The notes beneath the pieces are model-generated. The model did not search any database, was not told the origin of the DNA, and saw nothing but the letters and a program-made list of their open reading frames with translations. This document shows positions 1 through 64,000 of a stretch of 64,000 nt of DNA, in pieces. The translations under genes and the position numbers were made by a program. Origin of the DNA: Hyalangium gracile (GTDB lineage: Bacteria; Myxococcota; Myxococcia; Myxococcales; Myxococcaceae); the NCBI RefSeq assembly GCF_020103725.1, contig NZ_JAHXBG010000025.1, forward strand, positions 1 through 64,000, given 5' to 3'. Position 1 is the stretch's first letter. Each line of letters starts with the position of its first letter.

Positions 1-1
1 G

Positions 2-91
2 CAGTACATCGACAACTGGACCCTGCTGACGGACCTGGGGCTCATCCTGAAGACGGTGCCCGTGGTCATCACCGGCAGCGGCGCCAGCTAG
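2..91 (+). CDS. C-terminal end of undecaprenyl-phosphate sugar phosphotransferase (partial)
   Basis: Only the last 29 codons and the TAG stop are inside the window. The visible tail (YIDNWTLLTDLGLILKTVPV, then a short Gly/Ser end) matches the conserved C-terminus of bacterial sugar transferases of the WcaJ/EpsZ type. There a YIxNWSL-like segment is followed by a helix ending in KTxPVV. These inner-membrane enzymes load the first sugar phosphate onto undecaprenyl phosphate to start exopolysaccharide or O-antigen synthesis. The family assignment rests on this tail alone. Confidence 0.7.
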   Translation, partial: QYIDNWTLLTDLGLILKTVPVVITGSGAS

Positions 92-99
92 CCACGGGC

Positions 100-1566
100 T
101 CAGGAGGGGTTCACGCCCGCCACCAGGTAGAAGCGGAACTCGCCCGAGTTGACGCCGTATGCCACGTCCACGCCCACCAGCGGCAGCACGACGCTGCGCA
201 GGAACAGCCGCAGGCCCACGCCCACGCCCTGCGCCACCGTGGCGTTGCCCAGTCCGCCCTCGGACTCGGGCAGGTAGCCGCGCACCACCCGCCCGTTGAT
301 GTCCCGCAGCAGCCGGTCCTCCGGGAGGCTGCGCCACATCAACAGCCCCGTGTCCGAGAAGCCCACGCCCCGGAAGGACAACGAGCGGATGGTAAAGAGC
401 GGGAAGTGGTACTCGGCCGTGAAGGACAGCCGCGTGTCTCCGCGGAACTGCCGGTAGAGGAAGCCTCGCAGCGAGTTCGCGCCCGCCACGAACTCCTGGT
501 GGAACGGCAGGTCCGTGCCCGTCACCGTCTCTCCGCGCAGCACCAGGTTGTGCTCCTCGAAGAAGCGCACGCCGTGCCGGTACAGCAGCCCGAAGCGCCG
601 GTAGCGGAAGTGGCTGCCCACCCCCGGGTTCGACAGCTCCAGCGAGCCCTCGATGTTCAGCCCCTCCATGACGGCGTGCAGGTTCTGCCGCGTGTCCACC
701 CCCACCATCAGCCGCAGCGAGGTGTCGCGCTGCGCCGAGCCCGGCTCGAAGGCGGGCTCCGTCACCGGCATGTCCTGGCTCGGCTCCTGGGCGTCGATGA
801 GCATCACCCGGTACCTGGCGCCCACCCGCACCCGCTCGGCGATCATCGCCGACAGCTCGCCCGCCGCGGAGGCCGAGTTCAGCCGCGTGCGGCGCACCAC
901 CTCGGGCACCTCCTGGCTCGCGCCCGGCCGGAACTCCTCCACCCGGTCGCTGCGCAGCTGGCCCTCGAGGCTCAGCCGCAGCGGAGGCCAGCCGAACAGG
1001 TTCGGATCCAGGAAGCCCACGAAGAGGCCGCTCTCGGCGGTGCTGATCTGCAGCGCCGTCGCGAACTTCTTGCTGCGGCCCCAGAGGTTGCTCTCCGCGT
1101 ACAGCACCCCGCCGCCGATGTTCCCGTTCGACACCGAGAAGGTAGGCGCCACCACCCACGAGGCCTTGTCCTCCACCTGGAGCACCAGCCGCACCCGGCC
1201 ATCTCCCGTGGGCTGGGTGCTCACCTTCACCTCCTGGAAGAGCCCCGTCGCCAGCAGCCGCCGCTCCACCCGCGTCAGGTCCTCGTCGGTGAGCGTGTCG
1301 CCCGCGTCGATGCGCGAGTACGCCTCCACCGTCCCGGGCAGCGTCTTCTCCGTGCCGAGCACGACCACCTCGCTCACCACCACGCTCCGTGAAGGCTCGG
1401 GAGCGGGTGGGGGCACATCCAGCGTGGGTGGTGGCGGGAGCTCTCGAGGGGGCGCTGCCTCCGTCTCGGGCGGAGGTGGAGGGGCCGCCTCCTGAGCCCC
1501 CGCAAGGGAGGCTCCGAGCCCCAGGACCAGCGCCATGTATCCACTCGCCCAGCGTCGTCTACTCAT
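100..1566 (-). CDS. Omp85/BamA-family outer-membrane protein (surface antigen D15 type)
   Basis: A 488-residue protein. The frame is open further upstream, but the ATG at 1566 gives a proper signal peptide (MSRRRWASGYMALVLG.., cleavage near LAGAQ), so I start there. A Pro-rich linker (about residues 30-60) is followed by one POTRA-like module (about 65-140) and a long beta-barrel. The barrel holds an LRGFLYRQFRGD segment that fits the conserved RGF/Y loop of Omp85 proteins, and it ends in repeated amphipathic strands. One POTRA is fewer than the five of BamA, so a specialised transporter or patatin-type barrel is likelier than the essential BamA. It converges with the sugar transferase. Confidence 0.8.
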   Translation of the reverse strand: MSRRRWASGYMALVLGLGASLAGAQEAAPPPPPETEAAPPRELPPPPTLDVPPPAPEPSRSVVVSEVVVLGTEKTLPGTVEAYSRIDAGDTLTDEDLTRVERRLLATGLFQEVKVSTQPTGDGRVRLVLQVEDKASWVVAPTFSVSNGNIGGGVLYAESNLWGRSKKFATALQISTAESGLFVGFLDPNLFGWPPLRLSLEGQLRSDRVEEFRPGASQEVPEVVRRTRLNSASAAGELSAMIAERVRVGARYRVMLIDAQEPSQDMPVTEPAFEPGSAQRDTSLRLMVGVDTRQNLHAVMEGLNIEGSLELSNPGVGSHFRYRRFGLLYRHGVRFFEEHNLVLRGETVTGTDLPFHQEFVAGANSLRGFLYRQFRGDTRLSFTAEYHFPLFTIRSLSFRGVGFSDTGLLMWRSLPEDRLLRDINGRVVRGYLPESEGGLGNATVAQGVGVGLRLFLRSVVLPLVGVDVAYGVNSGEFRFYLVAGVNPS

Positions 1567-1677
1567 CGCTCGTTGCACGCGCACCGCTCTCTCGTGAATC
1601 GCCGGCCCTCGTCCTCCAGGGTCATAGCTCAAAGAGGCGCGGGGCGAAGGCGCACCGAGGCGCGGGAGCGCATTGGC

Positions 1678-3366
1678 TTACAGTGCGAGCACCAGGGCGC
1701 GGACCTCTTCGTCCTCCGGAATGGGCGAGAGCGCCCCGCCCCGGAGCCCTCGTGCGCGCTGCCGCTCTCCGCCGATCCGCAGGGACTCGGCCAGCAGCGA
1801 GCGCGCCTGATCTCGCCGGCCCTGCAGGAAGGCGATGTACCCCGCGTTCCACAGGGCGTTGGAGCCGTGAGGGCCGCGCTCCAGCGAGGCCGCGATCTTC
1901 GCGCTCGCCCGCTCCAGGAACGCCTGCGCCTGGTCGCGCTTCTCCGCCCAGAGCCGCTTCGCCTCGAGGATCAGCAGCGCCCCCGCATCGTTGAGGGCGT
2001 CGGCGACACGCTCGCGCACCGAGTCCTCCGTGGCCGCGCCGTACCGGTGCGCCACGACGTCGTAGGCGGCCAGGGCCTCCTCGAGCCGGTTCAGCTTCCA
2101 GAGGATCTCCGCCTTGCACACCAGCCCCCGAGCCACCTCCGCTCGCACCTCCGCCTCGCTCGCCTCGCCGTAGCGACGGTCCAGCTCGTCGAAGGCCGCC
2201 ACCTCCTCCTCGCGCCGCTCCAGCCGCCCCAGGAAGATGGCCTTGTACGCCAGCGCCTTGGCCACCTGGATGCGCACTCCCAGGGGCTCGCTCGCGCCGA
2301 CATAGCGCGGAATCATCGCGTCATAGACGGCCAGCGCCTCCAGGGTCCGCTTCAGGTTCCCCAGCACGACGCCCTTGTAGAGGAACGCCTCGGCCACCGC
2401 CTCGCGCAGCGCCGGCTCGCTCGCGCCGTCGAACCGGCGGAGCAGCTCGTCGAAGGTGGACACCATCTCCTCGGAGCGGTGCTGCTGGCGCAGCACCTCG
2501 GCCTTCTCCAGCAGCGCCTTGGCCACCTGCTCGCGCAGGGCGGGCTCGCTCGCGTCGCCGTGCCGCCGCACCACCTCGTCCTGGGCGGCCAGCTCCGCCT
2601 CGGCGCGCCGCAGCAGGTCCTCGGTGCGCGCCTGGCTCTCCCGCGCGGTGGTGGCCAGCTCCTGGATCCGGGCATCCTGCTCCTCGCCGAAGCGCTGGAG
2701 CAGCACGCCGTAGGTGGCCAGCGCCTCCCGGGGGCGGTTCGAGAGCCGCAGGACGATGGCCTTGCTCAGGAGCGCCAGGGCCGCCGTGTGGCGCAGCACC
2801 GCGGCCTGCGCGCCGCCGTACCGCTGGACCACCTCGTCGTAGAGGGCCAGGCTCTCCTCGAGCCGGCTCAGCTCTCCCAGGGCGTCGGCCTTGGTGAGCA
2901 GGGCACTGGCCACCACCACCTGCAGCCCCTCCTCCGGGGTGCCGTCGTGGCGCCGCAGCAGCTCGTCGCTCACGCCCAGGGCCGCCTCGGGCTGCCCCAG
3001 GCCCATGAGGGCGTGCGTCTTGTGCACGAGCACCTTGGCCACCAGCTCTCCCAGCTTCGCGTCGCCGCCGCCGTCGTAGCGCCGGAGCGCCTCCTCGCAG
3101 GCGGCCAGGGACTCCTCGAAGCGCTCCTGCTGCCCCAGGGCGATGGCCCTGGCGATGAACGCCCGCGCCACCTGCACCCGCACGGCCAGCGCGTCGGCGC
3201 CCCCGAAGCGCTGGATGACCTGGTCGGTGAGGGACACCAGCTCCTCGAACCGCCCCTGGTCCAGCAGCGCGTTGCCCCCGTCGATGAGCGCCTGGGCTGC
3301 CCGCTCAGGTGGCTCCGCCGCGCTTGCTCCCACAGAGCGTGGGCTCACTCCGTTCTCGACAGCCAT
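1678..3366 (-). CDS. Tetratricopeptide-repeat protein
   Basis: A 562-residue protein without a signal peptide, so probably cytoplasmic. ATG 3366 (MAVENGVSPRSVG) is chosen because the frame further upstream overlaps the regulatory region of the divergent gene and reads as non-coding. Nearly the whole length is built of degenerate repeats of about 45 residues. They share a pattern like LREQVAKALLEKAEVLxxLxRxEEALAxYDEVxxRYG, an alpha-helical TPR variant with a 'RYG/RFG' corner. The last 90 residues (FLERASAKIAASLERGPHGS..) look like a normal TPR pair. Such arrays are scaffolds; partner and function are unknown. It lies 111 nt upstream of the Omp85 gene on the same strand. Confidence 0.75.
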   Translation of the reverse strand: MAVENGVSPRSVGASAAEPPERAAQALIDGGNALLDQGRFEELVSLTDQVIQRFGGADALAVRVQVARAFIARAIALGQQERFEESLAACEEALRRYDGGGDAKLGELVAKVLVHKTHALMGLGQPEAALGVSDELLRRHDGTPEEGLQVVVASALLTKADALGELSRLEESLALYDEVVQRYGGAQAAVLRHTAALALLSKAIVLRLSNRPREALATYGVLLQRFGEEQDARIQELATTARESQARTEDLLRRAEAELAAQDEVVRRHGDASEPALREQVAKALLEKAEVLRQQHRSEEMVSTFDELLRRFDGASEPALREAVAEAFLYKGVVLGNLKRTLEALAVYDAMIPRYVGASEPLGVRIQVAKALAYKAIFLGRLERREEEVAAFDELDRRYGEASEAEVRAEVARGLVCKAEILWKLNRLEEALAAYDVVAHRYGAATEDSVRERVADALNDAGALLILEAKRLWAEKRDQAQAFLERASAKIAASLERGPHGSNALWNAGYIAFLQGRRDQARSLLAESLRIGGERQRARGLRGGALSPIPEDEEVRALVLAL

Positions 3367-3526
3367 GGGCTCCTCATCCGGTTCTACTCGACGTGACTGC
3401 CTCCCCCCTGGCCTGCTGCCGCCGAGCATAGAGCGGACCGACCGCTCGTGCGATACCCGTCGACTTGCCTTCCGACCTCGGAGCTTCGAGAGTGGCCACG
3501 GGAAAACCCATCGGGGAGGTAAGCAC

Positions 3527-4396
3527 GTGAACAAGGTCCTGGTCGGGGTCGGCATCGGCTGCGGTGCCATCGTCGTCATCGGAGTCGTCGCCGTGGTGGC
3601 CGGTGGCATCTGGGCCAAGGGGAAGCTCGAGGACGTCGCGCAGGAGATGAACCAGGGCGGCGAGAAGATGCAGTCGCTGGAGCAGCGCGTGGCCGAGATG
3701 AACCAGCGCTACTCCTTCGCGGCGCCGCCCAAGGGCCAGCCGCTGCGGCTCACCGAGGAGCGGCTCCAGGAGTACCTCGCGGTGCGCGCGTCCCTGAAGC
3801 CGGTGCTCGACGACTTCCAGGTGAAGGCCAAGAACTTCGCTCCGCCCAAGGGGGAGCAGCCCAACCTCGGCAAGAGCATCCAGGCGCTCGGGATGATGAC
3901 GAACCTGCGGGCGGACCTGAGCGCCAAGTGGCTCGACGCGCTCGATGAGCGGAAGATGTCTCCCCGCGAGTTCCACGCCATCACCGCCGCCGTCTACACC
4001 TCCGAGTGGAGCAAGGCGAAGGGCGAGCTGCCCAAGCACCAGCGCACCATGCTCGAGCAGCTCCGGTCGGGCTACCAGAAGCAGGCCGAGGACTCGAGCC
4101 TCACCGAGGACAAGCGCGAGTGGGCCCGCCAGCAGATCGCCGATGTGGACAGGAAGCTTTCCGCGCTGCCCGCCGCGAACACCCCGCCGCCCGAGTCCCA
4201 GAAGGTCTACGAGGCGAACGCCGCGCTCGCGCAGAAGTACAAGAAGAAGATCGAGGAGGCCTCCAGCGCCGGGCTCGACGTGCTCCTCGTCGGCAACGGC
4301 AGCGAGCTGGGCACCGCGCTCCAGGATGCGCTCGGCGGCGACGCCCAGGACCCGAGCGTCGAGCAGGTCGAGCCGCCGATGGAGGAGGAAGAGTAG
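3527..4396 (+). CDS. Hypothetical single-pass membrane protein
   Basis: A 289-residue protein starting at GTG 3527, placed 9 nt after a GGGAGG ribosome-binding site at 3513-3518. Residues 3-26 form one hydrophobic helix (VLVGVGIGCGAIVVIGVVAV). The rest is a soluble, charged, mostly helical domain with several Lys/Glu/Gln-rich stretches, ending in an acidic tail (PPMEEEE). I do not recognise the family. A divergent TPR gene starts 160 nt upstream, so the two may share a control region. The helix near the N-terminus followed by coiled-coil-like sequence suggests an inner-membrane anchor with a periplasmic helical domain. Confidence 0.7.
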   Translation: MNKVLVGVGIGCGAIVVIGVVAVVAGGIWAKGKLEDVAQEMNQGGEKMQSLEQRVAEMNQRYSFAAPPKGQPLRLTEERLQEYLAVRASLKPVLDDFQVKAKNFAPPKGEQPNLGKSIQALGMMTNLRADLSAKWLDALDERKMSPREFHAITAAVYTSEWSKAKGELPKHQRTMLEQLRSGYQKQAEDSSLTEDKREWARQQIADVDRKLSALPAANTPPPESQKVYEANAALAQKYKKKIEEASSAGLDVLLVGNGSELGTALQDALGGDAQDPSVEQVEPPMEEEE

Positions 4397-4490
4397 GGGA
4401 GACCCGCGGCGGACTACTTCACGGGGAGGGTGAAGCGCGGGTGACCTGAAGAGTGTTCCCGCGGGCTCGGAGCCGACGTACAGTCGGCCC

Positions 4491-6413
4491 ATGTCCGGTC
4501 GCCGTCGCATGATGCTCGGGGTGGGAGCGCTCGTCCTCGTCGGAGGGGTGCTCGCGGTGGTCCTGCTCCGAGCCGAGCCCTCCCCGGGCAGGAGCTTCGA
4601 GCCCCTGCCCGTCACCTCCACCTCCTCGGAGTCCGAGCTGGCCGTTCCCTACGTGGGCGCGGCCATGCCGCTCACCGCTCCTCCGGCGCCCACCGAGCCC
4701 GTGCGGCAGCTTCCTCGCGTCACCGTCGAGCGCAGCGCCTCCGCTCCCGCGGGTGCCTTCTCCGGTCGGGTCGTCTCCGCCTCCTCGGGCGAGGGCATCC
4801 GCGGCGCCGAGGTCACCCTCTCGGGCCCCGGTGGCGCCACGTCCCTGGTGACGGACGCTGAGGGGCGCTTCGAGTTCCGGCCTTCGGTCACCGGTGTGTA
4901 CCAGGTGGCCGCCATCCGCGCCGACGGCTTCCTGCCCTTCGGCCCGGAGTGGGGGCGGAGCCCGATTGCCCTGTCCGCGGTGGAGGGTGTCCAGGTGCGT
5001 GACGTCGTCATCGCGCTGACGCCGACGCCGGAGCTGGTGGGGCAGGTGCTGAGCGCGCAGGGAGCGCCCCTGCCCGGGGCCACCGTGCGCGTGCTCACCT
5101 CCCGCGCGGGAGAGACGGTGCTGTTCCCGGTCAAGGACCGCTTCACGACGGACGAGCGCGGCGAGTTCCACTTCACCGCCCACGAGGGCGCCCGGGTGGA
5201 GGCCCGGCACCCCCAGCACGGCGTGGCGCGCGTCCGCGTCTATGACGAGGACCTCGCGAAGCGGCGTGTGGAGGTCCGCATGCCCGCGGCCGGTGAGGAG
5301 GGCTCGCGCTTCGAGGAGGCCCGCGTCGAGGGCCGCGTCCTGGCTCCGGACGGGACGCCGGCCTCGGGAGCGCTCGTCTCCGTGATGTCCGCCGCCAGCG
5401 CCTATCCCCAGGAGTACGGCACGCGGGACGGCTACCAGAGCGTCGCGGAGACAGACGGGAGCTTCGTGGTCGAGGGCATCGAGGCGGGGCTGTATGACGT
5501 GTCGGCGATGGCGCCGGGCTTTGCTCCGGCCCGGACGCTGGATGTGCGTGTGCCCGCCAGCGGGCTCGTGCTGCGGCTGGCGGGAGGTGCCAGGCTCGCG
5601 GGGCTCGTGATGGAGGACGGGGGTGGCCCCGTGCCGGCGTTCGTGGTCAACGTCATGCTGCGGCAGGGGCCGCTCGAGCGGTACGCCTTCGCCCAGGCGC
5701 GCTTCATCGACGCCCAGGGCCGCTTCGAGTTCGGCGGGCTGAAGCCCGGGAGCTATGTGGTCCAGGTGAGCGCCGCCGGCTTCGTGCCCTCGGAGCGCGA
5801 GGTGGAGGTGACCGAGGGAGCCCAGGAGGTCCGCGCCGACGTCATGCTCGCGCGGGGCGCGCGGCTCGAGGGCCGGGTGCTCTCGGCCGGCTCGCGGCGT
5901 CCCATCGCGGGGGCCCGGGTGTCCGTGGAGGCCTTGCGGTCCGCCGACGCGCTCGCGCCCCTGTTCGATGCGGTGAGCGGCGCCGACGGGGCCTTCTCGC
6001 TGGAGGGCATCCCCGGCTCGGGCGTCACGCTGAATGTCTCCGGCCCCGGGCACAACACCCGCATCGTCTCGAATGTCCGGCCCGGGGCTCCCCTGGAGAT
6101 CGAGCTGACGGCCACGGCCCCGGATGCCGGGCCGGTGGTGGAGCTGGTGGGCATCGGAGCCGTCCTGAGGCCCCGAGCAGACGCCCTCGTCGTGGGCGAG
6201 GTGTTCCCCGGCGGCGGCGCCCAGGCGGCGGGCATCGTCACGGGGGACGAGCTGGTGCGCATCGATGGAACGCTCATCACGGACATCGGTTTCACGAGCG
6301 CCGTCCAGCGCATCCGCGGCCCGGAGGGGACCCAGGTCCTGCTCGGTGTGCGCAAGGCCGGCCAGTCCACCGTGAGGGACATCTCCGTGCCCCGGAAGAA
6401 GCTGGGCCTGTGA
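4491..6413 (+). CDS. Carboxypeptidase-regulatory-like repeat protein with C-terminal PDZ domain
   Basis: A 640-residue protein. The N-terminus has a signal/anchor helix (MMLGVGALVLVGGVLAVVLL). Then come about five Ig-like modules of the carboxypeptidase regulatory type, recognisable by recurring GRVLxxxGxPxxGAxV, a short 'DGSF' turn and a GLxPGxYxVxVxAxGF closure. The last about 90 residues read as a PDZ domain (LVVGEVFPGGGAQAAGIVTG, then DELVRIDG). Such proteins are usually exported, with the repeats acting as spacers and the PDZ binding a C-terminal peptide. Myxobacteria carry many of these; the partner here is unknown. It starts 94 nt after the upstream gene. Confidence 0.8.
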   Translation: MSGRRRMMLGVGALVLVGGVLAVVLLRAEPSPGRSFEPLPVTSTSSESELAVPYVGAAMPLTAPPAPTEPVRQLPRVTVERSASAPAGAFSGRVVSASSGEGIRGAEVTLSGPGGATSLVTDAEGRFEFRPSVTGVYQVAAIRADGFLPFGPEWGRSPIALSAVEGVQVRDVVIALTPTPELVGQVLSAQGAPLPGATVRVLTSRAGETVLFPVKDRFTTDERGEFHFTAHEGARVEARHPQHGVARVRVYDEDLAKRRVEVRMPAAGEEGSRFEEARVEGRVLAPDGTPASGALVSVMSAASAYPQEYGTRDGYQSVAETDGSFVVEGIEAGLYDVSAMAPGFAPARTLDVRVPASGLVLRLAGGARLAGLVMEDGGGPVPAFVVNVMLRQGPLERYAFAQARFIDAQGRFEFGGLKPGSYVVQVSAAGFVPSEREVEVTEGAQEVRADVMLARGARLEGRVLSAGSRRPIAGARVSVEALRSADALAPLFDAVSGADGAFSLEGIPGSGVTLNVSGPGHNTRIVSNVRPGAPLEIELTATAPDAGPVVELVGIGAVLRPRADALVVGEVFPGGGAQAAGIVTGDELVRIDGTLITDIGFTSAVQRIRGPEGTQVLLGVRKAGQSTVRDISVPRKKLGL

Positions 6414-6598
6414 GGCCGGGCGCAGTGAGCGGGTGAAGGCAGGGCACCTACCTGGGTAGCGCCTGCCCCCCCGCCCGAGCGCCTTTCGAGGGAAGTCCTG
6501 AAACCGGGGAGCGGTTCGACGCACTTCTCGCGTAGAGTTCCGGGGCTCGTGGCCTCGGTTCGCCCGGGCCTTTCAATCGATATCGACGGAGTGAAGAG

Positions 6599-7942
6599 AT
6601 GAAGACAGGTGTGTTGGGCCTCGTTCTGGGCCTGATGTTGGGAGTCGGCGTCGGACGGATGATCTGGACCACCAGCACCGGCCCGACGGACGCGGCGAAG
6701 GCTGGCGCGCAGGTCGCCGCGGCCGCTCCACAGGCCCCGCAGGCCCCGGCCACTCCGCCCCCGCCGGCGCAGCGGCCGATCCTCTCGCCCACCGTCTTCA
6801 AGGTCCCGCTGGAGGAGTCTCCCACCAAGGGCCCCGCGGACGCGCTGGTGACGATGGTGGAGTTCACCGACTTCCAGTGCCCGTTCTGCGCTCGCGCCAA
6901 CGCGACCATCAAGCAGGTCCAGGAGGAGTACGGCGACAAGCTGCGCCTGGTCGTCAAGCAGCACCCGCTGCCGTTCCACCCGCGCGCGCGTCCCGCGGCG
7001 CTGGCGTCCCTCGCGGCGCACAACCAGGGCAAGTTCTTCGAGTACCACGACAAGCTGTTCGCCAATCAGAAGGCGCTGGATGACGCGAGCCTGGAGACCT
7101 TCGCCAAGGAGGTGGGCCTGGACGTCAAGCGCTGGAAGAAGGACCTGGCCGACCCGAAGCTGGCCGCCATCGTGGACCGCGACGAGGCGCTGGCCAAGTC
7201 GCTGGGCGCGGGCGGCACGCCGGCCTTCTTCGTCAACGGCCGCTTCTTCTCGGGCGCGCAGCCCATCGAGGTGTTCCGCGCGGCCATCGAGGAGGAGCTG
7301 GGCAAGGCGCAGATGATGGTGAACGAGGGGATGAAGGCCTCGGAGATCTACGCCTCGGTGCTGTCGCACGGCGTGACGGCGCCGCCGCCGCCGCCCGAGC
7401 CGCCGGTGCAGAAGGTGGACGTGGGCTCGGCGCCGGTGAAGGGCTCGAGCGACGCTCCGGTGACGCTGGTGGCCTTCTCGGACTTCGAGTGCCCGTTCTG
7501 CTCGCGCGCGGCCAACACCGTGAAGCTGCTGGAGGACGAGTACAAGGGCAAGCTGCGCGTGGCCTTCAAGCACCAGCCGCTGCCGCGTCACGCGAACGCG
7601 AAGCTGGCCGCGGCGGCCTCCATGGCGGCCCACGAGCAGGGCAAGTTCTGGGAGATGCACGACAAGCTCTTCGCCAACCAGACGGCGCTGGACCGGGCCT
7701 CGCTGGAGCGCTACGCGCAGGAGCTGAACCTGGACGTGGGCAAGTTCAAGGCGGCGCTGGACTCGAACAAGTATGACGAGCAGATCGCCAAGGACTCGGA
7801 GCAGGGCACGCAGGTGGGTGCCAGCGGCACGCCGACCTTCTTCGTCAACGGCCGGCAGATCGTGGGCGCCAAGCCCATCGAGGTGTTCCGCCGGGTGATC
7901 GACGAGGAGCTGAAGAAGTCGGGCGTGGCCTCCGCGAAGTAG
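6599..7942 (+). CDS. Tandem DsbA-like thiol-disulfide oxidoreductase
   Basis: A 447-residue protein with an N-terminal signal/anchor helix (residues 3-22) and an Ala/Pro-rich linker to about residue 60. Two complete DsbA-type thioredoxin domains follow. The first has its CPFC redox site at 94-97 and a cis-proline loop GTPAFFVNG. The second has CPFC at 298-301 and GTPTFFVNG. Each has the inserted helical region of DsbA/DSBA-like family proteins. Most family members carry one such domain; the two here are clearly related to each other, which implies internal duplication and fusion. The role is oxidation or isomerisation of disulfides in the periplasm, which suits the many Cys-rich exported proteins in this window. 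Confidence 0.88.
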   Translation: MKTGVLGLVLGLMLGVGVGRMIWTTSTGPTDAAKAGAQVAAAAPQAPQAPATPPPPAQRPILSPTVFKVPLEESPTKGPADALVTMVEFTDFQCPFCARANATIKQVQEEYGDKLRLVVKQHPLPFHPRARPAALASLAAHNQGKFFEYHDKLFANQKALDDASLETFAKEVGLDVKRWKKDLADPKLAAIVDRDEALAKSLGAGGTPAFFVNGRFFSGAQPIEVFRAAIEEELGKAQMMVNEGMKASEIYASVLSHGVTAPPPPPEPPVQKVDVGSAPVKGSSDAPVTLVAFSDFECPFCSRAANTVKLLEDEYKGKLRVAFKHQPLPRHANAKLAAAASMAAHEQGKFWEMHDKLFANQTALDRASLERYAQELNLDVGKFKAALDSNKYDEQIAKDSEQGTQVGASGTPTFFVNGRQIVGAKPIEVFRRVIDEELKKSGVASAK

Positions 7943-7952
7943 CGCGGAGGGG

Positions 7953-7984
7953 CCCGGGGGCCGAGGCGAAGGGTCCCCGGGTTT
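7953..7984 (+). terminator. Likely rho-independent terminator
   Basis: Ten-base arms CCCGGGGGCC (7953-7962) and GGTCCCCGGG (7972-7981), with one G-U pair and a 9-nt loop, are followed by TTTCG. It lies 10 nt after the stop of the tandem DsbA gene. The T-run is short, so the call is moderate. Confidence 0.5.
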
Positions 7985-8004
7985 CGTAGTAGGCTCGACG
8001 GGGC

Positions 8005-8493
8005 ATGGCTCGCCGCAAGAAGCTGGATGAGACGCCCGCTCGAGTGACCAACCTGATCGCCCTGGACGCCGCGTTGATCATGCGGCGTCTGGAGGCTCGA
8101 CGGGACGAGATGTTCACGCTGTTCTCGCGGCTGCGCAGTCGCGAGCCGATGCTCAGCACCATCACCACGCGATTCACCAGCGCGACCTTCCATGACCTGG
8201 TGCACCTGCCGGAGCGGGAGCAGGCGGTGGTGCACGCCTTCTACGAGCGGCTGGACGAGATGCGGTGGTACTTCACGTACACCGAGGACATGCCCAGCAC
8301 GGTGCAGCAGACCTTCACCGCGCTGCATCGGCGGCTGGAGGAGGCGTACCGGCACCTCGTGGTGGCGCTGGGGCCGCCGGTGACGCCGGACGCGGCGGTG
8401 GTGGTGGAGGCCGAGCCCGTGCGCCAGGAGCCGCAGCCCACGCAGGCGGCGCTGGCCCGGCCGTCGCGCAAGCGCGCCTCGCCCGTGGCCTGA
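8005..8493 (+). CDS. Conserved hypothetical protein
   Basis: A 162-residue soluble protein (MARRKKLDETPARVTNLIAL..). It is helical, rich in Arg, Glu and aromatic residues in the middle (EREQAVVHAFYERLDEMRWY), with an Ala/Pro/Arg-rich disordered tail from about residue 130. I see no signal peptide, catalytic motif or known domain. The pattern of length and codon use is that of a real gene. It follows the DsbA-like gene by 62 nt across a probable terminator and converges on the metallophosphoesterase gene. Confidence 0.65.
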   Translation: MARRKKLDETPARVTNLIALDAALIMRRLEARRDEMFTLFSRLRSREPMLSTITTRFTSATFHDLVHLPEREQAVVHAFYERLDEMRWYFTYTEDMPSTVQQTFTALHRRLEEAYRHLVVALGPPVTPDAAVVVEAEPVRQEPQPTQAALARPSRKRASPVA

Positions 8494-8557
8494 GCAGGTC
8501 AGGGCTCGAGTCCGCTCCCGCGTCCGGTCCGCCCACCTGCCGGGCGCACTTCGTACG

Positions 8558-8582
8558 AGCTGGTCTGCTTGTCATACCAGTT
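8558..8582. repeat. Dispersed 25-nt palindromic element, copy 1
   Basis: Arms AGCTGGTCTG and CATACCAGTT around a CTTGT spacer; two mismatches in the 10-bp stem. The right arm and spacer are identical in the other two copies (23157-23191, 44844-44868). This copy lies between the 3' ends of two convergent genes. Confidence 0.7.
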
Positions 8583-8629
8583 CGGTACCGGTTCGCTCAC
8601 AGGGCACCTCCCTGGCTGGGCAGTCGGCG

Positions 8630-9463
8630 TCAGCCGGGCTCGGTGACTTCTCGAAGCTCGCCGTCGGTGAGCCGGAAGACCGCGAAGCAGGACGCGCCGT
8701 GGGCCACGTGGTCCAGGCAGCGCACCGTGGACATCCGCCCCGAGGGTAACTGGAGGGCTCCGCGATAGGCCTTGTGCATATGCCCGCACAGCACCAGCCG
8801 GGGCTGCAGCGCCTCCACCACGAGCCGGGCGTACTCGTTGCCCACCGCGTCGTAGCGCATGCTGCGGCGCTGCTGCTCGAAGTCCTTCTCGTCCGCCGGA
8901 TCCACGAGGCCCGAGGGCCATTCATGCAGCAGCAGCACGTCGGCCCGCTCCAGTGCCAGGGCGCGCTCCACGTCCTGCTCCGTGAAGCCGGCGAAGGCCT
9001 TGGGCGAGACGGTGCCCAGTCGATCCACGGACGGTCGGGGGCGGCGGAAGGTCTCCTCCTGGAGGATGCCGGACAGCCCCGCGACCCGGAGTCCGTGCGT
9101 CTCCACCGTCCCCACGCGCCCCAGGTACCGGCAGTTCAGCGTGAGCTCGAAGCCGTCCGGGGCGCTGTCCAGGTAGCCGTAGGGCTCGTGGTTGCCGCCG
9201 ATGAAGTAGACGGGCCACGGGAACCGCGCGCGCCTCGAGTGGAACTCCGAGAAGTCACCCAGGTGCTTGTACCTCGCGGGCGCCGCCATGGTGGCCAGGT
9301 CCGCCTCGTGCCGGTGGGGCTCGAAGTCCCCCACCTGGAGCACGAACGCCAGCTGCCGGTGCGACTTCCGGCTCCACTCCTGGAGGAGCCGGACCATCTG
9401 GTGCATCCGGCCGTGCACATCACCCACGGCGGCGAAGAAGACGTCCTGGGAGCGGCCAGTCAT
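8630..9463 (-). CDS. Calcineurin-like metallophosphoesterase
   Basis: A 277-residue cytoplasmic protein with the full two-metal phosphoesterase motif set in order: GDVHG (about 14-18), VGDFEPHRHE (GD motif, about 45), GGNHEP (GNH motif, about 90), a lone LLHEW histidine, and GHMHKAY (GHxH, near residue 237). The family hydrolyses phosphomono- or diesters; the substrate cannot be told from sequence. The start at 9463 (MTGRSQDVFFAAVGD) puts the first motif close to the N-terminus, as is usual. It converges with the small conserved gene and is 54 nt downstream of the SDR-like gene on the same strand. Confidence 0.85.
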   Translation of the reverse strand: MTGRSQDVFFAAVGDVHGRMHQMVRLLQEWSRKSHRQLAFVLQVGDFEPHRHEADLATMAAPARYKHLGDFSEFHSRRARFPWPVYFIGGNHEPYGYLDSAPDGFELTLNCRYLGRVGTVETHGLRVAGLSGILQEETFRRPRPSVDRLGTVSPKAFAGFTEQDVERALALERADVLLLHEWPSGLVDPADEKDFEQQRRSMRYDAVGNEYARLVVEALQPRLVLCGHMHKAYRGALQLPSGRMSTVRCLDHVAHGASCFAVFRLTDGELREVTEPG

Positions 9464-9517
9464 GGCGGTGAAGCTCCATGTGAGAGGGCGGCGGCCCAGG
9501 ACGCATGCTTGCGCCGC

Positions 9518-10717
9518 TTACTGACCTTTCTTCTCCGGCGTCGCGGGCGTGGCCGGGGCGGCCGGCTTGCCCCCCGACGCCTGCTCCTTCGCCCAGGCCG
9601 CGATGAGCTCCTTCTCCTTCTCCGGGGTGAGGCCGGCGCGCATCTTGTTGCGCCGCTCTTCGGGCAGGCTCTGGAAGTACGCCAGCGTGTCCTTCACGGT
9701 GACGGAGCTCGGCCGGAACTTCAGCCCGGACTGCATCGCCTTGTCCACCGAGCGCAGGTGGAAGCCCTTGTACTTGCCGACCGGCGGCGCCCAGATGGGG
9801 ATGTCCCCGTCACCATCCTCCTTGTTCTTGATCAGGAACTCCGAGGGCACCCAGGCCAGCTTCGTGTCCTTGCCCGTCGCCTCCTTGCACGCGGCGAGCA
9901 CGCCTCCCATCGTCCACGGCTTCTCCGGTCCCGTGGCGTTGTAGATGCCCGTGAGCTTGTTCTCCATCACGACCACCAGCCACTCCGCCAGATCCCTCAC
10001 GTCGATGAGCTGGATGGGGTCCTCCGGGCTGCCCGGCGCGAGCATCTCGCCGCCCCGGTCGAAGCGCACCGGCCACCAGGTGAACCGATCCGTCGGGTCG
10101 TCCGGGCCGACGATGTAGCCGGGGCGCACGTTGGCCACGCGGCCCGGCAGGGCCTTCTCCACGGCCTCCTCGCACAGCCGCTTCAGGCCGCCGAAGTTCT
10201 CGAAGTTCTTGCCCATGGTCTCCACGGTCGGGTCCGCCAGCTTCGCCGTGGGGCCGCTCTCGTCCTCCCAGGGCACGTCGTTGTTCGCGTAGGCCGAGAT
10301 GCTCGAGATGTAGACGTAGTGCTGCACGTTGGGCGCCAGCAATTGCGCGGAGGCCCCCACCATGCGCGGGTAGTACCCCGAGTTGTCCAGCACCGCGTCC
10401 CACTTGCGGCCCTCGAGCGCCTTGAGGCCCGTGCCCTTCTGAGGGTCTCGATCTCCCTGCAGCTTCTCCACGTCCGGGAACAGCTGCGGCCGCGTCTTCC
10501 CGCGGTTGAAGAGCGTCAGCGTGTGGCCTCGGGCCTGCGCCGCGTTGACGAAGGCCGGACCCAGGAACCCCGTGCCACCCAGCACGAGGATCTTCAGCTT
10601 CTTCTTCACCGGCACCCGGGACTTCTTGGCCGGGCCCGCCAGGGCCTCGGAACCCATCGCCAGCATCGAGGCTGCGGTCAGCGAGTACTGCAGGAGTTTC
10701 CTGCGGGAGGTGCTCAT
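9518..10717 (-). CDS. Tat-exported NAD-dependent epimerase/dehydratase-like protein (atypical SDR)
   Basis: A 399-residue protein. The ATG at 10717 gives a twin-arginine signal (SRRKLLQYSLTAAS, Ala-x-Ala cleavage near residue 27); the longer upstream frame would bury it. A Rossmann fold follows: GGTGFLG at 47-53, an FNRG cofactor turn, and the YVYISSISAY strand. The usual YxxxK catalytic pair is replaced by FGGLK (F175, K179), so normal SDR chemistry is doubtful. Family members act on nucleotide sugars or reduce dinucleotide-linked substrates. Tat export suggests the cofactor is bound before translocation. It lies 38 nt downstream of the zinc-ribbon protease gene. Confidence 0.8.
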   Translation of the reverse strand: MSTSRRKLLQYSLTAASMLAMGSEALAGPAKKSRVPVKKKLKILVLGGTGFLGPAFVNAAQARGHTLTLFNRGKTRPQLFPDVEKLQGDRDPQKGTGLKALEGRKWDAVLDNSGYYPRMVGASAQLLAPNVQHYVYISSISAYANNDVPWEDESGPTAKLADPTVETMGKNFENFGGLKRLCEEAVEKALPGRVANVRPGYIVGPDDPTDRFTWWPVRFDRGGEMLAPGSPEDPIQLIDVRDLAEWLVVVMENKLTGIYNATGPEKPWTMGGVLAACKEATGKDTKLAWVPSEFLIKNKEDGDGDIPIWAPPVGKYKGFHLRSVDKAMQSGLKFRPSSVTVKDTLAYFQSLPEERRNKMRAGLTPEKEKELIAAWAKEQASGGKPAAPATPATPEKKGQ

Positions 10718-10755
10718 GAAAGGCTCTCGGTAGGTGGGTCCGCCTGGACCCGAGT

Positions 10756-11706
10756 TCACGCGCGGACGGCTGCGCGGGCGCGGAACACGCCGACCCCGTA
10801 GGCCATTCCAAGCACCACGAGGCACATGACTCCCAGCACTACGTAGCGGGAGATCAACGTGTCGACGCTCCAGCCGAAGGACTCCGTGAGCGTGGAGGGA
10901 TCGCTCAGGCCTCCGCGCTCGAACTGGCCGAAGGGGATGGCACTCAAGTCACTCCGGGCCCTCCACCAGGTCTGGAATGCGTCCGTGAAGGCCGCCGCGC
11001 CGATGACGAGGAAGCCCCACCGCAGCCCCCCTTTGCGCAGCGCGCTGTCCGGCCCTGCGTAGAGGGTGGTCATCAGCAGCGTGCCCAGCACCATGCACCC
11101 GGCATCGCCTCCGAAGTAGACGAAGGACTGGGCCCGGGCCCGGCCGATGAGCAGCGTGCCCACGCACTGGAGCACCAACAGCACGATGCCCGCGATGAGC
11201 TGGGGCCGCTGGCGCAGCTTCCACCCGCGCCAGGTGAGCCACACGAGCCCCGCCGCCAGCAGGGCGGAGAGGAACGGATAGCGCATCATCGAGACGGGCG
11301 TGAGCCAGGGGCCCGGGAAGGCGAGGAAGCCGCACAGCCAGGCCGTCACGGCATGCCCCAGCTCGTGGATCCACATCGAGAGGAAGATGCGCAGCAGGCG
11401 GTTGCCCATGCCCGTGGAGTGGAGCACCCACATGAGCACCAGCGCCGACGGGATGGCGAACGTGCGGATCCTCAGCTCCAGCCGCGCGTCCTCAGCCGCC
11501 CCTTCCCACCGCAGTGTTTCCTGAGGCAGGTGCGGCGGGGGCTCGGGCTCGGGTGGCGGGAAGGAGGGAGGGGCCTCCTCCGCGAGCGCCACCCTCGCGG
11601 CGCGCGCCTCCGCCTTGTCGTAGAAGACGCCGCACCGGGGGCACTCCGGCGCCGGAGCCCGGGGAGCCCCGCAGCGGGGACAGCTCGAGGAGAAGGTGCG
11701 CTCCAT
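10756..11706 (-). CDS. Zinc-ribbon membrane protein with HELGH metalloprotease motif
   Basis: A 316-residue protein. The N-terminus carries two CPRCG knuckles (residues 9-13 and about 22-26), a treble-clef or double zinc-ribbon, then a Pro-rich linker. Hydrophobic segments follow, with HELGH inside the second one (LRIFLSMWIHELGHAVTAWL). HExxH embedded in a membrane helix is the hallmark of M50-like site-2 proteases. Seven or so membrane helices follow. I do not find a clear second-motif NPDG/DG ligand, so it may be a divergent M50 or an inactive relative. The ribbon probably binds the substrate or senses zinc in the cytoplasm. Confidence 0.7.
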   Translation of the reverse strand: MERTFSSSCPRCGAPRAPAPECPRCGVFYDKAEARAARVALAEEAPPSFPPPEPEPPPHLPQETLRWEGAAEDARLELRIRTFAIPSALVLMWVLHSTGMGNRLLRIFLSMWIHELGHAVTAWLCGFLAFPGPWLTPVSMMRYPFLSALLAAGLVWLTWRGWKLRQRPQLIAGIVLLVLQCVGTLLIGRARAQSFVYFGGDAGCMVLGTLLMTTLYAGPDSALRKGGLRWGFLVIGAAAFTDAFQTWWRARSDLSAIPFGQFERGGLSDPSTLTESFGWSVDTLISRYVVLGVMCLVVLGMAYGVGVFRARAAVRA

Positions 11707-11769
11707 CCGCGCCAGTCTACACGGTGGGCGCGGCGCGAGCCTCCGCGCGCCCTCTGCGCTCAGTGGAAC

Positions 11770-12447
11770 TCAGCGCACGTGGAACGTCACCGACGACATG
11801 CAGGTGTCGGGATGGTCGTCACCCTCGTAGGTGGAGAGCAGCTCCAGGCGCACCTTCTGGACCTTCGCCGGAGCGGGCAGCTTCACGCGGTAGTGCTCGG
11901 CCCAGTTGATCCGCTCGTCCTGCGTGGTGCACGTCTCGTCCCCACAGGGCCCCTCCGACGTGTCCGGGGGCTCGGAGCGGTTCTCCTCGAAGACACGCGC
12001 GGGGTGATCGGGGAAGGTGAGCTCGTAGCGCTGCGCGTCCACATACAGCGCCACGGCCTTGGGGCGTGCGTTGCCCATCGCCCGGCGCATGTCCTTGGCG
12101 TAGTAGGGCACCACGTCCACGGCCACCAGCTCCTGGGGTGATGGGAACTCGAACGTCACGGACTCGCCCGTGCCGTCCTTCGCCGCCCCCTCGCACCACG
12201 CGGTGGCGCCGTCCCGGTCGACGAGCCGCTCCGCTCCGTGGCACACGCGCTTCTTACCCTTGCCCTCGCACAGCTGAGACGAGGCGCTGACCTTCATGTC
12301 CGTGGCGGCGAGCGGGTGGCTCCCCGCGGGCGCCGAGCCGCCCTTGAACTCCACCTCGAGCACGACGGGCTTGGAGGGAGTGGCCGGCTCGGCTGCCAGC
12401 GCGAGGGGGGATGACAGCAGGGCAAGGGCGGAAAGGAGCGGACGCAT
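11770..12447 (-). CDS. Secreted protein with NADase-type glycan-binding (discoidin-like) domain
   Basis: A 225-residue protein with a signal peptide (MRPLLSALALLSSPLALAAEP). The mature part has the pattern VSASSQL, then a 'LVDRDGATAWCEG' core and 'GTGESVTFEF'. This fits the discoidin-like module annotated as NADase-type glycan-binding domain, where a DG..TAWxEG turn is followed by a G-GE strand. Several Cys pairs (CEG/CHG, CGDETC, the late DTCMSS) suggest disulfides. Probable carbohydrate binding at the cell surface; no enzyme motif is seen. It lies 63 nt upstream of the zinc-ribbon gene on the same strand. Confidence 0.65.
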   Translation of the reverse strand: MRPLLSALALLSSPLALAAEPATPSKPVVLEVEFKGGSAPAGSHPLAATDMKVSASSQLCEGKGKKRVCHGAERLVDRDGATAWCEGAAKDGTGESVTFEFPSPQELVAVDVVPYYAKDMRRAMGNARPKAVALYVDAQRYELTFPDHPARVFEENRSEPPDTSEGPCGDETCTTQDERINWAEHYRVKLPAPAKVQKVRLELLSTYEGDDHPDTCMSSVTFHVR

Positions 12448-12480
12448 GGAAACCTCCGCTCCCCAGCATACCCCTGGCGG

Positions 12481-15400
12481 CTACGGAGGACCCTCCGTGA
12501 CGGGCAGCGACACGAACGGACCACCGCTGACGGTGCCTGGAGGAGGCATCGCCCCATACGGGGTGCTCAAGGTGACGTTCTTGTAGACCGTGGAGCCGGA
12601 CTCCATCCGCTGCGGAGCCGGCGCGGGCAGGTTCACCTGGGTGCCGAACCGGAGGTAGCGGGCCCACGCGCCGCTGGCGGGCGTGTAGTGCCCCTGCGCG
12701 CAGCTCGCCGTTCCGCTGATCGCCTGCGCCTGGTAGAGCCGCGACGAGCCGTAGCTCACGGGGGAGCACGTGGGGGCCGCGGGAGCGGGCTCGAAGGAGT
12801 TCCAGAGCACGCACCCGTCCACCACCGTGGCTGGAGCGCTCGTCTGCTCGTTGGAGCTGGCGTAGGGGATGTACCAGCCCGCTCCCCACGGCGCGGCGCT
12901 CGCCTCCGGCTGGATGACGGTGCCGCCGCTGTCGAACTGCCCCACGCCCACCAGGTCCGCGTCCGTGAACATCGAGGCATCGAACAGGCTCGCCTCGGCG
13001 TCGGTGTTGAACGTCCGGTGGGGCGCGCCGCCGTAGCTCCAGATGCCGTAGAAGCGCTGGGGCGTCGGGCTCGTCTGCCGGGTGTAGCTGACCTGCTGCC
13101 AGGTGTTGACCACCGTGCGGCAGCTCCACGCCGTCACGCTCCCATCACAGACGTACTCGAGCGCGCCGTCCAGGTTGTTCATGCAGCCGTTCGCGGCGTC
13201 GTTGTTCCACGACAGCTGCACGCTCGCGCCGGCGCACGAGGGGGCCGCTCCGCCCTGGAAGGTGCTGGCGTAGCTCTGGGCGAAGCCCGAGTAGGCCGTC
13301 GTGGAGGCCGCGGTCAGCTGCCCCCCGCGACGGACCTCGAGCGTGGTCTGCGCGGCGCAGCCCTGCGCGGCGCAGGCGCGCGGGTTGCCCAGGCTGCACC
13401 TGCTGCCCGCGTCCAGCTGGTTCTGGCTGTCTCCGGTGCCCACGAAGGTGCGCAGGAAGCCTGTGTCCGGCTGCACCACGTTGGTGGCGGTGGTGCTGAA
13501 CGGCCCGCGCAGCGCGTCCGGGTGGCTGGTCAGGCCCGCCAGGTTCGCGACGCGGAACGAGCGGGCCGCGTGCCAGTTGGTCACCTGCTGCGTTGCCGGG
13601 TTCCACACGCCGGGCTTCCAGAAACGCACCGCCCAGAGCTGTCCGCCAAAGTCTCCCACCGTGGCGGTGTCGAAGAGGGAGTCCTCCTCCGCCGCCGCGG
13701 AGTACGAGCTGCCCACGTCCGCCAGCGCGAGGCCCGCGGCGAACGAGGAGGTCAGGTACTGGGAGCGGTTCTTGCCATCCTGGTGGAAGAAGCTCCACAC
13801 CGTGTGGCCGCTCGCCAGGTCCACGATGGCCAGGCCCCGCCCTCGCGTCTGGTACGTGTCATGGCCGCCGTTGAGCGCCACCACCCAGCGCTCGCGGGCC
13901 GGGGTGGAGTCGATCACCCAGGGGCTGTCGACGACCCACCCATAGTTGGAGTCGATGGCGCGCAGGGCGTCATCGGCGCCAGGCGTGAGGGCCACCGGGC
14001 CGATGGGCGGAGGCTGGGGCGCGAAGTTGCTGAAGCTCTCGCCCACCTTGAGCGCGAGCGGATCGCACGGTTGCGGCCACATCCACAGGAAGTCCCCTGC
14101 CTGGTTCGGCACTCGGAAGCCCGTCTCTCCGGGCGCCTGGCCGAGCAGGCGCGTCAGGTCCAGGGCGAAGCGGTGCACGCCGCCGCGGCCGGTGCCCACC
14201 ACCGCCACCGTGCGGTACTCCTGCCACTGCTTCACGCCATCCGCGGGCTCGCCACCCATACCGTCGAGCCACGCGTCGCGCACCATCGCCGTGCCGTCCA
14301 CGAAGGAGGCGTGCTTGCCGAGGTTGGGGCGCAGCCTGGGCAGCAGGTCCGACGGGATGAAGGCCCACAGCTCCTCGCCCGTGCCGGCGTCGTGGACGGG
14401 CCGCCCGGAGGAGTCCACGCCCGTGCTCCGGCCGTTGAGGAAGGCGTGGAGCATGCCGCCGTTGGAGCCCACCAGCACCACCTTGTCCCGATCGCCCGCC
14501 TCGGCCACGTACTTGTCATAGGCATCCACCACCATCCCGGGCTGGTTGGGCACCGAGTAGTTCTGCTGCAGCCCCGTCGCGCCGCTGAAGAGCGCCGGCA
14601 GGCACTGCGTGGAGTCGGCGCACTCCTGGCGGCGCTGTGGCGGCTCCACGCTGATGGGCGTGGAGTGGAAGATGTCGTGCAGCAGGAAGGGCCTGTCGTA
14701 CGAGCGAAGGGAGGGGTCCACGTTCAGGGCGTCCGCGCCGCGGTACCAGCGGATGACGAGCCGGGCGCACTCGTTCGGCGTCAGGAAGGCCACGCCGAGC
14801 CTCGTGGCCAGATCCGCGCAGTCGTTGGGGTTCTGGCTGATGTTCATGTACTCGCGCAGGATCGCCGCGTTGGCCTCGGTGAACTCCACCGGCGTGTCCC
14901 GGCGGTCGAGCTTCCCGTCCCCGTTGGTGTCGACGAGGGTGAAGATGCGGCGGGTCTGCCAGCGGCTCGTCGGCGCCGTGGAGGGCTTGAGCGCCTTGCC
15001 CGCCTCCCAGAAGGGCACGGCGGACGTGAAGGGCGAGTAGAGCTTCACGAACGAGCCGTCGGCGCTCTCGGTGACGGGGTCGCCCGCGGCATCCAGCAGC
15101 GCGGTGTCGTCACAGTCTCCGTCCCCGTTGAAGTCGCCCACGAAGGCAGAGAGCGGATCGCACCCGGCCAGGCGCTCCTGGACGAGCTGGAAGCGGTAGA
15201 GGAAGCCCTTCCAGGGCTGGGTGAAGTCCCGCGAGGGCTCGAGGCGGGGCACGAGCACCGAGGCCGCCGCCCCGTTGCGGGTGTGGCTCTCCACGGCGGC
15301 CGGGGTGAAGGACGTGGCGCGCCGCTGCACGTTGTGCGTGCTGAGGATCTGCTGCAGCGCCTGCTGGAGGCTCTCCCCGTCGTAGGCGGTGAGGTACTGG

Positions 15401-16812
15401 CCACCGCCCACCTCCGCGGTGTGCTTCAGCAGGTTGCTCGAGATGCCGAAGCCGATGGTGTAGATGTTCAGGCTCTGCTTGCCGCGGGTGTCGAGCGCCC
15501 CGACGATGGGCGGCGTGCTGCGCTGCAGGTCCTGCTCGTGGAGCACCTTGGCCACGTCATCCAGGTAGTAGTTGGGGTTGTCGTCGGAGACGTTGGTGGG
15601 GTTGGTGCCCTTGTCTCGCAGGGAGAGTGAGCCGCCCGCGCCGCAGGGCATGCTGTCCGGGCAGTACACGGGGCCGCCGTTGACGGTGCGCAGCCTGGTC
15701 GCCAGGGTGCTGCTGACGGTGTCGCCGCTGGGCTCGCCGTCGGTGAGGATGATGACCGAGGAGGTCTGGCAGCCCCAGCACACGGTGCGGCTCTCCGTGC
15801 TGAGCGGAGGGGGCTGGAACTCGGTGGGATAGGTGTAGGCCGTCCCGAAGGCGAAGACGTCCCGGTACACGTCCTGGCCGGAGGTGAAGTAGTAGCCGAT
15901 GTTGAGCAGCGACCTCGCCAGCGGCGTGCCCGTGGTGAACGTCAGGCCGTTGATGGCGTTGATGTACGAGGCGCGGTGGGAGTCGAAGGCGCTGGGGTCC
16001 GCGAGGAGCTGGGAGCAGGAGGGGCTCTGCGGCTTGAGCATCGTGCTCAAGGTGGGATTGGAGGGGGCGGCGAACATGCTCATGCCCACCCGCGAGCGAT
16101 GGATGTTCTGGATGGCCTGCTTGAGCGCCGCGCGGAGGCTGACGTACTTGGGCGGGTTGAAGTTGAGGAACCGGCCCCAGAAGACGAAGTCCAGGCTGGT
16201 CAGCGGCGGGCTGTCACGCCCGATGGCTCCCGGCAGCTTCCAGTAGCCCTTGGTGCTCAGGCACTGGAGGCATTGGGCGTAGGTGGCCGCGTTGGTGGTG
16301 TTCCAGGAGGGCACCTGGGACTGGCAGGCATGCTCCTTCGTCTCGAACTGGTAGGACGGGTTGGAGCTGCTCCCCCAGTACATGTAGCCGTAGAACTTGC
16401 TGTCCTGGAACAGGTTGGGGAAGCCGTAGTCCGAGCCCAGGCCGGTGCCCACGTCCGGCACGGAGTACTGGATGGCCGGGTCCCACCCGCGGCTCGCCGA
16501 GAACGCATCCAGGCGCGGGTTGTCACAGCCGTTGGTGGTGATATCGAAGAAGTTCCTGTGCTCGCTGTTGGTGAGCTGCGGCAGCTCCTGCATCGAGGCG
16601 GACGTGTCGATGAGGAAGTGGACGTTGGCCGGCACGCCCGGGGCGTTGAGGAGCCGCTCCTCGGCCGAGGCCTCCTGGCTGCTCAGCACCTCCTGCACCA
16701 GCGAGGTGGTGAGCTGGCAGCAGGCAGGGCTGTTGATGGAGGGATTGCCCAGCTCCGCGGACGCAGTCCCCGCGAGGCCGAGCACCAGCAGACCGAGACA
16801 CAGACGCTTCAT
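12481..16812 (-). CDS. pilY1: PilY1-like type IV pilus tip/assembly protein
   Basis: A 1443-residue protein with a signal peptide (MKRLCLGLLVLGLAGTASA). The N-terminal half contains a von Willebrand A domain: MIDAS DTSAS at 69-73 and later an IILTDGEPSG strand with the metal-binding TDG. Two EF-hand-like calcium loops follow (DFNGDGDCDD and DTNGDGKLDRRD). The C-terminal half is a PilY1-type beta-propeller (VVLVGSNGGMLHAF, AVVGTGRGGVHRFALDL). The last about 250 residues are Cys-rich and Ser/Thr-rich. PilY1 proteins sit at the tip of type IV pili with the minor pilins, and help assembly, adhesion and retraction control. No minor pilin genes adjoin it here. Confidence 0.88.
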   Translation of the reverse strand: MKRLCLGLLVLGLAGTASAELGNPSINSPACCQLTTSLVQEVLSSQEASAEERLLNAPGVPANVHFLIDTSASMQELPQLTNSEHRNFFDITTNGCDNPRLDAFSASRGWDPAIQYSVPDVGTGLGSDYGFPNLFQDSKFYGYMYWGSSSNPSYQFETKEHACQSQVPSWNTTNAATYAQCLQCLSTKGYWKLPGAIGRDSPPLTSLDFVFWGRFLNFNPPKYVSLRAALKQAIQNIHRSRVGMSMFAAPSNPTLSTMLKPQSPSCSQLLADPSAFDSHRASYINAINGLTFTTGTPLARSLLNIGYYFTSGQDVYRDVFAFGTAYTYPTEFQPPPLSTESRTVCWGCQTSSVIILTDGEPSGDTVSSTLATRLRTVNGGPVYCPDSMPCGAGGSLSLRDKGTNPTNVSDDNPNYYLDDVAKVLHEQDLQRSTPPIVGALDTRGKQSLNIYTIGFGISSNLLKHTAEVGGGQYLTAYDGESLQQALQQILSTHNVQRRATSFTPAAVESHTRNGAAASVLVPRLEPSRDFTQPWKGFLYRFQLVQERLAGCDPLSAFVGDFNGDGDCDDTALLDAAGDPVTESADGSFVKLYSPFTSAVPFWEAGKALKPSTAPTSRWQTRRIFTLVDTNGDGKLDRRDTPVEFTEANAAILREYMNISQNPNDCADLATRLGVAFLTPNECARLVIRWYRGADALNVDPSLRSYDRPFLLHDIFHSTPISVEPPQRRQECADSTQCLPALFSGATGLQQNYSVPNQPGMVVDAYDKYVAEAGDRDKVVLVGSNGGMLHAFLNGRSTGVDSSGRPVHDAGTGEELWAFIPSDLLPRLRPNLGKHASFVDGTAMVRDAWLDGMGGEPADGVKQWQEYRTVAVVGTGRGGVHRFALDLTRLLGQAPGETGFRVPNQAGDFLWMWPQPCDPLALKVGESFSNFAPQPPPIGPVALTPGADDALRAIDSNYGWVVDSPWVIDSTPARERWVVALNGGHDTYQTRGRGLAIVDLASGHTVWSFFHQDGKNRSQYLTSSFAAGLALADVGSSYSAAAEEDSLFDTATVGDFGGQLWAVRFWKPGVWNPATQQVTNWHAARSFRVANLAGLTSHPDALRGPFSTTATNVVQPDTGFLRTFVGTGDSQNQLDAGSRCSLGNPRACAAQGCAAQTTLEVRRGGQLTAASTTAYSGFAQSYASTFQGGAAPSCAGASVQLSWNNDAANGCMNNLDGALEYVCDGSVTAWSCRTVVNTWQQVSYTRQTSPTPQRFYGIWSYGGAPHRTFNTDAEASLFDASMFTDADLVGVGQFDSGGTVIQPEASAAPWGAGWYIPYASSNEQTSAPATVVDGCVLWNSFEPAPAAPTCSPVSYGSSRLYQAQAISGTASCAQGHYTPASGAWARYLRFGTQVNLPAPAPQRMESGSTVYKNVTLSTPYGAMPPPGTVSGGPFVSLPVTEGPP

Positions 16813-17026
16813 CGTGAGCTCCCTTCGAGGGGATCCGGACCGCGACGGCCCGGCTCCTTAACATGGAAACCATGATTTGCGTTAATTGATGGATATTCCT
16901 GATGAGCGCTGCTCCGCCCGTGCTCCCGCGGGCATGGCTTCAGCATCTGACGCTCCGCGTGAAAAACCCCTCGCGTTCGCGGCGGGTTCGTTACAACGCA
17001 GCCGCGTCCAGGGAGAACCCGGACGC
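16813..17026. promoter_or_regulatory. Divergent control region with small inverted repeat
   Basis: Between pilY1 (minus) and the beta-barrel gene (plus). The stretch 16857-16900 is markedly AT-richer than its surroundings. It holds the inverted repeat CATGG-AAA-CCATG (16862-16874) and a TTGCGTTAATTGATGG segment that could supply promoter elements. A regulator cannot be named. Confidence 0.35.
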
Positions 17027-17599
17027 ATGAAACGAAAGGGAATGGCTGTGATGATGCGGAACACGCAGTGGCAGACCCTGGGCCTGGTGGCCGGACTCAT
17101 CCTCTCGGTGGAGGCGGCGGCCCAGGAGATCGACAGGCCCGTGAGCTCCGGCGGCTTCGGCACCGTCGGGCAGGTCGTCATCTCGGACGATCTGTCGGGC
17201 AGCATCGGCTACACCAGCGGCGCGGGAGACGCCTTCTTCATCCGTCTCAACCCCGCGGCCGACTACTTCTTCAAGGAGAACCTCTCGCTGGGGGGCTACG
17301 TCACCCTGGCCACTGCCTTCCAGGACGGGGAGGATCCGCTGACGGTCGGCCTGGGCGTGCGCGCCGGCTACAACATCCCGCTCAACAGCACGGTGTCGGT
17401 GTGGCCGCGGCTTGGGCTCGCCGTGGGACACACCAGCCCGTTCGACCGGACCTTCCTGGAGATCTCCCTCACCGGCCCCTTCCTCGTGCACCTGGCGCCC
17501 CACTTCTTCGTGGGCGGTGGCCCCGGGCTCGTCACCCAGCTGGGGGACGACACCGTCGCCACCCTCAGCGTCAGCACCCTCGTCGGCGGCTACTTCTAG
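17027..17599 (+). CDS. Outer-membrane beta-barrel protein
   Basis: A 190-residue protein. The ATG at 17027 has GGGAGA about 10 nt upstream; ATGs at 17042 and 17051 are possible alternatives, since an AAGGGA lies before 17051. The signal peptide is QTLGLVAGLILSVEAAAQ. The mature chain alternates polar and hydrophobic residues with aromatic girdles and ends in ..STLVGGYF, the C-terminal aromatic typical of BAM-assembled barrels. At about 160 mature residues it would make an eight-stranded OmpA/OprF-like barrel. Specific function unknown. Confidence 0.72.
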   Translation: MKRKGMAVMMRNTQWQTLGLVAGLILSVEAAAQEIDRPVSSGGFGTVGQVVISDDLSGSIGYTSGAGDAFFIRLNPAADYFFKENLSLGGYVTLATAFQDGEDPLTVGLGVRAGYNIPLNSTVSVWPRLGLAVGHTSPFDRTFLEISLTGPFLVHLAPHFFVGGGPGLVTQLGDDTVATLSVSTLVGGYF

Positions 17600-17761
17600 G
17601 CCTCGGCGCGCCACGCCCACCTGAGCCCACTCCAGGGCACGCACGCGCCTCTCTAATGATGCGGGTGCGGCGTGGCGGAAGTTTTCCATCCTGCCAGGAC
17701 GAGCAGGCGAGCATGCACCGAGCCGTGGGCGTTCTGGTCTAGGCTCCACGGCTGGACTCGC

Positions 17762-18460
17762 ATGCGCTCCCTGCTCGTACTGCAAGACATCTGGAAGGCC
17801 CCGCTCGCCGCCGTGCTGTTGCTGCTCTCCGTGCCCGCGCAGGCGGCGGACGTGCGGATCGGCCTGGGGTTGGATCTGTTCACCGAGAGCTCGCGGATGG
17901 CGGGCCATCAGACGATCAACGGCGCGCGCCGGGATGAGTCGTTCGACTACAAGAGCGACGGCTTCCTGGCGGCCTCGTTGAACCTGAGCGTGCCCGCGCC
18001 CATCTCCCCGAAGGCGCGCATGGGCGCCGGCGTGAAGCTGTTCGGCAACTACGGCTCGGGCGGCGATCGCGTGTTCGGCTTCGGCCTGCTCAACGAGGCG
18101 TTCGTGACGGGCGAGTATGGCCTGCCCATCGCGGACAAGACGGAGGCGGTGTTCGGCGCGCGCGGCGGGCTGGCGATGCTGCTGCCCGGCAAGGAATTCC
18201 AGCTGGAGATCGACCGGCTCAACCAGGAGGGCGTGGACGCGTGGAGCGTGCCGCGCTTCGGCTGGCTGGCGGGCATCTCCGTGGGCGCGCGGCGGAGGAT
18301 GAGCGAGCACATCCTCTTGCGCGGGGACGTCTTCGGTCAGCTCGAGCGGGTGCTCCTGTTCGCCACGACGCAGGACATCCAGGGGCTCGAGTTCAACAAG
18401 TCGTGGAGCACCTTCGGTCTTCGCCTGGGGCTCACCCTGGGCATCGAGTTCGCCCTCTGA
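17762..18460 (+). CDS. Outer-membrane beta-barrel-like secreted protein
   Basis: A 232-residue protein with a signal peptide (WKAPLAAVLLLLSVPAQAA). The start at ATG 17762 is chosen because the frame upstream has no signal and overlaps the preceding intergenic region. The mature sequence consists of alternating strands (VRIGLGLDLF, LAASLNLSVPAP, MGAGVKLFGNY, LRLGLTLGIEFAL) and fits a small beta-barrel ending near an aromatic/aliphatic strand. It starts 33 nt ahead of the next lipoprotein gene, so it is probably the first gene of the operon running to 23079. Confidence 0.65.
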   Translation: MRSLLVLQDIWKAPLAAVLLLLSVPAQAADVRIGLGLDLFTESSRMAGHQTINGARRDESFDYKSDGFLAASLNLSVPAPISPKARMGAGVKLFGNYGSGGDRVFGFGLLNEAFVTGEYGLPIADKTEAVFGARGGLAMLLPGKEFQLEIDRLNQEGVDAWSVPRFGWLAGISVGARRRMSEHILLRGDVFGQLERVLLFATTQDIQGLEFNKSWSTFGLRLGLTLGIEFAL

Positions 18461-18493
18461 CGAGGGCTTCACCCCCCACCACGGGAGTCGCGG

Positions 18494-20293
18494 ATGAACC
18501 GTCCTCTCACGCTGGTCCTCAGCACCCTGGTCGTGCTGGGCGCCGCCTGCACAGGCGAGCCAGCCTTTGATCCCGAGCGCCTCGCCGTGGGCCCGGGTGG
18601 CCTGGTCGGCAACGGCGAGCCGCTCACCTCCGGCAACTTCGAGGGCGGCAGTGACGTGCTGCCCGCGCCGCGCCAGGTGGAGACGCCGCCGGACGACACG
18701 CGGCCGCCGGACTGCGAGGGCGCGTGCGTGTCGTACTGCAACGCGGCGAACCTGAAGAACCCGGTCAACCGCGGGCTGTGCCGCAGCCTGTGGGGGGTGG
18801 GGCTCAGCCACCGTCCCATCGAGTTCGCGGAGGCGTGCCGCCGGCTCTTCGTGGACATGATTGGCCGGGTGCCCACCGCGGAGGAGGCCGAGTCCACCTG
18901 CAGCGGCAACTGGGGCGAGACGGTGAAGCAGCTGATGGAGAAGCCGGAGTTCATCTTCATCAACCAGCGCCGCGCCGCCGACAAGTTCCTCTACAGCAAC
19001 GAGGTGGTGAACATCCAGGCCATCTACGACATGGATCGGCTGGTGGAGAAGCTCTACCGGGGCAAGGTGGCGTACGACCAGTTCGCCGCGGTGGTGAGCG
19101 CGCACCCGGTGCTCACGCGCCGCCACGCGGACGCGGGCGACAAGGTGGATGCCCTCTTCGAGCTGTTCCTGGGCCGGCCGCCCTTCGAGCACGAGCGCGC
19201 GGACATGTCCCGGCTCTACGGGGTGTGGCACTCGGGCTACTACGACCACCCGCAGCTGGGGCGCATGCCGGACGCGTACGTACGCTTCCGCTGCCTGGCG
19301 CAGGACGGCAAGTCGGTGGACCCGGTGAAGAAGGGCGAGTGCACCAGCGTGCTCTGGGGCTACCACGAGATGATCTTCACCCCGGACGTGCGCGCCGCCA
19401 CGGACCGGCAGATCAACCAGCTGACGCTGTGGAACGGCCTGCTCAGCGTGGACGAGTGGTCTCAGGTGCAGACGCCGGGCCGGGTGCTGGCCCAGGAGGT
19501 GCCCTTCTGGGAGCACGCGGTGGACCAGGTGCTCGAGCTGTACCTGGGCTACGAGCTGTCGCCCAAGGTGCCCGAGGTGCGCGCCGAGCTGGTGCGCTAC
19601 CTGCTGGAGAACCAGGGCGACATCCGCTCCGTGCACTACGCGGTGCTGACGTCGGCCGCCTACCTCCAGTCCGCCTTTGGCAGCACCACCACCTCGTACC
19701 GGTGGTCCTACGGGCCGCTCAAGCAGATGGACGCGGAGGTGTGGATCGACTCCATGGCGCGTAACTCCGGCTACGCCAGCAGCGCGTGCGATCACCGCAT
19801 CAGCCAGCCGGAGAACCTGCTGCGCAACGGCAGCATCGCCTCGTACCGGGTGCTCTCCACCTCGCGGTGGCGCATCGACGACAAGGGGCAGGTGGACAAG
19901 AGCTACGCGGACCTGGCGCGCACCCTGGGCGGCTGCCCGGAGAACATCGTCGGCGGGCGCTTCCACGTGGTGAGCATCCTCACCACCGGCACGCAGCTGG
20001 CCTTCGTGGGAGACCTGTGCAACCCCTCGCTGGACTCGAAGGCGAAGAGCGCCCCGCTCGAGAACCTGGTGCCGGAGGGCGTGGGGGGCGACCGCGTGCT
20101 GACGGCGGACCTGGCCGAGCAGATCGCCGCGAAGCAGTACCGCACGCTGCTGGGCCGCTCTCCCACGGGCGAGGAGCTCGCGGAGGCACGGGAGGCGGGC
20201 ACGCAGTGCGCGCGCGACCGGTGCACCGCGGAGCAGTTCGCCCGGCCACTGTGCTTCGCGCTGCTGTCCAGCGCGGAGCGTCTCTTCTACTGA
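18494..20293 (+). CDS. Lipoprotein of the DUF1501-partner type (DUF1549/DUF1800-like)
   Basis: A 599-residue protein with lipobox LGAAC (C18). The body is helical and Trp/Tyr-rich. It contains segments such as LFVDMIGRVPTAEEAEST and the repeat-like 'LFELFLGRPPFEHERADMSR' and 'KQYRTLLGRSPTGEELAEA'. Those recurring LGRxPTxxE motifs are typical of the large secreted DUF1549/DUF1800-like proteins found next to DUF1501 proteins in Planctomycetes, Myxococcota and related bacteria. Exact Pfam membership is uncertain. The molecular function is unknown; genomic pairing suggests a complex with the next gene product. It is separated from that gene by 18 nt. Confidence 0.65.
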   Translation: MNRPLTLVLSTLVVLGAACTGEPAFDPERLAVGPGGLVGNGEPLTSGNFEGGSDVLPAPRQVETPPDDTRPPDCEGACVSYCNAANLKNPVNRGLCRSLWGVGLSHRPIEFAEACRRLFVDMIGRVPTAEEAESTCSGNWGETVKQLMEKPEFIFINQRRAADKFLYSNEVVNIQAIYDMDRLVEKLYRGKVAYDQFAAVVSAHPVLTRRHADAGDKVDALFELFLGRPPFEHERADMSRLYGVWHSGYYDHPQLGRMPDAYVRFRCLAQDGKSVDPVKKGECTSVLWGYHEMIFTPDVRAATDRQINQLTLWNGLLSVDEWSQVQTPGRVLAQEVPFWEHAVDQVLELYLGYELSPKVPEVRAELVRYLLENQGDIRSVHYAVLTSAAYLQSAFGSTTTSYRWSYGPLKQMDAEVWIDSMARNSGYASSACDHRISQPENLLRNGSIASYRVLSTSRWRIDDKGQVDKSYADLARTLGGCPENIVGGRFHVVSILTTGTQLAFVGDLCNPSLDSKAKSAPLENLVPEGVGGDRVLTADLAEQIAAKQYRTLLGRSPTGEELAEAREAGTQCARDRCTAEQFARPLCFALLSSAERLFY

Positions 20294-20311
20294 GCCACGG
20301 AGCCATTGCCC

Positions 20312-21721
20312 ATGTCCGACGAGACGAAGAAGCCATTCACGCTCGGCCGCCGCAAGCTGCTCCAGGGCCTGGGGGCAGCCGCCTCCGCCGCGGCCCTGCC
20401 CACCTTGTGGCTGCCTCGCAATGCCGCCGCGCAGACCTCCGCGGTTGGCACCGTGGAGCACCTCATCTACATCCGCCTCGGTGGCGGCTTCCGCTTCACC
20501 ACCGCCTTCAACGCGGACGTGTCCGAGGAGTTCAACCCCTTCGGCCGCTCCTCCAAGCGCGCCCCCGGCACCGAGTGGGGCGTGAGCGCGCTGCTGGACC
20601 GCGCCAGCTGGCTGGAGGGCGAGGAGAACGCCGCCCGGGTGGATCTGGGGATGCAGCCGGTGTCCGCCTTCTCCAACGAGATCTGCGTGCTGCCGTGCGT
20701 GGACCATGAGCCGTTCTCCGCGCGCGCGGACGGCAACCACGGCACCGGGCTGGAGCGCTTCCTCACCGGCTACGTGGGCGGCACCACCAGCTTCCTCACG
20801 TACCTGAACTACGGCCTGCGCGAGAAGGTGGCGGCGGAGGCCGCGCAGGGACGGACGATTTTGCCGGCCTTCAGCCTGGGCGAGGCGGGCATGGCCCTGG
20901 GTGCCGGCATCTACGCCGGCTACCGGCCGCCCGTGCTGGACGGCAGCGGCTTCGAGCGCTTCGCGTTCGATCCGGACTCCAGCCTGCCGGACTGGGCCTC
21001 GAAGATCGCCGGCAACCTGGACAGCCGCTTCCGGGCGAGGCTCCACACGGGAGTGCGCTCCGGCGTGGAGGCCTACCAGGGAACGCGCGAGGCCACGCGC
21101 GCCTACGGCCGCATCTTCCGCGACCCCATCCTCCGGGTGAACGCGAACTCCACGGACGCGGTGGACGGCATCAGCAACCGGGACCTGGTGACGATGCTGG
21201 GCGACGACACCACGGGCCGCCAGGTGGTGCTCGGGCTGCGGCTGTTCCACTTCGGCTGCCCGGCCGTCTTCCTCAACCAGGGCTTCTACGACTACCACTC
21301 CGACGAGGACGACAGCCTTCCGGACGAGCTCGAGAAGGCCAACCAGTTGCTCAGCGGCCTGCGCGTGGCGCTCAAGCGCATGCAGCACCCCAAGGGTGGC
21401 GACTACTGGAGCCGGACGCTGGTGGTGCTGGGCAGCGAGTTCGGCCGCACGGGCAACGGGGGCAAGTTCAACTCCGCCGGCGGCAGCGACCACTCGAGCG
21501 ATCTGGCCACGCGCTGGATGTCCATGCCGATGATGGGCGGCATCATCGACCAGGCGGGCAAGGGCGGGCGGCGGCTGGGCGAGACGCGCGCCTCGGACCT
21601 GCGGGCCCTGGGCCCTGTCTACACCTACCGCTCCGTGCTCAAGACGATGATGGACCTGCTCGGCGCGGACCACGGCACCGTCTTCCCGGCGGACAACCCC
21701 ATCCAGGATCTGTTCACATGA
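20312..21721 (+). CDS. Tat-exported DUF1501 family protein
   Basis: A 469-residue protein. The ATG at 20312 (MSDETKKPFTLGRRKLLQGL) gives a twin-arginine signal, GRRKLLQ followed by an Ala-rich core and cleavage near RNAAAQ. The mature part resembles DUF1501, an alkaline-phosphatase-superfamily-like fold of secreted proteins. It includes a GLRLFHFGCPAVFLNQG segment, a DYHSDEDD acidic cluster, the VVLGSEFGRTGNG block and the following SDHSSD. These candidate metal ligands fit a sulfatase/phosphatase-like site. Its stop overlaps the ATG of the next gene (ATGATG/TGA), so the two are translationally coupled. Confidence 0.8.
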   Translation: MSDETKKPFTLGRRKLLQGLGAAASAAALPTLWLPRNAAAQTSAVGTVEHLIYIRLGGGFRFTTAFNADVSEEFNPFGRSSKRAPGTEWGVSALLDRASWLEGEENAARVDLGMQPVSAFSNEICVLPCVDHEPFSARADGNHGTGLERFLTGYVGGTTSFLTYLNYGLREKVAAEAAQGRTILPAFSLGEAGMALGAGIYAGYRPPVLDGSGFERFAFDPDSSLPDWASKIAGNLDSRFRARLHTGVRSGVEAYQGTREATRAYGRIFRDPILRVNANSTDAVDGISNRDLVTMLGDDTTGRQVVLGLRLFHFGCPAVFLNQGFYDYHSDEDDSLPDELEKANQLLSGLRVALKRMQHPKGGDYWSRTLVVLGSEFGRTGNGGKFNSAGGSDHSSDLATRWMSMPMMGGIIDQAGKGGRRLGETRASDLRALGPVYTYRSVLKTMMDLLGADHGTVFPADNPIQDLFT

Positions 21722-23079
21722 TGCGCACCACGACTGCTTCCGTGCTCGCCGCGCTCCTGCTGGGCTGCGGCGGTGCAGGCACCTACAAAGAGCCCGAAGG
21801 GACCATCACCTTCGACCCCGAGCGTCCCGACATGGCCTCACCGGGCACGGTGGCGCCGTACGCGGGGACGAACGCGTTCGTGCTGGAGGCGCAGACGCGC
21901 ATGCCCACCGGCATGGACCTGCAGCGCAAGGTCATCCTGCGCACCTGCGGCCCCACCAACGGCGTGTGCCACAACCAGAAGGAGTACCCGGACCTGCACA
22001 CCACGGGCACGTTCGCCAGCGCCATCAACGCGCCGTGCAACCTGCAGCCCGGCACGTTTGGCTCCGTGTACGACCGCTGCGAGCGGCTGGGCGATCGCTT
22101 CAAGATGACGGAGCAGAAGTTCAAGGAGATCGAGATCGGCTGGTACGAGGTCATCGTCGGCGCCTACGTGGAGTACAAGGACAACGAGACGCCGCCCTCG
22201 GACGCCGCCGGCTTCCACCTGCACCTGAGGGACCCGGTGCCGCTGGACAAGGGCCGGGCGCACTGGGGCACGGGTGCCTTCCTGCGCAACTTCGTCAACG
22301 CGGATGGCAACGTGGAGATGCTCTCGTTCGCCAACTACAACACGCGCTGGTGGGTGCTGGATGACGGGCGGCACCTCTACGGCGAGGTGCGCGACTACCA
22401 GGCCGAGGACATGGAGGAGCTGCAGGCGGTGGGCATCATCCAGGGTGACCAGAACCGCAACGGCACCTTCGGCGCGCGAGAGGGCCAGTCCGTGCCCCTC
22501 ATCAACCCCGGCAAGCCGGAGGAGAGCTACCTGGTGGCGCGCATGCGTGGGCACATGCAGGGAGACCCCATCCCCGGAACCCGCATGCCGCTGGCCAACC
22601 AGCCGCCGTCGGTGACGGACATGCTGGCCATCATGTGCTGGATCGAGGGCCTGGACCCGAACGCCAAGGCGTGGAACCTGTCCTCCTCCATCAACTACGC
22701 GGGGTGCTCCTACTCGGCCAACCCGGAGGCGCTCAGCCTGGTAGGCGCGGGCGTGCACTTCGCGGACCGCGTGTGGCCCATCCTCCAGTCGAGCTGCGGC
22801 GGCTGCCACGGCGGCTCCAACCCTCAGGCGGGGCTGGATCTGCTCTCCCCGGGTGCGTGGAACCGCCTGCAGGCCTTCTCCCTGCAGAACCCGACGCTCA
22901 AGCTGATCGACTCGGGCCGTCCGGAGAAGAGCTACCTGTGGCTGAAGCTGGCCGGTGATGGCAGCGTCTCCGGCAGCCGCATGCCGCTGGACCCGCTCAA
23001 CAGTGGCAGCCGCTCGCTGCCCCAGGACCAGCTCGACAGCATCCAGACCTGGATCCTCGCCGGCGCGCTGAACGACTGA
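21718..23079 (+). CDS. Planctomycete-type cytochrome c-like lipoprotein
   Basis: A 453-residue protein with lipobox LLLGC (C17). Two cytochrome-like modules are visible. The C-terminal one has a canonical CGGCH heme site (QSSCGGCHGGSN) and a downstream GSRMPLDP that fits the Met axial ligand. The N-terminal one has CGPTNGVCH, a CX6CH with a non-standard spacing, and a matching GTRMPLANQP. Between them is a 200-residue region with a DQNRNGTFG loop. The protein is coupled to the DUF1501 gene by a 4-nt overlap. Such triplets may form an outer-membrane redox or degradative complex; the substrate is unknown. Confidence 0.75.
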   Translation: MMRTTTASVLAALLLGCGGAGTYKEPEGTITFDPERPDMASPGTVAPYAGTNAFVLEAQTRMPTGMDLQRKVILRTCGPTNGVCHNQKEYPDLHTTGTFASAINAPCNLQPGTFGSVYDRCERLGDRFKMTEQKFKEIEIGWYEVIVGAYVEYKDNETPPSDAAGFHLHLRDPVPLDKGRAHWGTGAFLRNFVNADGNVEMLSFANYNTRWWVLDDGRHLYGEVRDYQAEDMEELQAVGIIQGDQNRNGTFGAREGQSVPLINPGKPEESYLVARMRGHMQGDPIPGTRMPLANQPPSVTDMLAIMCWIEGLDPNAKAWNLSSSINYAGCSYSANPEALSLVGAGVHFADRVWPILQSSCGGCHGGSNPQAGLDLLSPGAWNRLQAFSLQNPTLKLIDSGRPEKSYLWLKLAGDGSVSGSRMPLDPLNSGSRSLPQDQLDSIQTWILAGALND

Positions 23080-23156
23080 GCCGCTGAGCCGCCAGGAAGG
23101 CCAGTCTACAGCAGGGGGCTGACCCGACTCGGGAGCCCCCGGTGGCGGCGAGCGCG

Positions 23157-23191
23157 GGCCGAACTGGTCTGCTTGTCATACCAGTTCGGCC
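23157..23191. repeat. Dispersed palindromic element, copy 2 (longest stem)
   Basis: Arms GGCCGAACTGGTCTG and CATACCAGTTCGGCC around CTTGT: a 15-bp stem with one mismatch. It lies between the stops of two convergent genes, 77 nt after the cytochrome gene and 12 nt from the DUF4215 gene. There is no T-run on either side, so a simple terminator is not convincing. Confidence 0.7.
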
Positions 23192-23203
23192 GAAATCAGC
23201 CGC

Positions 23204-25333
23204 TCAGGGCAGGCACTGCTTGAAGGCGTCGCTGGCCTGAGCCTTCTTGCAGGTGAGCCCGAGGGCGCAGTCCACGTCGTCCTTGCACCGGGTGGTCTGT
23301 GGGCAATCGCGGCCGGTGCCGTTGGACAGGCCGGAGACCTTGAACATGGAAGAGCTGACATCCTCGGTGATGAGGTTGTTGCCGATGATGCCTTGGGCCT
23401 CGTGTCGGAGGTCGATGCGATTGTTGCCAGAGGCGGTCGCGACGATGTCCAGGACGGTCCCGGGATCGATGTTGACCATGATCACATCACGTACGGCGCT
23501 CGTGCTCAAACCATCCGTGATGTCGATGCACTCACGCGTCTCTGTGGAGTTGCACGAGTTGTCCTTGTCGAACTCGAAGATGACCGGCAGGTGGATGCCG
23601 TCGCTCATGCCGAACCTGTCCCCGTCCTGGAACGATGCGCCCGTCATCGTTCCGATGTCGATGGTTCCGGTAGCGAACCGCGGGTTCTGATCCTGCATGC
23701 AGTCGGCGCTGCAGGTGCCGCAGGCGAGGGTGTTGCCATCGTCGCAGGCCTCGGGGCCGTCCTCGGATCCATCACCGCAGACCTTCGTCCCCATGAGGTT
23801 CAGCACCTGGCCGCAGTCGTTCCGGCAGGCCGTACAGGTGGCGCCGTAGGCACATGACACCTCGGTGGCGGTGTTGCCGTCGTCGCAGGCCTCGGGACCG
23901 TTCCGGATGCCGTCTCCACAGAAGGGACCCGTGAGGGACAGGTTCCCCGAGCAGGTGCTGTTGCACGCGGTGCAGGGCGTGTTGCCATACACGCAGGCCG
24001 TCTCGTTGACGGTGTTGCCGTCGTCACAGGTCTCGGGACCGTTCCTGAGGCTGTCACCGCAGTACTGCCCGCGGAGCGTCAGCGACACCTTGCAGTCCGC
24101 GCTGCAGCTGGGGCAGCTCGTGGACGGGTATGGGCACGCGGTCTCTGTGGTCTTGTTGCCGTCATCGCAGGCCTCCCCGTCGCTCGTGTCCCGGACGCCG
24201 TCGCCGCAGAAGGAGCCCGTCCGGGTCAGCACCGCGGTGCAGGTGCTGTTGCACGGGGAGCAGTCCTCGGTGCCGTAGGGGCACTCGTCCTCGCTCACCG
24301 TGTTCCCGTCGTCACAGGCCTCGACGGCGGAGTTCAGGATGCCATCGCCGCAGATGTTGTTCTTGCAGGTGTTGAGGCAGGCATCGCCGTCGCTCGTGTT
24401 GCCGTCGTCGCACTGCTCGTTCGCCACGGGGTTGGTGAAGGCGTCACCGCAGCGGCTGATCTTGCAGTTGGAGTTACAGGTGGCGGTGTTGACGACGGCG
24501 CCGTTGTCGCACTCCTCGCCGGCCAGCTTGTTCACGATGCCGTCGCCGCACACGGAGGGCGTGCAGTTGAGGTTGCAGACGACGGGCGGAGCCTGGGGCG
24601 TGGGGTCCGCGGGATCGCACGGCTCGGTGACGGGCGCCTGCCTGTCCGTGAAGCCGTCGCCGCAGCGCGCCACCTGGCACGTGTCGCGGCAGTCGTCGTG
24701 GTTGTCGGTGTTGCCGTCGTCGCACTCCTCGGTCGGGTCCAGGATGCCGTTGCCGCAGCCCTCGCCGGAGCGGCAGTTGGAGCTGCACCCGTCCCCGTCC
24801 ACGGTGTTGCCGTCGTCGCACACCTCGCCCACCGTGGTGTCCTTGATGTTGTTGCCACACACCTCGGCGGAGCGGCAGTTGGCGCTGCAGCCGTCCGAGT
24901 CTCGCGTGTTGCCGTCGTCGCACACCTCGCCCGCCGCGCGATCGACGAAGCCGTCTCCACACCGCTCCGAGGACTTGCAGTCCGCGCTGCAGCCGTCGCC
25001 GGAGGCCGTGTTGCCGTCGTCGCACACTTCGCCGGGGTCCTCCTTGCCGTTGCCGCAGGCCTCGTTGGACTTGCAGTCCGCGCTGCAGCCATCCCCGTCG
25101 CGGATGTTGCCGTCGTCACAGGACTCGTCGGACTGGACCACGCCGTCGCCGCAGGGCGTCTGCAGGCACTGCGTCCCATCTCCCGAGCAGCTCTGGCTCT
25201 CGGGGCAGACGAGGCCGGAGGGGCACGTCACGCTCTTGGGCTCGAAGCACGCGGACAGGGGCAGGACCAGGAGCACGAGCACCCACGTGGGCACGGCTCC
25301 ACGACGGACGAGGGAAGGGGTAGGGCGCATCAT
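23204..25333 (-). CDS. Cysteine-rich DUF4215-repeat lipoprotein (cassette A)
   Basis: A 709-residue protein with lipobox LSAC (C29). After an N-terminal CPSGLVCPESQSC knot, residues 61-545 are about 13 myxobacterial Cys-rich repeats of 35-45 residues, each with a CGDG start and ExCDDGNTxxGDGCSxxC core. The last about 165 residues form a separate domain ending in a Cys-rich knot (RCKDDVDCALGLTC). Such repeats are thought to form disulfide- and calcium-stabilised extracellular stalks. The start at 25333 follows GAGGTG. It is the third gene of a cassette with a TPR/PEGA protein and a kinase. It is homologous at both ends to the shorter protein at 31352-32761. Confidence 0.85.
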   Translation of the reverse strand: MMRPTPSLVRRGAVPTWVLVLLVLPLSACFEPKSVTCPSGLVCPESQSCSGDGTQCLQTPCGDGVVQSDESCDDGNIRDGDGCSADCKSNEACGNGKEDPGEVCDDGNTASGDGCSADCKSSERCGDGFVDRAAGEVCDDGNTRDSDGCSANCRSAEVCGNNIKDTTVGEVCDDGNTVDGDGCSSNCRSGEGCGNGILDPTEECDDGNTDNHDDCRDTCQVARCGDGFTDRQAPVTEPCDPADPTPQAPPVVCNLNCTPSVCGDGIVNKLAGEECDNGAVVNTATCNSNCKISRCGDAFTNPVANEQCDDGNTSDGDACLNTCKNNICGDGILNSAVEACDDGNTVSEDECPYGTEDCSPCNSTCTAVLTRTGSFCGDGVRDTSDGEACDDGNKTTETACPYPSTSCPSCSADCKVSLTLRGQYCGDSLRNGPETCDDGNTVNETACVYGNTPCTACNSTCSGNLSLTGPFCGDGIRNGPEACDDGNTATEVSCAYGATCTACRNDCGQVLNLMGTKVCGDGSEDGPEACDDGNTLACGTCSADCMQDQNPRFATGTIDIGTMTGASFQDGDRFGMSDGIHLPVIFEFDKDNSCNSTETRECIDITDGLSTSAVRDVIMVNIDPGTVLDIVATASGNNRIDLRHEAQGIIGNNLITEDVSSSMFKVSGLSNGTGRDCPQTTRCKDDVDCALGLTCKKAQASDAFKQCLP
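23699..25153 (-). repeat. Tandem Cys-rich repeat region inside the cassette A lipoprotein gene
   Basis: About 13 in-frame units of roughly 105-135 nt, visible at DNA level as recurrent GTTGCCGTCGTCGCA segments. Units near the 5' end of the gene are the most alike (ACGAxG..CDDGN..GDGCSADC). Units near the 3' end carry inserted segments of the CPYGT..C type. Such arrays can expand or contract by recombination. Confidence 0.8.
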
Positions 25334-25341
25334 CGGGCACC

Positions 25342-26376
25342 TCAGAAGCGGAACGTGGCCAGGACTCCACCCTCACCACCGCCCACGATGGGCGTGACGC
25401 TCACCGCTGGCGGCTCGGGCGTGGCGCTGGGGGCCTGCTCGAGCTCGTCCGGGGAGATGCGGTAGGGCTGGGCGCGGTTGACGTAGAGCAGCACCATGCC
25501 GGTGAGCAGCGCGGCGCCACCCGCGGCGTAGCTGCCCACCGCTACCTTCTGCAGCGTGTCCCCGCGCGAGCGCTTGCTGGCCAGCGAGTCGTCCGGCATG
25601 CAGCCGCCGCAGGACAGGACGCCCGCGTCGAAGCTGTCGAAGCTGTCGCGGGCCTGGAGGTGGAGCAGTCCGCCCCCCGCGGCCACGGCCGCCCCCGCGC
25701 CCAGCACCGCCCAGGACTTCCACGAGGCCCAGTGCCGCGTGTACCGCGTCAGCTCCTCGTCGGTGTAGAGCTTGATGGGCAGGGTGAGCTTCTCGCCGGG
25801 AGCCAGGGTGCGCTTGCGGTCGTTGCGCGGGTAGCCCTCCCGGGTGGCCGAGAAGGTGTGCGGACCGGGGACGACGAAGCCCTGGTGGCGGCCCGGCGCC
25901 TTGAAGAGCACCTGGCCGTTCATCATCACCGTGGTGCCCGGCACCTCGCAGGAGATGTCCACGTGGGACAGCTGCGACTCGACGAGCGTCTTGAAGGTAC
26001 GGGCCCGCTCGAACTTGTCGGCGTCGAGCGGCGCCTCGCCGTAGCGCATGGAGGCCACCAGGTGCGAGTGCAGCGCGATGGGCTCGTTGAGGTTCAGCAG
26101 GGCCAGCGCCATGTTGTAGTGGATGGCCGGGTGGTCCCAGAGCTTGAGGGCCTCGCGGTACTTCTCCACGGCCTTGGGGAAGAGGGAGTTCTTCAGCAGG
26201 AAGTTCCCATCCCGGAAGAGCGCGAGGGCGGCGGTCTGCTTGTCCTGCGGGACGCCCTTGGCCCAGGGCCGCTCCCCCGTGCCGAGCTCGGGCTGCTGCG
26301 CGGCCGCGGGCGTGGCCCCGAGCGTCACCAGCGCCAGCGCCACCATCAGACTGATCGTCAACCTGTTCATCTTCAC
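25342..26376 (-). CDS. TPR/PEGA membrane protein (cassette A)
   Basis: A 344-residue protein with a signal peptide (LMVALALVTLGATPAAAQ). A TPR-like region (about 45-140, including EKYREALKLWDHPAIHYNMA) is followed by a PEGA-type beta-sandwich (about 145-215: ISCEVPGTTVMMNGQVLF, then a GPHTFSATREGY core). Then come two membrane helices (about 228-250 and 290-312) joined by a loop containing SCGGCMP. The end is a short tail ATFRF. With a cleaved signal, the TPR and PEGA parts lie in the periplasm. It sits 12 nt after the kinase gene and 8 nt before the lipoprotein gene. The paralogue is at 32770-33774. Confidence 0.82.
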   Translation of the reverse strand: MKMNRLTISLMVALALVTLGATPAAAQQPELGTGERPWAKGVPQDKQTAALALFRDGNFLLKNSLFPKAVEKYREALKLWDHPAIHYNMALALLNLNEPIALHSHLVASMRYGEAPLDADKFERARTFKTLVESQLSHVDISCEVPGTTVMMNGQVLFKAPGRHQGFVVPGPHTFSATREGYPRNDRKRTLAPGEKLTLPIKLYTDEELTRYTRHWASWKSWAVLGAGAAVAAGGGLLHLQARDSFDSFDAGVLSCGGCMPDDSLASKRSRGDTLQKVAVGSYAAGGAALLTGMVLLYVNRAQPYRISPDELEQAPSATPEPPAVSVTPIVGGGEGGVLATFRF

Positions 26377-26388
26377 CCTGGCGGCCTC

Positions 26389-29412
<3,024 letters not shown>

Positions 29413-29444
29413 CTCGGGTGCATCCCCCCACTTGGCATGCAAGC

Positions 29445-29476
29445 GGGACATTTTCATGCAGTATGGGACACATTCA
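29445..29476 (-). promoter_or_regulatory. Candidate tandem operator upstream of cassette A kinase
   Basis: Two 12-nt direct copies, GGGACATTTTCA (29445-29456) and GGGACACATTCA (29465-29476) on the plus strand, match at 10 of 12 positions and begin exactly 20 nt apart, two helical turns. They lie 33-64 nt upstream of the chosen kinase start. A DNA-binding regulator site is a plausible reading. Confidence 0.4.
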
Positions 29477-29533
29477 CAAGGAGACGCGAGGGAAGCTTCT
29501 CCGAGCGGCTGCCTGCCGAGCCTGCGCGCAGTC

Positions 29534-31243
29534 TCACTGGCTCTCGAAGATGAGGGTGCGGTGGTTCTCGGTGTCCGTCACCACCAGGTAGGGCGCGGCC
29601 AGCAGGACACCACCGGGCGCGTAGAGGCTCCGGGCGCTCGGGATGGGGTCCTGGTCGGGGTCCTCGATGGGCGGATCACTGCGGGAGCGCGACGTGAGGT
29701 CCGGCTGCCCGAGGACGAGCTCCGCGGCGGCTCCATTATTCGTGGGAAACTGGTTCCACAGGGTAATGCGGTTGTTTCCGCGCTCGCTCACGAAGATCTG
29801 CTGGCCGGTGGAGTTGACGTTGTTGGGCGCGTTCATGCCGGTGGCGGAGGTGGCCGCGTCGGCGGTGGTGAAGCCCGGCTGGCCGAGGACGAGGTCCGCG
29901 GGCTGGCCATTCGTGGTGGGGAACGGGTTCCAGAGGAGCACGCGGTGGTTGCCGGTGTCGGCCACGAGGAGGCGTGTGCCATCCGTCCAGACGCCCTCGG
30001 GCCTGGAGAGCGTGGAGGCGGTGGGGGCTTCGGCGGAGGTGCCGTCCTGGTGGGCGTCGTTGGCGACGCAGGAGGTGAAGCCCGGCTGGCCGAGCACGAG
30101 GTCCGCCGCCGCGTTGTGCGAGGTGGGGAGCGTGTTCCAGATGAGGACGCGGTGGTTGTCGGTGTCCGCCACCACGAGCTTGCCCTGGACGAGGGACACC
30201 CCCGAGGGCGTCCGGAGCGAGCGCCTGTCACAGCGCGGAGAGATGTTGAGGAAGTCCGGCTGGCCGACGATGGCGTTCGCCGGGACGAAGGTGTCCTTGG
30301 GAGTCGAGAGGTGGACGACGACGCGGTTGTTGCCCCGGTCCGCCACCACCATGCGTCCTGCCTCGACGGCGATGGTCGCGGGCCTGGCGAGGCCCCGGGG
30401 CCCCGCGCTCTCGCTGTGGGGGAAGAAGTCGATCTGCCCGAGGAAGAAGCTGGCGCTTGGGCCGTTCGCCGTGGGCATGACATCGAACCCGACGATGCGG
30501 TGGTTGCCCGAGTCCGAGACGTAGAGCCGGCCCTCGACGAGCGTCGGGTGTCCCGCGGGACGGAACTGGGTGGTGTAGCCCGTCGAGTCTCCCTGGTTCG
30601 GCAGCCGGAGGGTGAAGTCGTTCTGCCCGAGGACGAGCTTCGCGGGTTGGAAGGTGGTGAGCGCGAACCAGGGCGTGCACTGGACGGTGATGTCGGTGAC
30701 GGGGCCCGCCACCGTGCCGCTGCCTCCCGTGAGGGCGCAGCGAAAGCCGCGCGGTGGAGTCCCCAAGGTGACCGTATAGGGGCTGCCTCGGGGCAGCTGC
30801 GTCTGGAAGGTGAAGGCGGAGGGCGCATCGACGGAGAGCGTCTCTCCGCTGTCGAGGGAGAGCTGGAGGGAGCCCGTCACCCCCGCCACCCGTCCGCCAA
30901 GCGTGTACGTCCGCCGCACGCAGGTGGCCTGGACCGAGTCCACGTCCGTGCCGGCGATGCGGCCCGAGGGGGCCTTCAGGGTACAGACCTGCTCCGCGGG
31001 AGCGGTGGTGATGGCCACCCGGTAGGGGTTCCCGTCGTCGATGGGAGTCTCGAAGAGGAACGGTCCACTCTGGCTCAGGGTGAGGCGCTCACCGGAGTTG
31101 AGCTGGAGGGTGATGCTGCCGTCGAGGCCGCTCACCGTGCCTCCGACGCGGAACTGGAGCGTCGGCTCGGAGTCCCCAGCTCCATCGCCGCACGAGGTGA
31201 GGAGTGCCGCCACTGCCACGAGCCCGAACCATCCGCTGCGCAT
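29534..31243 (-). CDS. Beta-propeller (NHL-repeat-like) lipoprotein
   Basis: A 569-residue protein with lipobox LLTSC (C18). Two or three small Ig-like modules come first (about 30-190; GTVSGLDGSITLQLNSGE and its copy GRVAGVTGSLQLSLDSGE). From about residue 200 there are six blades of a propeller, marked by LVLGQPxFT, then 'LxVADTxNHRVLIWN' segments typical of NHL repeats. Such propellers bind proteins or glycans outside the cell. The gene lies between the two kinase cassettes, 121 nt upstream of the kinase start on the same strand. It could belong to either unit or be independent. Confidence 0.8.
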   Translation of the reverse strand: MRSGWFGLVAVAALLTSCGDGAGDSEPTLQFRVGGTVSGLDGSITLQLNSGERLTLSQSGPFLFETPIDDGNPYRVAITTAPAEQVCTLKAPSGRIAGTDVDSVQATCVRRTYTLGGRVAGVTGSLQLSLDSGETLSVDAPSAFTFQTQLPRGSPYTVTLGTPPRGFRCALTGGSGTVAGPVTDITVQCTPWFALTTFQPAKLVLGQNDFTLRLPNQGDSTGYTTQFRPAGHPTLVEGRLYVSDSGNHRIVGFDVMPTANGPSASFFLGQIDFFPHSESAGPRGLARPATIAVEAGRMVVADRGNNRVVVHLSTPKDTFVPANAIVGQPDFLNISPRCDRRSLRTPSGVSLVQGKLVVADTDNHRVLIWNTLPTSHNAAADLVLGQPGFTSCVANDAHQDGTSAEAPTASTLSRPEGVWTDGTRLLVADTGNHRVLLWNPFPTTNGQPADLVLGQPGFTTADAATSATGMNAPNNVNSTGQQIFVSERGNNRITLWNQFPTNNGAAAELVLGQPDLTSRSRSDPPIEDPDQDPIPSARSLYAPGGVLLAAPYLVVTDTENHRTLIFESQ

Positions 31244-31351
31244 GCTGACGTCCCCTGGCCGGACAGAGGCTCCAGGAGCTTCCTGGAGACCCGGTCACGG
31301 TCCCCGACACAGTGGACTGTGCCACGCGGAGCACGGGCGCGGAAGGCGGGG

Positions 31352-32761
31352 TTACTTAGGCACACACCGTCTGTTGGTGCCGCACGTCAGATGGGACTTA
31401 CAGTCCTCCTTTCGATCGCACCTTGAACCCTCCTCACAAGAGAACCCCACACCCCCTGAGAGGTCTTCCACGGACAACGCCAGGGGATCGGTCGTGTTGA
31501 TGCGCTGATTGCCAGCGACTCCAGGATGGTAGTGGGTGAGTATCACGCTGCCTGACTGTGCTTGTGCGGATACAGCGAGCCAGTCCTTCTTATTAAAAGC
31601 TGCATTGACGGCGTCCCGGATGGCCGATGCCAATGTCTCACTTTCCCTGGACCAAGGCATCATGATGCAGCAATAACGGCGGTTCTCGTTGCCATAACAG
31701 CGTTTCTCGACCGTGCAATCCGCATGGAACATGAAGGTTATGGGAGGAGCCCAGCCGTCGCTGAAGATGAAGGACGTGCCCTCCGCGATGAGGTGAGGAG
31801 CTTTGACGGTGATCTTGCCTCGGGCCGGAGCAGGAGCGGCCCGTGTGCACTGACTCGTACAGGTGCCGCAGGCCTGGCCGAAATCGCAGTCCTCGGCTTG
31901 ATCCTGATGTTCATCGCCACAGTAGGCACCCTTGCGCATTTCCAGGGCACTGCAGGTGGCATTGCAGACGTAGCATGTCTTCGAGCCATAGGGACAAGTC
32001 ATTGAGCCATTCGCGGAACCGCTGTCGCACACCTCGCCGGAATCTTTCTCCCCATCACCACACGACGGCCCACGGAGAGTGAGTTCTCGCGAGCAGTTGG
32101 CGTTGCACATGGTGCAGTCCTTGGTCCCATAGGGACAGCTCGACTCGGTGACGGTATTCCCGTCATCGCAGGCTTCGTTCAGTGGATTTAGGTGGCCGTC
32201 GCCGCAGCGGTTCCATAGGCAGTTGGCGAGGCAGGGGCCCTCATTGCTGTGGTTTCCATCGTCGCACTCCTCTCCCTCCTCAATCTTTCCATTCCCGCAA
32301 AAGGCGATGAGGCAGTTCTGACTGCAGCGAAACCCCACTCGGTCTCCAGGTGGGTCGCACTCCTCTCTCGCATCGACGCTGTGGTTGCCGCACTCCGCCG
32401 AGCGCTTGCAGTCGGCACTGCACGTGTCCCCGTTCACGGTATTGCCGTCGTCGCATGCTTCTCCGGGGTCAGTCACACTGTTTCCGCACTGCTCGTCGGA
32501 GGTGCAGGTGCTGTTGCACCGGTCTCCACTCTGGAGGTTGCCGTCGTCGCAGGCTTCTCCTTCCTGGACGACGCCATCGCCGCAGGAGTTATTGATGCAC
32601 GCCTGGCCATCGGCGGAGCAGGCCCAGCCCGGGGGACAGACGAGGCCCGAGGAGCAGGTCTCGGTTGTGGACTTGGAGCAGGCTGGCACCGACAGCGCCA
32701 GGAGCACCAGCGCGGAGGCGAGGGCAACCTTATTGGGGGATGGGCTGTACAAGCGGATCAT
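31352..32761 (-). CDS. Cysteine-rich DUF4215-repeat lipoprotein (cassette B)
   Basis: A 469-residue protein. ATG 32761 is set by analogy with cassette A: both follow the same CTGAGGTGCCCG just before ATGAT. The lipid Cys is C28 (SVPAC). The N-terminal CSSGLVCPPGWAC knot matches the cassette A protein. Residues 60-305 hold about seven Cys-rich repeats against 13 there. The C-terminal 160-residue domain is divergent but keeps the SGGVGFSC..C..KEDCKSHLTC knot. Parts of the gene, especially 31500-32000, are visibly AT-richer than all neighbours, hinting at recent transfer or relaxed selection. Probable surface or periplasm-facing partner of the kinase unit. Confidence 0.82.
   Translation of the reverse strand: MIRLYSPSPNKVALASALVLLALSVPACSKSTTETCSSGLVCPPGWACSADGQACINNSCGDGVVQEGEACDDGNLQSGDRCNSTCTSDEQCGNSVTDPGEACDDGNTVNGDTCSADCKRSAECGNHSVDAREECDPPGDRVGFRCSQNCLIAFCGNGKIEEGEECDDGNHSNEGPCLANCLWNRCGDGHLNPLNEACDDGNTVTESSCPYGTKDCTMCNANCSRELTLRGPSCGDGEKDSGEVCDSGSANGSMTCPYGSKTCYVCNATCSALEMRKGAYCGDEHQDQAEDCDFGQACGTCTSQCTRAAPAPARGKITVKAPHLIAEGTSFIFSDGWAPPITFMFHADCTVEKRCYGNENRRYCCIMMPWSRESETLASAIRDAVNAAFNKKDWLAVSAQAQSGSVILTHYHPGVAGNQRINTTDPLALSVEDLSGGVGFSCEEGSRCDRKEDCKSHLTCGTNRRCVPK
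31847..32584 (-). repeat. Tandem Cys-rich repeat region inside the cassette B lipoprotein gene
   Basis: About seven in-frame units with the CGDG..ExCDDGN..C..C pattern. Several are degenerate (EECDPPGDRVG, EVCDSGSANG, EDCDFGQACG), so the array is less uniform than in cassette A. Confidence 0.75.
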
Positions 32762-32769
32762 CGGGCACC

Positions 32770-33774
32770 TCAGTAACGAAAGGTCATGACTGCACCAGGC
32801 TGATCTCCCAGCAGGGGCGCGATGTTGAGCTGCCGCTCGTGCTCGTCCGCCGTGAGATAGCGAGTCTGCTCTTGGTTGGCGTAGAGGAGGACCAGCCCCG
32901 TGAGCAGCGCTGCACCGCCCGCGATATAGGCCCCGGTTGCGCCCCGCTGGAGCTGATCCCCGCGGACGCGGAGGGCGGAAATCTCGGGGGCGGGCAGGCA
33001 GCCTCCGCAATCCCGGATGGCCTTGTCGAAGCGCTGGTGGCTATCATGCGCGCGGGTGTAGAGCCATCCGCCGCCCATGGCGAAGGCGGCTCCCCCCCCC
33101 AGCACGGCCCACGGCGCCCATACGGGCAACCACCGCTCGCCTCGCTTCAACTCATCGTCCGTGTACATCCGGAAATGGAGGGTGAGGTTCTCTCCTCGCC
33201 GCAGGGTCCGTCTCCGGGTGTTAAGCTCGGAGGAGTAGCCCTCCTTCCTGGCAACGAAGGTGTACTCGGCGGGAAGCACCCACCGCGTCAGGTGAGCGGG
33301 AGAGTGGCACAGGATCTCCTCTCCCGTCGTGACAGTGGCACCTGGGACATCGCAGATGATCTCCAGCTGCGCGAGCTGCTGCTCGACGAGTGTCTTGAGC
33401 TGCCTGGCTCGCTTCTGCTTTCCCTCATCCAGAGGCTTCCCGTCGTAGCGCAGCGCCGCCGTGAGGTGCGCATGGAGTTCGATGGGCATGTTGAGGTTCT
33501 GCAGCGCCATCGCCATGTTGTAGTGGATGGCAGGGTGATCCCAGTGCTGGAGCGCCTGTTGGTAGCGCTCCACGGCTTGGGCGAAGATCCCGTTTTGTGA
33601 CAGGGAGATGCCTTCGAGAAAGAGCCGCCTGGAGGACTGTCGAGCCTCCATGGGGACTCCATGTGCCCAGGCCCTTGTATCATCGACGTCCAGCTGGGGG
33701 GACTGTGCGAACGCGGGCGCCATTCCTAGAGCGAGGAGGGCCGCGAGGACATGGGGAAATCTGTTCGTCTTCAT
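32770..33774 (-). CDS. TPR/PEGA membrane protein (cassette B)
   Basis: A 334-residue paralogue of the product of 25342-26376, with the same order of parts. There is a signal peptide (VLAALLALGMAPAFAQ), a TPR-like region (VERYQQALQHWDHPAIHYNM), a PEGA-like sandwich and a Trp-rich first helix (WLPVWAPWAVLGGGAAFAM). A loop with DCGGCLP and a second helix (GGAALLTGLVLLYANQ) follow, and the tail ends MTFRY. The CGGC pair and the aromatic C-terminal end are kept in both copies although the rest has diverged, so they are probably functional. It sits 12 nt after the kinase gene and 8 nt before the Cys-rich gene. Confidence 0.82.
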   Translation of the reverse strand: MKTNRFPHVLAALLALGMAPAFAQSPQLDVDDTRAWAHGVPMEARQSSRRLFLEGISLSQNGIFAQAVERYQQALQHWDHPAIHYNMAMALQNLNMPIELHAHLTAALRYDGKPLDEGKQKRARQLKTLVEQQLAQLEIICDVPGATVTTGEEILCHSPAHLTRWVLPAEYTFVARKEGYSSELNTRRRTLRRGENLTLHFRMYTDDELKRGERWLPVWAPWAVLGGGAAFAMGGGWLYTRAHDSHQRFDKAIRDCGGCLPAPEISALRVRGDQLQRGATGAYIAGGAALLTGLVLLYANQEQTRYLTADEHERQLNIAPLLGDQPGAVMTFRY

Positions 33775-33786
33775 CCCGTCTCCTCT

Positions 33787-36666
<2,880 letters not shown>

Positions 36667-36788
36667 GTTCCGGTTTCGTTCCGTGGGATGCAGTTACGAA
36701 CCGGGGTCCCGTGCTGAGCGAGACGAATGCCCTCGGTCCCCCCCGAGTGTCTCCCAGCCCACCGCACTCCCGATCACCACCCACCATC

Positions 36789-36810
36789 GTCTCCGACCGC
36801 GGCCGGAGAC
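36789..36810. promoter_or_regulatory. 22-bp near-perfect palindrome upstream of cassette B kinase
   Basis: Arms GTCTCCGACCG and CGGCCGGAGAC pair at 10 of 11 positions without a spacer. The site is centred about 130 nt upstream of the kinase ATG (36666). A dimeric repressor or activator site is possible; with no loop it is a poor hairpin terminator. Confidence 0.4.
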
Positions 36811-36886
36811 AGGCAGTGCTGGTAGTTAATGCCGGGAATGCCGCACGGAAGTGATCAGCACTTCAGGGCACCCTCTGTGTTCACCA

Positions 36887-36909
36887 GGAAATCGGTTTTC
36901 TCCGATTCC
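36887..36909 (-). terminator. Weak hairpin after the RNase R gene
   Basis: Arms GGAAATCGG and CCGATTCC with one bulged base and a TTTTCT loop, 4 nt past the rnr stop on the minus strand. No T-run follows, so termination is uncertain. Confidence 0.3.
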
Positions 36910-36913
36910 GAGA

Positions 36914-38830
36914 TCAGCCCGCGAGCGCGAACTCGATGCGGCCGAGCAGCTCGTCGGTGGAGACCACCTTCACCTGGACGGGCATGCCGATGGTGAACGT
37001 CCGCTCCGGCCCGATGAGGGACGTCTCGCGGGCGTCCGGCCGCAAGGGCCCTCCGGGCAGCGCGTCCACCGGCAGCACACCCTCCACCAGCATGTCGTCC
37101 AGCTGCACGATGAGCCCGAAGGGCTTCACGCGGGTGATGCGCCCCGGGTAGCTCTTCCCGACGTGCGAGGCCATCAGCCGGGCCTCGAGCACCCGGTGGC
37201 GATCCTGCTCGGCGCGGGAGGCACCCCGGGCGCGCGTGTTGATGTGGGTGGCCAGCTGCTCCACCGCCGGATCCTGGTGCGTGAAGTCCCGGCGGCCATG
37301 CAGGTACTGCTTGAGGATGCGGTGCACCACCAGGTCCGCGTACCGCCGGATGGGCGAGGTGAAGTGCAGGTACCAGCGCGCCGCCAGGCCGAAGTGCCCC
37401 GAGGGCACCACCGTGTAGCGCGCCGGGCCCAGCGAGCGCCGCAGCACCGAGCGCAGCGCCGGCTCCGCCGTGCAGCCGGAGATCTGCCGGTCGAACGCCC
37501 CCAGCGCCAGCGGAGACATCCGGCCGCCGAAGCCCGCCGCGAAGCCCGAGTGCTGCGCGAACGCCGCGAAGTCCGCCACCCGCAGCGGATCCGGCTCGTC
37601 CTGGACGCGATAGAGGGCCGGCAGGCCGCGCGTGAGCATCCACTCCGCGATGGCCTCGTTGGCGGCCACCATGAAGCGCTCGATCATCTTGTGCGCCGAG
37701 GTGGGGTGCTCGTTCTCGATGCCGGAGACCTGGCCCGTCTCCCGGTCGAAGGTGAAGCGCGCCTCCTCGCGCGCCATCTCGATGCCGCCGCGCCCCGCCC
37801 GCGCCACCGCCAGCCGCGCCGCGGCCGCGCGGAACCACGGCATCACCTCGCGCACCGGCTCCATGGGCGAGGAGACGATGCTCTTGTCCAGGAAGTCCGC
37901 CACCTCGTCGTAGTTCAGCCGCGCCCAGGAGCGGATGATGCTCTCGTACACGTCCGCCGCGGTGACGCGCCCCTCCGCGTCGATGCGCAGCTCCACCGTG
38001 AGGCACAGCCGCTCCTCGCCGGGCACCAGGCTCAGCCAGTGCGCGGACAGCTCCTCCGGGAGCATGGGCAGCACGTGGCCGGCCAGGTACACGCTGGTGG
38101 CGCGCTCGCGCGCGGCCTGATCCAGCACCGAGCCCTCCGAGACGAACTCCGCCACGTCCGCGATGGACACCAGCAGCCGCAGCGCCCCGTCCGCCCCCGC
38201 CGGCAGCACGCAGATGGCGTCGTCGATGTCCCGCGTGGAGGGCGCGTCCACGGTGACGGTGGGCAGCGAGCGGAGATCCCTCCGCGCCCCCACCGTATGG
38301 GGCCGGGCCTGGGTGGCTCGGGCCGCCTCGAGCACCTCGGGCGTGAAGGCCCGCCGCAGGCCGTGCCGGGCGATGACGCGCTCGATGGAGCGGTCCGCCC
38401 CGGGCTCCAGCTTGTACACGAGCACGCCCTTGCCGTCGGCCACGCGCGCCACCACCGCGTCGCCGGGCTGCACCTCGACGCCGGCCGCGTCCAGCGGCCA
38501 GTCGGTGTTCGCCACCTCCTTGTCGATGCGCAGGTGCGGGGCGCCCTTGCGCAGCACCACCTCTCCATAAACCTGCTCGCGCGGACGCTGCACCAGGGAG
38601 AGCCCGCTGGCGGACCAGCGCCCATCCGCGGCCTGGCTCACCGTCGCGGACACCACGTCATCGGCGAGGAAGGGCGCCAGCTCCGGCGGTGGGATGAACG
38701 CGGAGATCACCTCACCGGCGGGGGCCGGCTGCACACTGAGGAACCCGAACCCGCGGGGATGGACATCAATACGCCCGGTGACATTCCGTGTAGAAGCAGG
38801 AAGGCCCGAGGAGGAGGAAGTCTGAGACAT
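36914..38830 (-). CDS. rnr: Ribonuclease R-type 3'-5' exoribonuclease
   Basis: A 638-residue RNB-family enzyme that degrades structured RNA from the 3' end. An OB/cold-shock-like fold (about 16-65, TGRIDVHPRGFGFLSV) precedes the RNB catalytic domain. The metal-binding aspartates are in DAPSTRDIDD (D195, D201, D203, D204). A C-terminal S1 domain follows (about 545-635, PGRITRVKPFGLIVQL). At 638 residues it is much shorter than E. coli RNase R (about 813): the N-terminal helix-turn-helix and the Lys-rich tail are missing. RNase II is the alternative name; S1 spacing and VacB-like motifs favour RNase R. It is divergent from the M43 protease gene. Confidence 0.88.
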   Translation of the reverse strand: MSQTSSSSGLPASTRNVTGRIDVHPRGFGFLSVQPAPAGEVISAFIPPPELAPFLADDVVSATVSQAADGRWSASGLSLVQRPREQVYGEVVLRKGAPHLRIDKEVANTDWPLDAAGVEVQPGDAVVARVADGKGVLVYKLEPGADRSIERVIARHGLRRAFTPEVLEAARATQARPHTVGARRDLRSLPTVTVDAPSTRDIDDAICVLPAGADGALRLLVSIADVAEFVSEGSVLDQAARERATSVYLAGHVLPMLPEELSAHWLSLVPGEERLCLTVELRIDAEGRVTAADVYESIIRSWARLNYDEVADFLDKSIVSSPMEPVREVMPWFRAAAARLAVARAGRGGIEMAREEARFTFDRETGQVSGIENEHPTSAHKMIERFMVAANEAIAEWMLTRGLPALYRVQDEPDPLRVADFAAFAQHSGFAAGFGGRMSPLALGAFDRQISGCTAEPALRSVLRRSLGPARYTVVPSGHFGLAARWYLHFTSPIRRYADLVVHRILKQYLHGRRDFTHQDPAVEQLATHINTRARGASRAEQDRHRVLEARLMASHVGKSYPGRITRVKPFGLIVQLDDMLVEGVLPVDALPGGPLRPDARETSLIGPERTFTIGMPVQVKVVSTDELLGRIEFALAG

Positions 38831-38958
38831 GCTTACGAAGTCCTACCAACGAAAAAATCGAGGTGACTGTATAATTACAAGATAATCTGATAGCAGCGTG
38901 ACTCACGCTACTGATTCATCTTATTTCTTGGCTCCCCCACTTTCCTAGGAGCTGGGAA
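38831..38958. promoter_or_regulatory. AT-rich divergent promoter region (rnr / M43 protease)
   Basis: The most AT-rich stretch in the window. It includes TATAAT at 38870-38875 on the plus strand and a GATAATCTGATAG segment, either of which could serve as a -10 box; I see no clear -35. A small hairpin, AGCGTG-ACT-CACGCT (38895-38909), and a TTTCCTAGGAGC ribosome-binding stretch precede the protease ATG. Confidence 0.45.
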
Positions 38959-39837
38959 ATGTCGCGTCGTTTCAACTGGAAGAGCGGTCTGCTGCTGGGT
39001 GCCATGGTTGCCTTCTCCGGCTGCACCGAGAACAAGGAGCAGGAGCCGGCCCCCGTGGAGCAGCAGGTCGTGGACGCTCGTGGCTGCGCCACCAAGGACC
39101 TGAGCCAGACGGAGCGTGAGGCTGTTGAGGCGACGCTCGCGGAGACCCGCAGCGCGGCCGCCGCGGTCGGCTCCATCACGGTGAACGTCTACTGGCACGT
39201 CATCAACAACGGCGCGGGTACCGCGTCGGACCTCACGCAGGCGAAGATCGACGGTCAGATCGCGGTGCTGAACGCGGCGTATGCGAACACCCCGTTCCGC
39301 TTCGCGCTGGTGTCGGTGTCCCGCACCACCAACGCCACCTGGTACACCGCGACCCACGGCAGCACCGCCGAGTCGCAGATGAAGAACGCGCTGCGCCAGG
39401 GCACCGCGGACGACCTGAACATCTACTCCAACAACATGGGCGGCGGCCTGCTGGGCTGGGCGACCTTCCCGTCCTCGTACGCCTCGTCTCCGAAGATGGA
39501 CGGCGTGGTGCTGCTGTACTCGTCGGTGCCCGGTGGCACGGCGGCTCCGTACAACGAGGGTGACACGGGCACGCACGAGGTCGGCCACTGGCTGGGCCTG
39601 TACCACACCTTCCAGGGCGGCTGCGCCAAGAACAACGACGGCGTGAGCGACACCCCGCAGGAGAAGTCGCCTGCCTACGGCTGCCCGGTGGGCCGCGACA
39701 CCTGCACCCGCGACCCGGGTGCGGACCCCATCTACAACTTCATGGACTACACGGACGACAGCTGCATGAACACGTTCACCGCGGGCCAGAACGCGCGCAT
39801 GGACTCCATGTGGACGGCGTACCGCCTCGGCAAGTAA
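38959..39837 (+). CDS. M43-family (pappalysin-type) zinc metalloprotease lipoprotein
   Basis: A 292-residue protein with lipobox AFSGC (C22). After an about 60-residue propeptide-like N-terminus the catalytic domain runs to the end. The zinc motif HEVGHWLGLYH is at 206-216 and the Met-turn lies in YNFMDYTDDSCM. Cys pairs around the active site (GGCAKNNDG, YGCPVGRDTC) match secreted M43B enzymes. Those cleave proteins outside the cell, which suits a predatory or scavenging myxobacterium. An AGGAGC ribosome-binding site precedes the ATG and a strong terminator follows, so it is probably transcribed alone. Its even, G/C-ending codon use suggests high expression. Confidence 0.9.
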   Translation: MSRRFNWKSGLLLGAMVAFSGCTENKEQEPAPVEQQVVDARGCATKDLSQTEREAVEATLAETRSAAAAVGSITVNVYWHVINNGAGTASDLTQAKIDGQIAVLNAAYANTPFRFALVSVSRTTNATWYTATHGSTAESQMKNALRQGTADDLNIYSNNMGGGLLGWATFPSSYASSPKMDGVVLLYSSVPGGTAAPYNEGDTGTHEVGHWLGLYHTFQGGCAKNNDGVSDTPQEKSPAYGCPVGRDTCTRDPGADPIYNFMDYTDDSCMNTFTAGQNARMDSMWTAYRLGK

Positions 39838-39862
39838 TCCAGTCGAGCTGACTCACTTCCTG

Positions 39863-39902
39863 AAACGCCGGGGTGTTCCGCGCACCTCGGCGTTTCTCTT
39901 TT
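39863..39902 (+). terminator. Strong rho-independent terminator
   Basis: Thirteen-base arms AAACGCCGGGGTG (39863-39875) and CACCTCGGCGTTT (39883-39895), with one G-U pair and a 7-nt loop, are followed by CTCTTTT. It lies 26 nt past the M43 protease stop. Confidence 0.85.
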
Positions 39903-40094
39903 GCGGGCTTCGAGCCGCCGGGCGCGCTGGGCCTGGGCCGCTCGGAAGATGCCCGGACACACGGGCGAGCTCGAAAATCCGAAGCATTGCGGCGCGCACG
40001 CCTGGCGCCTCGACGGCCGGGAGCCCGAGGGCGCGCGGTGCCTGGCCGCCTCGAGCGGGAATCCCGCCAGGCAGGTGCTGTTGGCCACGCCGCG

Positions 40095-41951
40095 ATGCGT
40101 AAACTCTCACTGATCACCTCAGGCCTGTTGGCGGTGTGGCTCCTCTCCGCGTGCGAGGAGGACGCTCCTTCCAAGGAGCCGCCTTCCGCGGAGACGCCCG
40201 CCGCCGAGCTCCCATCCCAGGACATCCAGGACACCGCCGGTCCGCTGACCGTGACCAACTGCCGCGTGCTGACCACGGCGGCGGTGAGCGCCAGCGGAGA
40301 CGACGGCGCCGGCGGCGTGGCGGCCAACTCGCAGGACGACAACCTGACCACCCGCTGGGCCGGGCCGGGCGTGGGCGCGTGGCTGCGGATGGACCTGGGC
40401 AGCGTGCAGACGCTGGCGGGGGCGGCCATTGCCTGGCACCAGGGCAACCAGCGCCAGAACCACTTCGTCCTCTCCACGTCCGAGGACGGGACGACCTACA
40501 CACAGGTGTACGCGGCCGACAGCGCGCTGAACCTCGATGCGCAGACGTACACGTTCGCCCCGCGGCGGGCGCGCTACCTGCGCGTCACCGTCAACGGCAA
40601 CACCGTCAACGACTGGGCCTCCATCCTCGAGGCACGGGCGTGCGGAGAGCAGACCTCGCAGCCGCCGCCCACGGAGGACACGGGGCCGGCGCTGCCGCGC
40701 AGGCCGTACCTGCAGAGCGTGGGGACCACGAGCGCGCTGGTGGCGTTCCGCTCGGCGGTGTCGTGCACGCCCTTCGTGCGCTACGGCCTGGGCACGGACC
40801 TGTCCCGCACGGCGACGGCGACGGCGGCCGGCTGGCGGCACGTGGTGAAGCTGACCGGCCTCAGCGCGGGGCAGACGTACAGCTACGTCGTCGAGGCGTG
40901 CGGCTCCGTCACGGGCGTGCGGCAGTTCCGCACGGCGACGACGTCGAGCACGCGGAGCATCCACTTCACGGCGATGGGAGACTTCGGCACGGGCGGCTCC
41001 TCGCAGGCGCGGGTGCTGGAGCGGCTCGGGCAGTCGAACCTGGCCGGAGAGCTGATGGTGGCGCTGGGCGACAACGCCTACGAGTCCGGCACGGAGCAGG
41101 ACTTCCAGGACCACATGTTCACGCCCATGGCGGCGCTGCTGCGGCGGGTGCCGCTGTTCGCCAGCCCGGGCAACCACGAGTACGTGACGAACCAGGCCCA
41201 GCCCTACCTGGACAACTTCTACCTGCCGGCCAACAACCCGGCGAACACGGAGCGCTACTACTCGTTCGACTGGGGCCCGGTGCACTTCGTGGCGCTGGAC
41301 TCGAGCTGCGCCATCGGCCTGGCCTCGTCGGACCGCTGCACGCTGGCGGCGCAGAAGAGCTGGGCGGCCGCGGACCTGGCCGCCACGCGCCAGCCGTGGA
41401 AGGTGGTGTTCTTCCACCACCCGCCCTGGTCGAGCGGCGCGCATGGCTCGCAGCTGCTGATGCGGCGTGAGTTCGGCCCCATGTTCGAGCAGTACGGGGT
41501 GGACGTGGTGCTCACGGGCCACGACCACAACTACGAGCGCTCCAAGCCGATGGTGGGCAGCGGCGTGGCGCCCTCGGGCAGCCGGGGCGTCGTCTACCTG
41601 GTGGTGGGCAGCGGCGGCGCCAGCCTCCGGAGCTTCCCGATCGCGCAGCCGAGCTGGACGGCGTACCGCAACAATACGGACGCGGGCTACCTGGACGTGA
41701 AGGTGAACGGCGGCACGCTGGTGGCGCAGTTCCTCAACGCGAGCGGCGCCATCAAGGACACCTTCACGCTGACGAAGACGATCCCGGCCTCCGTGGAGGC
41801 TCCGGGCAGTGTCTCGGCCTCGTCGCTGGAGACGCCTCCGGGCCCGGTGGACGATCCGGCCCGCGAGCCGGCGGGGCTGCGCTTCGAGAAGGTGCTGCCT
41901 CCGGCGGACACGCCGGAGTCGGTGGCGGACCACGACGAGCCGTCTCACTGA
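40095..41951 (+). CDS. Purple-acid-phosphatase-type metallophosphoesterase lipoprotein with discoidin domain
   Basis: A 618-residue protein. ATG 40095 gives signal and lipobox LLSAC (C17); the upstream frame reads through the terminator region and is not coding. An F5/8 type C (discoidin) domain (about 55-180, NLTTRWAGPG.., RARYLRVTVNGNT) is followed by a fibronectin-III-like domain (about 200-285) as in purple acid phosphatases. A metallophosphatase domain follows: GDFGTGG near 295, GDNAYESG, GNHEY, FFHHPPWSS and TGHDHNYERS. It is exported and anchored, probably releasing phosphate from esters, with the discoidin domain binding glycans. The tail (about 565-618) is low-complexity. Confidence 0.88.
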   Translation: MRKLSLITSGLLAVWLLSACEEDAPSKEPPSAETPAAELPSQDIQDTAGPLTVTNCRVLTTAAVSASGDDGAGGVAANSQDDNLTTRWAGPGVGAWLRMDLGSVQTLAGAAIAWHQGNQRQNHFVLSTSEDGTTYTQVYAADSALNLDAQTYTFAPRRARYLRVTVNGNTVNDWASILEARACGEQTSQPPPTEDTGPALPRRPYLQSVGTTSALVAFRSAVSCTPFVRYGLGTDLSRTATATAAGWRHVVKLTGLSAGQTYSYVVEACGSVTGVRQFRTATTSSTRSIHFTAMGDFGTGGSSQARVLERLGQSNLAGELMVALGDNAYESGTEQDFQDHMFTPMAALLRRVPLFASPGNHEYVTNQAQPYLDNFYLPANNPANTERYYSFDWGPVHFVALDSSCAIGLASSDRCTLAAQKSWAAADLAATRQPWKVVFFHHPPWSSGAHGSQLLMRREFGPMFEQYGVDVVLTGHDHNYERSKPMVGSGVAPSGSRGVVYLVVGSGGASLRSFPIAQPSWTAYRNNTDAGYLDVKVNGGTLVAQFLNASGAIKDTFTLTKTIPASVEAPGSVSASSLETPPGPVDDPAREPAGLRFEKVLPPADTPESVADHDEPSH

Positions 41952-41968
41952 GCCTCGTCGTCCTGGCA

Positions 41969-41998
41969 AGGTGCCTGCCTGGGGAGCGGGCACCTCTT
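41969..41998 (+). terminator. Possible terminator hairpin
   Basis: Arms AGGTGCCTG (41969-41977) and CGGGCACCT (41987-41995), 9 bp with one G-U pair, are followed by CTTGC. It comes 17 nt after the phosphatase stop. The T-run is poor. Confidence 0.4.
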
Positions 41999-42146
41999 GC
42001 AGCCATAGAGGTGCCTCCGCGCATCACCGTGCGGCTCACCACGCGCAGCAGCTTCACCGAGGGAGGTGCTCGCGCGTCGCCCCCTTCCTGCGGACAGGGG
42101 CCGCTTGGGCCTGTGGAGCGCGCCAGGAGACGCGCAGCAGCCTCCT

Positions 42147-42905
42147 TCAGCGCGGAGCGACGCGCCCGCCGATCTCCGGGAAGCGCTCGTAGGCCCGCTT
42201 CAGCGCGTCCAAGTGGGTGGGGTCGTCGTAATCGAGGGGGGCATCCGTGAGTTGCACGACCCATCCGCCCGAAGGCGTGCGCCGCGCCCGCGTGAGCAAC
42301 TCCGCGTCGCGAGCAGGATCCGGGAACCCGATGGCCTGCGCGGCAGCGGCCGACCAGTAGTTCAGCCACCCAAGGCACCAGGGAATCTCAGGCGCGGAGA
42401 GCTTCTGTGGAAGGTTGAGCATGGGAAGCCCACGCGGTGAGAACTCTGGTGCATGAGTCGAGCGGCGGACCTGCTCCGCGACTTTCGAGCCGAAACCGTA
42501 CGGCGACGCATGCCCCCAGAACGCGCGGGCACCATCCGCCACGCCCTCGAGCACAGCCGCCGCTGCCGCGATCACGGGCTCGTCCAGTGGCAGTTCTGCA
42601 TGCACTTCAGACAGGGACTGACCGCCTGGGCTGAGGAGTCCAGGTCTTCCCCTCCCGTTGACCGTGACGGGGTAACTCTCGTCCCCGTTGCACAGAAGAG
42701 GGAATTTCCCGTCCTGCGTCCTTTCCACGAGCCACGCATCGCGCTGCGGCAATGCGATGGGGCGTGCTCCTTTGCCTACTTCCCACTCCAGGCGCAGGCC
42801 GGGGAGCGCCTCTTCCATCCCATGGACGACAGCGAGCGTGCGGCTGTCTTTGCCCACGAGCGCAGGCGCGTAGACAATGAGGGTGAGGGCTCTAGGTCTG
42901 GTCAT
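42147..42905 (-). CDS. Probable immunity protein (DUF5953-like)
   Basis: A 252-residue cytoplasmic-type protein. ATG 42905 overlaps the stop of the upstream toxin gene as ATGA; a GTG nine bases earlier is less likely. The sequence (ALTLIVYAPALVGKDSRTLA.., LPQRDAWLVERTQDGKFPLL, WCLGWLNYWSAAAAQAIGFP) resembles the myxobacterial DUF5953 family, which recurs downstream of lipoprotein toxins; the family name is from memory. No enzyme motif is seen. Position, tight coupling and lack of a signal support an immunity role: binding the toxin in the cytoplasm. It converges with the phosphatase gene. Confidence 0.65.
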   Translation of the reverse strand: MTRPRALTLIVYAPALVGKDSRTLAVVHGMEEALPGLRLEWEVGKGARPIALPQRDAWLVERTQDGKFPLLCNGDESYPVTVNGRGRPGLLSPGGQSLSEVHAELPLDEPVIAAAAAVLEGVADGARAFWGHASPYGFGSKVAEQVRRSTHAPEFSPRGLPMLNLPQKLSAPEIPWCLGWLNYWSAAAAQAIGFPDPARDAELLTRARRTPSGGWVVQLTDAPLDYDDPTHLDALKRAYERFPEIGGRVAPR

Positions 42906-43816
42906 CGTCTGCACCCCGTGACGACGACATCAAGTGAGAAATCCGCCTCGAGCAGCGCGTCTTTGTGCGCTTGGGTGCTCACCCCGATGATGAAGTCATA
43001 TCCACATGCCTCCGCGGTTCTTCGCTCCCTTTGTATTTGCTCCAACTCCTTCTCGAGCTCTCGCCTCCGGATGAAGTCAGGATATGTGTCAAATCGATGT
43101 GTTTTGATCTCCCACAGCACGCGCACGCCGACTTGCAGAGCATCGAATCGCTCACCGCCCACGAATACGTCCATGCCGGGATAGCGGTTGGGCGGAAACC
43201 TATCGGCGCACTCGTTATGCGGGACATCCTGGCCCGCGTGCCGCACCGGGATTGGCTTGCACTCCGGGGGCTCCCTGGGATCGGATGGTATGGGCGGGAA
43301 GGTGTCTCCGGTCGGTGAGCCCTTTGGCTTCGGCGCTCGGTTCGCCAAAGGTTCTTTCGCAGGCCGCGTTTGAGTCTTGGGCTTCGCACGCTCACGGGCT
43401 GCGTTCCGCTGGTAAACATCAATCCCCTCTTGTATGGCGGCTGCAACCACCACCGCGCCAATCACAACCACTGCTCCGGTTACGACTGCCGGTGACGCAA
43501 AGATACAGAGGGCCACGGCCGCGGGAACTGCTGCGGCCGCGGGGGCAGAGGCGACAGCGCATTTCCCGGTGACATCACGAAACCTGACCCTGTCGCGGTC
43601 GAGAGTGTGAAAGCACCTCTCCGCCAGGATAGGCCATTCGTTAGAGGCTTCGCGCACGACGCAATGCCCGTCATCCGTCCAGGGGTACTCCGCTGCCCGC
43701 TGAAGGTTGGCGTACCTCGGACTCGGGTCCTCCCACTCTCCCGGGCTCGCATCCATCGTGGCGCAGGCCGAGAGAAGGAGCAGGAACAGGGGGGCGCCGC
43801 ACGTTCGCTGGAGCAT
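42902..43816 (-). CDS. SitA-like lipoprotein toxin with PD-(D/E)xK nuclease domain (DUF6310-like)
   Basis: A 304-residue protein. ATG 43816 follows AAAGGA by 6 nt; the TTG five codons upstream would overlap that site. The lipobox is LLSAC (C18). The N-terminal half (WTDDGHCVVREASNEWPILA, RVRFRDVTGKCAVAS, then a hydrophobic region near 92-129) fits the conserved carrier part of myxobacterial SitA lipoprotein toxins. A Pro/Lys linker leads to a C-terminal domain with ERFDALQ..LWEIKT (D225, E236, K238), a PD-(D/E)xK nuclease pattern. SitA toxins pass between cells by outer-membrane exchange. The role here is inferred; DUF6310 is the likely family name. Confidence 0.7.
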   Translation of the reverse strand: MLQRTCGAPLFLLLLSACATMDASPGEWEDPSPRYANLQRAAEYPWTDDGHCVVREASNEWPILAERCFHTLDRDRVRFRDVTGKCAVASAPAAAAVPAAVALCIFASPAVVTGAVVVIGAVVVAAAIQEGIDVYQRNAARERAKPKTQTRPAKEPLANRAPKPKGSPTGDTFPPIPSDPREPPECKPIPVRHAGQDVPHNECADRFPPNRYPGMDVFVGGERFDALQVGVRVLWEIKTHRFDTYPDFIRRRELEKELEQIQRERRTAEACGYDFIIGVSTQAHKDALLEADFSLDVVVTGCRR

Positions 43817-44040
43817 GGAAGGTCCTTTCAATCAAGCGAGGTGCTGCGGGTCAAGGCTACGCCGGTTCTCCGCTGGAGCGGATCAGCACGCCCCGGCAGC
43901 GAGAGCCGATGGAGGAGCGCCCGCGTCCGACAGCTCCGCCCATGGGAGGCGCGCTCCCGGACGGCCTCTTCATATGCGCTTCACCTCCCCGGCCTCCTGC
44001 TACTTGCCCACTCGTGCAACCAAGGGCTCCCCGCGAGTTG

Positions 44041-44424
44041 GTGACACACTCGCTTGCCCGCTACCACTCACGAAATGAGGCGCACTCCCCCGCAGTGCTC
44101 GCTGTTCTCACTACCGTCGCCGCGCTCGTGGTCCCCAGGCTCCAAGCCATTGCAGTGGCAGTTGGCATCCTCACCCCCGCCGTGGCGATCTTCACCCTCA
44201 TCCTCCGGACGTTCCGCACTGCCGCTCACCGCCGCTGGACTGAGCAACAGGAGGACGTTCTTCGCGAAGGTGGCCGTAGCTTCAAGCTTCAGGTGCTCCG
44301 CAAGGACCGTGCATCTCTTCAGTGGGCAAGCGCTGAAGGGCGCCTGCTCGTCACGAAGGACGCCCCTTGGGGTTGGTATGTCGTGCTCGAGACCAAACTC
44401 CCACCGAAGAGCCCAGGCACTTGA
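44041..44424 (+). CDS. Small two-helix membrane protein (uncertain)
   Basis: A possible 127-residue protein from GTG 44041; GTG 44095 and an open frame back to 43909 are alternatives. Residues 18-52 form two hydrophobic segments (AVLAVLTTVAALVVPRLQAI, VAVGILTPAVAIFTLIL). A basic soluble tail follows (HRRWTEQQEDVLREGGRSFK.., WASAEGRLLVTKDAPWGWYV). Codon use is less G/C-ending than in neighbours. No family recognised. It is adjacent to, but on the opposite strand from, the toxin gene, so it may be a leftover of toxin-locus turnover. The same frame stays open after the stop to 44640. Confidence 0.4.
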   Translation: MTHSLARYHSRNEAHSPAVLAVLTTVAALVVPRLQAIAVAVGILTPAVAIFTLILRTFRTAAHRRWTEQQEDVLREGGRSFKLQVLRKDRASLQWASAEGRLLVTKDAPWGWYVVLETKLPPKSPGT

Positions 44425-44484
44425 GACTCTGATGCGAGAAGCACCCTCTACAGGGCTGTTTTGCATCTCAAGCGGGAGGTGACG

Positions 44485-44640
44485 GTGGAACTGCTGGCCG
44501 CTTGGTGCGAGCACGCCAGCCAGCCTGATGAGGGGCTGCTGCTCAATGCCAGTTCTTCGTTGAGCGATGAGGCACGCTGGCAGGAGGAGCGCACCCAGTG
44601 GGTCGAGCGGGAGTACGACCTGCTGAGACTGGCGGTATGA
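44485..44640 (+). CDS. Short orphan reading frame or gene remnant
   Basis: Fifty-one codons from GTG 44485, with GGGAGG 6 nt upstream, encoding MELLAAWCEHASQPDEGLLL and a Trp/Glu-rich amphipathic rest ending YDLLRLAV. The frame is open back to 44425 and directly continues the preceding gene after its TGA, so a single interrupted gene is also possible. Codon use and composition look protein-like. Family unknown. Confidence 0.3.
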   Translation: MELLAAWCEHASQPDEGLLLNASSSLSDEARWQEERTQWVEREYDLLRLAV

Positions 44641-45102
44641 GGAGCAGACCGGCCCGGCCACATGCCGCTGCTGGTGGCATGGGAGAAGGTCTTCCTGGGG
44701 CTGGCAGCAGCTCTGCTGCCGGCGCTGCTCAAGGCCGCCGATGAGCCGCTGCTCGACCGCCGGCTCCGGTGCGCGACGCACGCACCGCCCCCGAGTCCCC
44801 GCCGCCTGCCGGGGAGCAGCCCGTGTCGGGCCAGAACGCCAGCAACTGGTATGCTTGTCATACCAGTTCGCAACCAGTCGGGCCGACAGGCGGCGGCCAG
44901 GGCCACGAGGAGCGGGGCGCCAATGTGTGTGCCACTTCGAGAGTGGGTTGGCACACGGCCGGTGTGGCAGCCCCTGGCCGCAGGGCCATGGCGCCGGCGC
45001 CCGAGATAGGCATGATGCGTCGGGAAAGGTGTCGGAACTCGCGCGTCAGGGTTGACGTGGCGGGGAGGAGTGCCGACCTTGCCTCCCCACTACCCACTCC
45101 TT
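44641..45102. other. Gap of 462 nt with palindrome copy 3 and a decayed frame
   Basis: No convincing complete gene. From 44662 about 36 codons (MPLLVAWEKVFLGLAAALLP, continuing KAADEPLLDRRLR) have good third-position G/C and look coding. The rest of that frame loses this pattern and runs through the palindromic element at 44844-44868. This fits a truncated gene. The last 100 nt before nrfH probably carry its promoter; a TTGACG lies at 45052-45057. Confidence 0.45.
44844..44868. repeat. Dispersed palindromic element, copy 3 (perfect 10-bp arms)
   Basis: AACTGGTATG - CTTGT - CATACCAGTT, a perfect 10-bp inverted repeat with the same 5-nt spacer as copies 1 and 2. Unlike those, it is not between two convergent gene ends but in the decayed gap before nrfH. 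Confidence 0.75.
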
Positions 45103-45594
45103 ATGTCCCGGGCATTCCGACGCAGGGCCATCATCCTCCTCAGCATCCTCGTTGGCGGCGCGGTGGGTGCCGCGAGCTTCACGTTCGCCTATGCCAAGGG
45201 GACCTCCTACCTGACGGATGACCCGGCGGCGTGCGCCAACTGCCATGTGATGAACGAGCAGTACGCGGGCTGGCGCAAGGCCAGCCACCGCCACGTGGCC
45301 GTCTGCAACGACTGCCATGCCCCGAAGGCCTTCCTGGGCAAGTACGCGACGAAGGCCCTCAACGGCTGGCATCACTCGGTGGCCTTCACGACCGGGGACT
45401 TCCACGAGCCCATCCGCATCACCGCGCGCAACCGCGAGGTGACCGAGGGCCAGTGCCGCGCCTGCCATGAGGACATCGTCCAGGCCATCGATCCGGCGCA
45501 TGGCCAGGCCCCCGCGGGAGCCTCCACTCCCGCCGCGCAAGAGCCCATCTCCTGCATCCGCTGCCACGCCTCGGTGGGTCACCCCGAGGAGTGA
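45103..45594 (+). CDS. nrfH: Cytochrome c nitrite reductase small subunit
   Basis: A 163-residue NapC/NirT-family tetraheme cytochrome that takes electrons from menaquinol and passes them to NrfA. One N-terminal membrane helix (residues 9-30) anchors it. Four heme sites are visible: CANCH 44-48 followed by V-M50, matching the CxxCHxM first heme of NrfH, then CNDCH 68-72, CRACH 118-122 and CIRCH 151-155. ATG 45103 (MSRAFRRRAIILL) is preferred to the open frame 17 codons upstream. It is joined to nrfA with only 20 nt between stop and the preferred start. Confidence 0.92.
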   Translation: MSRAFRRRAIILLSILVGGAVGAASFTFAYAKGTSYLTDDPAACANCHVMNEQYAGWRKASHRHVAVCNDCHAPKAFLGKYATKALNGWHHSVAFTTGDFHEPIRITARNREVTEGQCRACHEDIVQAIDPAHGQAPAGASTPAAQEPISCIRCHASVGHPEE

Positions 45595-45614
45595 ATTCCT
45601 GGAGAGAACCCACT

Positions 45615-47114
45615 GTGTCCTCGACCGCTCCCTCCGAAGCCCGAAGCCTCCGACGCCGCGTGCTGGCGCTCTACATCGCCGTGGGGCTCGTCTCCGCGCT
45701 GGCCATCGTGCTGGTCATCGCCCTGCTCATCAACATCTCCCAACGCAAGCACGAGGCGAAGAACCCCTTCTTCCGCGTGGTGGAGCTGACCGACGACACG
45801 GTGGACCCGGAGGTGTGGGGCAAGAACTTCCCCCTCCAGTACGACGGGTACAAGCGCACCGTGGATCAGGTGCGCACGCGCTACGGCGGCAGCGAGGCGG
45901 TGCCCCGTACGCCCACCAAGGCCGACCCGCGCACGGTGGTGGCGCAGAGCCGCCTGGAGGAGGACCCGCGGCTGAAGACGATGTGGGCCGGCTATGCCTT
46001 CGCCAAGGACTTCCGCGAGGAGCGCGGCCACGCGCACATGCTGGAGGACCAGCTCTTCACCGAGCGCCAGCAGGTGACGCAGCAGCCGGGCACCTGCCTC
46101 AACTGCCACGCCTCCGTGTACACCGCGTACAAGAAGCTGGGCGACGGGGACCTGAAGAAGGGCTTCGAGAAGCTCAACGCGATGCCGTACTTCGAGGCCC
46201 GCAGGAACGTGGAGCACCCGGTGTCCTGCATCGACTGCCATGACCCGGCGACGATGCAGCTGCGCGTCACCCGGGTGGCCTTCATGGAGGGCATGGCGCG
46301 GCTCAAGGCCTCGCAGGGCATCCAGAACTACGACGTGAACCGGGACGCCACGCGCCAGGAGATGCGCGCCTTCGTCTGCGGCCAGTGCCACGACGAGTAC
46401 TACTTCCAGGGCAAGGAGAAGCGCCTGACGTACCCGTGGGACAAGGGGCTGAAGATCGAGAACATCCTCGCCTACTACGAGGAGAACGGGCACAAGGACT
46501 GGACGCACGCGGAGACGGGGGCGCCAGCGCTCAAGGCGCAGCACCCGGAGTTCGAGCTGTGGAACCAGGGCATCCACGCGCGCTCGGGCGTGGCATGCGC
46601 CGACTGCCACATGCCCTACGAGCGCGTGGGCGCGCTGAAGATCAGCGACCACCACGTGCGCAGCCCGCTGCTGAACATCAACCGGGCGTGCCAGCCCTGC
46701 CATCACTTCTCCGAGGAGGAACTGCGCTCGCGGGCGGAGGCCATCCAGGAGCGGACCTTCAACCTGCGCAACCAGGCGATGGATGCGCTGGTGGGGCTCA
46801 TCGAGGACACGAAGGCGGCGCGCGCGGCGGGCAAGTCGGAGGCGGAGCTGGCGCCCGTGCATGCGCTGCAGCGGCGCGCGCAGTTCATGCTGGACTTCAT
46901 CGAGGCGGAGAACTCCATGGGGTTCCACGCGCCGCAGGAGGCCGCCCGCATCCTCGCCGAGTCCGCGAACATCTCCCGGCAGGGGCAGATCCTCCTGAGG
47001 GATCCGAAGTTCCAGCCGCAGCTGCCGGGCCAGCCTCCGCCGAAGGCCGGGGACGCGAGCGCGGCCCCGGGCAACCCTGCCTCCTCCACGCCGGAGAAGC
47101 CCGCCTCCCACTGA
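45615..47114 (+). CDS. nrfA: Cytochrome c nitrite reductase catalytic subunit
   Basis: A 499-residue periplasmic pentaheme enzyme reducing nitrite to ammonium. The GTG at 45615 has GGAGAG 8 nt upstream; the GTG at 45591 overlapping the nrfH stop is the alternative. A membrane anchor (about 16-38) replaces a cleaved signal. Heme sites: CLNCH 161-165, CIDCH 205-209, CGQCH 255-259 (followed by DEYYF), CADCH 328-332 (MPYERV) and CQPCH 359-363. The first, active-site heme has His where the classical enzyme has Lys (CxxCK); CxxCH forms are known in some lineages. The last 60 residues are a Pro/Ala-rich tail. Confidence 0.93.
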   Translation: MSSTAPSEARSLRRRVLALYIAVGLVSALAIVLVIALLINISQRKHEAKNPFFRVVELTDDTVDPEVWGKNFPLQYDGYKRTVDQVRTRYGGSEAVPRTPTKADPRTVVAQSRLEEDPRLKTMWAGYAFAKDFREERGHAHMLEDQLFTERQQVTQQPGTCLNCHASVYTAYKKLGDGDLKKGFEKLNAMPYFEARRNVEHPVSCIDCHDPATMQLRVTRVAFMEGMARLKASQGIQNYDVNRDATRQEMRAFVCGQCHDEYYFQGKEKRLTYPWDKGLKIENILAYYEENGHKDWTHAETGAPALKAQHPEFELWNQGIHARSGVACADCHMPYERVGALKISDHHVRSPLLNINRACQPCHHFSEEELRSRAEAIQERTFNLRNQAMDALVGLIEDTKAARAAGKSEAELAPVHALQRRAQFMLDFIEAENSMGFHAPQEAARILAESANISRQGQILLRDPKFQPQLPGQPPPKAGDASAAPGNPASSTPEKPASH

Positions 47115-47134
47115 GGCTTCTCCAGCGTGCCGCG

Positions 47135-49069
47135 TCAGCGGGGCTCCACTCTCCCGCCGGGCTGGAGGAAGCGGTCCACCTGTGCGCGACCGGCCGCGTC
47201 GCGCCGCACGCCCTCGTGGACGGGGTTGTCCTGAGCGGGCAGGTCCGCGACGGTGCCCGGCAGCGGCTCCGGGAGCTGGAAGTCGAACTGCACCAGCGCC
47301 GAGCCCTCCAGCGCTCCCGGCTCACGCGGGAGCGCCGGCACCTCGCGCGTGGCGGGCAGCTGCTGAACCAGGCCCAGGGCGCGGGCGTGCAGCTCGGTGG
47401 CCACGTTGGGCACCTGGGCGTCTCCCAGCCCGTACTGCACGAGCAGCCTGCGCTGCTCGGGCGCGCCAGGGTAGGGCGACGTCAGGACGTGGGGCGCGTA
47501 GGTGAGGGGATCGATGCGGTCGAAGCCCGTCTGCAGCAGGGCGGCGAACTTCTGCTGGTCGAGCGCGTCGGGCACGGTCTGGGCGATGGTGCCCAGGAAC
47601 ATCCCGAAGGGCCGGGCCCGGAACATCATCAGCGTGAAGTCCGCTCCTCCCACGCTCAGCACGGCGCGCGCGATGTGCGGACTGAGCGCCAGGTACGTGC
47701 CACCGAGGATGTGGCCCTGGCTGATCCCGTAGAAGTACGTCTGCTCCGGGTCGTACACGAGCACCCCGTCGTCCTTCAGGGCCGCCACGTCCTTGAGCGT
47801 GGTGCGAGCCGCGTAGGTGACGGCCAGCTGGTTGACCATCGCCTGGTGCACGCGGTCGGTGAAGCGCAGCGTCTGGCTCGGGTTCTGGCCCATGGCGGCC
47901 AGCACGCCCGGAGCGTCCGCGGTGGACATGCCCCACCAGTCCACCGTCACCACCACCATCTTCGTGGCCTGGATGAAGGGCCGCACGAAGCTGCCGTCCG
48001 CCTCACCCCGGCCGCCGAAGAAGCCATGGCCGAACTGGAGCAGGCGCACCGGGGCGACCGACTGCCCCCAGACGCTGCGAGGAATCTGCAGCGTGAAGGG
48101 CACCTCCGCCTCGCCGTTCTGTCGCACGCGGCCTCGAGCGTCCCGGGCGAGCAGCGCGCCCGGCTGGTCGTTCTCCATGAAGAGCGGCACGCGCAGGGTG
48201 CCGGTGATGCGCCGGGCGATGTTCGCGTCCACGTCATCCTTCACCTCGCTCACCGTGACCGCGGGCGGGGTGGTCGCCAGCGCCATGCTGGCGAGGTGCC
48301 GCACGTCGAGCATGTCCCTCGTCACGTTCTCCTGTGACTGGGTGGTGAAGTCCCACGCGAGCTGCAGCTCGGAGCGAGGGATGCCCGCGGCCTCCAGCAC
48401 CGGGAAGATCTCCAGGTCGTAGCGCCGGGCGACGGGCTCCAGGATCGGATCCCCCTTCGTCACTCCGTCCCGGATGCGGCGGAAGCCCTCGGGTGTGGGG
48501 ACCGGGCTTCCATCCTTCGCCTTCAGCCCGCGCAGGGCGACGATGTAGCGGGCCTGGTTGCGCAGCCGGACGAGCGGCCGGAGGATCAGCGCGCGGCGCT
48601 CGTCGCTCGGCGCCCGCGGGTCCAGCTCGGCGAGGTGGAGCACGCCCTCACCGCGCTCGACGTCGAGCAGCACCGTGGCGCCGTCCTTCGCGGCGCTGGG
48701 GCTGCGGACGGAGGGCAGCTGGGTGGCGTCCACGCCCCCCCGGAAGAGGGCGAGGATCTGCGTGCCGTGAGACCAGCCGTCCGCCGGGTGCAGGTCCGTG
48801 AAGTCGAAGAGCGCCCCGCTTTGCGCCTTCAGCTTCACGTCCTCGGTGAACTGGACGCGGCGTCCCGAAGGCAGGGTCGGGTCCTTCGCGAGGAAGCGGT
48901 CCGACGGGAAGGGCAGGAGGCAGTCATGCTCCGCGGCGATGGGGTTGCACCCCTCCGGCACCTCGAGGGGGGGCAGGGGCGGCGTCGTCTCCTCCTTCTC
49001 CGAGCAGCCCGTCCCCAGCAGCAGCAGCCCCAGCAGCCCGGTGCAGCTTCCTCGCATCCAGTTCCTCAT
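47135..49069 (-). CDS. Alpha/beta-hydrolase lipoprotein (extracellular lipase/esterase-like)
   Basis: A 644-residue protein. ATG 49069 has AAGGAG about 10 nt upstream and gives signal plus lipobox LGTGC (C21). Residues 40-300 form an N-terminal domain starting CNPIAAEHDCLLPFPSDRFL, similar to the N-terminal region of bacterial virulence-factor-type lipases. The C-terminal half is an alpha/beta-hydrolase with the nucleophile in YGISQGHILGG (GxSxG) and a late VQYGLGDAQVP segment that fits the acid turn. Probably secreted and anchored, acting on lipids or esters. It converges with nrfA, 20 nt apart, and is divergent from the Spondin gene. Confidence 0.78.
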   Translation of the reverse strand: MRNWMRGSCTGLLGLLLLGTGCSEKEETTPPLPPLEVPEGCNPIAAEHDCLLPFPSDRFLAKDPTLPSGRRVQFTEDVKLKAQSGALFDFTDLHPADGWSHGTQILALFRGGVDATQLPSVRSPSAAKDGATVLLDVERGEGVLHLAELDPRAPSDERRALILRPLVRLRNQARYIVALRGLKAKDGSPVPTPEGFRRIRDGVTKGDPILEPVARRYDLEIFPVLEAAGIPRSELQLAWDFTTQSQENVTRDMLDVRHLASMALATTPPAVTVSEVKDDVDANIARRITGTLRVPLFMENDQPGALLARDARGRVRQNGEAEVPFTLQIPRSVWGQSVAPVRLLQFGHGFFGGRGEADGSFVRPFIQATKMVVVTVDWWGMSTADAPGVLAAMGQNPSQTLRFTDRVHQAMVNQLAVTYAARTTLKDVAALKDDGVLVYDPEQTYFYGISQGHILGGTYLALSPHIARAVLSVGGADFTLMMFRARPFGMFLGTIAQTVPDALDQQKFAALLQTGFDRIDPLTYAPHVLTSPYPGAPEQRRLLVQYGLGDAQVPNVATELHARALGLVQQLPATREVPALPREPGALEGSALVQFDFQLPEPLPGTVADLPAQDNPVHEGVRRDAAGRAQVDRFLQPGGRVEPR

Positions 49070-49211
49070 GGGTTCATGACTCCTTCGTGTGAGAGCGCGC
49101 CCCAGGGCGGCGAGCGCTGGATGTAACCGGTTTTTTCGGTCCTGCGTACACAGGAGCAGAACGTCGCCGCCCTGGCGACGGAATCTCCCCTTCCCATTCT
49201 GGAGCCGAGCC

Positions 49212-50600
49212 ATGATCAACCTGAACGCTGGACGTGTATCCGCCCTCTTCCTCTCCGCGCTGCTGGGCGCCGGCTGTGGCGGCGAGGAGGCCGTCGAGGA
49301 GCCCCAGAACGCCGACGGCTCCACCACCTTCAAGGTCCGGCTGGAGAACGTGGCCCGGTTCAACCAGCTCAAGTCCGGCGTCTACAACACGCGGGTGGGT
49401 GGCACCGCCCCCGGTCCGCTGGCCCCGGGCGAGGCGTATGAGTTCTCCTTCACCGCGGGTCGGGGTCAGAAGCTCTCGTTCGCGTCGATGCTGGGCCAGT
49501 CCAACGACTGGATCTTCGCCACCCCGCCGGGCGGCATCGAGCTGTACGAGAACGGCTATCCCATCTCCAAGGACGTCACCTCGAGCATCTCCCTCTGGGA
49601 CGTCGGCACCGAGGCGGACGAGGAGCCAGGGGTGGGCGCGCACACCGGCCCCAACCAGGCCTCCTCGATCGACGGGCCGGGCGCTCCCGACTCGGACCCG
49701 AGCGTGCGCAGGGTGATGCCGCTGACGCGGCTGGCCAATGGCACCTCGTTCAACGTGCCGCCGGTGGCGTCGATGATCAAGGTCTCCGTCCACTCGGACG
49801 TCCTCTCCCGCCGGTTCACCGTGCGCATCGAGAACGTGGCGAACGACTCCTCCACGCTGCAGACGTCCAGGGGCGCCCGTCCGGTGCGCATCTCCCCGGG
49901 CGTGTGGGCGCTGGCCACGAGCGGCGAGCCGCTCTTCACCGAGGGCAAGGCGGACCGCGGTCTGGGGCTCGAGGCCATCGCGGAGTCGGGCGCGGTGACG
50001 CAGCTGGCGTCCGAGCTGACCAGCGGCACGGGCGCGGCCACGCCGCTGTCTCCGGGCGTCTTCGTGGTGCACCGCGCCGCCGGCCCGATGTACCGCCTGG
50101 GCGAGGCCGACCGCGGCATGGGCCTGGAGCGCATCGCCGAGGAGGGCAACCCCGCCACGCTGGCCCAGGCGCTGAGTGAGTTTCTGCCGGTGGGGACGAA
50201 GAGCGGCACCTTCACCGCTCCGGACGGGGACTACGGCACCATGCCGCTGACGCCGGGCCTGGCCTACTCCTTCGAGGTGAAGGCCTTCCCGGGGGACCGC
50301 CTCTCGCTGGTGACGATGTACGGCATGTCCAACGACTGGTTCTTCGGCACCGCGCCGGAAGGCATCGCGCTGTTCGACGCGGCGGGCATGCCGCTCACCG
50401 GCGACGCCACCGCGATGATCCACCTCTATGACCTGGGCTCCGAGCTGTCCGAGGAGCCGGGGGTGGGCGCGAACATCGCCCCGCAGCAGCCCGCGCCGAA
50501 CACCGGCGCGGCGGACACCGACAACAAGGTCCGCGAGGTCTCCTCCTCGGTCTACGGCACGCCGGTGCCGCGGCACCTGAAGCTGACCATCAGCCGCTGA
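49212..50600 (+). CDS. Double Spondin_N-domain lipoprotein
   Basis: A 462-residue protein from ATG 49212 (GGAG 8 nt upstream) with lipobox LGAGC (C21). Two Spondin_N domains, each about 180-200 residues, are visible. Each has FxVRxEN(V)A at its start, a GQKLSFASMLGQSNDWIFA / GDRLSLVTMYGMSNDWFFG core, and a DVGTEADEEPGVG / DLGSELSEEPGVG calcium-type acidic loop. Between them lies a segment with FTEGKADRGLGLEAIAE and LGEADRGMGLERIAEEG, an internal duplication. Eukaryotic spondin domains bind extracellular ligands; bacterial versions are surface proteins of unknown role. Confidence 0.85.
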   Translation: MINLNAGRVSALFLSALLGAGCGGEEAVEEPQNADGSTTFKVRLENVARFNQLKSGVYNTRVGGTAPGPLAPGEAYEFSFTAGRGQKLSFASMLGQSNDWIFATPPGGIELYENGYPISKDVTSSISLWDVGTEADEEPGVGAHTGPNQASSIDGPGAPDSDPSVRRVMPLTRLANGTSFNVPPVASMIKVSVHSDVLSRRFTVRIENVANDSSTLQTSRGARPVRISPGVWALATSGEPLFTEGKADRGLGLEAIAESGAVTQLASELTSGTGAATPLSPGVFVVHRAAGPMYRLGEADRGMGLERIAEEGNPATLAQALSEFLPVGTKSGTFTAPDGDYGTMPLTPGLAYSFEVKAFPGDRLSLVTMYGMSNDWFFGTAPEGIALFDAAGMPLTGDATAMIHLYDLGSELSEEPGVGANIAPQQPAPNTGAADTDNKVREVSSSVYGTPVPRHLKLTISR

Positions 50601-50628
50601 GCCGTCCGAGGCCGCGCGTTGGAGCCTC

Positions 50629-51480
50629 TCAGTCCACGCGCGCGGCCCGCCAGGCGCTGAGTACCCAGAGCTGCACGCCGACCATGAGCGCGGTGACGAG
50701 GAACATCACCCACGTCATCGCGGAGGCGTAGCCGAGGCGCAGGTACTCGAAGCCGTTCTGGTAGAGGTAGAGGGGCAGGAAGGTGGTGGCGTAGCGCGGC
50801 CCGCCGTGGGTGATGACCAGGGCGGGCACGAACGTCGCCTGGAGGCTGAGCACCACGTCCCGCGCGGCCAGCAGCCCCAGGGTGGGCCACAGCAGGGGCA
50901 GCGTCACGCTGCGGAAGGTGTGGAAGGCACTGGAGCCCTCCATCGCGGCCAATTCGTACAGCTCCACGGGCAGCTCGCGGCGCGCGGCGAGCAGGACGAC
51001 GAACATCTCGCCCACCTGGAACAGGGTCAGCAGCGCCAGCGAGCCGCGCGCCCCCCACGTCGTGAGCAGCCACCCGGAGCCTGGCCCGGTGAGCTCCAGG
51101 ATGGAGGAGAGCGGTCCATAGAGCGGGTTGAGCAGCCACAGCCACAGCAGCGCGTAGGCGATGTCGGGCACCACCGAGGGCAGGAACACCGCCGCCCGCG
51201 CCACCTGGCCGCCCCGGGAGAGGGCCAGCGCCAGCCCCAGCGCCAGGAGCAGCCGGGCCGGGACGGTGAGCGCGGCGAAGAGGAGCGAGTTGTTCAGCGC
51301 CGTCCAGAACAGCGGATCGTTCCACAGCCGGGTGAACTGGGTGAGCCCCACGAAGCGAGGAGGGCTCAGCGCGTCATACTCGGTGAAGGCCAGCCCCAGC
51401 GTCAGCAGCGCGGGCAGCCCCACGAGCACCAGCGCCGCGACGAGGAAGGGCAGGGCGAGCAGGCTCAGTCCACGCCTCAT
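50629..51480 (-). CDS. Sugar ABC transporter permease (MalF type)
   Basis: A 283-residue inner-membrane protein with six predicted helices. It carries the EAA-loop motif ELAAMEGSSAFHTFRSVTLP, which contacts the ATPase, and the DNSL-like NNSLLFAAL segment. The sequence matches the MalF/UgpA class of carbohydrate permeases. It is the last gene of the three-gene unit: binding protein, MalG type, MalF type. In most such operons the MalF type comes before the MalG type. No ATPase gene is present here, so a shared MsmK/UgpC-type ATPase elsewhere must energise it. Confidence 0.87.
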   Translation of the reverse strand: MRRGLSLLALPFLVAALVLVGLPALLTLGLAFTEYDALSPPRFVGLTQFTRLWNDPLFWTALNNSLLFAALTVPARLLLALGLALALSRGGQVARAAVFLPSVVPDIAYALLWLWLLNPLYGPLSSILELTGPGSGWLLTTWGARGSLALLTLFQVGEMFVVLLAARRELPVELYELAAMEGSSAFHTFRSVTLPLLWPTLGLLAARDVVLSLQATFVPALVITHGGPRYATTFLPLYLYQNGFEYLRLGYASAMTWVMFLVTALMVGVQLWVLSAWRAARVD

Positions 51481-51499
51481 GAATGCCGCCCCCGCCCCA

Positions 51500-52333
51500 T
51501 CACCGTCCCAGCCATCCCTGGCCTCGCTCCTCTCCGAGGAAGGCCCCCTGCGCTCCGAGGAAGGCGATGACGGCGGGCACGGTGATGACCACCGCGCCGG
51601 CGAGCAGCACGGGCCACTGGGTGGAGCCGAGCAGCTCCAGCGAGTGCAGCGCCAGGGGCGCGGTCAGCGACTCCTCGCCCCGGAGGTACAGCAGCGGATC
51701 GATGAAGCTGCTCCAGAAGAGGGCGAAGGCCAGCAGCCCCACGGCCGCGCTGGTGGGGCGCACCAGGGGCATGGCCACGCGGGCCCAGAGCCGCCACGGG
51801 CTGGCCCCCTCCAGCCACGCCGCTTCGAGGATGTCCGAGGGGATGCGCCGGAAGGCGACGGCGTAGAGGAGCACGAAGAGGGGGCTGCCGCCCATGAGCG
51901 CGGGAGCCACCAGCGGGATGGGCGTGTTGGTGAGGCCCAGCTCCTTGAAGACGGCGAAGCGGGTGATCCACAGCGCGGTGCCGGGCACCATGACCAGGCC
52001 CAGCACGGCGGCCACCAGCAGGCGCCTGCGCCACCCGGACGACTGAGCCAGCGCGAGCCCGGCCCACGAGGCGGTGATGACACTGAGTGGCACCGCCACC
52101 GCGCAGATGAGCATGGAGTTGAGGACCGCGACGTCGAAGGGCACGAGCCGGAAGGCCGTGGTGTAGGCGGTGAGCCCGGGCTCCGCCGGCAGCAGCTCGA
52201 TGCCACGAGGAGGGGGCAGCCCCGGGGCGCGCAGGGAGCCGGTCACCATCACGACCAGGGGCGCCAGGAAGACGGCGGCCACCAGTCCGGTGGCGACGGT
52301 CCGCGGCAGGCCGAGGCGTGCCCCTCCTCTCAT
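51500..52333 (-). CDS. Sugar ABC transporter permease (MalG type)
   Basis: A 277-residue membrane protein with six helices. The EAA loop reads EAAWLEGASPWRLWARVAMP, and a VLNSMLICA segment matches the NS-motif of MalG/UgpE proteins. It forms a heterodimeric channel with the MalF-type protein encoded 19 nt downstream. Its ATG at 52333 lies 3 nt after the stop of the binding-protein gene, implying co-translation. Confidence 0.87.
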   Translation of the reverse strand: MRGGARLGLPRTVATGLVAAVFLAPLVVMVTGSLRAPGLPPPRGIELLPAEPGLTAYTTAFRLVPFDVAVLNSMLICAVAVPLSVITASWAGLALAQSSGWRRRLLVAAVLGLVMVPGTALWITRFAVFKELGLTNTPIPLVAPALMGGSPLFVLLYAVAFRRIPSDILEAAWLEGASPWRLWARVAMPLVRPTSAAVGLLAFALFWSSFIDPLLYLRGEESLTAPLALHSLELLGSTQWPVLLAGAVVITVPAVIAFLGAQGAFLGEERGQGWLGR

Positions 52334-52336
52334 CTC

Positions 52337-53782
52337 CTACCGCCTCACCTTGGAGGGAGCGAGGAGGCCCACCGTGGCCTCGTCGAGCTCGTACCCGAGC
52401 GTCGTCACCTCATCGCGGCGCCGGAGCAGGTGCTTCGCGGAGCCGCCGGGGCCTTGCTCCGGGTCGGCGGGCGCCGAGGGATCCCGGAGCAGGGTGCCTC
52501 CCTCGGGCACGGTGTAGAACCACTCCTCCACGATGGGGTCAGCGCGGGTCTCCAGCTCGTTCCACTCGGGGGTGCTCGGCAGCCGGCGGATGGTGGGGAT
52601 GGAGTCCAGGAAGACGCGGGCGGAGGCGGGGCGCTGGCTGGGATCGAGGAAGGCGGGGCTCTCGGCCACCTTGCGCAGCGAGGGCACGGTGCGGCCGGTG
52701 TGGGCGATGAGCTCGGCGCCCACGGGCCCGAGCGCGAACTCCACGAAGCGGAAGGCCTGGTCCTTCACCTTCGAGTCGCGGGCCATGCAGTAGGCGTCCG
52801 AGTGGAGCACGGTGGCGGCGGCGCGGTTCCTGGGCAGGGGCGCCACGTCCCAGTCCAGGGCCTGCACCGAGCGCAGGGTCGGCACCAGCCGACGGCTCTG
52901 CAGCAGCATGCCGAGGCGGCCGGCCATGAAGCGCGCCTCCAGGTCCTCCGACTTCGCCTCCTCCAGCGAGGGCGTCACGCGGTGCACGCGCTGGAGCTCG
53001 AGCACGAAGCGCAGGGCGTCCTGGGAGGGCTGGGTCAGCAGCAGGAACCGCGTGGGGCGCTGCAGGTTGTCCACCACGTCACCGCCGGCCTGCCAGAGGA
53101 AGGGCGCCAGCCGCGCGAGGGTGGGCTCCATCCCCAGGCCATGGATGTCGTTCCTGCCGTCTCCATCCGTGTCCTGGGTGAGCGCCTTCGCCGCCTGCCG
53201 GAAGTCCTCCCACGTCCAGTCGCGCGTGGGCAGCGGCACCTTGAAGCGCTGGAAGAGGCCCCGGTTGTAATAGACGACGAGGCTGGAGATGTTCTGCGGC
53301 AGGCAGGTGAGGGTGCCCTGGTAGCGGAACGCCTCCACGGTGGCGGGGTACAGGTCCGCCTCCTTCAGCGCGGTGCTCTTCTCCAGGCGCATGCCCAGGG
53401 GCTCGAGCACGCCCTTGCCGGCGAACTGCGCGTAGCGCCGGTAGTTGAGCAGGAAGAGATCCGGCGGCGTCCCACCCGAGAACCCCGTGGTGAGCTTCAC
53501 CATGTGGTCCTTCTGCTTGCCGATGGGGATCAGCCGAACCTTCACGTCGGGGTTCCTCGCCTCGAAGGTGGCGATGAGCTGGCGGTAGGCGTCGACCTCG
53601 ATGGGATCGCCGAAGAGCTGGAGGGTGACCTCCGCGCTGGCGGTACTCGGCGCGTCGGGAGGGCGGGTGTCGCTCGGGGGGGCCGCTGGCGCTGCCTTGG
53701 AGTCGTCCGCCTCCTTCTTGCACCCACCCAGCAGCGCCGCGAGCGCGAGGCTCCACATCACCGTCCAGGCCGTCCGCTTCAT
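52337..53782 (-). CDS. Extracellular sugar-binding lipoprotein (family 1 SBP)
   Basis: A 481-residue protein with lipobox LLGGC (C21). The mature part is a typical family-1 solute-binding protein: VTLQLFGDPIEVDAYRQLIA at the start, then VVYYNRGLFQRFKVPLPTRDWTWEDF (a hinge-region hallmark of this class) and RLGMLLQSRRLV. It captures a sugar or oligosaccharide outside the inner membrane for the two permeases. An EAMENGRADV-like acidic insert (DTDGDGRNDI, a calcium-type loop) lies in the middle. It is the first gene of the operon; the pirin gene is divergent, 134 nt away. Confidence 0.87.
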   Translation of the reverse strand: MKRTAWTVMWSLALAALLGGCKKEADDSKAAPAAPPSDTRPPDAPSTASAEVTLQLFGDPIEVDAYRQLIATFEARNPDVKVRLIPIGKQKDHMVKLTTGFSGGTPPDLFLLNYRRYAQFAGKGVLEPLGMRLEKSTALKEADLYPATVEAFRYQGTLTCLPQNISSLVVYYNRGLFQRFKVPLPTRDWTWEDFRQAAKALTQDTDGDGRNDIHGLGMEPTLARLAPFLWQAGGDVVDNLQRPTRFLLLTQPSQDALRFVLELQRVHRVTPSLEEAKSEDLEARFMAGRLGMLLQSRRLVPTLRSVQALDWDVAPLPRNRAAATVLHSDAYCMARDSKVKDQAFRFVEFALGPVGAELIAHTGRTVPSLRKVAESPAFLDPSQRPASARVFLDSIPTIRRLPSTPEWNELETRADPIVEEWFYTVPEGGTLLRDPSAPADPEQGPGGSAKHLLRRRDEVTTLGYELDEATVGLLAPSKVRR

Positions 53783-53916
53783 CTCTTCTCTCCGAGGACA
53801 CTCAGGGATGCTCCGGGCCGTCTTCTGCCAGCCACCCGCTGCCCTGTCCAGCCGCGCAAGCCCTGGCGGACAGGACGACGGGCGCGTCTGTCCTGTTCGC
53901 GTTAGACTCCCGACCC

Positions 53917-55056
53917 ATGAGTGACGTGAGTCGCAGGGATGCGCTGAAGCTGATTGCCGTCGCGGGCGCGTCGGCGACAGGCTGCACGGACAGTTCTCGG
54001 AAGCCGGAGGAGAAGGGGATGAGTCAGAAAGGTAGCGAGCAGGTGGACGTCGTCGTCAGCGTCAATCCACTGGGATTCATCTGGGAGACGCCCGACCCGT
54101 TCCTCTTCTGCGTCCACCATGACGATCGGTATCCGAAGGGCAACGAGCACATGGGGCCAGCCGCCTCGCTGGCGGGCCGCGACATCGGGCAGGACTTCGT
54201 GGGCAAGGACGGCTGGCGCATGTACCACGGGAGGACCGTCCCGGGGTTCCCGCAGCACCCGCACCGTGGCTTCGAGACCGTGACGGTGGTGCGCAGCGGA
54301 CTGCTCGACCACTCCGACTCGCTCGGCGCCGTGGCCCGCTTCGGGGGCGGCGATGCCCAGTGGATCACCGCGGGCAGGGGGCTGCTCCACTCGGAGATGT
54401 TCCCCCTGCTCAACCGCGAGGCGCCCAACCCGGTCGAGCTGTTCCAGATCTGGCTCAACCTGCCGAAGGCGGACAAGTTCGCCGAGCCGCACTTCGCCAT
54501 GCTCTGGAACCACACCATCCCGCGGCATGTCGCGCGGGACGCGGAGGGGCGCACCACCGAGGTGACGCTCGTGGCGGGCCGGCTGGGAGACGTGAAGGCG
54601 CCGCCGCCCCCACCGAAGTCGTGGGCCGCGCGCCCCGACACCGACGTCGCCATCTGGACCATCAAGCTGGCGCCCAACGCCCGGTGGACCCTGCCGGCCG
54701 CCGCGCGAGGAAGCAACCGCCGGCTCTACTTCTTCCGGGGCTCTCGGCTGAGCGTGGGCGGGAAGGTCATTCCCCCCTCGCACTCCGCGACGCTCCGCTC
54801 GGAGCTCGACGCGGTGCTGGAGAACGGGCCGGACGAGACCGAGTGCCTGCTGCTGCAGGGGCGCCCCATCAGCGAGCCCGTCGTGCAGTACGGGCCCTTC
54901 GTGATGAACTCGCGCGAGGAGATCCAGCAGGCCTTCGCCGACTTCCAGCGCACGCAGTTCGGCGGCTGGCCCTGGTCGAGCAACGATCCGGTCCACGCCC
55001 GGGAGGAGGGGCGCTTCGCGCGCCACGCCGACGGCCGCATCGAGCGCCCCGCCTGA
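53917..55056 (+). CDS. Pirin-family cupin protein with Tat-lipoprotein signal
   Basis: A 379-residue protein. From ATG 53917 the N-terminus is SRRDALKLIAVAGASATGC, a twin-arginine signal ending in a lipobox (C23). An internal ATG at 54019 (MSQKGSEQ) has a strong GGAGGAG site and would give a cytoplasmic form. The body is a two-cupin pirin: the first cupin has HPHRGFETVTVV and later GDAQWITAGRGLLHSEM, with metal-ligand His residues, as in quercetinase-active pirins. The second cupin starts near residue 200. Pirins bind iron and either act as dioxygenases or as redox-sensitive regulators. Export would be unusual. Confidence 0.82.
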   Translation: MSDVSRRDALKLIAVAGASATGCTDSSRKPEEKGMSQKGSEQVDVVVSVNPLGFIWETPDPFLFCVHHDDRYPKGNEHMGPAASLAGRDIGQDFVGKDGWRMYHGRTVPGFPQHPHRGFETVTVVRSGLLDHSDSLGAVARFGGGDAQWITAGRGLLHSEMFPLLNREAPNPVELFQIWLNLPKADKFAEPHFAMLWNHTIPRHVARDAEGRTTEVTLVAGRLGDVKAPPPPPKSWAARPDTDVAIWTIKLAPNARWTLPAAARGSNRRLYFFRGSRLSVGGKVIPPSHSATLRSELDAVLENGPDETECLLLQGRPISEPVVQYGPFVMNSREEIQQAFADFQRTQFGGWPWSSNDPVHAREEGRFARHADGRIERPA

Positions 55057-55063
55057 GCCGTGG

Positions 55064-56299
55064 CTACCCGTGCGCCGCGCGGGTGACGCTCCGGCTCTCG
55101 CGCTGATCCCAGCCGTAGAGCCGGGCGCAGTTGTCCCAGAGGATCTTCCGTCGGGCGCTCTCCGGGAGGGGAATCTCCAGGAAGCGCTCCACGGCCCGGG
55201 GGTAGCGCGAGTCCGGGTGCGGCCAGTCCGTGGAGAAGACGATGTTGTCGGCCCCCAGGGCGTCGACGACGTGCGTGACGAAGTCCTCGTCCGCCTCCAC
55301 GGAGACGACGCACTGCCGCCGGAAGTAGTGGCTGGGGGGCTCGGGGAGCTGCTGGTGGGTGACGCCCAGCTGGATCTCCCAGTGCTCGTCCATGCGGTGC
55401 AGCAGCCAGGGCACCCAGCTGCAGTTGCCCTCCAGGAGGCCCACCCGCAGCGTGGGGTGTCGCGCGAGCACGCCGCCGCCGCAGAGGGCCATGGCCGCGT
55501 ACATCATCTCCATGGAGTGGCAGGCCACGTGGCGCAGGAAGATGTTGCCGCCGAACTGGCTCCCCGCCTGCGGCAGGTGCGAGCCGACGCCCTCGTGGAA
55601 CACCACGGGGATGTCCAGCCGGGTGCACGCCTCCCAGAGCGGCTCATACGCGGCGTCGTACCACTGGCGGCCCTGCACGGGGTTGGGGCGCAGGAAGATG
55701 GCGCGGAAGCCGAGCTCCTCCACGGCGCGGCAGGTCTCCCGCACGGCCTCCTCCACGGAGTGCGGAGCCACCATGGCCGCGCCGAACAGCCGCTCGGGCG
55801 CGCGCTTCACGTAGTCGGCGAGCCAGTCGTTGTACGCCCGCGCCACCGCGCCGGCGTACTCCGGCTCCAGCTCATCCACGGCGAGCGCGAGCAGCCCCGA
55901 GGTGGGGAAGACGACGGTGGCGTCCACGCCCTCGGTCTCCATGGCCTCCAGCTGCGTGTCGGCGGACCAGCCGCGCCGGGAGGAGTCGGCGAACCGGGCC
56001 TGCTGGAAGCGCTCCAGCGAGCGGGCCTCCGGGCGCTGCTCCATGGCCTGGCGCACCATGGCCCGGACCTGCGCCGAGGGCAGCACCGACGGCAGCGGGC
56101 GGCCGTCCGGACCCCGGGGATCGAACCAGGGCATGATCCGCTGCTCGAGCTCCATGTAGACGACCGCGTTGCGGAAGGCGAACTCCGAGCTGCGCGGAGC
56201 TCGCTCCCGGAAGCGCGGCTCGATGTACCGCTCCCATAGATCCGGAGGCTCCACGCAGTGCATGTCGCTGTCGAAGACCCTGTAGCCTGCTCGTGCCAT
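55064..56299 (-). CDS. Amidohydrolase (ACMSD-like metal-dependent hydrolase)
   Basis: A 411-residue cytoplasmic protein of the amidohydrolase-2 type. ATG 56299 (MARAGYRVFDSDMHCVEPPD) places the metal motif DxH (DSDMH) at the start, as in the family. Later ligands: VVFHEGVGSH, LEGNCSWVPWLLHRMDEHW and the terminal FSTDWPHPDSRYP aspartate. The family includes ACMS decarboxylase, gamma-resorcylate decarboxylase and related hydrolases of aromatic or cyclic acids; the substrate here is not known. It is divergent from the lipid operon with 202 nt between starts, so shared regulation is possible. Confidence 0.85.
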   Translation of the reverse strand: MARAGYRVFDSDMHCVEPPDLWERYIEPRFRERAPRSSEFAFRNAVVYMELEQRIMPWFDPRGPDGRPLPSVLPSAQVRAMVRQAMEQRPEARSLERFQQARFADSSRRGWSADTQLEAMETEGVDATVVFPTSGLLALAVDELEPEYAGAVARAYNDWLADYVKRAPERLFGAAMVAPHSVEEAVRETCRAVEELGFRAIFLRPNPVQGRQWYDAAYEPLWEACTRLDIPVVFHEGVGSHLPQAGSQFGGNIFLRHVACHSMEMMYAAMALCGGGVLARHPTLRVGLLEGNCSWVPWLLHRMDEHWEIQLGVTHQQLPEPPSHYFRRQCVVSVEADEDFVTHVVDALGADNIVFSTDWPHPDSRYPRAVERFLEIPLPESARRKILWDNCARLYGWDQRESRSVTRAAHG

Positions 56300-56501
56300 G
56301 GCTCGTCGCTCCCGTGTCGGCTGCTCCCGGGAGACAGAGGCGCCCCACGGCGAGCGTGACGGGCGTGCCGCTCGGCGGCCCTGGGAGCAGGCCTGGTCGG
56401 AGGGCCTGCTCACATCCTGGCCTGGCGCACTCGACCCAGGGAGGGCCCACCTTCCAGACGAGGCCTCACGACCGGGGCCTGTTGCGCGAGGGCAGCGAGA
56501 C

Positions 56502-57443
56502 ATGGACATCCACTTCGAGAAGCTGACGATTCCCGCCACCGACGGTTTCCGGCTGGCCGCGACCCTCTACTCCCCCGACGGGGAGGCTGCCCGCCCCGTG
56601 GTGCTGATCAACCCGGCCACCGGAGTGAAGCGCACCCTCTACGAGAAGTTCGCCCGGTTCCTCGCGGGGCGGGGGATGCACGTCCTCACCTATGACTATC
56701 GGGGCATCGGCGGCTCCCGCACCGAGCCGCTGCGCTCACTGGACGCGACGATGGTGGACTGGGGAGCGCGGGACCTGGCGGGGGCCGTGGACTGGCTGGT
56801 GGAGCAGTTCCCCGACTGCCCGCTGCTCGCGGTGGGGCACAGCTCGGGCGGACAGCTGCTCGGGATGACGGATCGCATCCAGCACGTCTCCGCCCTGCTC
56901 GCGGTGGGGGCCCAGAGCGGCTACTGGCGCCACTGGGAGGGACCGCGGCGCTACCAGCTCGCCTTGCTCTGGTACGCGGCGATGCCGGCGGCGACGAGGC
57001 TGCTCGGCTACTTCCCCGCGAAGCGGCTGGGGATGGGCGAGGACCTGCCGGGCGGCGTGGCGCGGGAGTGGGCCCGCTGGTGCCGCAACCCGAACTACAT
57101 CTCCGACGAGCGTGGGGGGCCGCTGCGGCCGTACTTCCATGACTTCACCGGCCCGCTGCGGGCCTACAGCTTCTCCGACGATCGCTTCGCGCCGCGTGCC
57201 GCGGTGGAGGCCCTGCTGGGCTTCTACACCCGCGCCCGGAAGGAGCACCTGCACCTCGCTCCCGCGGACCTGGACGTCGACGCCATCGACCACTTCCGGT
57301 GGCTGAAGGAGAGCTTCCGCGCGAGCCTGTGGGAGGACATGGCCTCCTGGCTGGAGCAGCAGGCAACCGAGGCCCTCCCGTCGACCGGGGTTCCGCGGTT
57401 CGGCCTGTCACAGCCTGCGCAGACGCCCTCTCCCCTGGCATGA
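56502..57443 (+). CDS. Alpha/beta-hydrolase, first gene of the lipid operon
   Basis: A 313-residue protein starting at ATG 56502, since the upstream frame is antisense to the amidohydrolase. The fold shows DYRGIGGS (the oxyanion turn region), GHSSGG with the nucleophile Ser114, and a C-terminal region with DDRFAPRAA, a fit for the acid residue. It is related to the hydrolase at 59819-60850: both have DYRGIGGS and a WRHWxGxxRY stretch. It belongs to the S33-type serine hydrolases (esterases, thioesterases). The stop overlaps the next ATG by 4 nt (ATGA), so translation is coupled. Confidence 0.82.
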   Translation: MDIHFEKLTIPATDGFRLAATLYSPDGEAARPVVLINPATGVKRTLYEKFARFLAGRGMHVLTYDYRGIGGSRTEPLRSLDATMVDWGARDLAGAVDWLVEQFPDCPLLAVGHSSGGQLLGMTDRIQHVSALLAVGAQSGYWRHWEGPRRYQLALLWYAAMPAATRLLGYFPAKRLGMGEDLPGGVAREWARWCRNPNYISDERGGPLRPYFHDFTGPLRAYSFSDDRFAPRAAVEALLGFYTRARKEHLHLAPADLDVDAIDHFRWLKESFRASLWEDMASWLEQQATEALPSTGVPRFGLSQPAQTPSPLA

Positions 57444-58627
57444 GCCTGGCGCAAGACACCTTCATCCAGATCCTGAACCGTCACATCGCCGATGCCACCG
57501 TTCGCCTGATCGTGGAGGACGAGCCCTTCACGGTGGGCGGCGGAGGGGATGCACCCGTGGCGACGCTCCGCATCCACGACCGTCGCTTCTTCTCGCGCGT
57601 GCTGAGCCAGGGCAACCTGGGGATGGGCGAGGCCTACATGGAGGGGGACTTCACCGTCGAGGAGGGCACGCTCCACGACTTCCTTACCGTCCTGCTGCGC
57701 AACCGCATCGACCGGAAGGTGAGGGGCGATCCGCGCACGGTGCTGAAGGTGCTGCGCGTGCAGCTGGGCAACAAGCTCACGGGCGCGCAGTGGCGCTACG
57801 TCCAGCGGCACTATGATCTCGGCGATGAGCTCTTCGAGTCCTTCCTCGACGAGACGATGACGTACTCGTGCGGCTACGCGCTCACGCCGGAGGACTCGCT
57901 GGAGGACCTGCAGCGCAACAAGCTGGAGCGCATCTGCCGCAAGCTGGAGCTGAAGTCGGGCGAGCACCTGCTGGACATCGGGTGCGGCTTTGGCGGCCTG
58001 CTCATCCACGCGGCGCGCAACCACGGCGTGACGGGGGTGGGCATCACCAACAGCCGGCGGCACTGCGAGCGCGGCAACGAGAACATCGCTCGGGCGGGGC
58101 TGTCCGACCGCATCCGCCTCGAGCTGAGGGACCACAGCACCATCGACGGCCGCTTCGACAAGATCGTCAGCGTGGGCATGCTGGAGCACCTGCCGCGCAA
58201 GGAGTACCGGCGGTACTTCTCGCGCATCGCCCGGGCGCTGACGCCGCGGGGGGTGGGGCTGGTGCACGCCATCGGCACGAGCGCTCCCGTCAACACGCAT
58301 GATCCGTTCATCCAGCGCTACATCTTCCCCGGCTCGGGGCAGGTGAAGCTCTCGGAGGCGGCGCACCACCTGGAGCGGCAGGGGCTCGCCATCCGGGACG
58401 TGGAGAACATCGTCCGGCACTACCACTACACGGCGAAGCACTGGCTCACGCGCTTCCAGCAGAACCAGGACCGGCTGGATCCGAAGCGGTACGACCCGAC
58501 GTTCCGCCGGCTCTGGGAGTACTACCTGCACTGCTGCGTGGCGGCGCCGCTCGCGTCGGACGGCACGGTGTACCAGGTGCTCTTCACGAAGGACTACGCG
58601 GCGCCCATGCCGCTGCATCGCGTCTAG
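57440..58627 (+). CDS. Cyclopropane-fatty-acyl-phospholipid synthase-like methyltransferase
   Basis: A 395-residue protein of the CFA synthase/mycolic-acid methyltransferase family. The N-terminal domain (about 1-140) includes LGMGEAYMEGDFTVE, the conserved GExY(M/W) lipid-binding block. The catalytic part has YDLGDELFESFLD, then SAM motif I LLDIGCGFGGLL and GVTGVGITNS. Next are a VSVGMLEHL motif with the carbonate-ligand Glu, and YIFPGSGQVKLSEA. It transfers methyl from S-adenosylmethionine to a double bond in a membrane lipid, giving a cyclopropane or methyl-branched chain. A fatty acid desaturase encoded 42 nt downstream could supply the double bond. Confidence 0.88.
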   Translation: MSLAQDTFIQILNRHIADATVRLIVEDEPFTVGGGGDAPVATLRIHDRRFFSRVLSQGNLGMGEAYMEGDFTVEEGTLHDFLTVLLRNRIDRKVRGDPRTVLKVLRVQLGNKLTGAQWRYVQRHYDLGDELFESFLDETMTYSCGYALTPEDSLEDLQRNKLERICRKLELKSGEHLLDIGCGFGGLLIHAARNHGVTGVGITNSRRHCERGNENIARAGLSDRIRLELRDHSTIDGRFDKIVSVGMLEHLPRKEYRRYFSRIARALTPRGVGLVHAIGTSAPVNTHDPFIQRYIFPGSGQVKLSEAAHHLERQGLAIRDVENIVRHYHYTAKHWLTRFQQNQDRLDPKRYDPTFRRLWEYYLHCCVAAPLASDGTVYQVLFTKDYAAPMPLHRV

Positions 58628-58669
58628 CCCTCAGCCGTTCCCGCCCAGGTCCACACAAGGAGATCGCTC

Positions 58670-59797
58670 GTGCATCCACTGTCCGTCATGAACCAGGAGT
58701 TCCTCGCGCGCGGCTGGAACCGCAAGCCCACGGGGCGGCTCCTCTCGGAGCTGGCCTTCCACCTGTCGCTCGCGCTGGGTGGGCTGGCCGTGGTGGCGTT
58801 CTCGCGCGTCCTGCTGCTCGATGTGCTCGGGGTGCTCCTCTCCACGATGGGCTCGCTGGGCATCTCGACCAACACCCATACGTCCTCGCACTACGCCACG
58901 AGCAACCGGCGCTGGGTGAACCGGGCCCTGACGTACTTCGGCTATCCGCTCTTCCTGGGCATGTCGGCCACATACTGGTGGCAGAAGCACGTGGCGGTCC
59001 ACCACCCCACACCCAACGTCATCGGGCTGGATGACGACGCGGACCTGCTGCCCACCTTCACGCTCACCACGCGGGACGTGGCCCAGGCGCGAGGGCTGCG
59101 CCGGTGGTGGTTCGAGCACCAGTGGCTGGTCATCTTCTTCGCCATCGCCTTCAACGCGCTCAACGTCGTGCAGACGGGGGTGCGCTACCTGGTCGGCTGC
59201 CTGCGCGACCCCAAGCGCCGCACGAAGGCGCACGTCTACGACGCGCTGATGCTCGTGGGGCACGTGACGCTGTGGCTGGTGGTCCCGTCGTTCTTCTTCG
59301 GTCCGCTGCCGGTGCTGGCGCTGTACGGGGTGCGCGTGGTGCTGCTGGGGTACGCCATCTTCATCGCCTTCGCCCCCGCGCACTTCCCGGAGGAGGCGGC
59401 CTTCCTGGACCGGGAGGGACGGGAGCGCGCCGAGTACTTCCGGAAGGCGGACTTCATCCTCCTGCAGACGTCCACGACGCTGAACTTCCGCACGGGGTTC
59501 TTCGGCCGGCTCTTCTGCGCGGGGGTGGACTACCAGATTGAGCACCACCTCTTCCCCGGCTACAGCCACGTGTACTACCCGCGGATGAGCCGCATCCTGA
59601 AGCGCTTCTGCGAGGAGAACGGCTACCCCTACCGCACGCTCGGCTGGTGGGAGGCGGTCTGGAAGTCGCTGGTGGTCTTCCGCCGCCCCAAGCCCGTCTA
59701 TCCGCGGCTCACGGGCCTGCGCGGAGCCAGGCTGGCCACGGAGTCCCAGGAGCGCCGCGCTCCGGAGCTGCTGGCCGGCCAGGAGCAGGTGGCCTGA
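58670..59797 (+). CDS. Membrane fatty acid desaturase
   Basis: A 375-residue membrane protein starting at GTG 58670, 8 nt after AAGGAG. It has the three His boxes of integral-membrane desaturases/hydroxylases: HTSSH near 65, HVAVHH (about 106-111) and QIEHHLF (about 287). Hydrophobic segments lie between them (about 30-60, 130-160, 195-235). A diiron centre is expected. It inserts a double bond in acyl chains, using O2. The HxxxH box is short (HTSSH) as in acyl-lipid and delta-6-like subfamilies; chain position cannot be told. It sits between the methyltransferase and the second hydrolase. Confidence 0.88.
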   Translation: MHPLSVMNQEFLARGWNRKPTGRLLSELAFHLSLALGGLAVVAFSRVLLLDVLGVLLSTMGSLGISTNTHTSSHYATSNRRWVNRALTYFGYPLFLGMSATYWWQKHVAVHHPTPNVIGLDDDADLLPTFTLTTRDVAQARGLRRWWFEHQWLVIFFAIAFNALNVVQTGVRYLVGCLRDPKRRTKAHVYDALMLVGHVTLWLVVPSFFFGPLPVLALYGVRVVLLGYAIFIAFAPAHFPEEAAFLDREGRERAEYFRKADFILLQTSTTLNFRTGFFGRLFCAGVDYQIEHHLFPGYSHVYYPRMSRILKRFCEENGYPYRTLGWWEAVWKSLVVFRRPKPVYPRLTGLRGARLATESQERRAPELLAGQEQVA

Positions 59798-59818
59798 GTC
59801 TTCCCCTCGAGCCCGAGG

Positions 59819-60850
59819 ATGCACTCCATGGTTCAGCGCCAGCAGCACACGGTCGTCACCCGGGATGGCATCTCCCTGGCGGTGAGCACCTATCAGCGGG
59901 AGGGAGTGGCACCGCGCCAGGTGGCCCTCCTGCTGTGCGCCGTGGGGGCCCGGCAGGAGCGGTATGAGCCCTTCGCTCGGTGGCTGGCCCATGACGGCTG
60001 GCGGGTCGCCACCTTCGACTACCGGGGCATCGGTGGCTCGGTGCTGGAGGAGGACAGTCGGCACACCGCCTCCATGCGCGCCTGGGGCGAGCAGGATGTG
60101 ACGGCCGTCATCCAGTGGGCCTGCGACACGTTCGACCCCGAGCGGCTCGTCGCCGTGGCGCACAGCATCGGTGGGCAGATCCTCCCGTTCGCCGAGAACC
60201 ACGAGAGGCTGAGCGCGGTGGCCATCGTCGCCTCTCAGCGCGGGTGCTGGCGCCACTGGAGCGGCTGGAAGCGCTACGGCGTGATGCTCTTCTTCCGGCT
60301 GTACATCCCGCTGTGCCTGAGGCTCTTCGGGCGGGTGCCGCTCTCGTTCGTGGGGCTGGATGACCTGGAGCGAGGCATCGCCGAGGACTACGCCCGGTGG
60401 GGGCTGGCCGAGCACTACCTGTGGCCCTCCGGCGAGTCGCGCTCGGCGCGCTTCTCGGGCTGCACCTTCCCGCTGCTCGCGCTCAGCTTCGAGGATGACA
60501 CCTTCTATGCGCCGAAGCGGGCCGTGCAGGTGCTGCTGCACGACTACTACGTGTCGACGCCGGCGCTCTGGTGCCATGTCGAGCACACCCGGCTGGGGCT
60601 GCGCGGGCTGGGACACTCCGGCTTCTTTGACGCGCGGCAATGCCCGGAGGGGTGGTGGCGGGAGGTCTCCGGCTGGCTGCGCACCGCCTCCGCGAGCTCG
60701 TTCCAGCTCTCTCGAGGCGAGGGGATGGTCGGGCCGTCCCTGGGCTCTCTCGCAGTGCCCGTGTTGCGGCCAGCACGCGGGCACGAGCTGGACGAGGGCG
60801 CGGCTACCCCGGTGCTCACCTCCGGCCTGCGGGGAGTGGGGACGCGATGA
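59819..60850 (+). CDS. Alpha/beta-hydrolase, fourth gene of the lipid operon
   Basis: A 343-residue paralogue of the product of 56502-57443. It has FDYRGIGGS (about 66-74), a nucleophile elbow AHSIGG with Ser116, the shared CWRHWSGWKRYG stretch, and FEDDTFYAP for the acid turn. The catalytic His fits GLGHSGFFD. A 60-residue Ser/Pro-rich C-terminal extension is present. Presumably it cleaves or transfers an acyl ester, for example releasing modified chains from a lipid. The stop overlaps the next ATG by 4 nt, so the two are coupled. Confidence 0.82.
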   Translation: MHSMVQRQQHTVVTRDGISLAVSTYQREGVAPRQVALLLCAVGARQERYEPFARWLAHDGWRVATFDYRGIGGSVLEEDSRHTASMRAWGEQDVTAVIQWACDTFDPERLVAVAHSIGGQILPFAENHERLSAVAIVASQRGCWRHWSGWKRYGVMLFFRLYIPLCLRLFGRVPLSFVGLDDLERGIAEDYARWGLAEHYLWPSGESRSARFSGCTFPLLALSFEDDTFYAPKRAVQVLLHDYYVSTPALWCHVEHTRLGLRGLGHSGFFDARQCPEGWWREVSGWLRTASASSFQLSRGEGMVGPSLGSLAVPVLRPARGHELDEGAATPVLTSGLRGVGTR

Positions 60851-61689
60851 CGGCCGTGGCGGTGGAAGAGGAGAGCTTCTTCGTGGAGCTTGCTCGAGCG
60901 CGTGTCCACACGCGGGTGGTGGGGCAGGGGAGCAAGACGCTGGTCATCGTCCCGGACCCTCCCAACCTGATCGAGCACCACCGCGACGTCATCGAGAGCC
61001 TGGCGCGAGACTTCCGCGTCATCTGCTTCGAGCTGCCGGGCTTCGGGCGCTCCCAGCTGCGGAATGGGGCGCGCTTCAGCCTGGAGCTCCAGGTGGAGGT
61101 GATGGCCGGGGTGCTGGAGCGGCTCGCGGTGCGTCAGGCCATCCTGGAGATGTCCTGCCTGGGAGCGCTGGTGGGGCTGCGCCTCGCGCGCCTGAGGCCG
61201 GAGCTCGTGGAGCGGTTGGTGCTCGCGCAGGTGTCCACGCAGGAGCGGATGCGGACCTGGGCGAAGGGCACCGACGTCTGCGGCCTCATCCACACGCCCC
61301 GGGTGGGACAGGCGCTCGTGTCGCTCGGCCGGCGCTTCATCGCGCGACACTGGTACCAGGCGGCGCTGCCGGAAGGGACCGATGGGCGGACGCGTCAGCG
61401 CTACCTCCAGCCCACGCTCCAGGCGCTCCGGGAGGGCGGGGACTTCGAGCTGGCCTCGGCCTACCAGTCGCTGCGGCGCGCTGGAGCGCTGGACTACGGG
61501 GACATCCGGCAGCCCACACTCCTGTTATGGGGCCGCGCGGACCGGACGCATGAGGGGGCTTCCGCCCGGGACCTCCTGCATGCGCTGCCCCGCGCGGAGC
61601 TCGTCGAGCTGGACGGGTGTGGCCACTTCCCCACCTTGGAAGAGGCCGGACGGTACGAGGAACGCCTCCGGGCCTGGCTGCGGGGGTGA
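60847..61689 (+). CDS. Alpha/beta-hydrolase with Cys at the nucleophile position
   Basis: A 280-residue protein from ATG 60847 (overlapping the upstream stop). The fold is clear: FELPGFGRSQLRNG, the elbow LEMSCLGALVGLRLA, LLLWGRADRTH with the acid, and GCGHFPTLEEA with the catalytic His. At the elbow, GxSxG is replaced by MSCLG, with C104 at the nucleophile position. A Cys nucleophile is known in dienelactone hydrolase relatives, though Ser103 could be used if the turn shifts. It belongs to the lipid operon (five genes, 56502-61689). Substrate unknown. Confidence 0.8.
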   Translation: MTAVAVEEESFFVELARARVHTRVVGQGSKTLVIVPDPPNLIEHHRDVIESLARDFRVICFELPGFGRSQLRNGARFSLELQVEVMAGVLERLAVRQAILEMSCLGALVGLRLARLRPELVERLVLAQVSTQERMRTWAKGTDVCGLIHTPRVGQALVSLGRRFIARHWYQAALPEGTDGRTRQRYLQPTLQALREGGDFELASAYQSLRRAGALDYGDIRQPTLLLWGRADRTHEGASARDLLHALPRAELVELDGCGHFPTLEEAGRYEERLRAWLRG

Positions 61690-61771
61690 GGTGGCCTGGA
61701 GGGCAGGCATCCTCCAGCAGCCAAGTCCCCGTGTCTCTGTCAGAGTGGGCGGGGGTGCTCCAGGCACGGCT

Positions 61772-62647
61772 ATGGGCTTCTTCGATCGGCTCTTCGGAAG
61801 GCAGCAGGTGCCCGCGCTCCGGCGGCGAGAGCAGCCGTTGAGCCTCCAGCTCCTGTTCCCGAGCAAGCTGCGGCTCAACGTCAACGCGCTGACGGAGACG
61901 CTGCGAGGGCTCCACCCGTCGCTGTCCCAGGGCCGCTTCGAGCTGGACGCGCAGGCGAGCGCCGCGATGGGCGCCGAGGTCGGCGTGGCGCTGTGGGCAA
62001 GGCATCGGGTGCAGGTGGTGCTGTTCGGCGTGCGGATGCCCACCACGGTGCTGGAGCAGTGCGTGGCGCCGGCCCACTACGGGACCGAGCTGAAGGCCCA
62101 GGCTCGGGCCCATACGGCGCACGCGCTGCTGTTCTACGTGGGAGACGAAGAGGAGCCGCTGGAGCAATACGTGGCGCTGGCGCTGGTGGCGGTGGCGCTG
62201 GCCAGGGAGGGCGCCATCGTGGTGCTGAACGAGGATGCCCACACCTCCTTCCCCACCCAGCCGCTGCTCCCAGACGAGGGCGAGGATGTGGTGGACCTGC
62301 TGCGGACGATGCCTCTCACCGCGCTCTACGTGGGCTTCGTGAAGCTGCAGGTGCCCGGGGCGGAGGGCGTCTGGATGCGGACGTACGGCGCTCCGAGGAT
62401 GGGGCTGCCGGACCTGGCCTGGCACGCCCGGAGCGATGCCGAGGCGCACGACACCTTCGAGCTGTTCTCCGGCCTGCTGGAGTACCTGCGAGTGTCGGGG
62501 GCCCGCTTCGGCCAGGGGCACACGGCGGAGTGGCAGCGGCGCCACGTGAGGATTCGAAAGCCACGCTGGAGAGAGCGCGGGTTTCTCGACAGCCCGGGAG
62601 AGCTCTTCGTGCTGGAGCCAGCGGAGCCCCAGGGCCCGCGGCGCTGA
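61772..62647 (+). CDS. DUF4261-domain protein
   Basis: A 291-residue soluble protein from ATG 61772 (MGFFDRLFGRQQVPALRRRE). The C-terminal two-thirds fit DUF4261: VLNEDAHTSF, then DVVDLLRTMPLTALYVGFVK and the closing MGLPDLAWHARSDAEAHDTFELFSGL cut here for brevity. A short N-terminal helical segment precedes it. The family's function is unknown; members often lie near toxin-immunity or signalling genes. It lies 82 nt after the lipid operon and may be separately transcribed. Confidence 0.68.
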   Translation: MGFFDRLFGRQQVPALRRREQPLSLQLLFPSKLRLNVNALTETLRGLHPSLSQGRFELDAQASAAMGAEVGVALWARHRVQVVLFGVRMPTTVLEQCVAPAHYGTELKAQARAHTAHALLFYVGDEEEPLEQYVALALVAVALAREGAIVVLNEDAHTSFPTQPLLPDEGEDVVDLLRTMPLTALYVGFVKLQVPGAEGVWMRTYGAPRMGLPDLAWHARSDAEAHDTFELFSGLLEYLRVSGARFGQGHTAEWQRRHVRIRKPRWRERGFLDSPGELFVLEPAEPQGPRR

Positions 62648-62667
62648 GGAGCTTCGGCTCGCCCCTG

Positions 62668-62940
62668 CTACAGCGGCTCGCCGGGACCGAGGATGCCTCC
62701 CGCCAGCAGGCACACGGCGACGGTGCCGAGCATGGCCCAGGCACTGTCGAACCTGCGCCCCACCAGGAAGCCCAGGCCGAGCGCGATCAGCGGCATGAAG
62801 AGCAGCACCAGGGCCCGCGCGAGCGCCCCGAACAGCTGGAGCCACAGCACGGCCCCGGTTGCTGACTCCTCCGTCCTCGGCGGGCGGTCCCGCTCCGCCA
62901 GCTTCCCCTCCGAGAGGAAGCCCTCCCGCATGAGCCTCAT
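62668..62940 (-). CDS. Small two-helix membrane protein in sigma-factor operon
   Basis: A 90-residue protein. ATG 62940 overlaps the stop of the upstream gene (ATGA). The N-terminal 30 residues are charged (MRLMREGFLSEGKLAERDRP). Two membrane helices follow (VLWLQLFGALARALVLLFMP and WAMLGTVAVCLLAGGILGP). No family recognised. It is the third gene of the sigma factor unit and may belong to the same signalling complex. Confidence 0.7.
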   Translation of the reverse strand: MRLMREGFLSEGKLAERDRPPRTEESATGAVLWLQLFGALARALVLLFMPLIALGLGFLVGRRFDSAWAMLGTVAVCLLAGGILGPGEPL

Positions 62941-63572
62941 GGCACGGCCCTCACGACGAAGGTCTCGTGGATGTGCCGGCCCTCCGAGGCATGCGAGACG
63001 TTGAGCACGTAGTGCCCAGGGGTGTGGATCCGCACGCGCAGCGGCTCGGCCTCCGCTCCCGCATCGGTGGTGAACTGGTGCAGGCACCGGGCTCCCTCGC
63101 AGCTCACGAGCTGCACCGTGGGCAGGTGCGAGGAGTGCTGGTGGAAGTCCAGCTCGGCCGGCGTCTCCAGCACCACCCGGGCCGTGCCCTCCGGGTGCCG
63201 ATCGACGGTCCACGGCAGCGCCACCCAGCCACCGCCTTCGGGAACCCGGATGGAGACCTCCCGGAGGGGCAGGGCCTCACGCACCACCTGGGCCATGCCG
63301 CCCTCTCCCGGGCGCTTCACTCCCACCGTGAGCAGCACGGCGGCCAGCGCCGCTCCCATCATCATCCAGAGTCCCAGGTGGGAGAGCCAGTTGCGCACCG
63401 GCTCCTTCGCGGGCCGGCTCGGCGACAGGCTCTTTCGAGCCTCCGCCGCCTGGAGCGCCGCGTGGATGCGCGCCTGCTGGTGCGCCGAGGGCTGCTCGGT
63501 CCGGAACGCCGCGACAGCGAAGCGGACTTCGTCCGGCAGTGGGGGAAGGCTACGGTCGTCGCGCGAGCTCAC
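62937..63572 (-). CDS. Membrane-anchored anti-sigma-factor-like protein
   Basis: A 211-residue protein starting at GTG 63572, six nt after AGGAGG. The N-terminal about 60 residues (LPDEVRFAVAAFRTEQPSAH..) are soluble and contain a candidate sigma-binding helix. A single membrane helix (about 65-85, WMMMGAALAAVLLTVGV) leads to a periplasmic beta-rich domain with HQHSSHLP, LVSCEGARCLHQF and HIHETFVV. I see no HxxxCxxC zinc motif, so a ZAS-type name is not justified. The gene overlaps the sigma factor by 23 nt, which supports an anti-sigma role. The His/Cys-rich periplasmic part may sense metal or redox state. Confidence 0.65.
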   Translation of the reverse strand: MSSRDDRSLPPLPDEVRFAVAAFRTEQPSAHQQARIHAALQAAEARKSLSPSRPAKEPVRNWLSHLGLWMMMGAALAAVLLTVGVKRPGEGGMAQVVREALPLREVSIRVPEGGGWVALPWTVDRHPEGTARVVLETPAELDFHQHSSHLPTVQLVSCEGARCLHQFTTDAGAEAEPLRVRIHTPGHYVLNVSHASEGRHIHETFVVRAVP

Positions 63573-63999
63573 GGGCGTCCTCCTCTGCGCGCACTTCGTG
63601 CGGCGTCTGGGCCTGCAAGGCCTTGAATGCAGCGCTCAGCTGGGCACGGCCTCGGAAGTGGCGGCTCTTCACCGTGCCCACCGGCACCTCCAGGATGGAG
63701 GCCACCTCCTCGTAACCCAGCTCCTCGATGTCACACAGCAGCACCACCAGCCGGAACTTCTCGGGCAGCGTGTGCAGGCACCGGAGCAGGCAGGCCGTCT
63801 GCTCCGAGTGTCCCAGCTGCACCTCTGGATCCAGCGGCTCGGAGCCGCCGGTGAAGATGGAGCCGAGCACCGACGAGGCTCCCTCGAGCATCGTCTCCAG
63901 CAAGGAGCGGCGTCGGGCCATTCCCCGCCGGTTCTCGATGAACTGGTTGCGGATGATGCCGCACAGCCAGCCCAGCAGTGAGCCCCTCCCTTGAAAGGA
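63550..63999 (-). CDS. ECF RNA polymerase sigma factor (5' end beyond window)
   Basis: One hundred and forty-nine codons are visible; the N-terminus is beyond the right edge. Region 2 appears as GRGSLLGWLCGIIRNQFIEN. Region 4 follows: CLHTLPEKFRLVVLLCDIEE then GYEEVASILEVPVGTVKSR, a classic helix-turn-helix for the -35 element. The region 2/4 spacer (TMLEGASSVLGSIFTGGSEP) is short. The C-terminal tail overlaps the start of the anti-sigma-like gene. It directs transcription of an unknown regulon in response to an envelope or redox signal. Confidence 0.9.
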   Translation of the reverse strand, partial: SFQGRGSLLGWLCGIIRNQFIENRRGMARRRSLLETMLEGASSVLGSIFTGGSEPLDPEVQLGHSEQTACLLRCLHTLPEKFRLVVLLCDIEELGYEEVASILEVPVGTVKSRHFRGRAQLSAAFKALQAQTPHEVRAEEDARELARRP

Positions 64000-64000
64000 G

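Follow-up and report, generated by a model that had tools for sequence, protein, structure and literature searches.

Here, we analyze lipB, a lipoprotein gene in a 64-kb stretch of DNA (hereafter, the window) from the 11.7-Mb genome of Hyalangium gracile. On balance, its product is best read as the short-stalk form of a lipoprotein that belongs to a three-gene cassette conserved in myxobacteria, which would signal across the cell envelope. No other folded domain of the cassette evolves as fast as the C-terminal domain of the lipoprotein, here called the head, whose rate is roughly ten times that of the kinase core, and this is equally so in both cassettes of the window, A and B. Short stalk and low third-position GC (GC3) go together as a class, and the oddities of lipB are traits of that class. 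The modelled head has the fold seen in outer domains of phage tail sheaths, flagellin and FliD.

lipB is the third gene in the row kinB-tprB-lipB (Table 1). The paralogous row kinA-tprA-lipA (cassette A) comes after it, and a gene for an NHL-repeat lipoprotein sits between cassettes B and A. The order kinase-TPR-lipoprotein recurs in Hyalangium, Corallococcus, Myxococcus, Archangium, Pyxidicoccus and Kofleriaceae/delta MAGs. The NHL-repeat gene (29534-31243) adjoins cassette A in relatives as well, and H. versicolor has three copies around its cassette A (L044). In genome G002, a kinase-like ORF with ~30% identity to the cassette kinases lies on the opposite strand between cassettes B and A (L042:8758-9783). 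The genome that contains the window also encodes two ~600 aa DUF4215 proteins with nearly identical C-terminal ends (L054:4209-6029 and L055:8347-10131), which no three-gene cassette adjoins in the stretches read.

Table 1. Features of cassettes A and B in the window
Feature	Position	Strand	Basis or remark
lipB, DUF4215-repeat lipoprotein of cassette B, 469 aa	31352..32761	-	ATG start 8 bases after tprB end
lipB signal peptide and lipobox VPA/C28, +2 Ser, +7 Glu	32678..32761	-	Translation, pattern
lipB N-terminal cysteine knot	32585..32680	-	Read off translation; similar segment in lipA
lipB stalk, 7 DUF4215/TIGR02232 units, last unit truncated	31835..32584	-	Translation, regex, profiles
lipB head, tail-sheath/flagellin-type fold (modelled)	31457..31834	-	Model, structure and profile searches
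lipB C-terminal five-cysteine knot, knottin-like	31355..31456	-	Model, structure and profile searches
tprB: TPR helices, seven-strand segment, two long helices	32770..33774	-	Profiles, model
kinB: Ser/Thr kinase, nSTAND1 NTPase, one TM helix, ~145 residues beyond	33787..36666	-	
Low third-position-GC stretch: kinB 3' end, tprB, lipB	31352..34030	-	
lipA, long-stalk paralogue, 709 aa, 13 units	23204..25333	-	
tprA	25342..26376	-	
kinA, kinase, nSTAND1, TM and C-terminal tail	26389..29457	-	

The first-pass annotation had given lipB about half the repeats of lipA, and this was correct: 13 units are counted on the translation of lipA and 7 on that of lipB, a regex count agrees, and the TIGR02232 profile matches 11 and 6 stretches, respectively. 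lipB lies above the curated cut-offs for DUF4215 (51.0 bits; cut-off, 27) and TIGR02232 (85.2 bits; cut-off, 20.8), and kinB above those of Pfam for nSTAND1 (385.5 bits; cut-off, 27.1) and Pkinase (147.7 bits; cut-off, 31.7). A Pfam scan of the cassette proteins at E up to 0.01 detected no further effector or adaptor domain. The ~145 residues after the TM helix of kinB are predicted to form a coiled coil. tprB starts with a putative signal peptide, and its model has, after the TPRs, a seven-strand segment that appears PEGA-like, with no PEGA match in Pfam, and two long helices that would form a transmembrane hairpin; among the matches listed in a structure look-up of this model, mainly the TPR part was covered. 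The five-cysteine knot at the end of lipB is conserved, consistent with the initial description of a conserved C-terminal end, and the lipB head has extra cysteines in common with the B heads of G002 and H. versicolor.

The DNA at lipB had been described as locally AT-richer, and it is indeed the lowest-GC stretch of the window. GC has its minimum of 0.565 in the 400-base window 31400-31799, with surroundings of ~0.70, and all 8 of the 631 one-kb windows over the 64 kb with a GC <0.62 start at 31001-31701 (mean, 0.697; SD, 0.027). Because GC1 and GC2 are about equal in lipB (0.55/0.55) and lipA (0.56/0.54), the dip reflects codon usage and not protein composition, which rules out amino-acid composition as the source of the low GC. 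GC3 in lipB is 0.713 vs. 0.928 expected from the amino acids (z −18.0), and in lipA 0.911 vs. 0.924 (z −1.3). The deviation is shared by tprB (0.783 vs. 0.930; z −10.5) and by the last ~80 codons of kinB (z to −8.0), to which the fall in this gene is confined (0.908 vs. 0.934 for all of kinB; z −3.2), so that the odd stretch extends from ~34.0 to 31.35 kb and is wider than first stated. GC3 is not low in tprA (z +2.2) and kinA (z +4.3). Thus, lipB is compositionally odd, as had been claimed, in its GC3; the oddity is purely synonymous and is not confined to lipB. A second low-GC3 patch, unrelated to the cassettes, consists of three minus-strand ORFs at 42147-44781 (GC3 0.69-0.76; z −11 to −17).

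We assembled a set of 42 kinase-TPR-lipoprotein cassettes, drawn from relatives and from named genomes; 33 entered the comparison after removal of 8 distant rows (Delta, Kofleriaceae or Myxococcales MAGs or Sorangium) and 1 truncated MAG row. Across the 33 cassettes, the number of repeat units correlates with the GC3 of the lipoprotein gene (Spearman 0.90). With 6-11 units, GC3 is 0.58-0.76 in 11 of 12 cases; with 13-22 units, it is 0.80-0.98 in 21 of 21. The exception is from Myxococcus dinghuensis (Mding_L078; 11 units; GC3 0.93), and its sister L120 is also exceptional (10 units; GC3 0.92). From a second sample of 40 stretches, we removed 6 repeats of known loci and 4 without parsable head or units, and the remaining 30 lipoproteins, all new to the analysis, gave a Spearman correlation of 0.87. 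Among these, GC3 is <0.80 in 10 of 15 that have no more than 11 units (10 of 11 next to a TPR gene and 0 of 4 lacking one there), in all 3 with 12 units, and in none of the 12 with 13 or more. The 11-unit cut was chosen after the gap between 11 and 13 had been seen, and the three 12-unit cassettes of the second sample act like short ones. In each of the 14 genomes in which both were read, the short cassette is lower in GC3 than the long one. Four head-bearing lipoproteins with 9-11 units (L113, L114, L115 and L117) have a GC3 of 0.82-0.89, unlike the cassette-borne short ones, and no TPR or kinase partner within the fetched stretch (~7 kb each).

Few independent events underlie the link between short stalk and low GC3. 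When 55 cassettes are placed on a kinase tree, the short state (at most 12 units) occupies three clades and hence changes 3 times; low GC3 changes 4 times, and an independent-pairs test on this tree has too few pairs to reach 0.05. Along 12 short-type rows, median GC3 is 0.93 in the kinase domain, 0.90 in nSTAND, 0.83 in the tail, 0.80 in the TPR gene, 0.70 in the stalk and 0.67 in the head. A conserved-site codon effect in the kinase gene of short types (0.90 vs. 0.84) is real but small and does not explain this gradient. We suggest that the short types are accessory paralogues that may have drifted from the codon usage of the genome, and that the conserved kinase core would have kept its codon usage through constraint, perhaps also through gene conversion with the long-stalk copy. 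The relation of stalk length to codon usage held in the second sample.

The head diverges far more than the rest of the cassette, as is evident in genome collections with one genome per species. The head of cassette A of the window is 35-37% identical to those of six species of its genus, for which the kinase domain is at 83-86% and nSTAND at 90-91%; for cassette B vs. that of H. versicolor, the values are 39%, 81% and 88%. Between genomes G001 and G004, identity is 96% in the kinase, 97% in nSTAND, 90% in the TPR protein and 58% in the head. The heads of lipB and lipA are 28% identical, in agreement with the strongly diverged C-terminal domain noted at first. In codon models for Corallococcus, omega is 0.221 in the head, 0.214 in the C-terminal knot, 0.097 in the TPR protein and 0.093 in the last repeats (11 genomes), and 0.064 in the TM helix and tail, 0.052 in the kinase and 0.029 in nSTAND (8 genomes). 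In four genomes of the genus of the window, it is 0.107 in the head, 0.055 in the TPR protein, 0.020 in the kinase and 0.011 in nSTAND, and the kinase N-terminal linker, at 0.239, lies above the head; in this set, the signal peptide, N-terminal knot and most repeats were analyzed as one partition, and "repeats" denotes a 19-codon slice at the stalk end. The ratio of head to kinase-core distance, which is rough because head distances are long, is 9.6 for Hyalangium A (21 pairs), 9.5 for B (3 pairs), 23.7 for C (1 pair) and 5.7 for Corallococcus A (3 pairs). Mis-split rows were left out of the pairwise comparison (G003-G005 for head and knot, G033-G013 for TPR and N-terminal parts, and the Hyalangium C kinase). 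Thus, the three genes diverge unequally and the proposal of a fast head beside a constant kinase is right, but the trait is not special to cassette B. The NHL-repeat lipoprotein is also fast-evolving; its identity is higher than that of the head in the usable pairs compared.

Positive selection on the head was not detected. M2a was no better than M1a in either genome set, and an omega of 1 for the whole head was rejected in the four genomes of the genus of the window (2dl 84.7), so that diversifying selection is not upheld. About a third of the head codons in Corallococcus, and about a fifth in the four genomes, fall into the neutral class. The 19-codon slice gave a 2dl of 6.49 for M2a vs. M1a; this is one of several small partitions, and we draw no conclusion from it. 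Across the 24 heads compared, variability is highest in stretches that include the loop preceding the helix and the one that joins strands 1 and 2.

The annotation had also offered the reading of a polymorphic recognition part that is swapped or evolves quickly beside a constant kinase; for the lipoprotein, or for its head alone, this would mean import from another source or diversification. A head that is 35-39% identical where the kinase domain is 81-86% identical, and a GC that is locally low at lipB, are what such a reading would lead one to expect; nevertheless, we consider it unlikely. A kinase tree unites the B copies from the window, H. versicolor, G002 and G020 in one clade (94), with the C copies as its sister group (99) and the A copies in a clade of their own (98). 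G020 has a B-type cassette likewise after RNB, and in H. versicolor (G006, strain H56D21) the B cassette is on a different contig. The B clade across genomes and the RNB-linked B-type cassette in G020 indicate that B is an old duplicate. As for the heads, those of type B from three genomes fall together in a clade (97), constraining the G020 head with them gave a better tree (AU p 0.68), and co-inheritance was not rejected for A heads (AU p 0.14) or C heads (AU p 0.43). The low GC3 is common to tprB and the end of kinB and recurs in 11 of 12 and then 10 of 11 short-stalk cassettes, so it is not supported as a mark of a foreign head. Nor, as stated above, does M2a improve on M1a for the head. 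All cassette trees are quick trees, and that of the TPR protein rejects a single Hyalangium A clade (p 0.02), which hints that parts of the cassette may at times have been exchanged. A recent swap of lipB is thus set aside as the leading reading, and a foreign origin of the whole cassette is unlikely given the near-native GC3 of the kinase core and a B clade common to two genera. The nSTAND sequence of tandem cassette kinases may be exchanged by gene conversion: the signal between kinA and kinB is weak (P 50/2000) and that for G020 A/B (1/2000) and G033 A/C (0/2000) is strong, with one cross-genome control also positive (0/2000).

It also seems improbable that cassette B is a decaying extra copy that, under relaxed constraint, is shedding repeats and codon bias. 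Such decay would account for the low GC3 and the few repeats, and the B type was not found in G001, G003, G004 and G005, where the order at this locus is RNB-NHL-cassette A and each genome has one short cassette elsewhere that groups with the C copies (85). However, none of the three B frames is interrupted in either the window or H. versicolor, the knot cysteines are retained, short cassettes are retained in several genera, and the dN/dS of the B pair is 0.16 for nSTAND, 0.24 for the TPR protein and 0.53 for the head.

No Pfam or NCBIfam family covers the head, and Pfam run over 24 heads gave scattered single matches only, e.g., Flagellin_IN in one (E 0.026). An AlphaFold2 model of the head from 24 natural sequences has a mean pLDDT of 92.6, and its best structural neighbour is 8kee_A (Z 9.6; rmsd 2.3 over 91 residues). 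Among the matches listed, 12 reach a Z of at least 8, and each of these comes from a phage tail or connector; below Z 8 follow flagellin, FliD and further phage tails, e.g., 4nx9 (FliC; Z 7.7) and 6iwy (FliD; Z 7.5). With Foldseek alone, two chains reach E 0.001, both of the 8kee sheath. The tail sheath family phrog_165 (PHROG 165) matches 16 of the 24 heads at E up to 0.1, with a best E of 1.9e-7 and an E of only 0.032 for the head of lipB itself; a PDB profile search with the head gave a best sheath match at E 0.09, and one head searched by tblastn against phage records had no match at E 0.1. The final ~30 residues give matches to knottins (e.g., EETI-II) but contain five cysteines instead of six. 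In two Sorangium proteins encoded near a TPR gene (L092:10666-13536 and L093:4195-6630), a few DUF4215 units are joined to a long WGSGP repeat array, which stands where the sheath-type head would be. A similarity of a sheath insertion domain to FliD D3 is published (PMC10457771). The literature that we searched contained nothing on a sheath-type head on a lipoprotein, which is no proof of absence, and no mention of DUF4215, TIGR02232, myxo_disulf_rpt or PF13948; what we put forward as new is the head fold together with the stalk classes.

Because the fold of the head is that of exposed flagellin and sheath domains, one might suppose that phages or predators grip the head as a handle and thereby drive its change, as they may do with the outer domains of flagellin, and that signalling is secondary. 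About a third of the head codons act neutral in Corallococcus, and the four head-bearing lipoproteins without a kinase partner in the fetched stretch weaken the argument for signalling. However, no positively selected class was found, and in most cassettes read a kinase gene lies in the same row, which favours signalling; the handle reading is a quite remote prospect.

In M. xanthus, +2 Lys is reported as the inner-membrane signal of lipoproteins and +7 Ala as the matrix signal (PMC3222651). Of 41 lipoproteins, 37 have a lipobox by pattern, among which +2 Lys occurs in 0 and +7 Ala in 3. With +2 Ser and +7 Glu, lipB has neither signal of the M. xanthus rule; its lipobox without an inner-membrane signal is as for an outer-membrane lipoprotein, and, judged from its sequence, lipB is probably on the cell surface. 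Taken together, the lipobox, stalk and head, the TPR hairpin in the model, the TM helix of the kinase and the lack of an inner-membrane signal suggest a sensor in the outer membrane, an adaptor in the inner membrane and a kinase. We suggest that the lipoprotein, with its stalk and head, stands in the outer membrane, where the head would meet a variable outside partner. The TPR protein may act as an inner-membrane adaptor that relays the state of the head to the STAND-kinase, which would have its tail in the periplasm and fire on the relayed state. The head would tolerate or follow changes in the partner, and the machinery inside would stay fixed.

To our knowledge, the inputs of most myxobacterial Ser/Thr kinases are not known. 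Here, a likely input part of a kinase is named, in a gene order that is conserved across several genera, and the fold of this part is otherwise known from phage tails and flagella, which opens the input to bench work. Myxobacteria have many Ser/Thr kinases (PMC2887360).

Among known systems, the cassette invites comparison with TraA, the kin-recognition receptor of myxobacteria (PMC6372800). Each system combines otherwise conserved components with a surface protein that has cysteine-rich repeats and a single domain that varies fast. However, in TraA the variable domain is N-terminal, MYXO-CTERM is C-terminal and the partner is TraB (PMC6372800), whereas here the order is reversed, from an N-terminal lipid through a stalk to a C-terminal head, with a TPR protein and a STAND kinase as partners. 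The variable domain of TraA is itself only a distant PA14 relative (PMC6372800); lipB has no PA14 match in Pfam, and its repeats directly follow the lipobox and N-terminal knot. An NCBIfam scan of lipA and lipB at E up to 1 gave TIGR02232 only and no MYXO-CTERM, a motif found at 16 places elsewhere in the genome. Nor is there a traB in the operon, which has the TPR protein and kinase upstream and the NHL protein downstream, with no OmpA or thrombospondin match in Pfam. A bold reading, to which we attach little probability, is that the cassette is a surface recognition system and an upside-down TraA, in which a domain of tail-sheath/flagellin ancestry serves as the exposed head of a stalked lipoprotein, a STAND-kinase reads binding of kin, prey or phage, and long and short stalks, their length set by repeat number, listen at different distances from the cell surface.

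The phage tail-sheath insertion domain, flagellin D2-D3 and the FliD outer domains have a head fold alike (Z 9.6 to ~7); here, by contrast, it is a single domain on a lipoprotein stalk, and scans of lipA and lipB (Pfam, NCBIfam) gave no match to the core domain of a sheath, tube or filament. Anti-phage defence was considered and set aside. The PADLOC matches of the two kinases lie mostly over the kinase domain (best 25 of 35 and best 25 of 36) and are, therefore, read as generic kinase matches, and PADLOC gave none for the TPR protein or the lipoproteins. The cassette kinase does share its nSTAND1 module with NTPases of predicted conflict systems (PMC8195603); in contrast to those systems, nSTAND1 here forms one protein with a Ser/Thr kinase and a TM tail and is encoded with an envelope lipoprotein.
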